Notes under the pieces: generated by a model
What the model saw: the letters and a program-made list of their open reading frames with translations, nothing else
Databases searched by the model: none
Told to the model about the DNA's origin: nothing
Program-made: the position numbers and the translations under genes
Part shown: positions 1 to 64,000 of the stretch, in pieces
Layout of the letters: every line of letters starts with the position of its first letter
Numbering within the stretch: the stretch's first letter is position 1
Source of the DNA: Nymphaea colorata
Taxonomy: Eukaryota; Streptophyta; Magnoliopsida; Nymphaeales; Nymphaeaceae
Direction of reading: 5' to 3'
DNA length: 64,000 bases
NCBI RefSeq assembly: GCF_008831285.2
Contig: NC_045141.1
Location: 24,909,315-24,973,314, forward strand

Positions 1-34
1 ACAGCAATAGCTGCATTAACAGCCTTAGAGAAAG
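1..34 (+). other. Possible 3' exon of a gene entering from the left
   Basis: Only one + strand frame is open here, reading TAIAALTALEK, and it runs into a consensus-like splice donor (GTAAGG) at 35. If the donor is used, an acceptor at 681-686 (CTGCAG) would continue in frame with Glu-Glu-Glu-Asp-Glu-Gln. If it is not used, the frame stops at 46-48 after four more codons. The product is not recognisable from so few residues. This could equally be chance sequence. Confidence 0.25.
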
Positions 35-48
35 GTAAGGAATACTGA

Positions 49-2150
49 TTTTTTTTTTTTTTCACGTGTGTAACCTTCAAACTGAGGTAAACAATCGATA
101 CAATGAACCCAGATTATGTCTGTAAATGCTATGCTCATGACAGAACGATGCATTGAAGCCTCCCTCTTTCTCTCATGTTCTTTGTTGAGAAACAAATCTT
201 CCATATGACTTGTTCTGTATCCTGCAGCAATAACTAACATGCTTTACCTATATGTTTACCTCCTATGTAACTTACTATTGGGGCTTGTTTGCCAAAATGA
301 GTCCGAAAGCAATGCTGGTTCATGACCATAACACTTTTCCTCAGCATATTCTTTGGAATTTATGCGGGCATGCATGGTTGAATGATGGCTGAATGGCTGA
401 TAAGCATCTGTTTGGTTTGTATCTCTATCTCTCTATGGAAAAGTAAATGCTCAAGAGTCACCTCTGTCATCATTTCTCCTTCACATGAGAAAGCAGAGCA
501 AGTGTGCTTTCCATGGTGGAGAATCCACGTTGCAGTGTCATAATACTTGTTTATTTATTTGTTGGGAGATAGTTGCTGATGGATGGATTTTTTGACGTGA
601 TTTCCTTGTTCTATTCCTGATATGGTAATATTCATACAGCTTATTTACTGGTCATTTGAACTCTGTTTTTAGTGTATGATCTGCAGAGGAGGAGGATGAG
701 CAAATGTTTGTCTGCATGTGTGCGTGTGACCGTTATGTGTGGGCTCCCTTCGATTTTAATTTTTACGGTTGTAGATTTCAAAAGTGTTGTTTCCATAGTA
801 CTTGCATCTTGAGACCAACCTCTGATGATGTTGAACTTAGCTGGAATTTCTGCTCAGGATTTCGTTTATTGAGGCTCCCTGTCCAAAACAAAATCTTCTA
901 CAAATTTCCTGTTACCATTTGATTTACACCTGCTTTCTGAGGATATATGCAGGGGTTCTCTGCTCGAAAGGTAATAATATTATCTTTTTTGTGTGCAACC
1001 CTTGGCTTCGCAGATCGCACTTGAACTATGCCAAGAGCTGCAACTTGGGATGTCGAATATAATTTGTTGTTCGTCTCTGCTTTTGAAATGGTGTACTTTA
1101 GCTCTCAACTCATCGAGAAAGATATTTTATAAGATGAGGCATTACTGTATCCATGACAAGTTAGAGACAAAACCAGACATTTTGAATACATGAATTCACA
1201 TTCTCTTGTGTAATCTAACCTTGTGTAAACGGTGTTCAGACTAATCTTGTATGAAATTATGTACTAAGTTCTTTCCGTCTCTGACATTGAAAAGCCAACT
1301 GCTCATATAACAGAAAACTTGATGGTAATTAAAAAGTAAAATTTTGTGTAAAACTGACTCCCAATGCATAATCCAACGGAAGGAACTGATAGGTTCTGAA
1401 TCTGCTGGTCCAGTACCTGCGCTTCTTTTTAGAAGGGTCCGACCCCACGTCCACAAGCATCAAAACTGAATCACTTCCCATAGTGGCACAGACAATCAGT
1501 TTAGAAAAACAGCATCAAAGTAGGGAGGCAGAAGATATCTACATTTTTTTATCAAAGAAAAGAAGTATATATATATATATATATTCTGAAAAATGAGGGG
1601 CGAAAATTGGCCTGAAAATCTCTTTTCTTATTTTGGTGATTCGAAGAACAAGCACAAAATCCGTTTTGATTAAGATTCAAAAAGTCTTGGTAAATTTCAC
1701 TGCGTAGGGGACTCGGTAGATCTGGCTCTTCTCAAGATTTTGGAATTCTTCTTTTGACTCGAACCATAGGAAAGAAATGCTTCGGTTGCAGAAGGAATCA
1801 TGAAACTCAGATGTATAAATTAGAGGTTGTCTAAAATCAACACCTTCGGCTTTGCCAGCTTATATTACATTAACGTCAAGACTGCATGTTTTTTTTTTTT
1901 TTAAATTGGTACGTTCTTAGATACCTCACATCAATCTGTAGAATTATCTTTTTTTTCCCCCTAAAAGAACACAAAAAACATAAACCTAACATTAAATCCT
2001 AATAACCTTAACTAATATCTTTATCGCTTTCCACTGTCACAATAAACCATCGCTACATCATAAATATTGCTAATGGCTCTACGACATGGTTGAGCGACAG
2101 CTTTTAAATATTTAGTCATCCAACAAAATTTATCAGTCGGCGGATCTCTC
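49..2150. other. Non-coding stretch
   Basis: No convincing gene is seen. The short open frames have no splice or family support. The stretch may include the 3' untranslated region of the gene suggested at the left edge. It contains a short (TA)n tract near 1566-1584 and a CACGTG hexamer at 63-68. Confidence 0.5.
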
Positions 2151-2155
2151 TCTTT

Positions 2156-2160
<5 letters not shown>

Positions 2161-2212
<52 letters not shown>
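2161..2212. repeat. (TC)n-(TA)n compound microsatellite
   Basis: About 14 TC units are followed directly by about 13 TA units. The tract abuts the left arm of the inverted-repeat element that starts at 2213. Confidence 0.9.
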
Positions 2213-2538
2213 GTTGGTAAAAGCCAGATCCTTTGATTTTTTGTTCATAATTTATTTTAAATGCAATACAAACATCTTAATATATTTATAAAAACTATTT
2301 TGATATGAAACATGGTTTTTTATTCAAGTTGTTCTACTGAAAAATGTTGATTTCTTTATTGTCACCATGGGGGCCTGTTCACTTTTTCTTATTATAAAAA
2401 CACCATTAAAGTCTAAAAAATAATCAACTTAGTATATGTTTTGCATCAACCCATTCTTAAGATCAAATCAACAAGGTTAGATTGCAAAAAAAAAAAACAC
2501 TTTAAAAATCAAAATGAAAGGGTCTGGTTTTTACCAAC
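2213..2538. mobile_element. Inverted-repeat element between microsatellites
   Basis: The left end GTTGGTAAAAGCCAGATCC (2213-2231) reappears inverted at the right end (2511-2538). The 28-bp arms match at 25 positions. The interior is AT-rich and has no coding capacity, so this resembles a MITE of 326 bp. No clear target-site duplication can be called, because the left flank is (TA)n and the right flank is (CT)n then (TA)n. A further copy of the right arm (GTCTGGTTTTTACCAACTT) lies at 2691-2709, again bordered by TA repeats. I do not recognise the family. Confidence 0.55.
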
Positions 2539-2546
2539 TTCTCTCT

Positions 2547-2550
<4 letters not shown>

Positions 2551-2610
<60 letters not shown>
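2551..2610. repeat. (TA)n microsatellite
   Basis: An uninterrupted run of about 29 TA units follows a short CT run. It is one of the longest simple repeats in the window. Confidence 0.9.
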
Positions 2611-2615
<5 letters not shown>

Positions 2616-2722
2616 AGTGAGATGGGCCGACAGCTTTAAACACTTTAAAAGTCAAAATCGAAAGGTCTTTTTTTATCTCTGAGTTAAGTGTCTGGTTTTT
2701 ACCAACTTATATATATATATAT

Positions 2723-3837
2723 AAGAATTGAGATGGGCTGACTGCTGGATATCCCTAGATGATTTCAATCCCTTGTTTAAACCATCATAAACTGTTACTA
2801 TGAACACTGCAAAGTATATTGTCACTAATGCTCATATAGTTAAAGTTTTTTAGTGACAGTCATAAATTTTATAGCTATCTGACAACATCTGGATATATGT
2901 ATATATATTACATTGAAACAGTGTCAACTAAAATAATAACCACCATTGATTTACCTCTTTTGGAAAGTTGTGGGTGCAACTTGCTTTTTACCCAAAAGAT
3001 AAAGTAAATAGTGAGCGTGGTACGTTTTCTACTTTCAATAATCTGAAGAGAGTGGCATCTGTCTATGCGACATCCATCTGCATTTCTGAAAGCATTTTAT
3101 GCGGTCACTGCAAAACTGGTTCAGTTTCCTTTTTATTAGATCATTTTTCTGAATATTGGAAACGAAAATTGTCGATTTAGAAAGCTAACCTCAACTGCAT
3201 AAACAAGTCGAGCATAACCAAGAAGAGAAGATGAGCAAGGACGGATCGAGTTCATACGCACATTCTATTGTAACCGGGTTCTTGATAAGAAAGAACACAA
3301 ACGATTGGAATGTTTGACCGGAAAATGATATAAAATGTAACCCCACGGTGAAAAAACAAAAAAAAAGGAAGCATCGAAGGCAACAAGAGTAAAGGGCTAT
3401 TGACTGCTGACAGGAATGCGGTCAAAAAGGAGGAGAGCACGTGAGGGTCAGACTTTTGAGTCAAAGACAGCGAGAGAGAGAGAGAGAGAGAGGACTGTTT
3501 GGATTGAAGAGCTCTCTCCCCTGAGCTTGAGAATCGCGCTGCAGAGATTCAAAGAAAGGGTGGAGGTCGAGAAGGAGGCAGCTGAGTGCGCATCAACATC
3601 AATCAAAAGTTGATCGAGGTTGCTGTGCGCATTGGAAATTGAAGACAAACATAATAATGTGGTATCACCTGATCCTTCACATTCCATTGGTTTCTACACG
3701 CAGGCAGAGCATCTTCCCTCCTCTCATGAACAGCCTATAAATCAATCTCTCTGGATATAAACCAATCTTCCTTGGATATTCACTTAATGGTATACGATAA
3801 TTATATAAAGTAATCTTGCTTGACTGTGTATATATAT

Positions 3838-3873
<36 letters not shown>

Positions 3874-4345
3874 AATCTCTAAGAAAGTTGGTGCAGTGGG
3901 TTAAGCTTTGGTTGTCATGAAAGAAGTCAGAAATGATCAAATACTAGCATTACTCTTGCTTAATGCTGGACAATGTTTAATCAGTGAATTAGGCCGCAGC
4001 TTAGTTATCTGCAGAGAATAATAATGGGATTGAGTCTGTAAGACAGGAACTGCGTTCATTTCTTCCTGATCGATGAACAGCAGATTGTAGTATTAAACCA
4101 CAAAGTTTCGAGAGCGAAAGTTCTCATACAGGTTAATTACTACTTGTTTCTCTCCCTGTACTGTCGCTTTACTATCAACGGTGTTCAACATGAAAAAGAA
4201 AAAAAGAAAGGATGCTGATAAACAGTGCTACACCACCATTTTAAATGTTATTTGTCAATTATTTTTCTTGCACAATCAATACATGAACTAGTGAATATAC
4301 TGCAACAAAGATAACGGAAATATGAACTTTTACAAATATAACTCA
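2723..4345. other. Non-coding stretch with GA repeats
   Basis: No supported gene is seen. (GA)n tracts lie at about 3472-3492 and 3842-3870, the second joined to a (TA)n run. A CACGTG hexamer occurs at 3438-3443. The small open frames across the GA tracts are low-complexity artefacts. Confidence 0.5.
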
Positions 4346-4545
4346 TTAAACGTCGATGCTTCTCAAGTCGGTAAGATCACCTGTGTGTGTGAATGAAATC
4401 GCCTGAGGATAAATAATTAACTGAAATATGCGATCCAGTTCACTGTTTGCCCAATTGACTGACGCTCTACCCTTGGAGGCAAGGACAGCTGGAAAGTGGG
4501 AACTGAACTTTTCAGCTGCATCACCTGCTGCTACCAACTTCCATA
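4346..4545 (-). other. Possible terminal exon of unknown gene
   Basis: On the minus strand a good acceptor (TTATCCCTGCAG) precedes an open frame of about 66 codons ending in TAA at 4346-4348. Its composition is protein-like rather than low complexity, for example WKLVAAGDAAEKFSSHF and RASVNWANSELDRIFQL. About 70 nt further upstream on the same strand (about 4593-4680) another open segment reads HEIFHRLMQDLADELG and ends near a GTGAGA donor. Joining the two does not keep frame. I recognise no family. It may be a gene fragment or pseudogene. Confidence 0.3.
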
Positions 4546-4929
4546 CTGCAGGGATAAGGTTTTGATATTTCAATTATCTATTCTCACGTAGATGTTGAGG
4601 CGTCAATGGCAGAACTAGCGGATATCCCTAGTTCATCGGCCAAATCCTGCATGAGTCGATGAAAGATCTCATGCTTAAACTGCATCACAAGCACACCTCA
4701 TGTTGTCGGGGTATACTTGCCCGTGTCGTGTGACGCCGGCGAAACCCGGCGGGATGTCGCCGGATGTGAAACCGCATGTTTCATTATGGCAAAAAATTCA
4801 AGGGGAGAAAGTTGAGGATTCCGGCTCCCCCAGCAAATGACAGGATGATTGGCTTGCTAATTTTGTACCCATTAACATTATGATTACCATTATGGTCGTC
4901 ATCAATGTATATCCTTCTTCATGTTGCAG

Positions 4930-5159
4930 TGTGCCCATCAGGCTTGGGCATTATATGATCCAACCTTTCTTATGAACATCCCATATGCTAAACATTATGG
5001 ACATCTTGCAGCTGGCAACGGGTCCACGACATTGACTGCAGGTCCATGGGATGATCATATTCATCCATGGATGATCGCTTTCATGGGGGTAATGTTGGTG
5101 CCAGCCATATGCACTCATGCACTGTGCTTTAAGGCTGTTCTAGAAGAAAGATATTACTG
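4930..5159 (+). other. Possible internal exon, membrane-protein-like
   Basis: A TTGCAG acceptor at 4924-4929 opens a 76-codon frame that ends at a good GTAAGA donor (5160). The peptide is protein-like, with GHLAAGNGSTTLTAGPWDDH followed by a hydrophobic segment WMIAFMGVMLVPAICTHALC that could span a membrane, then KAVLEERYY. I do not recognise the family and see no partner exons nearby, so this may be a stranded fragment. The last part is copied in the adjacent tandem duplication, where the donor is lost. Confidence 0.35.
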
Positions 5160-5274
5160 GTAAGAATGTCCCCAAGTTGTGAGAAATAAACAAGATAGGA
5201 GTCCTCATGAAGAAAGATATTACTGATAAGCCTGTCCCCAAGTTGTGAGAAATAAACAAGATAGGAGTCCTCAT
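5143..5274. repeat. 66-bp tandem duplication
   Basis: 5143-5208 and 5209-5274 are tandem copies that differ at three bases. The first copy contains TACTGGTAAGAA and the second TACTGATAAGCC, so the potential splice donor exists only in copy one. The end of copy two is also the left edge of the palindrome that follows. Confidence 0.9.
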
Positions 5275-5427
5275 GCACATATTTGCAATTTGCGAAGTGG
5301 GCCTATAAGGGCAAAGCCATTCATGTGTTTTAGACGGTGATATATATATATATATATATCACCGTCTAAAACACATGAATGGCTTTGCCCTTATAGGCCC
5401 ACTTCGCAAATTGCAAATATGTGCATG

Positions 5428-5430
<3 letters not shown>
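5269..5430. repeat. Perfect 162-bp palindrome
   Basis: 5269-5349 and 5350-5430 are exact reverse complements with no spacer. The arms begin CCTCATGCACATATTTGC and meet in an 18-bp (TA) core at 5341-5358. Symmetry ends abruptly at both outer edges (T at 5268 and T at 5431). A (TA)n run follows at 5431-5461. Such a sequence could extrude a long hairpin or cruciform. Confidence 0.95.
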
Positions 5431-5461
<31 letters not shown>

Positions 5462-5466
<5 letters not shown>

Positions 5467-7592
5467 TAGATAATCGCAAGGTCAATCATACATTCTCTTC
5501 ATTTTACAGCCACATAAAAGATCGGTGAGAATTAGATATTAGAGAATCTTTTGCTGCTAAGTAGATAAAAGGAAAAAGATATGAAAGTTGTTCGAGTGAC
5601 CCCATCAAATGAGTCACTGCAGACTCCGGGCTTCACGTCTTAAAAGTCCTTGAAAAGAAGGAATAAGCGAGATTGCTATAAAGGGAAAAATAGTGCATGA
5701 AAAGAATAACTTTTGCGGCAACTCTTTTAATATTTTAATAAGAACATTTATATGTGTAGGTGGATTAAATAAATGTAACTATATAAACTGATTTTGTATT
5801 ACTGCACCAATTCAATTGAAGGTTCACTAAAGTACACATCATTTCAAGATCAGTTGTTAATCGAGCCAAAATCATGTTTAAAATTTGTATGCTACCATAT
5901 GTCTGTGTTTGTGAAGATATGGAGTTTCAGAAGAGACATGTATATACTTAATTTGCATGAGGACGTGTAATGTTTGTCTCAGGTTAAGAGGTGCAAAGAA
6001 GGGCAGACCGCTGATTGGCCTGTCGTTGTTTGATGGTGGGACCCATGAGGACTGCAGCAGAGCAGCAGGCCACATGCAAATGGTGCATGATCAGAAAATG
6101 CCCTATCATTTCGCGTGTGGGCCCTTGCCCCTCCTTCCTCTTGTGGCCTTAATCTCACCAAAGCCAGCCAGCCATGTACCCTGCTTATCTAAATAGTCAC
6201 CGATCACAATAGAAGTTTATCATTTACCTCATCTCCTTTCCTTCTCCTTGCCTTCAGGGTTCAGGGTTATATGGGCTTTAACCGAGTAACAGACATCATT
6301 TCTTTTCTCTTTAGAGCATAGCATTTGGAGGAATCCAATTGGTGATGGGACTCTCCCCCTCTTTCAGTCCGACCAGTTGTGCTATGTTCCTTGAGGCTGC
6401 CCATCTATTAATTTGACTTGATACTCTCCCCATTACAAATCACCCCCTTATTTTCAGAAGTGTTGATCATCAAAATCCTTTTAGCCTTTTAGAAATACAA
6501 AATTACAAACTCTAATTTTCTAGCAAAAAGCTTTTGAACAATGCTTAAAAGATAAAAAATTTCCTGTCTCATGAAAATATCATGTAATTGTGTTCAACGT
6601 TTGGTTAAACATCTATAATTGCATCATGTTTGTTGGTCCGGCATAAGAACATAGGTGCATTTTAAAAGAAGAATACAATGTTCTTGGTACCATACATCGG
6701 CCTACTATTTTTATGGGTAGATTGTTATTTTTTATTTTGTGTTGTTAAAAGTCGACGTAAAAAGATGCATCATGTTGCAAAAAAACCGTAACCGACGCAA
6801 ATGTACCTTTTTTGATGGTTTTTAGCGACAGAAAAAGACAACGATCCGGCAATAAAGATAGCGTGATTGATTTCAATTCCTCCATATATAGTTTTCTTAT
6901 ACCATTTACATTTTTATTTGAAAATTCTGATAAATAGTCCACTCAAACAAAACGCGGGCCCAGCTTGGGGATGCCATGAGGTTCAGAAGACAGAGAGCGG
7001 GGGTGGTGGCTCCCACCATTGTGGTGCACATTCAAAGCTGTGGGAGAAGAGTTGGAGGCTGGTGGCTGAGAATGGTCCTGACAGAAAGAGATTATATTCA
7101 TGCCTCCAGAGGTAGACGTTGTGTGCTCCTCATTAATCTGCTTACCAATATCACTGTTTTTATTTCATTTCGTTTTATTTTTCACCTCCCCCTTCGATTT
7201 TGCAATAAATAACTACGCTTCATGCACATGCAGTGCTCATAGCAGTAGGATCTAAGTAGTCCCCTCCCTTTCTCTCTTTATAGCAAGCGTTACGTTAAAA
7301 GCGAAAAACCAAAGAAGAAGAGGAATTTGCGGGACAATGAAAACACACCGTCGGCAAAGAAGAGAAGGAAAGGGGAATGACAGTGGATAGCGCGGACCAT
7401 GATGGGATGCGCAGCGGGGATTCCTCCCAACACTTGTAAACAGATTGCAACTCCTGCCACTTTTACTGTTGGCCTGTCACATTTCATCACCTTCAGCAGT
7501 GTATAATTTGTTTTATTTTGTGACGGTTAGTTGCTTTACTATCATTTTTAACCATAACATGTACATTTTATGACTGTTTTAACAGTACAAAG

Positions 7593-7635
<43 letters not shown>

Positions 7636-7919
7636 GATAACCTACACACAGATGTGCGTGCGCCAACACACACACACACACACAAATTGTTGCGGTGGTG
7701 ACAGCTTTGGATGCCCAAGAGGAAGGAAACTGTGGCTTGTGGAACAATGACGGCGATTGTTGCGGCAAGAGCAACCGTAAAATGGTAGTTTCTTTCGATT
7801 GTTAGGAGAAAAATTTTGAGGGTGGGAAGAATTAAATATGGTGTGGGGGGAAGAAGTGGTCTTTATTTGGGCCATCACGTAACGCGAATGCATGAGACGC
7901 TGATTGATTCGGGGGCCAC
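5462..7919. other. Non-coding stretch upstream of the PIF gene
   Basis: No gene is supported. The open frames near 5960-6190, 6870-7210 and 7290-7490 have no family or splice support. (TA)n lies at 7587-7630 and (CA)n near 7667-7684. A short motif, GATGGTTTTTA-GCGACAG, near 6816-6833 recurs near 26879-26896 and suggests old dispersed repeats. Confidence 0.45.
7587..7630. repeat. (TA)n microsatellite
   Basis: An uninterrupted run of about 22 TA units lies about 650 bp upstream of the PIF start codon. Confidence 0.9.
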
Positions 7920-8195
7920 CACGTGTCCCCACGCAAATCAAATGCGACGAGATGCCTCACCCGTGTGGGGCCCACGGCCCCGGAGGGGGAGAACGGGGCC
8001 CACCATCCGCACTTCTTCTCAGCCTTGAAATGTCCGAGCAGGGCCCACCGGGGGAGGGGGGGGGCTCCTGTCTTCTTCCCGCCTGGATCGAGCTCCCCGA
8101 TTTTTATCTGTAATCAACAGTTTATGAGACGAGCTGCTATTAATCGAAATTCCAGTTCAGAGCTAAAGAGCGGTGGAAGTTGTCGCTTCAAACCG

Positions 8196-8230
<35 letters not shown>
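7920..8230 (+). promoter_or_regulatory. Putative promoter and 5' leader of the PIF gene
   Basis: A perfect G-box (CACGTG) lies at 7920-7925. PIF proteins bind this element, so self-regulation is possible. Several GGGCCCAC motifs follow at about 7967, 7996 and 8041; these resemble the site II/TCP-type TGGGCC element common in plant promoters. A (CT)n tract at about 8201-8230 sits just upstream of the start codon, as is frequent in plant 5' leaders. The transcription start is not visible. Confidence 0.45.
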
Positions 8231-8232
<2 letters not shown>

Positions 8233-8265
8233 CCTCCCACCACCGCCACCATCTCTCTCCCTTGT

Positions 8266-8476
8266 ATGGTCAAGGATGAATCACCGCGCACCAATTTGGC
8301 ATATCGACGGCAACCCACTTCCGCTTTCGCCAGGTTTCATCCCGGAGGCCGGCGTCCTCCAACCGTAAGTATCTCCTTCTTCTACTCTTCTAGCCATACC
8401 CTCACAATTCACCGTCTTCCTCGTTCATCGTTATAATATTTCGAATCCTCCTTGTTGCTGTCTGTTGCAGGGATGA
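8266..8476 (+). other. Upstream ORF overlapping the PIF start
   Basis: An ATG at 8266-8268 lies 10 nt before the PIF ATG in a different frame. It would encode 34 residues across exon 1 (8266-8364) and stop at TGA 8474-8476, just after the exon 1-2 junction. Its context is weak (T at -3), while the main ATG has A at -3, so leaky scanning could allow both. It counts only if the transcript starts upstream of 8266. Confidence 0.45.
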
Positions 8477-11400
8477 GAGCGACGTCCAGGAATTGTTATG
8501 GCGGGACGGGACAGTGGTCACTCAAACCTACAGCCAGAAGACGGCCCGTGCCTCCGCCCTCACCTTCTCCGGCGAGGGCCTCCCCTTCAACTACACCTTC
8601 TCCAAGTTCGGACCCCGGGAGTCCAGGACCGTCGAGGCGACCCTCTCCTCCTCCGACCCACCGCCGCCGTACATCCAGGACGACGACATGCCCTCCTGGT
8701 TGAACCACCCGTTCGACGACGCATTCTACCGCGACCTCTTCCTCCCGCCAGGCGACCGGACTCCTCAGGCTCCGGTGCCTGCGTCGCCGGAGCCCAGCGA
8801 AGCGGCAACCGTGCGGGACTCCCACGCTTCGAGGGCCCGGAAGGCGCCGGCCGAATCGCCTTTGAAGCCCGGACCGAAGGTGGTCAACTTCTCGATCTTC
8901 GCGAAGACGGCCGGCTTGGTCGGTGAGGTTGGAATGAGACGAACGAAGCTCGTCGCTGGCGGGTCGGAGAAGGCCCGGCTCGAGTCGACCACTGTGGTAG
9001 ATTCCTGCGACACGCCGCCGCAGCTCGTCGGTCCCCGCCGCCTCAACACTGTAGCACAACCCGAGTCGAACGATCTCTCCGCTGCGTCACCGACCGAGAC
9101 GATGGAGCTCAGCAAGGAGGCCGCAAGGAGCGAGTCCGAGCGGCACGAAGCGACAATCACGTCGTCCAAGCTAATGGCCCGGAAACGGAAGTCGCGTGAC
9201 TCGGTAGAATCGGAAAACCGCTACGACGAGGTGAGTCTCACTTCTTTCTCCTTAAAATCCATGCGTATCTAATGTTATAATGACCAGACCTGTCCCTTGG
9301 ACCGGAAGCTCTAGTTTGGTTCCGATACATTTTCTAACCCCGTCTTTTTTCTATTTCAATTTTATCAATTTTCATCGGATTTTTTTTTTTTTTTTGTGTG
9401 GTAGAGAGCACCCCAGATGGGAGCCCCTACAAGCAACTAAGAAGTCGAATGCTGAATAATAAAATCAAGTAATAAGAATCCGGTGTTTCTAAAGCACGCA
9501 TTATAAAAACATTGGTTGCAAAAACACAAAGAATGTAGCTAATCTCTTGTTTTCTCTAAATTAAGCATGTACCATATAAACATTTGCTCGAAGTAGTGAA
9601 CGTGAAATTAAGATTATTTAATTATAACAATGCACATTATGCACTGTGCTGAGGGCTAAAATGATACTTTCATTAGGGATCCAACTCCAAGTGGGTCGGA
9701 TCATCTCACCATAAGATTAAGATTAATTTTGTGAGTTTAATTAAGCTGCGATTAGTCTAATCCGGATCCCAGTCGGAACCCTTTGCATTATCAATAGCTG
9801 CGGATGTAGATGCATTCAAGAGCGTAGCTACAACGATTTCTGTCGTTTTCCGAAAGCCGTAATTCCACCACGGGAGCGCCGGTCGATTTGGGTCCCTTCC
9901 TCCGGCCATTGGACCCAAAAGAAGGAGGGAGAAGGGCGTCGAGGAAAAGTCCAGATTGTCCATGCAGGATCCGATGAACGACACCTAAAACATGCGTGTC
10001 GATACCAGAATTTCGAGTACATTTTGGGGAAATAAACTATTCGGCCACCTCGCCCGTTTCCGCCGCTGTTTCTTGGTAGTGTAACGTTAGCAAAAATTTG
10101 GAATCTCCCCAGTTCTGGACTCAAGGGGCGTCTGGGTTCCAGCTATCCGACATATGCTGGCCATGGCCGTGGATCTTTATCTTTTTTTTTTCTCTTCCTT
10201 AATTCTTCGTTCTGTTTGGTGCTGGTCGTCCATCTTTAGGATGAACAGCTTCTTAATGTTTCTTTTTTTTTTTTGGTAGAGAGAGGAATTAATAATTCTT
10301 TTAACTTAAATCAGTGGTGGAGCCACGTATGAGATAATGAGAGTCTGAGGCCCATCAATGTTTTTTTTGTTAATTTTCATATCAACATCTGCAAATATTT
10401 GTTATAAGAATAACCCTTCAAATTTAAAAAGATGTGAATGACTGCCCTTCTGAAAAATCTTTCTAGCTCTGCCTGCACTCGGCAGACCAAGCGAATTGTA
10501 TTGTATTGTATTAATGTTGTTTACTGCTGGCGCTTAATGATGTCCAGAACCTTGTGCAGGATGGTGAGGCTGATGAATCCGTGAACGCTAAGAGATCGAA
10601 AGCGAAGCGGAGGAATCGAGCAGCGCAGATCCATAACCTCTCTGAAAGGGTAACTTTTCGTTCTTACCTGGGAGCAAAGCTATATGTGTGCATGTGCAGG
10701 CAGTTGCCTACTCAATTCCTTGCATATTTTATATGGTAATCTCTCCTAGGTGGCCCTTCAAGGGTCTAAAGTATTATCCTTCTGAGTCCAAAATTTCTGG
10801 CTCTACCTCTGTTTATTAGGCCGCGATAATAGTGCGTTAGCTACGTGTCGAGATTTTATTTAGTTTTACACACAAATACTTTCTTTCATCTGATTTGATG
10901 TATATGTTTCTTCTATACACTTTTCGTTTCAATTTGTCCACTTATAACACATAGAAACGGCACTTACTCTAGAGGCTCAACATCGTCGACAAAGTACCTT
11001 GCCCTTAAACGACATGTCGGAGAAAAGGGCCTTTAGTTGGGACACTGGGAGACACATCCACATGCTCACAAGTACAAGATGATGAAATATTCACCAAGCA
11101 AACAGTGAAAATAAATCTTGGTATGAAAGATATTGCTCTTTTGGAATGATATTATTATCGAACCACACGCTCACATATATCAGGACGTGCATATGCAACA
11201 CGCAGCCAATGAACATAAAACTTTGATGGAAGATGTTTCTCTTTTAGAAGAGCGAAGAATCGGATGCTCACAAAAAATAAGGAGGTGCATATGAATGCCA
11301 CCACAGACTTGATGAACATATAGAAAACTTGAAACATGTTTTGTTTTGGTTTTTTTTCATATAACATAGGGCGTGTTGGGGTGATTGTGGATATTGGGTT

Positions 11401-14400
11401 TGTGGGAACCCAGTTCTCACAAGACAACATTTTCAAAAGGGCGTGAATAATATGCAGAGCATGCACCTCTCAGAATTTTTCATAGAAAACGTCCCCTTGA
11501 TCTTATCCCAAAAATTCATAAACGAGGTCTCAAAAACAGGGTAGAAAACCAAGATTTTACAAACTGGGTTTTCATAAAACAATGTTTTTTTTTTTTTCCT
11601 TTTTCTTTCCTGAAGATATCATCCATGAACAACAATATAATCATTCTCAGAATAGACCTGCGCATCAGAGTCCCAATATATATATATATATATATATAAG
11701 TAAAAGGAAAGAAAGTCTTAAGTAGGGGCCTTTTGAACAGAGGGGAGTGTCAGAAAATTTTGGCTAATGGGCACTATGTACATAATTTAAAAATTTTAAA
11801 GGGTACTTGTATGTAAATGAAATTTCAATATGAAAATGGAGCCTGTATAGGCAATTGCCTACACCTGCCTCAGACTCCAGATTGAATCAAAGAACTTTCA
11901 TCCAGGCACATGAAACTAGGCTCTTGGAAGGCCATAATGAAGTTAGAACGGTGCCTGACTAGTTATTGGTTTTAGAGTCCTTTCCTTGTAAAAGAGATGG
12001 TGACATTTGATGACTAGAACGAATATGTTGTTGGACGGCAGAGAAACCACTTTTGGGGTGAAAGATTTGGTTGTTCCGATTCAACCTAACGTATCTCCAA
12101 CGCTAATCCTACAAATGCCGGCCGTAGGGATCTCTACAACGCCGACGGATTGAATGTTCGACCATCGACTATTGAAGTTGATGTCGACGCTGACTAGTCC
12201 AGCCTTCCCTTGTCGCCACAACATCATTTCGTCGTTGAGCTTTTCATATCACACACCATTCAATGCAATGCAGTAACACACTCTAAAAATTCGGGCCCGA
12301 GCATTAATCTAGTGCTCTTTTTTTATAGATATAGATGCATAGATCCTATATCTACATGAAATGAAGTACTAAAAGTTGCACAACTTTCCACCAATGGAAC
12401 AAACATATTGGAGAGTTGGGGATGCGTTAGGATATCTAGATATTCAGTACAACACAAAATGACAAAGTCCTTGTCCCAACGCAATCCTTTCAATAGAGTC
12501 ATGGCTACTTAGGGAGCAAAGCTCCATTTTTTGGAACAGTTGCAGCAAACGATCATTTTTAGAACCTTATCTTGGTGGGGTCGATGTGTTGTTTTGATGT
12601 AATGTCGTTTGTCTCTTGGGGGCCAAATTCTGTGGTAGCTGCTTGTAATAATAGATGGATCGGGTTCATATGGGTAGCCTCAATACTAATTGTTTCTTAG
12701 TATCAAGATTTTTGGGGCTTGCATAGTTGAAGTCGTCCTCATTGTTGTTTATGTCTTCCATCTTCATGATGGACTCAATTTTCCTTGCTGAAAAACTATT
12801 GCAGAGGAGAAGGGACAGAATCAATGAGAAGATGAGGACACTTCAAGAGTTGCTGCCTCGATGCAACAAGGTGAACCCCTTTTCATCCATGCCCACAAAT
12901 GGCATGAAAGCAAAATAACTGCAATTTTTTTTTTCATGATTTTGATGTCTTTGTGTGGGTGGGAAATTATGACTTAATAAGCAATAAGATCTGGCTCCCT
13001 CGCTTTTATGGAATTATATTCCTGAGTACAAAGAAAATAAATTCTTATGACAGAATTGTTAAGTTTAAAGCATTATTTGAAGAAATTAATAAACTAATAT
13101 AATAATGCTCATTTGTTTCGATTCCCAGTCGATTAATTTGAATCTCCACCGTCGGTTCCCATAGCGATGGCGTCGGCATCTTGGTTGGCTTCCATCGTGG
13201 TCTCAAACGGCCAAGGGGAACTCCATCGAACACGGCCAAAAGAAAATAGTTAAAGGTTGACACACTGACATTGTGCTCCAGAATATAGCCATAAAACTGC
13301 ATCGCGTGAATTGCTATAGATTTTACGAAAACCGACCTATTCAGGCTAATTTGGATAACACTGAAGCAAATGGTGGTGTCTGTGCATGTCCACCAACAAT
13401 GACGATCGGTGGACGGATCTAAGGGGCGAACTAAGCTGCAGGATGCTGGTGGATGAGCTGGACGAAGGGCAGCAGAGTGCAGAGAGTGAGAGGTAGAACT
13501 TTCACAAGGTAGACGCCGGCCGTCGTCGACGTGAAAGCAGCGATTGGCAGCGGCCGGCCATTACGCGAGGGTTTTCCTTCAACGTGAAAACAGAAGAGAA
13601 AAAATCAAGCCACTGCTCAAAGGACAATTAAATTATTAATTCTATTGCAAGCATGAGATATTAATTCTCATTAGTGCAGGTCAAAACTTTTTCCTTTCGT
13701 TTAAATTTTGGTTTTGATCGTTTACAGGTATTTCTTATAATTGTTTAGTCAAATCTCACGAAAAATTGTTGTTTCAAAATTTTGCCACTGGTTTAGATTA
13801 GCAGGTGCTGCTATTCAGTTCAATGAGAGGGAGGATGAGGTTTGTGGGTCGATTTTACTAAAATTGATATACGCACTTGATCTTATGCAGTATCCACATG
13901 TTTGAGTTGGGTGGTTGTTCCAGAAAAAAAAATGCACCATATAAACAAATTGAAGAAAGACAAAGCATAGCAGAATTTAGTTGCAAAAAACTTTACTATG
14001 TCTAATGTTTCAGATAGCGAGTAGTATCCGGCGAAAAAGAAAATCTAGTAGCTTCTTATTTTTCTCTCTTTTTGACAGGCAGATAAAGCATCATTGCTGG
14101 ATGAGGCTATAGAGTACCTAAAGGCTCTGCAACTCCAAGTGCAGGTTCGCCCTTTGGCATATTTCCTGCTTCTGGTTGCCCCATTGGCCTGTTATTTGTC
14201 CTTACTCTGCTCAATCTACTACTGAATTTTTGATGGTTGTCCATGCCTTTTGGAGAAGATGATAAGCAACCATATATCATATCCATTCTTAATTCAAATA
14301 TTGTGTATGTCACTTGACTAATCTTTTACAGAAACTGTCTGTTTATTTATGGGTTTCCTCAATGTACTCTGTCATGAAAAGATCTGTTAAGCCACTCACG

Positions 14401-15984
14401 TTGCAGAGTCATCCCAACAACCAAGAAAGGAAAGGGAGGGTGTTTAAAAGCAGTTAGAAATTTCACTAATTTTTGTTGGCACTATCCTTCAAGAAATCAT
14501 TAGATTCATTTTACATGAAAAACTGATTTTAGATTATTATACAAGAAGCTTATCTGTCTTTTCCTTTCAATGTATTGAGGATCCCTTAAGGCTTTTACTC
14601 ATGGCATGATATCATATGCTTAACAACCAAGTAATTAGGGTCTTGTTTTCTGTATTGATGAATGAAACAGATGATGTCAGTGGCATGCAGCATGCCACAC
14701 ATGATGTTCCCTGCCCACAACCAGTGGATCAATCCCATGGGCATAGCTATTGGGATGGGGATGGTCGCCGGTTCGACGCGCTCAACGTTGCCGTTTTCGC
14801 CGGTCGTTCCGGGTGCAGCCCAGCTCTGCCCAGCTCTCCCAATGACAAGCGTTCACAGCATCCAGGCGGCTCCCCAAGCCTCCAAGACAGAGTCAGTCGC
14901 CGGAAGCTTAGACTCACTCTTGAGCCCATCTCAGCCTGCAACTCTTGCAGAATACCAACAATACTTGAGCCAAGTCCAAATGCAAATACCACAAAGGGTA
15001 AGTTTCTAGCTTGAGCACAGTTGCCTTTCTTTCTCTTGATTGTGCAAGATTAGGACACAGGAATCCCCAGGTCGTGAAGCTGATTTTAAGTCCAGGCCCT
15101 TAGCAGACAAATATAATTCCTTTAGTTCTTGTTTGATTAGTGCAGAAGAACACCTGTTCTTCCTCAAGAACCAAAGGAGGAGAGCCCCCGCATCATTGTT
15201 TGGTTAGAGGGCATGGAGCTTCATCATTTATCTCCGAATGTTGTTGCTCTTGAAATGCAAGCATTTATTCCCAGGGAGTTGGTGCAATGAACAGTGTGGA
15301 GGATGGTAGGTCTGTTTTTGATTTTCTCGAGGCATCAACTTCTTGTGCTACAAAAAAACACCAATATTTAAGTTGAAGTATAGAAGGGCATCATTTAGAG
15401 ACACCAAGGCAAGCTTGGTACCTTGAGGGGATAGGAAGAAAGATGGGGACTTCAACCCTCTTCTTGACAGTAAATGAAATATTGATACTCTTCTTCTGTT
15501 CACCTAAAAAATGTCAGCGTTTTCACAATGGGAATGAGTTCTTAGAGCATGTTTGATACCACAGAATGCAGTGTCCCCAAACGCAAATGCAAGTTGCCCG
15601 GAACACATTTGCTACATTCTGCCATTTGGGTGGAATGGAACGCAGGACATGCTTACTGTGGAGCGTCCGTTCTGCTCAGGCACACTCAGATTCCAATGTT
15701 CCAAGATCAGGAATAAAAAAAACTTCCTGATATACGCTGGCGAAGCAAGGGCCTTCTGGGATGCACTACATGTGATGGCTAGATGGTTAGGTTGCATTGT
15801 CATAATTCATATTGCTTTCTATTTTGATGGACTTTAGATACAATGCCTATATAAACATATTCTCTGTTTTTTTCTTTCCAAAACTGTAATCTGATCGTTT
15901 CTAACGTTTTATCTTGGCTAGATTGCGCTACAATCAGATCCAAGCGGGAACAAAAGTGAAGGAACTCTCCCGAGCAGTCAATGA
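8276..15984 (+). CDS. PIF: Phytochrome-interacting factor (PIF) bHLH protein
   Basis: This is a nuclear transcription factor that in known PIFs binds G-box/PBE DNA and is regulated by phytochrome. Seven exons give an open frame of 486 residues: 8276-8364, 8471-9230, 10560-10649, 12805-12870, 14079-14144, 14671-14997 and 15922-15984. All junctions keep frame with GT-AG ends. The start reads MNHRAPIWHIDG, like PIF4/5-type N-termini. An APB-like motif, ELLWRDGTVV, lies at residues 37-46, but the usual Gln after Gly is Thr44. The bHLH spans about residues 300-352, with the DNA-contact set His308, Glu312 and Arg316, then RRDRINEKM, and helix 2 DKASLLDEAIEYLKALQLQV. Exons 4 and 5 are 66 bp each, as is typical of this subfamily. 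The C-terminus ends SSQ. I place it in the PIF4/5-like group with moderate certainty. I see no clear phyA-binding motif. Confidence 0.93.
10311..10480. mobile_element. Possible degraded MITE in PIF intron 2
   Basis: The left end CAGTGGTGGAGCCAC resembles the terminal motif of the elements at 19370 and 21455. The right end, CTAGCTCTGCCTGCACT, is a loose inverse. I see no target-site duplication, so the boundaries are approximate. Confidence 0.3.
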
Positions 15985-17880
15985 GGTGGTTTATTATTAT
16001 TATTATTATGTTATTGTTATTGTTGGTATTAATTCTAATTCAAATATTAATGTGCCCTTGATAGGTAGAAGTAGAGGACAAAATAAGGATGCGAATAGAG
16101 AAGCCAAGATGAGACTCCCTTCATCAAAGGTGGTCGAGTACTCTTTCAAACTAACTCTTCTATCTCATCACACTGTAAGATATGTTCAATAGGTTCTGGT
16201 TGGATAAGAAAGTGAGTTACTGTTGTTCAACAGTGTTCATGAATGGATTTTATTGATCCCTTTTTGGAATATGGATTTTATAGTCTTTGAACTCACGCTT
16301 CTATGCTGGTGGAGTTGCATTTCCTAGATTCTCAGTTTTTCTCGAGGTATATATTAGAAGAGGGAGAGAGAGAGAGAGAGAGAGCATAAAAGGAATAGAG
16401 AACATAGATTACATAAACAAAGTTCTTAAACCTAAAGAATTTGGACCATAGTAAGACACCCAACAAAAAAAGGAGTGAAGATCAAATTAATTTGTTGTCA
16501 GTTGATGTTGCATCCCTTCCGGTTCAGGTCTGTGGCGGCATGCTCACCAAGAAATGGCTTATAATATTTGGAGGGAGTAATCCTTTTACTGTGGAATGCA
16601 GTGGAAGCAGAATGACACTGTCTTTCGTACATTTTTTTTTGCTTTGTTCTATATGGCGAATGCAAGAACACGCATTTGTGCCTCATGATTGATGAACAAT
16701 TCTAAAACTCTACAAGATTCTCCCTGCTCTTTGGTCTGATCCACCACCCATTGGGATACTGCAGACCACGGCCACAGAAAATGCCTATGATTAATAAAAA
16801 AAAAAACTTGTTTAAAACGTGAAAAACTGGTCAGCCGAATAAAATACCAAAAAAAAAACATTTTTTAAAACATGTCAAAAACGGAAAAAAGAAAACGTGA
16901 ATCTTTTTTGCGTTTTTCCCTGTTTTTTTTTCATTTTTTCTTATTTTTTTAAAGTTTTTTTTTTCATTTTTTTGCAGTGTTTAGTTACTAGATTTTTATT
17001 TTCACGTTTCATTTTAAGATTTTGAACACCTTTCTGATTTAACTGGATCCAGTTTCACATTAACATAAGTGCTATTTGAGATCAGATGGGCGGAGGACTG
17101 ACTTCAAATCTAAAGATCTCAGATTAAATTCGGATCCGAGATCATCAAACAGACTCCTGAACAGAACTAATTAGTTAAAAGGAAAAGATTGGACACTCTC
17201 TATCCCCAGCTTGGAAAACTCACTCGATTTGGACAAGCTCATTTCCGTGCTGCAAACACGGTTAATCTTCTCTATCATATCATCATGAGCCAAAATGCTT
17301 GAAGATAATTGAGTGCTTAGTGCTTATTCTTAATGAAGCCAAAAGATGGCAGTTTAGGATAATATTGAATATAGTTTGTGCTGGCATCAGGTCATCGGTC
17401 ACAGCGACACCATGCAGAATCCCCGACACACTGTTGCGATGCGGCATCGACACGTGTCTTATGCTCATTTATGAATATTTAACTGTGCTTTGTATTTATT
17501 AACCAGTCCAGTCAGTAGCTAGACTTGCCCTTGACAACAACCATCTTGGATTAGGTAAGCACAAAGAAGCTTAATTATAAATGGGCAAGACTTTTTTTTT
17601 TTTTTTTTAATGCAAATATGTTGGGAACAAATTTTGAAGAAAAGAACTTGTAATATTCAATCACTATGATCCTTTAACAACTCCATTCTTCTATACCCAC
17701 TTCACTAATCATCATCTCTTTCAAATTCCCAATGCACCATGAACAAGCATAACAAAAGTCATCGATTCCAATTTAGAAGATCTACTTAATCAATCATGGC
17801 CATCTTCATCATTAACATCCTTGCACAGCCAACCACTGCAACACTTCCCCCTCAACCCAACAACTCCATCTTCAATCTCC
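15985..17880. other. PIF 3' region and intergenic sequence
   Basis: It begins with the PIF 3' flank, which has an (ATT)n run near 15991-16008. A (GA)n tract lies at about 16363-16384. 16790-16980 is A/T-homopolymer-rich and resembles the stretch at 55490-55870. No gene is supported. A CACGTG hexamer lies at 17451-17456. Confidence 0.5.
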
Positions 17881-17883
17881 TCC

Positions 17884-17891
17884 TTATATAA
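17884..17891 (+). promoter_or_regulatory. Probable TATA box of the dirigent gene
   Basis: TTATATAA lies about 90 bp upstream of the start codon at 17982, in a C/T-rich leader context. This spacing suits a TATA box with a short 5' leader. Confidence 0.55.
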
Positions 17892-17981
17892 CCTCACCAT
17901 TTGCTTCATTCATTCCCACCTCACTTCTCAGTCCACTTTCTTTTCACCTCATATTCGTCCTCTTTCAAACAGCCTGAAAAA

Positions 17982-18743
17982 ATGTTCCTCCTCAAGACAC
18001 AATCCTTGGCCCTCTTGTTGCTGCTGCTAGCAGTTGCACATCAATACTCTAGGACCCATGCGGCCGCCGACCCTACCGCCGGAGGCGTCCCGGAGGCGCC
18101 GCTGGAGTTCTACATGCACGACATCTTGGGGGGCAGCGGCCCAACCGCCAGACCGGTCACCGGCTTGCTGGGCAGCATCTACAACGGTCAAGTGCCCTTT
18201 GCCAGGCCGCTGGGCTTCAGGGTCCCACAAGGTGGTGTGGCCATCCCCAACCCTAACGGTGCCATCCCCACCTTCAATGCCCATGGTGTCCCGTTGGGAA
18301 CCGGACTGTCCGGCACCAATTACGTGCGTTCTTCTTCGGATGGAAGGAACACCGATGTGCAAACGCAAGTAGGCACGGATGGGCTCAGCTTGGGGTTCGG
18401 AACGATCACGGTCATTGACGACCAGCTGACCATGGGACCGGACATGGGCTCGCAGCCAATCGGAAAGGCTCAGGGGGTGTACGTGGCGAGCTCCGGGGAC
18501 GGATCTTCACAGATGATGGCGTTCACGGCCTTGTTGGAAGGGGGTGAGTTCGGGGACAGTTTGAACATGTTCGGCGTGTACCGCCTAGGCGTCCCCATGT
18601 CCCGGCTGTCCGTGACGGGAGGGACAGGCAAGTTCAAGCACGCCACTGGGTTCGCCGATGTCCAGCCACTCATCCCAACGGGTCAGCATGTGACTGATGG
18701 CGCCGAGACGCTGCTGAGGATCACCGTCCATCTTGTCTACTGA
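17982..18743 (+). CDS. Dirigent protein, ESB1/DIR-e type
   Basis: This single-exon gene encodes 253 residues. Dirigent proteins steer stereoselective coupling of phenylpropanoid radicals in the cell wall. The DIR-e clade includes ESB1 (DIR10), needed for Casparian-strip lignin. I chose the ATG at 17982 because it starts a typical signal peptide (MFLLKTQSLALLLLLLAVAH); the in-frame upstream codons add no expected feature. The mature part shows clade-specific stretches: PLEFYMHDILGGSGPTARP, TGLLGSIYNGQVPFARPLGF, LGFGTITVIDDQLT, GKAQGVYVASS, FTALLEGGEFGDSLN and a C-terminal ETLLRITVHL. The length resembles the shorter DIR16/DIR18-like members rather than the N-terminally extended ESB1. The coding sequence is markedly GC-richer than its flanks. 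The likely site of action is the apoplast. The exact substrate is unknown. Confidence 0.95.
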   Translation: MFLLKTQSLALLLLLLAVAHQYSRTHAAADPTAGGVPEAPLEFYMHDILGGSGPTARPVTGLLGSIYNGQVPFARPLGFRVPQGGVAIPNPNGAIPTFNAHGVPLGTGLSGTNYVRSSSDGRNTDVQTQVGTDGLSLGFGTITVIDDQLTMGPDMGSQPIGKAQGVYVASSGDGSSQMMAFTALLEGGEFGDSLNMFGVYRLGVPMSRLSVTGGTGKFKHATGFADVQPLIPTGQHVTDGAETLLRITVHLVY

Positions 18744-19360
18744 CTCCAGATCGACGGTCATTGTGGCGAACTGTAATTGTTGTGGTTATCTGTGAGTGGA
18801 TTTTGAAATGTGTCTTGCATTTTCAGTTGGGACGATGTTATTGTTGTGGTGATTATGTCAAAAAACCATGAAAAATTCGGTGCTTATCTACTATGGATAA
18901 TTATGAAAAATGAGTTCTCTAAGTGTAAACTTTCTGTATGCATAGCATAACATCTTCAGAGCATATTATATTTTGGAGCAGCGTGCTAGAGCTTGAGAAT
19001 GACGAAAGTGCCCTCCAAGTTTGGAAACGACGCCTTCTCCTATAAGGGTTACAATTGGAAAATCTTTTGCATTTGGAAAAAAGAACACTTAAGATGTTTT
19101 TATTTTTTTTGGAAAAAAAAAATGTGTAGGTTAGAGATAAGCTGCTAGTGGGTGCCAGATTCATGAAAAAGCCACTTTTCATATAAAATATTTAGATTAC
19201 TCATCTTTGATCTTAATTGCTTGAGTTACTTTTTGTATCGCCTAGCTAAGTAACTAGCTTTTGAGACTAATGTTTTTGGCCAAAATCCAACTGCATGTTA
19301 TTTTTTCTAACTTTATGTTCTAGCTCTTATTCTACCTTTTACATCAAAGACATTTCTTTC
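18744..19360. other. Dirigent 3' flank
   Basis: No gene is seen. It includes the presumed 3' untranslated region and AT-rich intergenic sequence. Confidence 0.5.
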
Positions 19361-19547
19361 GGGCACAAGCAAGGGCGGAGTCATAAATTTTTCATGAGGA
19401 GGCAGAATTAAAGTTTCTAAACTTTGACTGGAGCCAAAATATTATTTTTCAAAATTTTTATGTAGAACAAGTGAAATTTTAAAAGGAAATTATTGAGGTG
19501 GGGCCAGGGCCCATGCGGGCCCCCATGGCTTCGCTTCTGGGCACAAG
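19361..19547. mobile_element. MITE with 9-bp target duplication
   Basis: GGGCACAAG at 19361-19369 is repeated exactly at 19539-19547 and encloses a 169-bp non-coding element (19370-19538). The element begins CAAGGGCGGAGTCAT and ends ATGGCTTCGCTTCT, an imperfect inverted pair. A 9-bp duplication points to a Mutator-like origin; the termini resemble a common plant repeat motif GGCGGAGCCA. Confidence 0.7.
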
Positions 19548-19620
19548 ATTGCTTAATCAGTAAGTTACTACACACTCTTTCAATGGTACTACCAGCTAAT
19601 TAGCTAAACAAATTAATCTC

Positions 19621-19830
19621 GGGGCGCAGCCAAGATTTCATCTTTAAAGGGCTTAAACAGTCATGCGACTGTCAAGTAATTTAAAACAAAAAATAAAATA
19701 ACAGGAGCCCATTCCTATTCTTTCAAAAGGTTTACAGGAGCTTAACTAAAATTTAAAAAAAAAAAGTAATAGCTAAATTTAGATTTTCATAACTTGAAAG
19801 GGGCCATGGCCCCCCCTTCTCTCCGCCCCT
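19621..19830. mobile_element. Related MITE-like copy
   Basis: It starts GGGGCGCAGCCAAG and ends in a C-rich stretch (CTCTCCGCCCC), forming an imperfect inverted pair similar to the neighbouring element. No target duplication is visible, so the boundaries are uncertain. Confidence 0.4.
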
Positions 19831-20916
19831 CAAGAAGCCTCTTGGCAGTCTTTGCACCCTATCTCCTTTGTCGTTGAACAGGGACCTTAGCTGGTGATTT
19901 AGGAAGGAAAACAAATAATTTTTCTCCCTTTTTATTTTTGTCATAATTATGAGAAGTATTTTAGTTTTCCTGTTCTAAGTACCTTTTTTTCTTGTATATG
20001 GGCATTTTAATTATTTCAATGCACTTGAACACTACCAAACTTGGATTACCAGCCATGCTTAGGTTGATAATGTTTTTTCTCCCAATTGCAAGTATATAGT
20101 TTTCCATATGGGAAAAAATGAATTGAGATGTAGAAAAACATAGCAGTATATGTGATATCAGAAATGTTAATTAAGCTTAATTAACCATTCACAAATACTT
20201 CAATTTTCCTATCTTAAGGGGTGTAGCATCAATGAGAACCCAATCATCAGTTCGATTATTGTGGATGCTGCTCTTTTAGACTGTAAAAGATGACAAGCAC
20301 CACTCTCGAGTTGAAGTAAATAACTATAAGTTCACTCAGGTTCCGACACAGTTTGAACCTTGAGGACAAGGAAAAGGAGAAGGGGCTTCCGCCTCTCAAC
20401 CCAAGCAGTGGGACTCTCTCCGTTCACCGGGAAATAGTTACCTCTTCCTCCTCAAAGGCATCCGCGTGCACAAACGCTATGTCATATCGATGTGATAGAT
20501 GAAGAAATTTATATGCATATTGTCTACAACATGACCCACATAAGCTTGATGTATATGAAATTACCATTAATGAGCACTCAAAGTCTCCAATTTTGTTGGC
20601 TTATCCTTTCAGACTTGCCAACAGCAACATGAATGCATTAAAGGAGAAGGGCTCTAACCAAATTGAGTTTAGCTTTCCAAGCGTGGGATCATGTGGGTCT
20701 CAAGTGGCTTCCTTTTGCAAAAAGCAAGCTTGACATTCCAACTCCTCTGGACCAAAAGCTTTTGAACAACAAAAAGTTTGTCAAAAGTTGAAATCTATCC
20801 AGATTTTGTTGCATGGTAGCGCTAGAAATTAGTTAGGTGTCTGGCACTTGGCCACTCAGTGGATGTATCACACTCCGCGCCATCCCTTGAAATATGCATG
20901 GCTGCTAGCTTGTCGA

Positions 20917-20967
<51 letters not shown>

Positions 20968-21445
20968 TGCTTCCAGCTTCTTTGAGGGAAACTCCAGAGT
21001 ATAATGTTTATTGGTGGTAACAAATAAGTTGAAGGTGTTTAGTTCTTGTCCTTAAAATCTGTGAGAGCAGAACATCCTTGACATTATTGTGATATTTCTA
21101 CATTGCGTGGTAGAAGAATCATTGGGTAATAATGCGAAGCATTCTTTTGTGCATTGACATGGCAAAGCCTAAAATTTTACTTTTCATCCTCTTAGGGTAT
21201 ATAACCTGATTCTTGTGTCTTGGGGTGTTGCTTCCACTGTGCTTCTACTTGTACATCTCTTTTTGTAATACAAAGAGTTGATGCCTGAATATTCGAAACA
21301 AAAACCGGTCACTTACCCGTCCTCGAAGACTTAGTTGAGGAACATGAGTGTATAGCAATCAAACTACTATATTAGTGCCTCTTAGCCATAAAAAGTTTAA
21401 GAACATCTTTTTGAAGGTCTCAAGGCAAACTCTGCATCCAATTTT
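19831..21445. other. Non-coding stretch
   Basis: No gene is supported. A short segment near 20340-20450 is richer in codon-like sequence but has stops and no recognisable domain. An (AT)23 microsatellite occupies 20919-20964. Confidence 0.5.
20919..20964. repeat. (AT)n microsatellite
   Basis: An uninterrupted run of 23 AT units. Confidence 0.95.
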
Positions 21446-21647
21446 GCATGAAAACAGTAGCGAAGCTATTGTGTGACTGGCGTGGGCCACTGCCCATGCC
21501 AACCCCTGAAATCTTATATTGTGATTAAGCTGGACCTAGGTTCAGCTAGGTCCAACCATCAGTGTCCTGCAGTCATTCATTCTTTTAAGCGAGAAATCTG
21601 TTAGCGCCCTTCAGTCAAAATTTTTTGGCTCCATCACTGCATGAGAA
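21446..21647. mobile_element. MITE with near-perfect 9-bp target duplication
   Basis: GCATGAAAA (21446-21454) and GCATGAGAA (21639-21647) flank a 184-bp element. Its ends are CAGTAGCGAAGCTA and, inverted, AGTGATGGAGCCA; all mismatches between the two ends are transitions, as expected from decay of methylated DNA. It belongs to the same family as the element at 19370. Confidence 0.6.
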
Positions 21648-22446
21648 GATACAAAAGTGCGAGTTTCCATGAATTTGAAATTAAGAATATGAGGACAGAA
21701 GACAAGGAGATGCCATTAATTAATTAAGAGGAAAATAAGGACTTGACAGATAGGCCTTTTCATCAACAACATCCATTTGGAAAAAGGGACTTTAGTGCTG
21801 AGATTCAATTGCTTTTAGCTCATCCTCCACCAATATCAATCCTTTCAATGGACTGTGGGCCTCAGCCTAAAAGCCAAACCCCTCTCTTGAAACTTTGTAT
21901 TTGGAATTTCCCTATCAATAATCATGGGGAGCACGCATGCCACTCTTGTGCTTGTGCACTTAGCAGACAAAGAACAAAGCAAATGTAAAGAGCAGCGTCC
22001 TTATATGGCAAAGTTGCTTTCTCTCACTTCCTCCACCAGACTTCACAGTAAAAGGTACTGCCCACAAATATTATAAGCAGTCGTTGCTCTTGGTGATCAT
22101 GCCAACGCAGATATCGCTGCCAAAAAAGCGTTAATGGTTAGATCTGCCCATGATTCTTTTTCCATCGTTTGCTCTTGATTTTTTGATTTGGGAATATTTC
22201 AACAACTTGGTATTTGATGAGTTAAGTTTTTCACGCAATTGCTTATTATATCTCTTTTATATTTACTTGAGTGTGCAGTAAAGGCGGTCAGTGGGATCGT
22301 TAGTTCCAGATTTGGCATGGGGGCTGAGAAATAAAAAGCAATTCTGCCCTTGAAGCGAGAAGAGAAGTGGGTTTCTGTCTTCACTTTGATGGTGGAAAGG
22401 TTTAAAATGGATGGTTGCGTCAAGGTCTTTAAGGCAAATAGTTGGT

Positions 22447-22944
22447 TCAAATAATATATATACATATATATGTGTGTGTGTGAGAGAGCCGATAAAATGA
22501 AAATATATAACAAAATTTGGGGACAAGAGGACCCTTAGATACAAAAACAGAAGCAAGAAGATGAAATATACAATACAATGCACAAAAAAAGAAATGAGGC
22601 ATGGTGAGAGAGGAAAGACAGAGCGGCACAGTCACCCAGCTGTAGACGGTCAGCGGTGCCTTAACCGAATGGCAAACTGGACATCTCCCTCCACAAGATG
22701 AACCATATAATTTGGCGAAGAGAAGGTGCCCCTGAAGACCCTGTTGTTGCGCTCCTCCCAAGTGCGCCACCAAACTGAAATGAGCCACGACCTTCAAACA
22801 CGACCCCAGTAAGCAGACAGGTGGGGAGAAGGACAAAAGAGGAAAAGAAGCGAATGAATGGTGGGTTTGAAAGACTACTAACAAAAGAAGGCCAGATAGA
22901 AGCAAGAACACTAGAGAAAAATGAAAGAAAGAGAAAAAAGCCAT
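22447..22944 (-). CDS. Hypothetical small secreted Cys-containing protein
   Basis: A 165-codon minus-strand frame starts MAFFSFFHFSLVFLLLSGLL, a good signal-peptide-like segment. Later it reads AKLYGSSCGGRCPVCHSVK, which faintly recalls the first cysteines of EPF/EPFL peptides. The expected fourth cysteine and the C-terminal Trp-Arg-Cys-x-Cys part are absent, and the tail after about residue 110 is hydrophobic and unlike the family. It could be a diverged or broken gene, an exon with a missed junction, or chance. No family is assigned. Confidence 0.22.
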   Translation of the reverse strand: MAFFSFFHFSLVFLLLSGLLLLVVFQTHHSFASFPLLSFSPPVCLLGSCLKVVAHFSLVAHLGGAQQQGLQGHLLFAKLYGSSCGGRCPVCHSVKAPLTVYSWVTVPLCLSSLTMPHFFFCALYCIFHLLASVFVSKGPLVPKFCYIFSFYRLSHTHTYICIYII

Positions 22945-25772
22945 GTAAGTAGAAAAAACATCAGCGAAGTGTCGGCATGTTCAGAAAAATATGAACAGCA
23001 CTTGCTGCACATTTTATAATTAAATCATAAAAAAAGGAATTTTTTCTATTTAACTGTATAATTTTCTCCTATAATATGGAAAACATGTCCGCCCCCTTGA
23101 ACGGTACCGAACAATACCAACACGCGCAAAAGCAGAATCTTAATACGAAGCTGTATTAAGCTTTTATTTAACAGTTGCCTCCACTATGTCAAGAGACTCA
23201 AACTTAAAATGCATAAGGTGTAATTTGGGAATAGGGTCAAACTTTCAAAGTCAAGCCCTTTTAAGTTCTTCCAAAAAAAAAAAAATCAAAGGAAAAAACT
23301 TTTCAGTTGTTTTTCTTTTTTCGGAGGGGGTTTCTAAATTGTGAATTTATAAACAAAGGGTGCATCCAAATTTTTAATAAAAGAAAAGAGAAGGACAAGT
23401 CCCTTTCCTGAGCCTACTTTAGTCCACTATCTTTTGGCATGGTCACGCGTTCCAAAGGGTCTAATGGTAGATGAGTTGTGTTTGACCCGTCTTTCCAATT
23501 CATTGAGAACACAGAAAGAAAGTGTTTGACCCGTCTTTCCAATTCATTGAGAACAAAGAAAGGAACCAGATGAGATGAGAAAGGAGGAGACGAAGAAGAA
23601 GAAGATCAAGTTGATGATGATAGTGTGAGGAAGAAAAAGTGAAGGTACTTTTGAGTGAGGATGTGGCGTGAACCTACAACAACAAAACCAGAGGTAGCAC
23701 GTGAAACGACCGCCCAGTGAAGGAGCACCTTCAATGGTGGCCGTGGTGGTCTCCTACCATCAATTCATGAGCTACCAGACGCACCCACCCCAACTTGGAC
23801 GGCTTTGTTTGGAAGATCTAAAAGGGCCATCCTAGGGCACTTAGACCCTACCCCAGAAGGGTCCCCAAGGGACGTTCCAAGGACATTAAAGAAGGGAGAA
23901 GAGAATCAATGACATGGAAGCCATTACTAGCTACCAAGTTCATTGTGTGGAGCCCGTCGTTTCCCCCTCCCTTATGTGCCTTAGCTTAGTCCTTTTGCAT
24001 GTAAATCGGTTTGATTCCCATAGATGCTACGTACTTGCCGACATTGTACACGGCCGCATCACAGCTACTCAAGTCCCTACAGGCAAGGGTTAGGAGGAGG
24101 CTTCGACTTCTCGATGATGCCTCCCCTCTCGCCCCACCTCTCTTCGCAGTGCGCATTGCGCCGTGCTTGAGAGGTTGATGTCAAGCTTTCTATGGCTTCC
24201 CGACTTGCACCACCGCCCCATTTGAACATTTCAAAATCCATCTTCTTTCAACCCCTTACTCCTAACTCAATGTCTAGACGATCTAGAACAGTAGTTGGGT
24301 TTATTTTCTCTCTTCATTAAATGACTTGCTTACAAAAAATCATGTCCCTGTCATCAATTTCCTTAGAAATGTGACTTGTACAATAGGCCATCGAAAGTTT
24401 CAGTGGGACCTTGGTCAAGGGATGTGACACAACTGGTTGGGCCTCTTGTTGGTGTTGGTCAGCAATCTTAGTGGTGACCATGCATGCTACAACCATGGCC
24501 CTCCTTCTGATTAAAAATAAATAAATAAAAATTTTACATATAAATTTTAAAAATGTTAGTTTAACTTATATAAAAATTTTGAAAAATTATGTTTGGTATT
24601 TTCAAAATTTTGAAACTATAGTTTGATCCCTACAAAAAAAAAAATTATCTCTGCCCTTGCTTGAAGGTTTAAGCAATAAAGTCTATCAACCGAAGGAGAC
24701 TTTCTCCAAAAAAAAAAGTTTCTTTTAAAGTCTCAACTCAATAGCTAAGTCACCGAAAAGAAAAAAAAAAAACTTGGGCTTTTAAAATTGAGTGATCCAT
24801 GGCAAGTAGGTAATGCAACTAACATCACAACAAAGAGATCTATCTACCTGACTAAGAAATTCAATCAAAAGGTCGTAAGCTTAAATCATCAAAAGGAGGA
24901 AAAAAAGGCCAAGGGGTTTCGCACGCATACTGTTGAATAATGTGGCGGGTGATTCCGTCCTTCTTGCTTGTCCATTAAAAAGAGCAAACAAGAAACAAAA
25001 TGCAGCTGTTGCTATCTTAGAAACATCACGATCTAAATGCACATACACTTGAAAAATCCTTTTCAAATTTGGTAAGATGTTCACCGTGTTTGTTTTCACG
25101 GGGTGATATGAACTGAGCTTCATTTTGACCTCCACCTACTATTTAAAGGCTTAACTCAGCAATTTAATCCATATTAGCACTTTGAATTAAGTAAACTATA
25201 TGTAATTAATCAAACCCAATTACATTGGAAAAAAGTATGTGCATGATACTCGCACACTTGCGGGCGTGAGAATGAATGAATATACATGCATATACACATA
25301 TATACATATATACATACACATTTTTGCATGCATTTGTTTCGGGGTGCGATCACATGCATGTGAAGCAAAGATAGTGATGCATCTAGGCACATGGGGAACG
25401 TACATTCAACTTTGCATGTGCTCCTTGTGAATTGTGCTTCTTAATATGCATTTAGAAGTTACTAAGACACAGTGGCTCGATTCTTGGTATAATAAGTGGG
25501 GATTAAGATCTTCAGCTGAGAAGATCAAGGCGTTTGTTCACTTTTCTTTTCTTGAGCAATGGTCCTTGAAAGAGCCTTGCTTGCATTGTTGGTCTTGTCC
25601 GTTCTTTTTCTTTCGTACCGAAGGTGAATATATATGCCTTGGGTCTATTATCGATGCATTGACTTCTCGGAAATAATGATTAATGATTCAATAGTGTGAA
25701 AGCTCTCACCAATTTGAGACCTCATGAAAGATGAAGCTTGTAATAGAGATTAGATGTAAACATTCGAAAGTG

Positions 25773-25813
<41 letters not shown>

Positions 25814-28300
25814 TATACAGTAGATGCTTACATATGATTTTGAAGAGAAGAACATTAAGCCTTAAACTAAACCAGAACTGGTCATAAAGAAAAACCAAAA
25901 GTTGTGCAATAAATTAATCTGATTAAAAATAGACTTCCCTGCGAGATATTGAACGCATCATATAAAGAGAGAGAGAGTTCCTTAGAGTGTTGACCACACG
26001 CGAACTAGCTTGTCTCAAGAAGCACTTGATTGCAGGTGGAACTTAATTATTTAGAGTTATCTTTACATGAACAACTTACTTGAACATTTCCTTTAAGAAA
26101 GAAGAAAGCATTCCTTTCCCGGGGAGGACTTTCCTTCGTTTGTGGGGAATTAGAAAAGAAAAGGAAGCGGGTTTTTGAGGTGAACTTTTCACCCGTGTTT
26201 GGTTAAAGTGATAAATTAAATGGGTCCTGCGAAAAGTAGTGTGAAAACGCATCAAGATACGGATTTTTCGTCTTCTCTTTTGCTCCCAAGCACGCCTTAA
26301 GCACATCCTATGCATAGCTTGTTTACTAAGAATCACAACTGTCAAAACTGTTGACAATCAAATCATTTGTGGGATAATTTATGATCAGAAGTACAAATCC
26401 TCTCTCTCCCTCTCTCATCTATATATATATATATATATATATAGATGTTAGTTATTGGACTTTCGCTATAAATTACTTGAGAAAGGACAAAAAATAACAT
26501 ATCCTAAAGAAGAGTTTGGTTGTCGCGTCCACAGAAGGAAAAGTGAGAATGTGGTATGAGCAAATGGGTGGGCTCAAGTCAAGGCTGTAATCAACATCCA
26601 CGCTATTGGTGCTCACGATGTGGCTGCCACTTTGGATATCAACTATGTCATTCAAAAAGCACCATGTAAATCTCCCCAGTATATTAAAAATTGATTTCCC
26701 CAACACCCTCACCATTTAAAAAGATTCTCTGTTATCAAAATCTCTCTCTCTTTTTCTATTTATATATATATGGAAAGAGAGAGAGAAATCTGCAGACTGC
26801 CATGTGGTCGAATTGATCGTGCATTGGGCCTTAAAAAGCCATAGTTAAACAAAAATCATTGGTAATGCATCTATTGCGATGGTTTTTAACGACAGATTAA
26901 AGAAATCCATCCGGCCACATACTCCATCCGGCAGATTTCAGTGATGAAAGAGACAGATATGGTCCAGAACTAGACCTTAATTTGTGAGTTTACAGTTGCA
27001 GAAGTGTTACTGTCAGCACATCTTAATCTGAAGTTACCACTAAGCAGAAAAGTTGATGACAAATAAGTCTCCACTACTCTTTCCCCTCCCCTTTTTTCCT
27101 TTCCTCTTTGATGCCAAATTTCCTGAACATCATAAGAGGTAAGTTGGCTGGTGATACTGACATTCACCTTCACCCCCCCAATTGCAACTTCAATGGGTGC
27201 ATGAATACTGTGAGTTACCGAATGATACTGTTCTGGAAACATCTTTTTCGATGATGATGCTTTCAACTTTCAAGCATGGCGACAAATTTAGCCATTTCTT
27301 TCAGAAAAATGCTGCAAACTAAAAAAAGAAAAAGAACGAAAGTTGTCACAGTCACCTGGGTTGAGCAAGCATTTTTAAGCTTTTAATTCTAAAAACTTGT
27401 TCATGCATTTTCCCTTTGTGAAGTTAATATTTACTAAGTTTTGTAATTATGCGATTACCTCCAGCAGCATATCATGCTGTGTCTCATCCAAAGCTAAAAT
27501 TAAGCTTCAAATGCAGTGAGATTAGTAGAATACATTGTATGAGCTTTACTTTTCCTCTTTTTATGGACTAGGTAGGGTTAGGCAGACCTTTACCAGATTG
27601 CACCAAGAACTAAATTTTTAACTTTATGCAACTTAAAAGGCCTTGAGTCCACCTCTCTAACTTGGTGGATGAATGTTCATTCACAATTTTCAATTGTTTA
27701 ACTATTTTTTTTCTGAATGTGCTTACACTTGGTCATTTTCAATTACTGTTGACTTTATTATAATTATATAAACCTTATAATGTGAGAGAGAGAGAGCATA
27801 CAAGGATATAACTGTGATTCAAAGAAATTCAGTGACAGTTCAGAAAATCTAAAATAGAGATTCACTGGCAGCGCAGAAAAATCGGAAGGAAAGAAATCTT
27901 TTAGTACCAATACTGTCAGGTGATATTGGAGGCCGAAGGGCACATCCTGTATCTAGTTAATTGGTCGAATGAATGGAATCCAAGAACAAGTTTTCGATGT
28001 TTCTTTTTTTTTATCGTGACCAGATGAAAACGTGCTAACACTTTTTCCTGTATTCATTCACCGGTATCATTATAATGGGCAGGGGAGAGAGAGAATGAGA
28101 GAGAGAGAGAGACAGAGAGAGAAAGAGAGGTTTGCCGCTTCGCCGGCCATTATAGGAAACGCGTCTTCAAGCTCTCATCATTCCTCCGAGATAGCAGATC
28201 CCAAGAACATCTTGAAACCACCGGAATTCTAGCTGGAAGAAGCCTTTCCACGTAGGAACCTCCAGATTCCGGACGCTGAAGGAAAACGAAGAGATGGTTC
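22945..28300. other. Long intergenic stretch
   Basis: No gene is supported. It contains an imperfect tandem duplication of 44-bp period starting at 23478, a probable MITE-family fragment ending at about 24660 (right end CTCTGCCCTTGCT), (TA)n/(TG)n near 25772-25813, (AT)n near 26420-26444, and short GA tracts near 27783 and 28084-28128. Small open frames here (for example about 26473-26715 and 26970-27266, minus) match nothing I know. Confidence 0.5.
23478..23565. repeat. Tandem duplication, 44-bp period
   Basis: GTGTTTGACCCGTCTTTCC begins each of two adjacent near-identical copies, at 23478 and 23522. Confidence 0.8.
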
Positions 28301-28301
28301 C

Positions 28302-28338
<37 letters not shown>

Positions 28339-28340
28339 TT
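28301..28340 (+). promoter_or_regulatory. CT-rich tract in the presumed 5' leader of the receptor kinase
   Basis: A run of CTCTGT and CT units lies about 650 bp upstream of the kinase start codon. Pyrimidine tracts of this kind are common at plant core promoters and leaders. The transcription start and any leader intron are not determined. Confidence 0.3.
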
Positions 28341-28984
28341 GCTATGTGCTTCATCAGAAAGTGTAGGGAAGTTCGTTACATGGGTAGTTGGTTGAATTTT
28401 AACTTATTTTCAGGTTTTTGTTTGAACTAGTCGATGATGAACGGACGACCAGAATGGGTCTTCCTCAGCGGAGAAATCTTGGCCGTTGCTTCAGTCCACG
28501 GCAAGACATCTGCAGTAGAGGTGCGTATATTTCTGGCACATTCTTGCTGCGTCTGCGTTTGACGAATTTTCGGTTCTTTTTTCAATTCATCAACCAGTTT
28601 GGTACAGTATCTAGAATTGGAACTCGCTTGGTGATTCTTGGTGACATTGAGTCTCTAATCTTTGGAAGCTGTTTGGTGTTTCTTGGTGCATTTAATTTGT
28701 GAAAATGTCACGTAGATTTCGGGGACCAGGTACAGAATTCAATCAATGGAAGGATTCACGGGTTCTTTTGTTTTTTCGTTTTGTGGTAGGATTGAAGAGA
28801 AAAGAAATCGTGGCCAGACGGGTTGGTGTTGAAGGATCTTGACATTCTTGTTATTGTTATTTGATTTTTCTTCCTCCTGATTCGTGTTTAGCGGGCACGG
28901 AGTCCTTACAGAGTGAGCGTTTTTCCGGCGAACCACTGACGAGTCCTGCAGCTTTCTTTTGTTCCGAGAAAAGAACCTTCAGAC

Positions 28985-31900
28985 ATGTTTTTGATTCAGA
29001 GAAGAGTGGTGGTGTTTACGATTTGGGCGGTCGTTTTCACTTCCGTTTGTCCGGCTCGTGGCGTGGATGTTGGTGCCGAAGTTGAGCTTCTATGGGCCGT
29101 GAAGCAGAATCTTATTGATGACTTCAATCATTTGAGAGATTGGAATGCTTCTGATCCCACGCCTTGCAGCTGGACGGGCGTTCATTGTATCGGTGATTAC
29201 AATCTCACTGTTTCATCTCTCAATCTGAGCTACATGAATCTGTCGGGGTTTTTATCTCCCAGCATTGGCGGATTGATCAGTTTGACCTATCTTGATCTTT
29301 CTTTCAACTATATCTCCGGGAAAATTCCGGCGGAAATTGGAAAGTTGTCTAGTTTGGAGGTTCTGCTATTGAACAACAACAATTTTGATGGGGAGATCCC
29401 ACCGGAGTTGGGTAACTTATCTGCCTTGGTAAAATTGAACCTGTGCAATAACAGGCTTTCTGGGCATCTTCCTAGTGAACTAGGCAGGCTTTTGGCTCTC
29501 CAGGAACTAGTTGCATACACCAACAACATCTCTGGGCCTCTGCCACCTTCTCTCGGTAACTTAAAGAACTTGACGACATTCCGATCAGGGCAGAATTCAA
29601 TCTCTGGTAGCATACCTCCTGAGATAGGTGGGTGTGAAAGCTTGGTGACTCTTGGTTTGGCCCAAAACTCGTTGGAGGGCCCGATCCCCAAAGAACTTGG
29701 TAAGTTACAGAATCTGAAGGATCTGGTACTTTGGAGCAATAGTTTGTCTGGAACAATTCCGAAGGAGCTCACGGATTGTAGAAAGCTCGAACTACTTGCA
29801 CTGTACGAGAACAACCTGGCTGGAGAAATTCCTGCGGAGATTGGTAAGCTCACATTTTTGAACAAGTTATACATATACAGGAACAAATTAAATGGAAGCA
29901 TACCGAAGGAGATTGGCAATCTGAGTCTAGCAACTGAGGTTGACTTCTCGGAGAATGAGTTAGTGGGAGAAATACCAAAAGAACTTAGTAAGGTAAAGGG
30001 CTTGCGCTTGCTCTACCTTTTCCAGAACCATCTTTCAGGCGTTATTCCTGTAGAACTTGGCAGCTTGAAGAATTTGAGCAAACTTGATCTTTCCATCAAC
30101 AATCTCACAGGTTCCATTCCTGTTGAATTGCAGTATTTGACCCAGCTGATCACATTGCAACTGTTTCAGAATGAGCTTACTGGTACCATTCCTCAGGCTC
30201 TCGGGCTTTCAAGTCCTCTGTGGGTACTTGACTTATCAGAGAACGCTCTCAGTGGCCCAATTCCTCGCTATCTATGTAAAAACTCAAACTTGATTCTGCT
30301 TAATCTGTGGTCTAACCAACTTACTGGGAATATTCCCAGTGACATAAGAAACTGCAAGCCGTTGGTACAAATTCGTGTGGGAGACAACCGCCTCACTGGA
30401 AGCTTTCCTGCAGATCTCTGTAAGCTGGATAATCTGACTACCATTGGATTGGACAGGAACAAGTTAAGTGGCCCAATCCCTCCAGATATAGGAAATTGTA
30501 AAACGTTGCAAAGACTCCATCTCTCAGGTAATTATTTTACGTCCTCCTTGCCTATGCAGATTGGGCTTCTAACCCAGTTGGTGGACGTCAACATTTCCTC
30601 CAATAAGTTGACAGGTTCCATCCCTAAAGAGATAGTTAGCTGCATGAAGCTTCAAAGACTTGATCTTAGCAATAACTTATTTACTGGTACCATCCCAAAA
30701 GAAATTGGGACCCTTGCACAGCTTGAGTTGCTTAGGATTTTTGGTAACAAGCTTTCAGGCACAATACCCTCATTCTTAGGGAATCTCTCACATTTGATTG
30801 AATTGCAGATGGGTGACAATGTGTTTTCAGGTAGCATACCATCACAACTGGGTCAGTTGTCAAGTTTGCAGATTGCCATGAACCTAAGCTGGAACAACCT
30901 TTCTGGTGAAATACCGGCTGAGTTGGGCAATCTTGACTTGCTAGAATATCTTCTTCTTAACAATAATCACCTTTCTGGAGAGATTCCACTTACATTTGCT
31001 AATCTTTCAAGTCTTCTAGGATTCAATGTGTCCAATAATAACCTCACAGGGCCTATTCCTGAGGTACCATTGTTGCAGAACATGGGCATTAGCAGCTATA
31101 TTGGAAATGAAGGGCTTTGTGGCAATCCTCTTAGTAGCTGTAGCTCTCCACCAGAAGCTGATACTCCAGCACCACGGGAGGATGTTAGATATAGATTGGG
31201 AAAAACATTGGCAATAATATCTGTAGTTGTTGGGTCTGTTTCATTGGTGCTCATTGCAGTTGTCATCTATTTAATCAGACGGCCAGTTGAGGTGATTACA
31301 CCTTTCCAAGATAAACAATGTTATACAGATTCAGACATGTATCTTCCCCCAAGGGAGGGTTTCACCTTTCAAGATTTGGTTGAGGCTACAAATGACTTTG
31401 ATTGTAACTCCATAATAGGAAGGGGTGCTTGCGGAACAGTTTACAAGGCTGTGATGCCCACTGGGCAGGTTATTGCTGTAAAAAAGCTTGAATCATATAG
31501 AGAAGGGAATAACATTGATAACAGCTTCCGTGCTGAAATTTCCACTTTGGGAAAGATAAGGCACAGGAACATTGTGAAGCTCTATGGCTTCTGTTATCAC
31601 AAGGGCTCCAATATTTTGCTTTATGAATACATGTCTAAAGGAAGCTTGGGTGAATTGCTTCGTGGGGCATCGACAGTTCTGGATTGGAAGACTAGGTATA
31701 AGATTGCTCTTGGTGCTGCTGAGGGACTATCATATTTACATCATGATTGTAGGCCACGAATCATTCACCGGGACATAAAGTCAAACAACATCCTTCTTGA
31801 TGACAATTTTGAAGCTCATGTCGGGGATTTTGGATTGGCAAAGGTGATTGATATGCCATACTCAAAGTCAGTCTCTGCTGTTGCAGGATCTTATGGGTAC

Positions 31901-34173
31901 ATAGCTCCAGGTAATTCCTAGAGAATGTATATGGCTTGAATATTTTGAGTTGTTTGAGCCATTTTTTTCTGTGATCATCTCTTCATTGGGAACTCCCCTT
32001 GAATATATCGATTTTATTGGCCTATAGTTCCTATTGTTTAGATACATCATTGTACCTATTTGATTCATCCTGTTATGATTCACTGATGGAATGATTTTGT
32101 ATACCGTTGGATCCAGCTGTCACCATCTTTGACACACTTGCAGTCAAATTAAATAAATGACGGAAATGGCTATTGCTTAGTGAATGCACTTCCGCTCCTA
32201 TAGGAACTGCAAGGTTCATTGGTTAAATCTGCAGAGGGTTTCCTACATCATACGTCACATTGTCATATTAGCCTTCTTCTAACTGTAGAGCTGAACGACC
32301 ACTTTGGCAGACTGTGCTTTACATATTTGAGGTATGATGTTCAGGTCTAGTTGGCAATTAGAGTGTTCTTGTATATACATGCGCATGCAAGAAAAGCCAA
32401 GCACGCCCAATATAGGCCAACCAGTCCATAAAACAATCTGCAATGAGCAAGTGAACCTCTTGGTAACTGCCAACTGGAAAGAGATACAAACTTTTTATCA
32501 TGTGGCTTTGGCTTTAGAGTGTAGCCTATGTATTGTGGACAACCAGAGTAGGTACATTTTGCATTGTAACCATGAGAGTCTCCGTCTGGTGTGAAAACTT
32601 GGTGTAATGGCATTCCCGACCTCAGCATAGAAACTTTGGCAAATGTGGCATTTAGCTTGTTTACTTGAGCAAATGCTCTACCTGACAGTCATGAAAAAAG
32701 AAAGCAGTATATGAGAAGTTGATATTGGTCCAACAAGGCATGTAGGAGTAGATGACCAGCTAATGATGCCATATATGCTGTTGCAACTGTAGAGATGATG
32801 GCATCAACAATCAATTGGGAGGATACTTGCATACATATGCTATATGTTGCTAATGTAGGGCAGTTGCCAGCTAGAACCACATAGATGTGGAACATACTTG
32901 TCGGTACATATGGAAACCACAGACAATTGACTAAGAGTAATGAAAGATATGCCAGTTACGAAGTGGATAATATTGAAGAAAGCAAACAATTTAAATCTTC
33001 AGCAGATCACATAATTTGCCAAATAGGTTATGATAGGTTAGGTATATGCTATCATGAACAAAATCTCAGAGCACATACTTTTTTGTGGCATTACTGTGCT
33101 AAAGTTATATCTGAGTCACATACATGGCTTCTTTAATCTCTGTTTCGTCTGAGTCTTTCATGAATAATATATGTTAAGATCCGGTTTACAGTTAAATGGT
33201 TCAGACATTTGTCCCTTTTCAAAATGAGACTGGAACTACCAGCCTTTATTGGCAGAGGTTCTCCTAATCACAACACGAAATGGTATTCTTTCTCATAACC
33301 CTGTACCTTAGAGAATTGAAGCAAGTAATTCTACACAGGACCTGAGACAGAATGGCATGCACATCCTTGCTTTTGTCATTGTCATGTACCAGGTGTCTAT
33401 GAGAAGCATAAAATCAAATAGCATTTCTGCAGTTTTTTTCTTAAAAATATATGCTTTCATACTTCACAAATGAGCTTACTAGCTTCCAATGTAATTGGTA
33501 GTTTAGTAATGTGAAGATCTAGTAAATTTGCAGAACCTGTAATAGCGTTGGTAAGAATTTAGGGGATGCATCACGTGACATCCTCAATATTTTTTTATGC
33601 ATATGGTGACTTTGTCGACAACAGATTGGTTTTTCCCTGTTCCCCTTCATCAGTGGCCAGAGCACCTTTTTCTCATTTTTGTATTAAATAATTTTCTCAA
33701 TGTGCTTCCTTCAATGCTGACATTGATTTTTACCATATCTACTGGTGTTGATGCTTTTACTTGTTTTGTTGTTCACAATGCATACATTCCGCTTATTGGT
33801 GGTGGATTTTTTGTTGACAGAATATGCATTCACGCTTAAGGTTACAGAAAAATGTGACACATACAGTTATGGAGTTGTCCTGTTGGAATTGCTTACTGGT
33901 CGGACTCCTGTTCAACCATTAGACCAGGGGGGTGATCTGGTGACGTGGGTAAAGCATTCTGTTCAAAGATTTTCTCTATCTTCTGGAATACTTGATGATC
34001 GACTAAATCTGGATGACCAAAACACTGTTGACCACATGACAATTGTGCTAAAGATTGCATTGATGTGCACAAGTACGTCACCTTCTGATCGTCCATCAAT
34101 GCGAGAAGTTGTGTTAATGCTGATGGAGTCTAGAGACAAGGACGAATATTCTGGTTCAATGAGGGAATCCTAA
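28985..34173 (+). CDS. LRR receptor-like kinase, At5g63930-like
   Basis: This is a plasma-membrane receptor kinase of 1092 residues in two exons, 28985-31910 and 33821-34173. The phase-1 intron splits the codon of Glu in GYIAPE in the activation segment; the join keeps frame (SYGYIAP then EYAFTLKVTEK). A signal peptide covers about residues 1-27. The N-terminal cap TPCSWTGVHC is followed by more than 20 plant-type LRRs (LxxLxLxxNxLSGxIPxxLG), a C-terminal GLCGNPLSSC cap, and a transmembrane helix at about 741-764. The kinase shows Gly-rich GRGACGTVYKAV from residue 812, Lys833, HRD at 928-930 and DFG at 948-950, so it looks catalytically competent and of the RD class. The sequence closely follows Arabidopsis At5g63930/At2g33170 (LRR subfamily XI-like). 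The ligand is unknown. Confidence 0.95.
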
Positions 34174-36861
34174 AGGCACATCAAATTTGTTAGATCACAA
34201 AAATAACCCATATATAGCATTGCCCATAATTTCTTTTGTTTCTCTTTGTAATATATGTAAAGATGAGGAAATCAATAGCACTGGTTATATCTTTTCTTCC
34301 AGATACCTATGTATATTAACATATTCATTATTAACTCATAATAAAATATTTAGAAGAATCGTCCTTTGTGGCTTAACTTCTTGGAGCCGCCATGTATGTT
34401 CGTGTTGGATTTGTTGGTGGGAAAACATGTAGCTATGGACCATTTGCATTTCATCATAGGAAAACGCAGTGTTGAGCGTGATATGAGTTTTTCACACCCT
34501 ATTATCACTTTTCTGTTCCTGCTAGCTGAACCTATATAATCGGTGATGGGCATATCTGCCTACTTGTGTTTTTGATGACTACATGTTTTGTCTTGTGGCA
34601 CAATTAATGCGTCTCAGACTGATAAGCTTTGGCTCTTACGAAAAGGTCGTCTCTCAGCTAATGAAATTTTACTTTCCTCCAAGGGGGAAATCTCGAGTCT
34701 CTGAACATCCTTGTCACCAGAACTGAAAGGTATGGAGCTTTTGTCATACAGGATTTATCCCATTATGGTCGACCTATTGCCATTTTAAATTCAGTTGCGC
34801 TATAGTCGATCTAGGTATCTGCGAAAGAAAACCGACGGGATGTTTTTGGTTCAAGTAGCGAAAATGTTTGGCTTAGGTGGCCTTGCTATTAGGCAATATG
34901 TTTCAACTGAATATTTAATTCTTGGTAAATCCAAGTGTCACTAAACATCACTTTCTGAAGTTAAATGTCCTTTTGTCCATACAGGAAAACATATATTCAT
35001 GTCCTGATGAACGTCTAATGATGTTCACATGCCTATTTGTCTGGTTGTGAGAACTTGTCGGCCCAGGAGGTGTCCATACACCACCATACTTTGCTGCTTC
35101 TCTGCAATATATTGCTCCTTGCACTTTTCTCTTGCCCACTCAGATGATCTCTCCGTTGCTTCAGTCTGAAAGAAATTTGCTCCAGTTGTCACCAAGTGCG
35201 GAACACACATCATATTTTCAGTTAGAGTGCTGATTCTTTAACTCATTTCCTTCCAGTTCAAATGCTTTGGTGCCAACCTACCTTGTCCATACTTCAGCAC
35301 CATCATCGTTCATGAATACCGGTCTTCTATGACATGTCGCAAAGCCAGATAACCTTTTCTTTATAAGACAGGTTGAAGTTACGCAACCTCCTGCCAACGA
35401 AGGCAGAGTGCTGAAAAGTTTGAGCTTCCTCCAATTTGAAGGTCTGCAGTCTGCCCCTGGCCACGTCGGCAGGGCGCCGGTTAACAATGGATGACTACGG
35501 TTCTGTGGCCTTTCTTTCCCTGGTTTGCTGCAGCTGCTGGATTTCAACGCGTAGCTAGGGCTTTCTTTCCCTGGTTTGCTGCTGCTGCTGGAGTTTGAAT
35601 ACGAATATATGAATATTTGAAAAAACATATATCCTATTTAAATTCGATCCTTTGACATCTATTTATTTGGTCAAGGCTTTTTCTTTCAAAAGGAAATGTT
35701 GAAAGAAAGCCACTCTCTTTAAGTTGTTGCTGACGCAGTCAATTGCACATTTGCACTGTACTTTAATACGCACGAACATGGCCACTTCGAGCGGTGAGAA
35801 TCCCGTTAATTCACCGGCTTTCTATCCCTTTTCCTCAATATAAAAAAAATTGAAAAACAATAAAACAATACAAAATCTTTAGTTAGATTTATGTTGGTTC
35901 ATCTTGTTTTAGCGAAGAGCTGAGAGTTGGCGAATGAACGTTCGATCTTTAATCCTAATTGGCTGGCTGCAAGTAATTGCCGTCAATTTTTTTCCAAAAT
36001 GGGTATCGACCATGGATTTAAATCTGATCTGCAGCCTCTCTCCAAAAGAAGATAGAGATCAGACAGGTTCTTGGTGAAGTACTCCGTCATGGTGAGTACT
36101 CTTGATTTAAATCTCATCTGCAGCCGGCCATTCACGCACTCGTTGATCATTTCCAAACATATTTGACAATTAAGCGTCTCTTTCCAAAAGAAGATAAATA
36201 TCAGACAGTTTCTTGGTGAAGTCCTCCGTTTCCTGGTGGGGTCCTCCATTCCTTGGTGGAGTCCTCCGTCATCGTTCTTGGTGAGTACTCTGAGAATCTA
36301 CTCTGAACAAATATTTTCACCGATATTTTCGGTGCCGGCAATGCCCCTAAATTAACGGGGAAAACCGACCGCTGGGCGAGGCCCATGCCATGATTTCTGT
36401 CTGTCAAGGAGAGGAGAGGAGCCCCAGTTCCTTGCGTCTCACGCGCCCGAAGACCTCGCTTAGACCCTACGCAGCACGCACCACCCACCACCACCATCGC
36501 ATCGACGCCCCGCCAAAAAGAAAAAAAAAACTGGAATACCTAAATCGTCGGGGGTATATTTGTCATTTTGGATTGCAACGTTCTCCTTCACTGGCAGCAC
36601 TACTCAACCGACTGCCCGCCCATTTCCTTTCCCCGATCTCGCTCCCGATTCCTTCTCGCCGTCTCGACGATCTGTCCTTCTATATCTCTTCTTTTCACTT
36701 TTCTACTTGAACAGATTGTTGATGACATGGGCGCAGGCTTCTGTCTCTGTTTGTTTAGGTGCTTCCGATCGGCTTTCTGTTAGGGTTTCTTGGTTCCGTT
36801 CCTTGCTGCGTTCTATACTTGGAGAACGCACGGCAGATCGCATTGAAAGAGGAGGAAAGCA
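34174..36861. other. Intergenic stretch between receptor kinase and PIR
   Basis: It begins with the kinase 3' flank and ends with the presumed PIR promoter and leader (about 36400-36861, C-rich then T-rich). Local duplications are visible: a 51-bp-period repeat of CTTTCTTTCCCTGGTTTGCT at 35510 and 35561, and GATTTAAATCTSATCTGCAG at 36014 and 36104. A CTCCGT-rich set of short repeats lies at 36060-36275. Minus-strand open frames at 34950-35630 have no family support. Confidence 0.5.
36014..36290. repeat. Cluster of short duplications
   Basis: CCAAAAGAAGATA occurs at about 36042 and 36184, GGTGAAGTMCTCCGT at about 36074 and 36215, and GGTGAGTACTC at 36091 and 36280. These form a patchwork of local duplications upstream of PIR. 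Confidence 0.7.
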
Positions 36862-39800
36862 ATGGCCGTTCCCGTCGAAGAAGCGATTGCCGCACTGTCT
36901 ACTTTCTCATTAGAGGTAATGCTCCACGATCTTGCTTCGCATTCATGCATCGAAAGCGCGCGGCGGGTTTGACGGTTTAGTGGGATGCATCTGGTTCTTG
37001 GTGTTCGTTCGACGATCCTTTTTTTTCTTGGATTTTTTTCATTTTGCTCAACTGTTCGTTGGATTGAGTGCTTCTACGATTCAAATTGCATTAGACTGTA
37101 CTGACAGCGACGTCGCCATTGACGTGGTATTGCCTACTGGACACTCTAGACGGGAAGGGTAACCAAAATGGAGTTCAACTGACGTTCATAGTGAAGAACG
37201 AGATACGGGTTGAGAGGCATTATGGAACGTATAATGAAATTCCCAACTTTTTCTCCCCGAAGAGTAGAGAAGAAAGTTTAGTTTAGCTCTTGGCGATAAT
37301 TGGAGCGCATGATTTTTTCTAGAGATTCAGGAAGGTTGCTGGTGGAACGATTGAGGTAGGTTTCTGATGTTGTTTTAGTCTTCAAGGAAACTGAAATGCT
37401 GTTATATGTTGGTGTGGTATAATACATGACATCTCGCACTAAGCTGAGAGATGTGCTTAAGATTGACTGGAGACCGATCTTTGACACGGCATTACCAAAT
37501 ACGACATGCACTCTTGCTATCATGCTCAAATGCTGATAGCCATGGTAGATTTTATAAACAAATTGCATGCTACATGGTATAGCCAGAGGGCGCTTTGAAA
37601 ATTATGGGGAGTTTGTTCACCGAAGGAAAATTCAATCTTACTGCTCTAGAAATAGATAAAGCATAGAATGCCATTATGCCAGTTCTATTTGCTAAATGAG
37701 CCACAGAAGAGAAAGTGAATGTGATGTTCCGTAGACACGAGATGGCGGCACCTTATTACCTATTTTATTGCAAAATTCAAGCTCTCAAGCACAAAAAGAA
37801 CAAAATTTTTAGTCATTGCAAGACGAACAGAAGATTGGCTAGACAATGCTAGCAACAGATCTAGAATTCAATGGGCTTGGAAAAAAAATTCATGTGCTAT
37901 GATGAACAACCAGATTTGTGTTTTGGTTTTAAGACATATGCTTCAGATGACAAAAGTAGCTGGTCTGGTGTTCAGCAACTTTAATAGATTATGTCTATCT
38001 TCATTTATAATGAAATCTTATATGTCAAACAGAAGATAAACATAAGCATCTACTAGCTGTATTTCCAGCAACAATGAGCCATTTTCCTGTATTTGTGTCT
38101 TTCAGGATGATCAACCAGACTTTCAAGGACTCAATATTTTGTTGTCAACTGAACGACAGGCAACAGTCAGTCCTATAGGTATTCACTACATTGTTCTTTG
38201 GGATTATAAAAGTATCACATATTTCTTCTCTGACTTCAGTCCAAAATTTGTGCATAGAAATCCATCACTTATATTCCTACAGATATATCATGTGTTTATG
38301 TCTCACTTTAACTTCTTTCCGTTTGAAGAATATGCTGATGTGTCTGCATACCGCCTATCACTTGTGGAAGACACGAAGGCCATCAACCAGCTGGTATGCT
38401 GTTATTCTGGTATTCTTTATTATGGTCCTTCAAGAAAATTATTGTACAAAATTGTTTTCTTCTTCCATATTCATGTGTGCTCTTTTGGTAGTCATTTAAC
38501 TTTATTTAAACATTGAGATGTGCAGTGGTAAGTTTGCGAACTTTATTCAAAATAGAGTTTTCTCCTCCTTTAGATCCATCTTGCATAGGTTCTTTAACGT
38601 GTACTGGATACATTTTCTCATCTCTAACAATTTGATGCCCATTTGGTTAGGTTTACGAAGGCAATTATTTGGTTATGTTCATGAATTCGTGATGAATATT
38701 TGCAGAATTCACTTACTGTAGAAGGAAAGGAGATGTCAGCTGTGCTTTACACATATCGCAGTTGTGTCAAGGCTCTACCTCAGGTTGTTGATTCTTTTGT
38801 GATAATTGTTTATGTTGTTGTGTACTTTAGAGTTGAATATTGATAGTTGACTTGAAGTTAGAGCTGGAACCTGAATAGGGATTGAATGAGAGAAGACATG
38901 GTAGAGTGCCAGCTGTGGGCCGACTTTATGGTCAGGGGCAGCAATTTTGGAAGTTTTTATTTACATCTTATAGGATGATGGCTTTCATAGCTGACCCAGC
39001 TCCTCATAGTTGGGCACACATTTATAAAATAATGCCACATGGTGCCTACAGGAAGATACAACAGAAACACATAGAACACATTGAAATCACCTGAATTTTC
39101 TTATGTTAGTAGTAGTACATTTGTTAATCATATTCTATGCTGAACCTATCAGGCACCACATGGACAAAGACACAGTAACTATTTGCTGGGAGGCATACAT
39201 GCAGATACTTATTGTGTTTATTTTCAACCCAGTGCCTTTCCTTATACTAGTCGCTTATTCATAGCTTACAGTTAGTGAGTGAGCTGTGATTGTTGTGACC
39301 TATGAACAGTTAGTGATCTGAGTGTAGAATTTTGACCCAGCCTAATTGTCTAAACTCACTAGTCTGCTTCTTGGTATGTTACATAGCGTAGAATAGTTCA
39401 GTCAACTGCGTTGTCAGTTGAATTTGTAACTACTTACATATATGTTTCATCTAAAGTTGTTTGTTGAACTTGAACTTGTGATGAGATGCTTAGTTGAGAC
39501 AATGATATCTTTTGTTCCCTTCCTGGAGGAAAGGCCACATTGTGTAGATCTCTGCTCGTTAAGTAATGGATCCTTTATTTGCTGTATCCATTTTTAGGAT
39601 TTACTTAATATTTTGTTGCAAAATCATGTTATGGGTGGATAATAAGCAGCAAACCTCAATTGGTGACATGATATTTGCTGATGGTGAGCTTTTGCAAATT
39701 TTATTGCACAAACATATTGAGGACAAATGCAGTTGCCGGAATCTATGAAGCAAAGCCAAGCAGATTTATACCTAGAGACCTATCAAGTTCTTGATCTGGA

Positions 39801-42800
39801 GATGAGTCGTCTTCGTGAAATTCAACGTTGGCAAGCATCGGCTGCATCTAAGGTAGTTTTAAGTTGTTTAACTATTACCATTTCTGGTATACTAACTGTA
39901 CTAAAAATAACACTTGTTGCACAGATGATCATTGTGATAAGCAGTAAGAATGATAGCCTTTTGCAGTTAAAAATGGATTTGTGTTCTTTTTGTGGTAAAA
40001 ATTTGGATAGAGCATCTTTCACCACATTATGTTCTGCCTACTCATAAGATCACATTCTTTAGCATATAAATATTTCCTGCCATTCATTTGTCAAATTCAG
40101 CACTGATGGCAACGAAACCTGTGTTATTCTAGTTTATAGTCGTAGCTTTGCCAGTATATTTCTCTTGGTTAATTGTTTGCTAGTTGCTACATACTACTAT
40201 GCAGCTTTTTATTCCCATTATTTGGTCAGTAACTTTCTATTTACACTCTTTACCTATAAAGTCTATAGTATTCCCCCCCAAATCATTTTTATCTCTTTTT
40301 CTGTGGATCACATCAGCATGTAGATGGCTTCTACTTCATCCACCTCCGTTATTGGAAATATCCTCTGCTTTAGATCATCTGTCTTCCAAAATGTTGGCTG
40401 TATCTGTTGGTAGCATGGTCAGGTGAGTTGTGGAGCATAAGCGGCTTATGTTAGCTGAGGGCAAGATAATATTTTCCTAGTTTCTTAAGTTTGTTGCTCT
40501 TTGGTTGACAAACTTTCAGGCTGATGGAATGTAGTTGGACTCTATGCCTTGTTTGCTCATGACAATAGATGCAGTTTCTTGGTATAGCTATATGTCTTTT
40601 GTCCCATGGCATTTGGAGGGGGTCCTGACTTTCACCATATACTCCAAACGTGCTCTTAGCTTTTTGTGGCTTGGCAACACATGTGACAAGGGGGTTGTGG
40701 AAGATGGAAATATAAACTTTATTGACTTATTTCCATTTTGAAGAATGCTAAACATATGATGTCCTATGGTTGTGATTTTTATCATGTTATCATGTAAATT
40801 GACTTGGATGCTGTTGGTTGCAGTTAATTGTTCAAATATACACCATACTTAAGTCCATTGAATTATGAGTTTATTTGAGATGGTTGGCAGACCAAAGTTT
40901 TTGGCATGTTAGATATGAAATGGTATTGCAGTATGAGCTGGAGGTCTATGACTATATCATATGCAAACTGAATGTGCTTGACAATGTATCTAGATTCTAG
41001 ATTACTGCTTTGGATACTCCATCTCAAAACATGGCTTTTTCACCCAAAACTTTTACATAGTCTGATTAGCCATAGGGAAATCAGCGGGTCATCTTTTTCA
41101 CCCAAAACTTTTACATAGTCTGATTAGCCATAGGGAAATCAGCGGGTCATTCCCTGTTTGACAAGTTTCCCAACTGCATTGCTAGTTAATGCATCTTATA
41201 TCTTACTAACTTTTGTAAAATGGGAGAAAGATTACTAAAGATCACTGCTACATGAACAAGGAAAAAGTTGAGAATTTCTGCTTAATCTCATGTATCCAAG
41301 GTTGAGTGTGACTAAAAAGGGTTGGCAAGCCGTGCGGTTGGTCCTGGATGAACCCACAGTTTCTCCCAATGGCAGAGTGTCCAATCAGGGGATGCCATGT
41401 AATAGTTGAAGTGGAGAATCTAATTGGGTCTAGATGTGTGCATATGATCCAAGTACTTGCCTTATGTTTCTTTTCAAAGCCAGCCTTACTGGGAATGCAA
41501 ATTTAAAGTTGGAAACAAACTCATAAATAGGCTACTGTGATTTTAGTTGGTTATTTTTTTTTATGTTTGTTGACGCAGACTTTAGATGTACATCTGTTAT
41601 AATTTTTAATGTTTAATGCTTCTCTATTGTCCTGAAAAGTTGATAAAAAAAAGAAGGAACTTATTCTGTGATGTTTATAGACTCACCAAAACTTGTTATG
41701 TCTATTTCAAGAGCAGATGTATTTGTTTCAGTAATTTTCTGTTTTAAGAAATTAGACTTCTGCACTTCATGTTTTCTCCTGATCATTATTATCTGATGTT
41801 TGTGCAACATATTTTAGCCAGCTTTAACATAATATTGTTTTTGTTTTTTATTGTTTTCATGATTTATATATCTGATACAGCTTGCAGCTGACATGCAACG
41901 CTTTTCAAGACCAGAAAGGCGCCTTAATGGCCCCACCACCACCCACATTTGGTATGCTGTTTAATTTAACACATGCAGCATGATAGACCTAGCCGTATGG
42001 ACATGATTAAAAGAGTTCAACTAGTTGGTTTTAACTTTAACACATGAAACTGGTAACAAATTTTATTATACATGTTTAAAAGCTTATCTTTTGCTTTGGA
42101 AGTTATGTTTTTATCTACATCAAGGATGTATTTTCAGAAGTTATATGGCTGGATTTTTTATTTTCACTTAGCAATATACAAATGAAAAAGAACGGGAATA
42201 TCTAATTAAGGGGCACTATTAATGAAATTTTGACTGTCGATTTTAATCGAAATTCAGTGTGCATTTCCGCCTTTCTCTCTCTCCCCCTCCCTCTGTAAAG
42301 GATCGTGTACATAATTGTAACTATATATAGTAAATCAATTCTCCAAGAAAAACCTGCAATACCAGCTCCATCATCTGCTGGGCAATAGAAAAAGGAGTTT
42401 GTTGTGAGAATGTTTGGTACCCCTAGTTAATACTTTTTCATCATAAAACCTGTTTAGTTGACATTGTATGACCAGTTGTACATGATGTAATTAGTCCTTG
42501 GATAACTCTCATTTATGACCTAGCAAATAAGTTGGCTAAGTACAAAAATTGTCAATGTAAGACTACTGAATACTTTGTCATCTTTTATTCTAATACATAA
42601 GGAAGCCCAAGGAAATTACTCCTTTTTAAGAATGATGTTCATCTGAGAGATACATGCTGTTGCAGGCTGGAGCCTGATAAGGTAGTCTACATAATATGAA
42701 GGTGAAGGTAACCTAACAAGTAATAACCCAATGGTGTCCTGAATGCGGAGGCTGAGTGTCAGCTGGTGGCTGTTAGTGCACAAGAAGCCACAGTTGAAGT

Positions 42801-45800
42801 ATGTACCTTCTAAGTTGCAAAAATGAAGCTTCCTGTGTCGTGAAACATTGCTGTATCTCTTGTGTCTGCTCTTGTTTATCATCAGATTGAAGTGTACAAA
42901 GTACAAACTTTGATCATCACTTAATATGTGAAACCATTGAACCTTGTCCGTTTCATCCAACTCATGTAGCATTTCGCAACCTGGAGATTTTTTACCAAGA
43001 GATACTTGGATGATAAAAGATATGAGAACTTATCAGCAAGTTTGGAATAGGGTGTCTTTTCCCAACTTGAACGTCTTAGGCACAAATTCGTATTTGTGTA
43101 TATCCACTATATTGTCAATGGTATCTTATTTTTCGGCCTTTAGTCTTCTCAGCTGTAATAGGTTATGTTACCTTCGTTTGAATGCTTGCTCGGGTTAGCG
43201 GGAGACCTGCTAGGCAGACATTATAGAATAACACCCTTTGATGAGAAATACGAGCAAGAGGCTTCGAGAAAACTAGTGTTTTCTGAATTATATCTTAAGC
43301 TCTTAAATTGAGCATAAACAGTAAAATCTGATAGTGGAGAAAACACATAATTTGCATTTTAGGAAAACTGTTCTTGCATTGGATCTGCATTTCATCTCGA
43401 TCCTACAAATTTTTTGGTGGTACTTTTATATCCCATTTATCATAGGTTACGTGTGAAGTGCTTGCCAGATTTTGGCAGTAACCACCCTGAAAATGGTGAC
43501 ACTGTCACATATACGGAACAAAAGTATGAATCTCGTTCTGGTAAGCAGAGTGAAACAAAATCAATCTAATTGCAGATAATATATGATTTATGGTGGAATT
43601 TTACATCTGGTTCGTAATTGTTCCCTATGAGATTTCTGATACAAATATTTTGCTTGCTTAGATTCTCTTTTGAAGAACTTTTGAAGAACTTATTTCTGGT
43701 TGTATTTTTACATCACAGGTCCATACTTAAGTTGCTTGATGTTCTGGTGGCTCTAGATCACCTTAAGAATGCAAAAGCTAGTATACCCAATGATTTTTCA
43801 TGGTATAAAAGGTATGGATATTTCTTTGCTTAAACCTCTGTGTCAGGTTCATTATTGCATAAGACACCCTCAACAAAGTTGATTATAGTTCCAACTTCCA
43901 TGCATTTTATTGAATCTATTAGCAGGAGTTTTTACAGTTTAATGGTTACTTCTGCTTTGCATGGTTTGTGAATATTTTACCTTATCCAATTTCCAACCTC
44001 GTAACTTCATGGTTGATCAGTTGTGGTCCTTTGGATATTGAAAACCACTGTTTCCTTGTTAGTTTTGCTATATCAAATTTGTGCGTGGTGTGATGCATTC
44101 CGTATCTTGATTTGATGACTAATATATTTTGATAATGTTTGTGAGCAATGTGAGTATTATTGTCTGTTGAATAAAGAGTATCATTTGACTTGTTTGAGTA
44201 CAGGACATTTACTCAAGTGAGTGCACAATGGCAAGATACTGATTCAATGAGGGACGAATTGGATGATTTACAGGTTACTGGATTTTATTTATCGATCTCT
44301 TTGATGCAAATGAGCTACATTTTGCAATAATTTTCTTGGATTCTCTTGTGAGATATATAAGTAGAAGCTTGTTCATGGAATTTACGGCAATCCTTTTCTC
44401 TAGTGTCATTGCTTGCCTTCCTAGGGATACTCATGGAAGTCCTTTCCTATTTTAACAGTTCATCAAGTATTTTTAAGCTTTAGTAGTTCTTCCTTTTGCA
44501 TAACACATTAGGTATCTAACTTTTTCTTTTCTTGCAGATATTCTTGAGTACAAGGTGGGCTATTCTGCTGAACTTACAAGTGGAAATGTTTCGTGTGAAC
44601 AAGTATCCATTCTTTATACATTGGACCAATATACATCCTTAAATCGACTAGAAATGTTATGGAAATAAATGAACTTCTATTATGGAACCTGGGAAAATCT
44701 GATTTTGATTAATTTTTTTGGATATGTTGTTCTGTTAAAAAATGAACAACGAGTTTACTGTTTTAACCATATATGGTAACATTTCTAATACATTCTTTGG
44801 TACTTGGAAGGTGACAATATGTTTAGTTTATGTTATTCAGATCTTGATAGCACTAGTACCGGCACTTGTGGTTCTTGACTAACAGATAGCATGGAGGACA
44901 TTCTTCAGATTCTTTTACTATTCTGTGTTGAGACTCTGGAGTTGGATTTTACCCTTCTGTTCCCAGAGCGCCATGCTCTTCTGCGTGTTCTGCCTGTGCT
45001 CGTAGTCTTAGCAGCAGCATCTGAAAAGGATAGTGATTCACTATTTAAAAGAGTTAAAATCAATCGTCTCGTTAGCATATTCAAGGTATTATATTTATAT
45101 CTTTGTTCTACGCTATCCAGACATCTTGTTTTGATTGTGTAGTATATCCACTGAATGTGGCATTTTCCTTCTGGTTTTTTCTTGTCTATATTAAGGGCCT
45201 TATTTTTCTTTTTGCAGAATGATCCTGTCATCCCTGCATTTCCAGACCTTCATCTTTCTCCTGCTGCAATGCTGAAAGAGCTAGCAATGTACTTTCAGAA
45301 GTTCTCAAGCCAAACCCGCCTTTTGGCTTTACCTGCACCACATGAAATCCTTCCCCGCGAGGCACAAGAATATCCTATGCAGTTTATATGCTTTGACTGA
45401 TGCTCTGTTGAGTCGTCTTGTGTTCTCTTTCCTATGATAGTGTGTTGAATAGTTCATGTACATCCAACAACGTAATCACCAAAATCTTTTAGATAGTACT
45501 GACGGCCATGAATTCCCAAAAATGTATGCTAGGTGAGGATTGTCTGACCAAAAATACTGTGATACACCTTAACACCCTTGGTTGTAGCCAAAATGGAGAA
45601 CTCGGTTGCTAGATGTGTCAGGTCATAATATTTTCTCATGGAGACATTATTGCTTCTCGTGTCCCCTTTGTGCTTAGCTTCTTCAGTTCTTTTTTTTCAC
45701 TAGGAACCACTATCTCTATTTTCTGTTTATTGCTTTTGTGTTGTTTCCTGAAAAAAGAAGTAGAATATCCGTTAACTATATGTTCTTGATGAAATCCTTT

Positions 45801-48800
45801 TTGTTAGTCTTATACTGTCTGTACAATTTTATAGATGTGTATCTTTGCTACTAATATTTGGATATCTTCCTTGTTGGATCTTGAGATCTTTATTTTCTGT
45901 TTTATTTAGATGAAAAAATGGAAAGGTCTTTAGCCCCAGTTAACTATTTTAGGAGTTTGGCTAGTTTTACTACCTCTTCTCTGGGATCCTCACTTTAAGT
46001 TTCAGTTGAACTTGTCTCTTTTTCTGCAAATGTGATCCTTATCTGCGTACATACCAGAAACATTATCTAATAGTCAACCACATTGGAGCTATACGTACTG
46101 AGCATGACGATTTCGCTGTACGGTTTGCGTCTGCATTAAATCAGGTGCTTCTTATGTTTGTATTAGACACTGTGTCAGCGTTAGTAATTCATTCTTGTGA
46201 CTTTGTTTTCTGTTTCTTCTGCATGGTTTGGCATGGCTGTTGAGGGGTTGTTAGCTGCACTTTGTTTTGGGGTAGTTTGGTTGCTGCATATGGTCTTGGC
46301 ACTTTTAAAGTTTCTGTTTCAAATTTGTTCCAGATCGTATTGCTGAAGCAGTCAGATGCATCAGATTCTGAGTGGTGCAGGGAAGTTAAGGGAAATATGT
46401 ACGATGTGGTTGTCGAAGGTGTTCAGCTTCTTAGCAAGTGGACTGGACGTATTTGGGAGCAGTGTGCATGGAAGTTTTCTCATCCCTGCAAAGATATATT
46501 TCCACAGGAGCACGAGACATCAACCTCTTTTTCTGACTATGAAAAGGTCTTTTCATCTGTTTTTATTTTCTGCTTATTGACATCACATTGACTTCATGAC
46601 TTGATGCCAGATATATTCAGGTTACCATTGTTGAAGTTCAATGACTGGTAAAAAAGATTCAGGTTTCATTTTTTCACATTTTTCTGCATGTATATGTCTC
46701 CTCATGTGTGTGTTTTCCTCCACCTAAGTTCCTAACCATTTGACCAGAAAATCATTTACGGAGTGCCATTGAGTTAAAGGGATGTGGTAAATTAAGTTTA
46801 CTTTGCTCAAGCATCAAGGTAAAATGTGTGCAAAATTTTCATGAATTTAATAGATCTAGATGTTTAAGAATAGGCCCTTGATACCAGTTTGTACTAGCCT
46901 AAAAGGCTATGCATGCATGTTTGAGGAAAATGGTCTTTGTAACTCCCTTCCACAATACCATGTGGACTTGATGGACTGTTGAACAAAATCTTTCGTGTGG
47001 AAATCCTCGCATTAACATGCAAGCTTTCAGCTCATGTCAAATTGGACCTTTTTTCCTGAAAAAAGTTTATACTGGTCATAAGTAAAAACTTTGTATGATG
47101 GACACTGTGTTAGTAATGCACCTAGTTATGTTTGATTTTTTTTTTTTCCTGTTAGCTTATTGAAACACTTCTCTTTCTTTTTTTAATGATAAATGCTTCT
47201 TCCAGTGGCAGTTTACTGGACCACTTGGAAATTTGTGGGTCTCGATTGTAGACAACATATGTTTAGATAGTTTAGTCTTTCTTATAGTTTCAGAGAATGC
47301 TGTACGTATGCGCTGATGAGCATTTTCTAGCTTTCATATTCAAATAAATGTTGCTGCTTTCAAATGAAAACACTATTGGCTAATTGCTTCTGAAAAGTGC
47401 TTTCGCTATTCTGCAGGTTGTCCGGTGGAACTATAGTCCAGAAGAGAGGAAAGCATTGGTTGAGCTTGTGAGCTACATAAAAAGTGTTGGTTCAATGATG
47501 CAGAGATGTGATACCATAATCGCTGATGCTTTGTGGGAAACAATTCATGGTGAGGTCCAAGATTTTGTGCAGAATCGGCTAGCAATCATGTTAAGGACTA
47601 CATTTAGGAAGAAAAAGGATCTTTCTAGGTAACATTGTCTTTTTTTGCATATGAATTGGATCCACTTCTTTTTTCTATAGATTTTGCTTTTATGTGCCTA
47701 TAAAATTCAAAGAAATACCTACAAAAGTGTGCAACCAAAAAACTTATATAAGGATAATTCTGTTTTCTATCCAAATCATAGCTGCTGTAAGTAAGTGATA
47801 AATCATACTTGTTGCAAAGAACCCTTGTATAGATTGTATGTATCCTTGTTTAAAAAGTGTAAGCGTACTCTTATAAATATGATGAACAAGGCTGACTAGA
47901 TTGTGTTCCTTTGATCCAATGATTTTGGTGATATCCTGGGTTTTTTGTTTGAATGAAATTTTCCAAATTGCAGGATTTTGTCTGATATGCGGACACTTTC
48001 GGCAGATTGGATGTCAAACACAGCCAACCCAGAAGTTGAGTTGCCATCGGTGCAGCATCCAGGTGAGGATGGCAATGGGAACAACTTTCACCCAAGGGCA
48101 GTTGCTCCAACAGCAGCTCAGGTTTGCTTTCATTTCATATGCTGTTATATTTCTCATGGTTATTTATTTCTAGCTGTTAAAAAGATACCTATGTTGCATT
48201 TGCTAGTAGTATAAACTCATTCTTGGTTTTTGGCACTTACTTCAAAGTTCAAATTTTGCTGTCTTGCAGTTGTGCTGCTTAGCATGATATTAAGTACAAG
48301 TTGAATCATATATAAATTGTTAGCTCATTCTGTTAAAATTTGTGTACAGATGACCTGTGAAGGGTAGATCATTAGCCAGTGAGGAGAAATGCTTGTATGC
48401 AAAACAAGCTATAGCTTCAGCAACATTTTTATTTTTTAAACTTGGAGTTAATTTTTTATTAAATGTGATGTAAAATGTTTTTTTTTTCCTTTATTTAACA
48501 TGTCATTCCTTTTATTCCATATTCTGCAAGTTTGTGGTTTGTCATATAGTATACATGCATTCATGTGCTTCTGTGACATCGATAATTTTCTATTTCATGG
48601 CAGGTGCACTGTTTGCAATTTTTAATTCATGAACTTGTTTCTGGTGGTAACTTAAGGAAATCTAGCGGATTATTTGGAAGCAGTGGCTTGGACATTCCAC
48701 CTAGTGAACTAAAACTCCTGGAATCATTCTTCCACAAACTTAGCTTCTTCCTGCATGTTATGGATTACACAGGTTTGCTTTTCATACATTTTTTTTCTTG

Positions 48801-51800
48801 CATATTATTGTTTTGCAACTCAGTCAAGTTGTTTTCTGGATATCTTCTAGTATAGTCATGAATGGCGATAAAGGATTATTATTGGTGGGACAGATGGTCT
48901 GTAATTTATTAAATGTACAGAGTGCGAAAACACTCCAGTGCATGAAAAAGCAAAAGATCGAAAGTCTTCTTTTATTATTCTATTATTTTTTTGCATGAGG
49001 ACTTATGAAGAGAATTTAATTTTTTGTCATTATTTTGGGCTAAAAGGTGGAAGATATGAAAATGAGAAGAAGTGATCCTTGTTGAGTGGTTAAAAGAAAC
49101 TATTATTTGCTGCAAAGAACTAGTCTACATCATCCTTGTTTTTTCTTCTGAGTTGCTCTTATTAGCTGTTCCTGTAGTTCATGCAAAATACGCCTTGTAA
49201 GGCCTCTCAAAGTTCATCCTCAAATTTTTGGAGTACTGTGTTTTGTGTTTCTGCATGATTCTTGTGCTTTTCTTCATGGATGTGTGTCAGCAAGCAGAAT
49301 CGAGTCCAGAACTTCTCTGTTGTCTTATTTGTTCATACTGCTACTCCCTTTGCTTTATTCTCTCTGATTTGGTATTGGTGCCTTGGAATATATATAAGTG
49401 AAGTGCTTTTTGGTGGTTGCAGCAACAATTGCAACATTAACAGATCTTGGATTCCTGTGGTTTAGGGAATTTTATTTGGAGACATCTCGTGTAATTCAGG
49501 TAAAATTGTGGTACTTCTGCTAAGTGACACTTTTCACAGTTAATTTAATAATTATGCCACTATGTATTGATTTAGGAGTACCATTAGTTTTTTTTTTTCC
49601 ATACGTTTGCTGGTGCCACGTGAAGGAGAATCAATTGTTTTTAAGGGAGAGAATTTTGCCAACAAGAGCTCCATCCATCTGGATTGGAAGTTGGACTTAT
49701 GACCTTTGAGGAGAGTCAATCTTCCTTGGTTGAGTTCATCAATTTACAAATTTTTATGAGCAAATTGGAATATATTTCTATTCTCTCATATGAAAGCATG
49801 TTCCCTTCCTGTAAATCGAGTTTCTGGTTAGAAGTCAGAGGGTTATGATTATCAACATTTCTGACTGTTAGCCTGTATTTTCTAAAAGCCTATGATGGCA
49901 AATCCAAACTTGAAGTACTTTCCTTATCCCCCAGAAGTTAATAATATATTTTTGTTTGCTCTCTGTAGTTTCCAATCGAATGTTCTCTTCCATGGATGCT
50001 AGTGGATCATGTGATCGAGTCTCAAGACAGAGGGCTGCTTGAAAGTGTTCTGATTCCATTTGATATATATTGTGATTCTGCACAGCATGCTTTAACTGCT
50101 CTGAAGCAACGTTTCTTATATGATGAAATTGAAGCCGAGGTGAGCCTTTGTTTAAGCTTTTATGGGACTCCAAATCTTTGTGGAATTTATTTATCTAAAT
50201 TCTAAACTCTAAAGTGTTCTGGTACTGCTAATTTGACCTTGATCCTTTTATGCTGTAAATATTGTATTGAGTTTTTGGTTATGGTGTTCACCATATCTAA
50301 CAGCTGCTTTGCACTATTCTGCTACTTGATCGGTCCCAACTGATTCATAGTTGCAACTATCCAAGTTAGCATGTCATGTCACACCAACAATTGGTACAAT
50401 ATCTGTGTTCATGTGGAGCATCGTTTTCTCTAGGTTTTAGCACAAAGCGAAAAGCTCAAATGAAGTAGTGCAATCTGATCTGGAAAAAAAATGGAGACTG
50501 TAGGTAAAGAAACCTGAACTGGGGCACTGCTAGGCATCGTTTTTGAGCTCCTTCTGCAGAATCTACTGCTTAAGATGAATTTCAATCCATTTATAATGTG
50601 TATTGGAAATAATATGTATGTATGCAGTGCGTAAGTGTGTTTGTAAACCAAATGGCAGGATACTATTTATTTGCAGAATCTGCTTGGTGCTATGGGAAAC
50701 CACATTGGGATAGATTTGAGGTGGCAGGACTTCTTTGGAGGAAAATGGGATTATTCCTTGAAGAGACTAATTGCTTCCAGTTTATGACGATAAACTTGCT
50801 CTTATGGCTTAACTGAAATTTGTGTTTCCAACTAAAGATGTGGCTAAATTTATCTTATTATGAAGAACCAGGACTATATGTGTTGACAGTTTTGGCTCAT
50901 ATTTGGCAGGTTTTGTAGGCTGCTAGCACCGTAATTGTGTTTCTTACAAGTGATAGTTGACATTTTGTGGGGAACTCTGACATTTTTGTTCATGAATGAA
51001 CGGAAGATTATATTTGTTTGTTTGTTATATGAAGTTAAAAAATGTATCTTTTCTTGTTCAAGGTATAAAATAATGTGCTTGCATGTGTATCTGTGTGTGT
51101 ATGAGATAACTGTAACTATGACATTTTCTCTTTGTCGACTTTGGTTTTCAGGTAGATCTTTGCTTTGATCAATTGGTGTTCAAAGTGAGTGAGAATATTT
51201 TTACATATTATAAGAGCTGCGCTGCAAGGTACATTCATGTCTTAATATGTGTTTATACATGTTCATGCTTAATCCTGCAAATCTTCTGTATTCAGTTCAC
51301 CTTTTATTCCTTTTCTCCCTGCAGCAAGTTACTGGATCCATCATTTATATTTGCATCTGACAATGCGGACAAATATTATGTTCCACCCATACGATTTGAT
51401 TCCATATTCCAAATGCGGAGGATGAAGGTGAGATTTTCTACATGATAATCATGATTAGTTATGTTACATGTTTGTGTGTGTGTGTGTGAGGTTGAGAGAG
51501 AAAAATGGCTGAGAACATCTATGAGTCAATAAAGTAATTCTAACAGTAGCTTTCTATTTGACTGTATGTTACAGTAGTCTATAGATGTTTGAATTGTATA
51601 GCGTGCAGCAAAATGTCAAACTTTAGTACTATTCTGAGTATTGTTTCCAAAGTACATTCAATGGTGCATGTAAGTGAACTTTCTATGAACTATGAAGTGA
51701 ATTCTAGAAGGTTCTTGTTATATTAGCAGCTTGTTTTGATATTATGAAACTGGGCATAGGCATCAAATTGATATCTCCTGGATGCTTCGTAAGACAGTTA

Positions 51801-52021
51801 ATACTACAATTAGTTGTTTGAAGGAATAATCAAGGTGCTTCGAGATACTAAGCATGTACTGTATAGATTCTTACATCCATGTGTGATAATAGCTTCATGT
51901 TGCCTGGTACTTAGAGTCCACTCTATATTAACATAGCCTTCTAAGGTAGGCACAAATTCTTAAGCAAAAAAGAGAAACCTTAAAATCTATGACAAGGGGG
52001 AATTACATCCATGTGTGTAAG

Positions 52022-52054
<33 letters not shown>

Positions 52055-55000
52055 GTCTCTCTCTCTGTCATGTTTATGCACACACACACACACGCAAACA
52101 CACTTATGTGGGTGTAGACACGTATGCCTATGTGATTTGATGCCTTTCATAATGCAGCTGCTTGGCAGAACCATAGATCTGCGAAGTTTGATTGCTCACC
52201 GGATGAACAAATTGTTTCGAGAGAATCTTGACTTTTTGTTTGAAAGGTTTGAGACACAGGATTTATGTGCTGTTGTGGTAAGTTGTATGTGACCTTTTTA
52301 TCATTATATTTCAAAAAATTTTCATGCTAATTTGAGCTTCCCTCAGGAACTGCAACAACTCGTTGATGTCCTTCAACTTGCTCATAAACTCTTGTCAGAA
52401 GAACTTCTATTGGATTCCTTTCCTCTCATATTGAAGGAGATGCAGGAGAACATTTCACTTGTTTCATTTTCTAGTCGAGTCTCTTCACAGGTTCTGTGTC
52501 CTGATAGTATCCCTTCAAACTTTTAGAAGGTTTAGTGTTGCAAATTCTTTTTAATCTGTTTGTAACACCTGCATGAATTGCACTATGTACCTTATAGTTG
52601 TTAATGCATTGATAATTCCTTGTGAAAGTCGTGCATATTTCCTACTTTCTTCTAATTATTCTTTACCTTGTCAACATGACACTGTTTTGGTTGTCTGAAC
52701 TCAGGATGAGTCAGTGAGGAGGTCTCTTGGTGCACATTTTTTTATGGCATCATTCTTGTGCTTAATAGAGTTGCTGATTATTTTGTGCATTCACTTGTTT
52801 GCACATATCCATATGCTCTGGCTGTAATTGTGTTAACCCTTGAGAGCCCTGACATTCATTAATAATAATGCGTTCCAGACCTCTAGGACATTTGGCACTT
52901 TCTGCTGTTTCAACTTTTGACCATGTTCCGCTCTCAGCCTCTCTTCTTTCGGAAATGTAGCATAAGATTCACATTGCTGAAATGCAATCCCTAGGACGAG
53001 TTTGCAGGTTATGTAAAATGGACGTGGTATAAGGTTACTATACGTGTGTTGTTGTGACAGAACATGGAATGGCAAATGTGTGATGCTTTTGGACCTAATT
53101 TAATTGATCAAGTCTGTCAGGTTTTGGCAGCTGGAATATGAAAAATTGGCAATTATTTTTTCATTTGCATACAGAGGGATATAACATGTACATGCTCACA
53201 TGCATGCGTACATATGGAGATCTTTGTGCTCTCTTGTGCAGCTTGGTTCCATTCCATCTTCCTTTCTCCATCTTGTCTGAACTGATACCTATAAAAGTAT
53301 GTTTCCTCCAATTTTCTTTTGTGGAAAAAACCAAAAGTTGTGTCTTTCTTTCAAGGTCAGCACCTGATCAGTCTGTTGAATAGGTCCAATCTTCTGCTCT
53401 CTTAATATACACATATTCATACATTAACAAAGACCTGAATGGCATTTGAGTGTCTAAATGTGCTCCTATGGTGCTTCCTTCTGCACATTGCTTGTACCTT
53501 AACTGTATTGATGACATCCAACAGACTTGTTCAAAGGAAAACATTTGTCCATGTCTATGTCACATAGGTATGGGTACGGGTGCCGGTGCGGGTACGGGTA
53601 CTGACCATTTTCAAAAAACTTAGGTGCGGGGGTACGGCCGTATATATATATAAACAATAAGAAATACTTAGAAAATATGTATCAAAATAAAGAATATAAA
53701 TCAACATAAACAAATAAATAACATAGAAAATATATATCAACGGCTCTTGCAGCAGTGTGTTTAAGAAACCTATGAAAAACTTTAAACGTATGGACAACTA
53801 AGCAGCCCCTAGTCAAATATGAACAACAATCGAATTTTCACATCCAAAGAATAGAATAAAAAGTAAGGTGGAAAAAATTAAATCAAAGTAAAATTAAGCA
53901 ATTTGGATCTATAGGTACCCAAGTGTCAAAGTACCCATTTTGGGTACGGGTACGGCGACACGGGTACGTGTACCTTACTCAAGTACCCATGTGACTTAGG
54001 TCCATGTTTGGAATCCATGAAAACTGGCTTTATTTCTTATTTTTGTGCATATGCCATAGCAACTGACAGATTTCCTCGTCCAATATCTGCATAACCTGTC
54101 TGCTACTATATGCATGTGTTTGAATATAGGTTGCACAAAGTTGTTGTTTAATTCTTGCATAATCCAATGCATAATGTTACTATGGAAAAAAATTATAAAA
54201 TTTCCTGAAGCATGTTGGTTACTTAACTGAATCTAATGGTCTATGCTTCTCCCTTAACTGAATTCATTTTCCTGAATTGACTGCTTTCAAATTTCAATTG
54301 CTTGAAAATTTATAGATCAATTAATATTCATATGGTTTTTGCAGATTTTGACAGAAATTCAGAATGACCTATTGCCCAATTTTGTCCTTTGCAATACTAC
54401 CCAGAGATTTATACGTCTAAGGAAGTCTCATCAGTCTCAGAAACCACAGTTACCTTTGGTGAAACTTAGCTTCTATTGTGGCTCTCAGGTACAAAAATTT
54501 CCATCTACCTAACTATTAGGCCTTATTTAGAATCTTAGATAAGACTTTTGGATATTCATTTTGATAAATTTGTTTTGTGAACATGTATGTCCATGACAAA
54601 AATCCTTTTGCAAAATGAATCTTGAAATGGGAACTGTTCCTATCAGTGTTATCTGTATCGCATGGTACGGGCCCGTATCGTGCGATACGTATCGTATAGG
54701 TTCGAGAAACCTATTTGATACACCTATGATACACGATATGTCTGTGTATTGTAGGTGTATTGCCCGTATCGTGCGATACGGCCGATACGCCCCCGTATCT
54801 TACGATATGGGAGCAAAATGGAAAAAACCTTGTTTTTTGTGCTTCTTTTTAAAATAGCTCCTCTCTTCCACTTTCTAAACATCTCTAAGAGCTGTCGGAG
54901 GGGGAGGTTTTTGCTAGTTTTCTAAACAAAGAAAATGAGGATGAATACGAAGATGATGATGATTATCATTGATTGATGGTAATCATGATATTTGGTACTT

Positions 55001-57120
55001 GGCAGTAACGAATTATATGTTGTGGACTTGTGATATAATCTAAAACATTTTAAACTTGTGATTGATGCTTATTATGTTGTTCTGAATCTATGATGATTTC
55101 TCATTTCTGATTGTGTTGTTGACATATTATAGCTTATGAATGATGAATCATGAACATTCTTGATGTGAGATGTAACATTCTTGATGTGAGATGTGTTTTT
55201 TATATGGAATACATTTTTCCTGATTTTTTCTGTTTTTTTATTTTTTCTGTTTTTTTAACTAAAAATTAATTTTAGATACGCTACACTACATTTACGATAC
55301 GTTATGACACAATGTATAGGTCGGCCCGACCGATGCACGTTATGATACGTCTTTTACAACATTGGTGCCTATACACTTCAGGGAAATGCAATTTAGCTAC
55401 AGTTTACATCCATACTTGTTTTTTCTTTGTGAAACTAACTTCATGGATGTAATCTTCATGTACGAAAACATAGGAACCACCCAATAAATGTTTTTTTTTA
55501 TGAGGAGAACAAATTTTGTAAGCATGAAAAACTCAAAATATTAATTTTTTTAAGCACTTGCAAAATCTATATCATCATCACAAACATCGTTTACAAGTTT
55601 TAAATGCCGAAGTTTTTCTCGGGTATAATATGACAGAGATGTTTTTCTTGTGAAAATCTTGGCAACTTTTAAAACGAATAAAAAAGATTTTAAATATGAA
55701 ATGTGAAAATAAAAATGTGGTAGTAAGGAAATGTAAAAAAAAAGTGAAAAACGCAAAAAAAAAAAAAAAGTAAAACTACGTGAAAAAAAACACACAAAAA
55801 AAAGCCCAAAATGAAAAAAGGGGAGAAATGAGTTTTTCTCTTTTTTTTTTGTTTTGCCTTTTTTTGTTTGCGATTATGGTATTTATAAGTTGAGAAGTCA
55901 TAATTTGAGCTGTTTCCTAGGTTTTCAAACACGAAAATCATACACATGCTCTCTGCATTGTGTCATTAAGGATGCTTAATGACTCAAAGCAGCCATACCA
56001 GTCTTAATGCACATGGCAGGGATGTTGCTAAGTCCCATCCTCAGATCTGGGTCTGTAAGGCATATGAAGGGCCAGTTACCTTCTTCTGTACAACCATAAG
56101 CATGATTGCAAGTTGACATTAAAATCCATATGCGATTTCCTGGTTGCTGTCACACTTAAAGTTTGACAATCATTGGAAATGGATGTCATTGATTAATCAA
56201 GTAAAAAAGTCCCAACGTGATTTTCTTTAGATGCTTCAGAATTTCTTCAGTTTTCTGTACATGCCTTGAACACCATTTGTAGCTTCATCATTGTTTAGTC
56301 ACTGAAAGGTCTGATGTTTTGGCTGCTCTAGGAATTGCATGTGATGAGCGTCCAAGTTTTTTTTTCTTAGTAATGCTTATTTTCATTGTTAACTTTGTCC
56401 GTTTAGTGTAGTTTTTCTTTCATTTCAGTTGTATACTATTTCTTCTATTACTTCCAGAGTGGTAATACGCTGGTTGAGTATATCATGACCAAACTATATG
56501 TATGATACGGGGTCTCTTCTGTTGCAAATTCTGGAAACCATTACTATTGTACATATGAGTTGACTTGCTTAATTTCTATGTAATTCTTCTACAAGCAGGA
56601 ACTTAATGCAGCCTATCAAGGATTTGCACAATTGTATAGTGAGTTTTTTGGATTACCTCACATGTGTTCGATCACCAAACTACTGGGATCACGTTCAATA
56701 CCTTGGCTTATTAGAGGGCTGCTAGATCTACTAACAACTAAGGTGAATAATTTGCTTTGTACAACTTATAGAGCAGTTTTATCTGTCAGGTAGGATGATC
56801 TTTTGTTAGTTGGGAGGAAAAAGTGAAACCAATGCTAACTCTTCTTTGTTCAGGTTGTTATGACAGTTACCTTTTTCCTTGTGCAGTTACCTGTTTTTCT
56901 CTTTACGTTGTTTCTTTGGGAGCAAAATACTTCAACACTTTGGCACCACACCTTTGTTATACTAAAAAGTAATCTATGTGTAACTGTAATATGGTGCTCT
57001 TTCTTAATGCAGATTGCATCTCTTGAGCCAAAGTTGTCGGTATTGCAAGGATCACTGCCAAAGTCAATTGGGTTGTTACCATATGATGGTGGTATTCCAG
57101 GTAGATAGACAATAAATGTG

Positions 57121-57163
<43 letters not shown>

Positions 57164-60100
57164 AATAATGCAGTTACTCTTCATGAAGCATAAGTGATGT
57201 TAGAAAGGGTTTTGTATATCTTTCAATGTTGTTTTACTATTATCTTAGAGGCAAACAAATTTGGATTTGAAAATGGAAATTTGTAGCTGAAGCTGTAAAT
57301 GACTATTCCACCGAATGGACCTAGAAAGCTCGTGAAGCTTTTGTACATGAAAGCAGAGGTGTGAATTCCATGAATGGGACATAAGAGGTCTTGAATTTTC
57401 TGTGCAATTTGTGTATGGAAATTAGAATGTAGTTTTAATCGATTCCATTTAGCACATTAAGTTATATCATAGACAATGCTCTTTTTGGGTCTACCTTTTT
57501 AAGATTGCCAAGGACCACTTTGTCTGTGCGTGTTTGTTGGAACTTTGTTATTGAGTGTCAATTCATTGATTTGCTTGAGGGATAGTATATGATATTTTTG
57601 TTTTGTAGGTTGTGTGAAATTTGTTCAAGAACATCTGCACTGGGCTTCAAAATCAGATCTAAGGTCTGAAATTCTTAATGTTTTAAAGGAAGTAGGAATC
57701 ATCATATGCTTGATGGGCCTTCTGGATATTGCACTGGTAAGGAGCACGGCATGTATCTATAATTTAGTCTAATTTATCAAGTTTTTCTCCAACTCCTACT
57801 TATTAGTATGACTAGGAGTTATTGACCACTCCATTTGCCTTTTGCTTTGCAACATGGAGATAGTTATGTTTCAATGCCCTGTAATTAACAGGTTGCTGAT
57901 ACGCTGGTGCTGTTTGAAACTATTGATTTCATAGTTATGACTGGCTACTGGAAAGAAAAATGACAAAGTCCCTATTGGAAGAAAATAAAATCTTGTTCTT
58001 TAGCTTAATAAGGAATTAAAGCTTCAAATTTCCCATGTTAGAGATGGAAGAGTCAAGTCATGAGTAACTGATTGACTATGTTCTTGCTGCCTTATATTCA
58101 AATTTCAAAGTGCTATAAGTTTTTTTTCAAGGGTTGCCTGACATTTGTGGTTGATGCAATCAAAGACTCGAGTGCTTGTTGTAGAAGATCATTTTGACTG
58201 GTCATCTGGTGTTCCTGTTTGTCACACTAAACTAAAAGAGCAATGCTGCCAACTGCATAAACTTTTGAACATTGAGTTACTTGAGGTGCTAATTAGCTTT
58301 CCCAGTTCGTAAAGGGAAAAATGTATTGACAGTAGCAGTAACTTTTGTGGTTGTGGTATTTTTTGTTTCTTTTATTTCCTTACAGATTCCAAGCAAATAA
58401 TTCTATCGTTCTGAGCATTTTGATAATCCAATTAGGATTGGTCCCCATATTCAATTGGAGTTGGCACTATGATTTTTTTTTCTCTACCCTTGACACGGAT
58501 CCGTTTCAGCTGCTAGCACCCATTTTTGAAGCCTTATTTCAATATCTGTCATATGATGCTCATAGAAAATACCTCTACAAGACATAGAATCATATTGAAG
58601 CTTGACATTCAATGATTTAGACAATCTCTACTTCTGATTTTTATAGGATAAAATAGTTGATAGCCTCCTGCGTCATGAAAAGAAACTGGGGGTACTTTGA
58701 ATTCGTGGAAGACCAGTTATCTTTTCCATGGTGTGGATACTGAAAACGGATCTCTGAAGGGTAGTTCCCATGTTAATTATACCTTATTAATATCTCACTA
58801 ACGATTTGCAAGTCACCCTCTTCAAATGGAAGGTGGACACTTATTTTTCCTCTTCTGTTACTCTTTCTGCTTGTTTTCTTATGAGCACCGAACTCTCCCA
58901 GCTGTTCTTTTGAGAACTATGTTACACAGTTCTTTTTGGTGCTTCCTAACAATTTTGATATCGACTTCCTGACAGAAAGAAGCTGAAACAGCACAGTTTA
59001 TGCAAATTGCCCCCTGGCTAGGGTTAATTCCTGGAAACGATGGGCAAATACAACAAGCTTTGACTGAGTCTGGACACAGCCCAATGGTTGACTTGTTCAA
59101 ATCTATAACAAGTGCAATTATATCATCTCCTAGATGTCCAAGTACAACATCTTTTGCAACCTTATCAAAGCAGGCTGAAGCTGCTGGTATGTAATGATTT
59201 CTGGTTGTCCCTTAGCTGGTGGCTTATAATGACTTTCCCTTCATGAGATTCTTGGACCTAGAATAAATAATTCTGACTTTGGTTTGCAGCAATGAGTGAC
59301 TGATGTTATACAGTGTACTGGCTGCCTGTTTTATGCAAATTGTTCTGTTTCTAGGTCTTGTGACAGCACGTAAAGTGTGAAATGAAAAGCCATATGTGAA
59401 TTAATCTTTAAGCCACAAGCACCTGCAGCCCATGCATGACAACCATAGTTAAATGCATCCTGTTGCTTTGCTTTTAAGCAACCTGAACTGCTCACCAAAC
59501 ATGATATTGCTTCTTAAAGTTTTAAACCAAGCAGCGGGCCAATTGTTGAATCAGTCATTGTGTGCAGCTGAAAATGTATGGTGCAATGTACATTTATAAA
59601 AGCTCCAAAACTAAATTTAAATGGTTTGAAGCATTAAGAAAACATAAATCAGGATGAGCACACAAGATTGACATCGGTGGAAAAGCGACTATGCCTTCTC
59701 ATCTTTGACTCATTAAGTCATCTTTTAGTGCAGTCCCACTTGCACCTCCCCTTTACTGATTGCAGAGATTCTTCTGCTTCTGGATAATCTGTTCAATTGT
59801 TGCATTATCTTACCGCTCTCGACTTGCTTCAAGACTCAAACATCTGAAGGTGCACCTCTTCCTATTGTTGAAACATATTTCGACCTCGAATAGAATTTTC
59901 CTTTCTTTATTTCATTTTTCATTTTTTCACTCGGCATATTTCGTAACAATTGGTTCATTTGCCACTTCATTGTTTGGTTATATTATGAAGAAAATGTATT
60001 GTGCAAATTGCCATTTGATTGTCCAAAGGATGCTTTATGGGACTATTCTCTTGTAAAATTTCCTCTCAGAATTATTGCAACTACTAAGCTCTACTGGTTT

Positions 60101-62978
60101 TTTTACCATAATGAAAATTATCCTGAGCTGGATCTTGTGAAGAAACAATTAATCATAATTTAACTATTTTAGATCAACCTGCTACTCATGGCCTCTTAGT
60201 CCAAAATCTCTTCTACCTTGTCAATGTCATGCAAAAAATTGCCTTGTGGGGCTTAGATTAGGGGAAGCAATCCATTATTTTCCTGTCCAATTTAAACAAC
60301 TTATCGGCAGTAGGTATCAAATTTGTGCTGGTATACCAAAGTAACAATGAGTGATCGGCTTCCTGTAGAACATACCTAGCCTATTATGTGTTAGAATTTC
60401 GGACCATTTTCTCCATCATAGATTTAGGTAATTAAAAAACTTTTCTTTTAGATAATTTGAGATCATTGTCACACTGTATAGGGTTCATTTAGAAAGGGAG
60501 GGGACTTTTATAATTTAGCTTTAATGTCTTCTGGATTTGCTAGCTTAAGCTTTTTGGTTTTGTCTGACTGACTTCATAAAAACTTTCCTGATTGTAAAGT
60601 TGAGGTTTACTGGCAATAGATGAACACATCTTAAGTTCCTTCTTCTGTTATCCTGGACGATTGATTAATTTTTGTTGTGGATGCATGGGTATAATTTTCA
60701 ATGAAGACCTAAATCACATAATTCTGGAAAGTGATTGCTTCTGAAATTCTTGTGTTGTTAATCTAATTTGCATTTTAAGCTTCTATTTGTTCTCTTTAAC
60801 ATCTGATCATTATAATTAATGTTTTTCATTTTCCTTAATAGATTTATTACTGTGAGAAAAGAGATGAAATTAGCAATATCAGTCGCTTTCTTGGTTGTTT
60901 TTTGTAGATCTCTTTTACAGGAATAACCTGCATACTGGGAGTGTCTTGGAGTATAGTCTTGCATTTATCAGTGCTGAGTTGGATAAATACCAAAGCAAAT
61001 GGAATGCTACTCCGAAGACTGGCTTCATAGATATCACAACAGCAAAGGACTTCTATCGTCTGTTTAGTGGTCTCCAGCTTGTAAGATGACTCCTGCGTAT
61101 TCAACTTTAATTACGCTGATCTTAGACTTTTGAAAGTTGGTTAGTTCATGCAAAGGAAATTATTTATTTATTACTGATCATGGATAACTCGTTGACTAAT
61201 ATTATCTCATAAGTTCTCTTGAAGTTGACATCATGAGGATTTTTTATATATCTAATGAGATTTTTCATCAACTTTGAACGAGCATTGGTTGAACTATAGC
61301 TGGTAGTTTTGTGGAAAACTGTTTTCTGTCTCAAATTTTACTTGGGGTCTAATTCTCAATCCTCTCCTAATATTTGATGATAGTTCCTTTCAGCCTAGTA
61401 AAATTGTGCTACCATTGGGACATCTTTTCTTCCTTGTGTTTCTCCTTTGTGATAGTGAAGTAAGGGATGGTTTCAGTTTGGATTAGCTCTCTGGGTGATA
61501 ATATTACATTTTTTATTTTAGGAATTGAATTAATGTCTCAAATAGTGTGTTGACATCTTTTTGTTGGTTCTTTATTGCAACGGCCTTTCAAGTTTCCCTA
61601 GTAATGAAGATATATCCGCCATGTTCGGCAGGAATCTTCATGATTAACTTTTGTGACACTATTTCTGGACATAGTGATCTATGCATTTTTTTTTTATGGA
61701 TTGGAATTTGCTACCAAAGTTATATAATCTAAATTCAGCAATCAGTTGTTGTAAGAGCTCCATTTGTGGAGTCATTAATTCCTGTAAGGTCAATGTCTTA
61801 TTCTTTTCTGTTTGTGGATGGCAAGCTGGGTATATGTCCTCTTTAGTGTGCATGTCTGATGAGCGACAAGAAGATTTAGTCTGGTGGTTTGTTTCCAGCT
61901 GGAATGTTTTTGTGAAATGTATATGGCAAAAAGAAAAATTGTTTTGCAGGTTAGTCATTAATATGTAAATGTGAACTTCAGCTGCATAATATACTAATTA
62001 CAAACTGCAGAGTGTTATTATGACTGTCAGCTCCTTGTTTTTTTTATTGAGGAACTAATTCTACTGAACATTAATAGAAATAGCAATTGGTTCGATGTGT
62101 GTTAGAGTTTGTCATTGCACTTGGGAACTATATTTTTCTTCCATGTTATTTGTAAAATGAGTTGTTTGGTGACTGAAATTTCATGAATTGCCAGGGATAT
62201 CTTGAAGAGTACAGTCAGGAAACGCTGAACAAGAGTGAAGTTCTTGGTGATTCAGTTGCCTGGGGAGGATGCACAATAATCTACTTGCTTGGTCAGCAGA
62301 TGCACTTTGAACTCTTTGACTTCTCATATCAACTCCTCAACGTTGCAGAGGTTGAAAGTGTGGCAGTTGCTCATTATACTTCCTCAGAAAGGGCTAAAAG
62401 TGCTAGCTACTTGCAGGTGCGCATGTTAAGTTGTTAACTCTACGCCATTCTTGTACACAAAAACTAACGGATAAAGCTAGATGCAAGTGATTACTAAAGC
62501 AGTTTTTCTTAAATGCCAGTGAGGATAAAAAAATTTACCAGAGAAGTTGAAATATTTCACTGTGTTCTGGCTTTTTTTTAGGGTTTGCACTAACAAACTG
62601 TATACTTTGATCTTTTCTGAGAAACAAACCAATTTTGTGTTGCACATTCAAAGCTCTTGCTACCATTGCTTGCTTGATGTGTAACATTTTTTGGCTTGCT
62701 ATAAATCTTTGGATTTCTTCATCCTGTAAATCATTGATTAACGGTTATAGTATTAACCCTGGCTGTTCTGCATGTGAAACAAGGGATGGGATAAACTGAT
62801 AGATGGTGCAAAAAAAGCTAGAAGATTGAACAACCATGTCTTCTCGATGCTGAAAGCTCGTTGTCCACTGGAAGAGAAGATGGCATGTGCTATAAAGCAA
62901 AGTGGTGCGCCTTTACATCGTGTCAAATATGAAAACACAATTTCTGCTTTTGAAACATTGCCGCAGAAGGGAGCTTGA
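36862..62978 (+). CDS. PIR: PIR/SRA1 (CYFIP family), SCAR/WAVE complex subunit
   Basis: PIR is the CYFIP-like subunit of the SCAR/WAVE complex; it links ROP GTPases to ARP2/3 actin nucleation and shapes trichomes and pavement cells in Arabidopsis (PIROGI). Thirty exons join in frame to 1289 residues, close to the Arabidopsis length: 36862-36915, 38106-38178, 38329-38393, 38706-38783, 39733-39852, 41881-41951, 43719-43811, 44204-44273, 44538-44602, 44890-45085, 45218-45369, 46051-46144, 46334-46546, 47417-47628, 47974-48121, 48604-48772, 49423-49499, 49969-50139, 51152-51228, 51325-51427, 52158-52277, 52347-52490, 54345-54488, 56599-56742, 57013-57100, 57609-57736, 58976-59186, 60908-61080, 62195-62416, 62784-62978. 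The N-terminus reads [18 protein letters not shown]; conserved blocks include [61 protein letters not shown] and [10 protein letters not shown] near the end. No stop or frameshift is seen. Introns 9 and 11 look U12-type. The last acceptor (62781-62783, AAG) has a weak pyrimidine tract. Confidence 0.96.
41035..41150. repeat. Perfect 58-bp tandem duplication in PIR intron 5
   Basis: 41035-41092 and 41093-41150 are identical copies starting CTTTTTCACCCAAAAC. Identity suggests a recent event or an assembly duplication. Confidence 0.93.
44603..44889 (+). other. Probable U12-type GT-AG intron (PIR intron 9)
   Basis: The donor GTATCCATT matches the U12 GT-AG consensus GTATCCTTT at eight of nine positions. 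TTCTTGAC at 44871-44878 resembles the U12 branch site and puts the branch A about 12 nt before the exon. The frame demands the acceptor ending at 44889 (GATAG); the nearer AG at 44884-44885 would bring in a stop and is too close to the branch site. Confidence 0.7.
45370..46050 (+). other. U12-type AT-AC intron (PIR intron 11)
   Basis: The intron starts ATATCCTATG and ends GCGTAC. Frame continuity and the conserved peptide EAQEYQKHYL require exactly these ends; no GT-AG pair gives the peptide. TCCTTATC at 46036-46043 matches the U12 branch consensus TCCTTAAC at seven of eight positions, about 9 nt before the acceptor. Confidence 0.9.
53547..54007. mobile_element. hAT-type MITE in PIR intron 22
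   Basis: GTCCATGT at 53547-53554 is repeated exactly at 54000-54007 and flanks a 445-bp element (53555-53999). The ends are CTATGTCACATAGGTA and, inverted, CTAAGTCACATGGGTA. The subterminal regions are rich in GGGTACGGGTACG-type repeats. An 8-bp duplication and short termini indicate the hAT superfamily. No coding capacity is seen. Confidence 0.85.
54636..55372. mobile_element. Non-autonomous hAT element in PIR intron 23
   Basis: GTTCCTAT (54636-54643) and GTGCCTAT (55365-55372) flank a 721-bp element with ends CAGTGTT and, inverted, CAATGTT. The left part has repeated GTATCGTGCGATACG palindromes, and similar GATACG motifs recur on the right. A short open stretch near 54904-54972 reads [17 protein letters not shown] then stop, like the acidic C-terminus of plant hAT transposases, so this is probably an internally deleted copy. 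Confidence 0.75.
55490..55880. repeat. A/T-homopolymer-rich segment in PIR intron 23
   Basis: Long A or T runs alternate with GTGAAAAAC-like motifs, resembling 16790-16980. Minus-strand frames rich in Phe here are low-complexity artefacts. Confidence 0.5.
57125..57161 (+). repeat. (CT)n microsatellite just inside PIR intron 25
   Basis: About 18 CT units begin 24 nt downstream of the exon 25 donor. Confidence 0.95.
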
Positions 62979-64000
62979 GGCATTATGTGTATATTCGCAT
63001 GCATCCTATTTCTAGTATTTAAGCAGCAATCTTATGGCTTCTGTAAATTCTGTAGTTGTACAAATTGTAAAGTTTATTCATTTGTTCGAGGCATGTAGTA
63101 TCAACCATGTTTGTATGTACGACTTTTTGTTTCATATGAATCTTCTTTTTTGCGTGGTATCTGTGGACCTGTGGTTCAACTTGGTTCATTCTTATGAATG
63201 TGTTGGCCTCCTGTAGCCGTAATTTGGTGTTTTTGTATGAAATTTTGGATTTGCTGCTCCTTTTTTTTGGGTTTGAATGGGAAAAGTAGTTTTTTTTTCC
63301 AACTTCGTGTAGACTAAAAGTTATATTTTATGCGACTGTTGGTTCAAGTTCGTACCTTGAAATAGTTTTCTAGTTAACATTGGTAAGGTCTACTTTCAGC
63401 TTTCAAGGTTGACTTTGGTTAAGACTTTGGAAAGTTAAACTACTTGTACAGAATAAAATAAAAACAAAATGTTTGATGCCCCCCAAATTTTTCCACACCA
63501 TTGAAGTTATCTGTACCATTGAAATTTTTTGCCACTTGTTTTTCTTTTAGCTATTTGGAAAACATCAGCTTTGCTCGAAATTCTGAAAAACTGTTGCTTC
63601 ATTATTAAAAACGAAATGTGAGCGCATCTCTCTCTCGCGCGCGTCATCGCCGCCGTCGTCGGTGGTGGTGGTGGGTACCCATGGCCTGAAGGCCTACATC
63701 GCCAATTCCTCCATAACAATTTTCATGTTGCACCAAGTTACTTACGGATGTATGCATGCAGTCCTGGAACACTTTGGGGCCAACACCCAACCGAACAAGC
63801 AGAGTAAATAGTTCGCTTGTAGGCCGTAACACAAGGCATCAAACAAATCTTCCACCCTATCAATTGAAGAATTCTATGAGAAAAGTATGTTCCGTCCCTC
63901 GATGCACAGTAAAAGAAACTTTTTGTTTTTCCTTTTCTTCTTATTCCTGTCGATCAAGTTAGTTATCGCCTGGTGGAGATAACAGAGGAAGAAAAGTATA
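62979..64000. other. PIR 3' flank and right edge
   Basis: It starts with the presumed PIR 3' untranslated region. 63620-63680 has a CT run and a (GTC/GGT)-rich stretch. A minus-strand frame at 63644-63832 (start LRPTSELFTLLVRLGVGP) looks somewhat protein-like but ends in His/Arg repeats and matches nothing I know. No gene is called. Confidence 0.45.

Follow-up and report, generated by a model that had tools for sequence, protein, structure and literature searches.

The 681 nt segment at 45370–46050 is very probably (about 95%) an AT-AC intron of the U12 type (minor class). It is intron 11 of a plant PIR/SRA1 gene with 30 exons; the remaining introns have GT-AG ends. Positions refer to the window, the whole stretch of 64 000 nt of Nymphaea colorata DNA that was analysed. 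An AT-AC intron of the U12 type is the only reading found in which the frame, the splice-site class and the branch motif fit together. This class, which the original prediction had proposed, is supported by the frame, by the splicing signals and by genes for U11, U12, U6atac and CENATAC in the assembly. The features on which the assignment rests are as follows.

36862–62978, + strand: PIR/SRA1 coding span, 30 coding exons and 29 introns, with a Pfam FragX_IP match of 1014 bits
45218–45369, + strand: exon 11
45370–46050, + strand: intron 11, AT-AC, phase 2, ATATCCTATG...TCCTTATCTGCGTAC
45370–45378, + strand: putative U12-type 5' splice site, ATATCCTAT, matching RTATCCTTT at 8 of 9 positions
46035–46043, + strand: putative U12-type branch site, ATCCTTATC, matching TTCCTTRAC at 7 of 9 positions
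46049–46050, + strand: 3' splice site AC
46051–46144, + strand: exon 12

The PIR/SRA1 (CYFIP-family) gene is complete within the window, and its model of 3870 nt including the stop codon encodes 1289 residues in one open frame. The exons were placed with a provisional PIR reference protein, written out rather than taken from a database, and the junctions were then set by frame, similarity and splice sites. The product carries both domains that mark a PIR/SRA1 (CYFIP) protein, FragX_IP at residues 350–1250 and the Rac1-binding domain CYRIA-B_Rac1-bd (25.8 bits), and when its first 519 residues were used as the query, human CYFIP1 was the sole PDB sequence matched (E = 9.4e-54). The family assignment is thus independent of the provisional reference. 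Exon 11 has a single match in the 408 Mb assembly. All 28 of the other PIR introns are taken as GT-AG, including introns 12, 20, 22, 24 and 25, for which GT-AG was chosen although the best junction with any ends scored 1 to 4 points higher, and intron 29 (62417–62783), whose junction was set by reading the sequence. A search for relatives of the exon 14 peptide confirmed none among 4 pattern stretches in viral_contigs or 44 in genome_contigs, two collections not intended for plants.

Three other stretches of the window drew attention. Rfam mir-36 matches lie on both strands at 5299–5400, at 48.2 bits where the cut-off is 48; a match on both strands points to an inverted repeat and a spurious hit. 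A long open reading frame at 28940–34173 encodes leucine-rich repeats and part of a kinase, resembles an LRR receptor kinase by eye and seemingly continues in a second frame, and the open reading frame at 17892–18743 appears by eye to be dirigent protein-like.

At the junction, exon 11 ends with ...CACAAGA at 45369 and exon 12 starts with ATACCAGAAACAT at 46051. The intron, which is 65% A+T, splits codon 346; joining GA|A continues the frame as EYQKHYL, and the one long frame that the AT-AC junction restores is read directly from the letters. Without removal of the intron, translation from exon 11 runs into an in-frame TGA at 45398–45400. The coordinates and the letters given in the original prediction are borne out. 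The same mRNA, however, is produced by four registers, shifted by 0 to 3 bases, with the ends AT-AC, TA-CA, AT-AT and TC-TA. The peptide alone is therefore insufficient to fix the junction, which is fixed instead by the consensus of the intron class: shift 0, with AT-AC ends and the ATATCC start, is the sole register with a known intron class and matching signals. The register with the AT...AC ends that define the AT-AC subtype of U12 introns accordingly preserves the protein. The proposal that only ATATCC...AC restores EYQKHYL holds in the sense that only AT-AC fits a known class, but not in the sense of a unique mRNA. No single GT-AG intron preserves the protein. Among 24 single GT-AG or GC-AG alternatives that keep the frame between the start of exon 11 and the end of exon 12, the best GT-AG intron retains 32 of the 82 residues of these exons. 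In a scan of junctions scored with the provisional PIR reference, an AT-AC junction outscored the canonical one in none of the other 28 PIR introns.

The peptide at the junction had been described as conserved, and this part of the argument needs qualification. EYQKHYL is not conserved in animals: the alignment with human CYFIP1 has a gap of 13 residues spanning the junction, which makes a comparison with animals at the EYQKHYL codon impossible from the protein alignment, and CYFIP1 was dropped as a guide to the junction for this reason. The Pfam match starts at residue 350, just past the junction, and exons 11 and 12, translated on their own as a query of 82 residues, had no match in PDB. In consequence, the conservation of EYQKHYL in plant PIR is presumed from the provisional PIR reference.

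The U12-type 5' splice site has the consensus RTATCCTTT. In the window, both strands included, only 29 of 11 238 AT dinucleotides start a 9-mer with at least 8 of 9 matches to it, and a branch motif with at least 7 of 9 matches lies at the right distance from 4.2% of 6615 AC sites. When random pairs of positions were drawn from both strands, with four registers allowed for each, 1 in 400 000 passed all of the tests. On the sum of the 5' site and branch scores, introns 9 and 11 tie for first place among the 29 introns with 15, and the next has 13. The likely branch A of intron 11, at 46041, is followed by 9 intron bases, which is shorter than the optimum of 11–13 nt given in the accessible part of PMC3584512. 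The original prediction of a good U12 branch motif about 9 nt from the 3' end is right about the distance, but 'good' is somewhat generous for a 7/9 match with a T in place of the second consensus A. According to the same accessible text, branching can occur at either A of the consensus (PMC3584512); for plants, the portion available of PMC5932401 reports that an A in the upstream position favours splicing. The A kept in intron 11, 46041, is this upstream A.

The computed duplex of U12 with the branch site of intron 11 has −8.0 kcal/mol, compared with −12.0 kcal/mol for the consensus, and the strongest computed pairing engages the remaining A and leaves no bulge. An A at position +8 of the 5' site weakens the pairing with U11 (−4.7 versus −6.6) and that with U6atac (−4.5 versus −6.5). 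Introns 1, 10, 17, 19 and 23, five of the other 28, form computed U12 duplexes near the 3' end that are stronger than −8.0, so duplex energy does not discriminate between introns, and it was dropped as a sole test for the U12 type.

Three other explanations of the junction deserve weighing. Introns with AT-AC ends that are spliced by the major (U2) spliceosome do exist as a small class, as described in the accessible parts of PMC3584512 and PMC8280824, and intron 11 could be one of them: its branch site is imperfect, and 65% of the 17 bases scored ahead of its 3' end are pyrimidines (41% T), a mid-range value among the 29 introns that gives no clear sign that a polypyrimidine tract is lacking. 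Its start, ATATCCT, is nevertheless the U12 motif and unlike a U1 site, and neither its joint first rank on 5' site and branch nor the rarity of equal random pairs would be expected of such an intron, which leaves U2 splicing very improbable. The best frame-keeping GC-AG intron, 45362–46057, would be a U2 intron giving a protein five residues shorter; it retains 77 of the 82 residues, losing AQEYQ, and the human CYFIP1 alignment is gapped in this very stretch. Against this, its donor GAG|GCACAA is poor, its score, the best of any canonical junction in the scanned range, is 49 compared with 87 for AT-AC (both against the provisional PIR reference), and its use would turn the U12 signals at the AT-AC ends into a chance coincidence, so we give it just as little credence.

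A third explanation is that the AT-AC junction is mimicked by a pair of GT-AG introns flanking a small exon, by an assembly error or by a decayed allele. The scan for GT-AG junctions enumerated single-intron models, which leaves room for the two-intron arrangement, but the sole GT donor near the end of exon 11 and before the stop, CA|GTTTAT at 45382, would add codons. Decay finds no sign in the gene, since the other exons give an intact frame of 1289 residues. Taken together, these mimics appear even more improbable than either of the U2 introns, and the U12-type AT-AC intron remains the preferred reading.

The machinery for such an intron is encoded in the same genome, where genes for U12, U11, U6atac and CENATAC are all present. 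The assembly has one match each for U12 snRNA (88.9 bits) and U11 snRNA (75 bits) and five for U6atac (best 97.6 bits), all over the Rfam cut-offs, and the CCDC84/CENATAC family is represented on a single contig by three pieces, of which the best scores 107.9 bits. A search for U4atac gave no match in the assembly, nor in any of 14 controls. The U12 gene contains GTAAGGAAAA and GAGTAAGGAAAAC, and the best U6atac gene contains AAAGGAGAGA. A promoter-like element, AGTCCTGTAT, is shared by the loci of U12, U11 and the best U6atac match, about 65–80 bases upstream; at the U12 and U11 loci it takes the form of AGTCCTGTATCG followed by TATAAATA. It resembles the plant snRNA promoter element (USE). 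In human cells, depletion of CENATAC affects 92% of A-type (AT-AN) minor introns, according to the text available from PMC8280824.

Considering the signals, the frame and the snRNA genes, we infer that intron 11 would be spliced as an AT-AC intron by the minor pathway. U11 would pair with the ATATCC 5' site and U12 with the branch site TCCTTATC, where one unpaired A, most probably 46041, would act as the nucleophile. U11 would be replaced by U6atac, and the first AC past the branch, 46049–46050, would serve as the 3' splice site. The product would have GA|A joined and the EYQKHYL frame kept. The output of PIR would then depend on the minor spliceosome, and the intron is presumably old in plant PIR genes.

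A second candidate lies two introns upstream of intron 11, with the following features.

44538–44602, + strand: exon 9, 65 nt, by number the counterpart of an exon absent from the rice prediction
44603–44889, + strand: intron 9, candidate U12-type intron of the GT-AG subtype, phase 2, starting with GTATCCATT
44871–44879, + strand: branch-site candidate of intron 9, GTTCTTGAC, with its A at 44878 and the last intron base 11 bases further on

Intron 9 matches the 5' consensus at 8 of 9 positions and the branch consensus at 7 of 9, with a distance of 11, and the region before its 3' end is pyrimidine-poor (47%). The features that characterize GT-AG introns of the U12 type, an RTATCC 5' site, a branch site about 11–13 nt from the end and no polypyrimidine tract, are all found here, but the U12 duplex computed for it is weak, at −5.2 kcal/mol. 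On these sequence features, intron 9 is probably a U12-type intron as well. Introns 9 and 11 are both in phase 2. The survey in PMC7367187 examined how far U12 introns cluster within genes and, in its accessible part, describes a bias against phase 0, which does not reach significance in rice, maize and soybean. It is possible, though on balance doubtful, that plant PIR genes hold a close pair of U12-type introns of differing subtypes, GT-AG for intron 9 and AT-AC for intron 11, that predates the split of monocots and eudicots. If two U12 introns are present in PIR across plants, actin-nucleation phenotypes would provide a testable read-out of minor-spliceosome defects.

Intron 11 belongs to a known kind of intron and is ordinary as a type. 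The original prediction called AT-AC introns a small minority even among U12 introns; the share varies between counts, from 4.8% in one quoted by PMC5932401 to 13–26% for four plants in the survey of PMC7367187, both figures coming from the accessible parts of these papers. The equivalent of intron 11 is quite possibly already listed for model plants, and U12DB, ERISdb and IAOD may contain it. A literature search of main texts found no paper tying At5g18410, SRA1, CYFIP or Os03g05020 to a U12-type or minor intron, and At5g18410 had no occurrences among the matches listed in a wider search of the minor-intron literature. PMC13115098 was the only match for U12, minor spliceosome and CYFIP1 together. 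What is new here is the second candidate, intron 9, together with the connection to an annotation error already on record.

Among known systems, intron 4 of CBP20 is an AT-AC intron of the U12 type in all ten plant species studied, as stated in the available portion of PMC5932401. It resembles PIR intron 11 in its AT-AC ends, its U12-type 5' and branch sites and its A+T content of about 65%; it differs in belonging to another gene, and the branch site of PIR lacks the second A. Tomato SRA1/Hairless has 30 exons and encodes 1287 residues, and its organization is said to match that of Arabidopsis SRA1 closely (PMC5049383, accessible part). The exon number is the same as that of PIR in N. colorata, and the products differ by two residues (1287 versus 1289).

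The closest comparison is with rice. The cDNA of the rice PIR orthologue LPL2 (LOC_Os03g05020) has 30 exons, as does the gene described here, whereas the database prediction has 27 and lacks exons 9, 11 and 12 (PMC5301933), in line with the earlier expectation that gene finders allowing only GT-AG would mis-predict this gene. The two rice versions differ in length by 307 nt (3862 minus 3555; PMC5301933), and exons 9, 11 and 12 of N. colorata PIR amount to 311 nt. The string 'splic' has no occurrences in the main text of that paper. By exon number, the exons absent from the rice prediction are both flanks of intron 11 and the exon preceding intron 9, and this hints at conservation of the intron. 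Since a GT-AG gene finder is expected to drop both exons flanking an AT-AC intron, rice LPL2 probably has the same AT-AC intron, on the assumption that the exon numbers correspond. Intron 11 would thus offer a concrete cause for the failure of the rice PIR annotation, in which these exons were restored only once the cDNA had been cloned: a minor-class intron is beyond the models of GT-AG gene finders.
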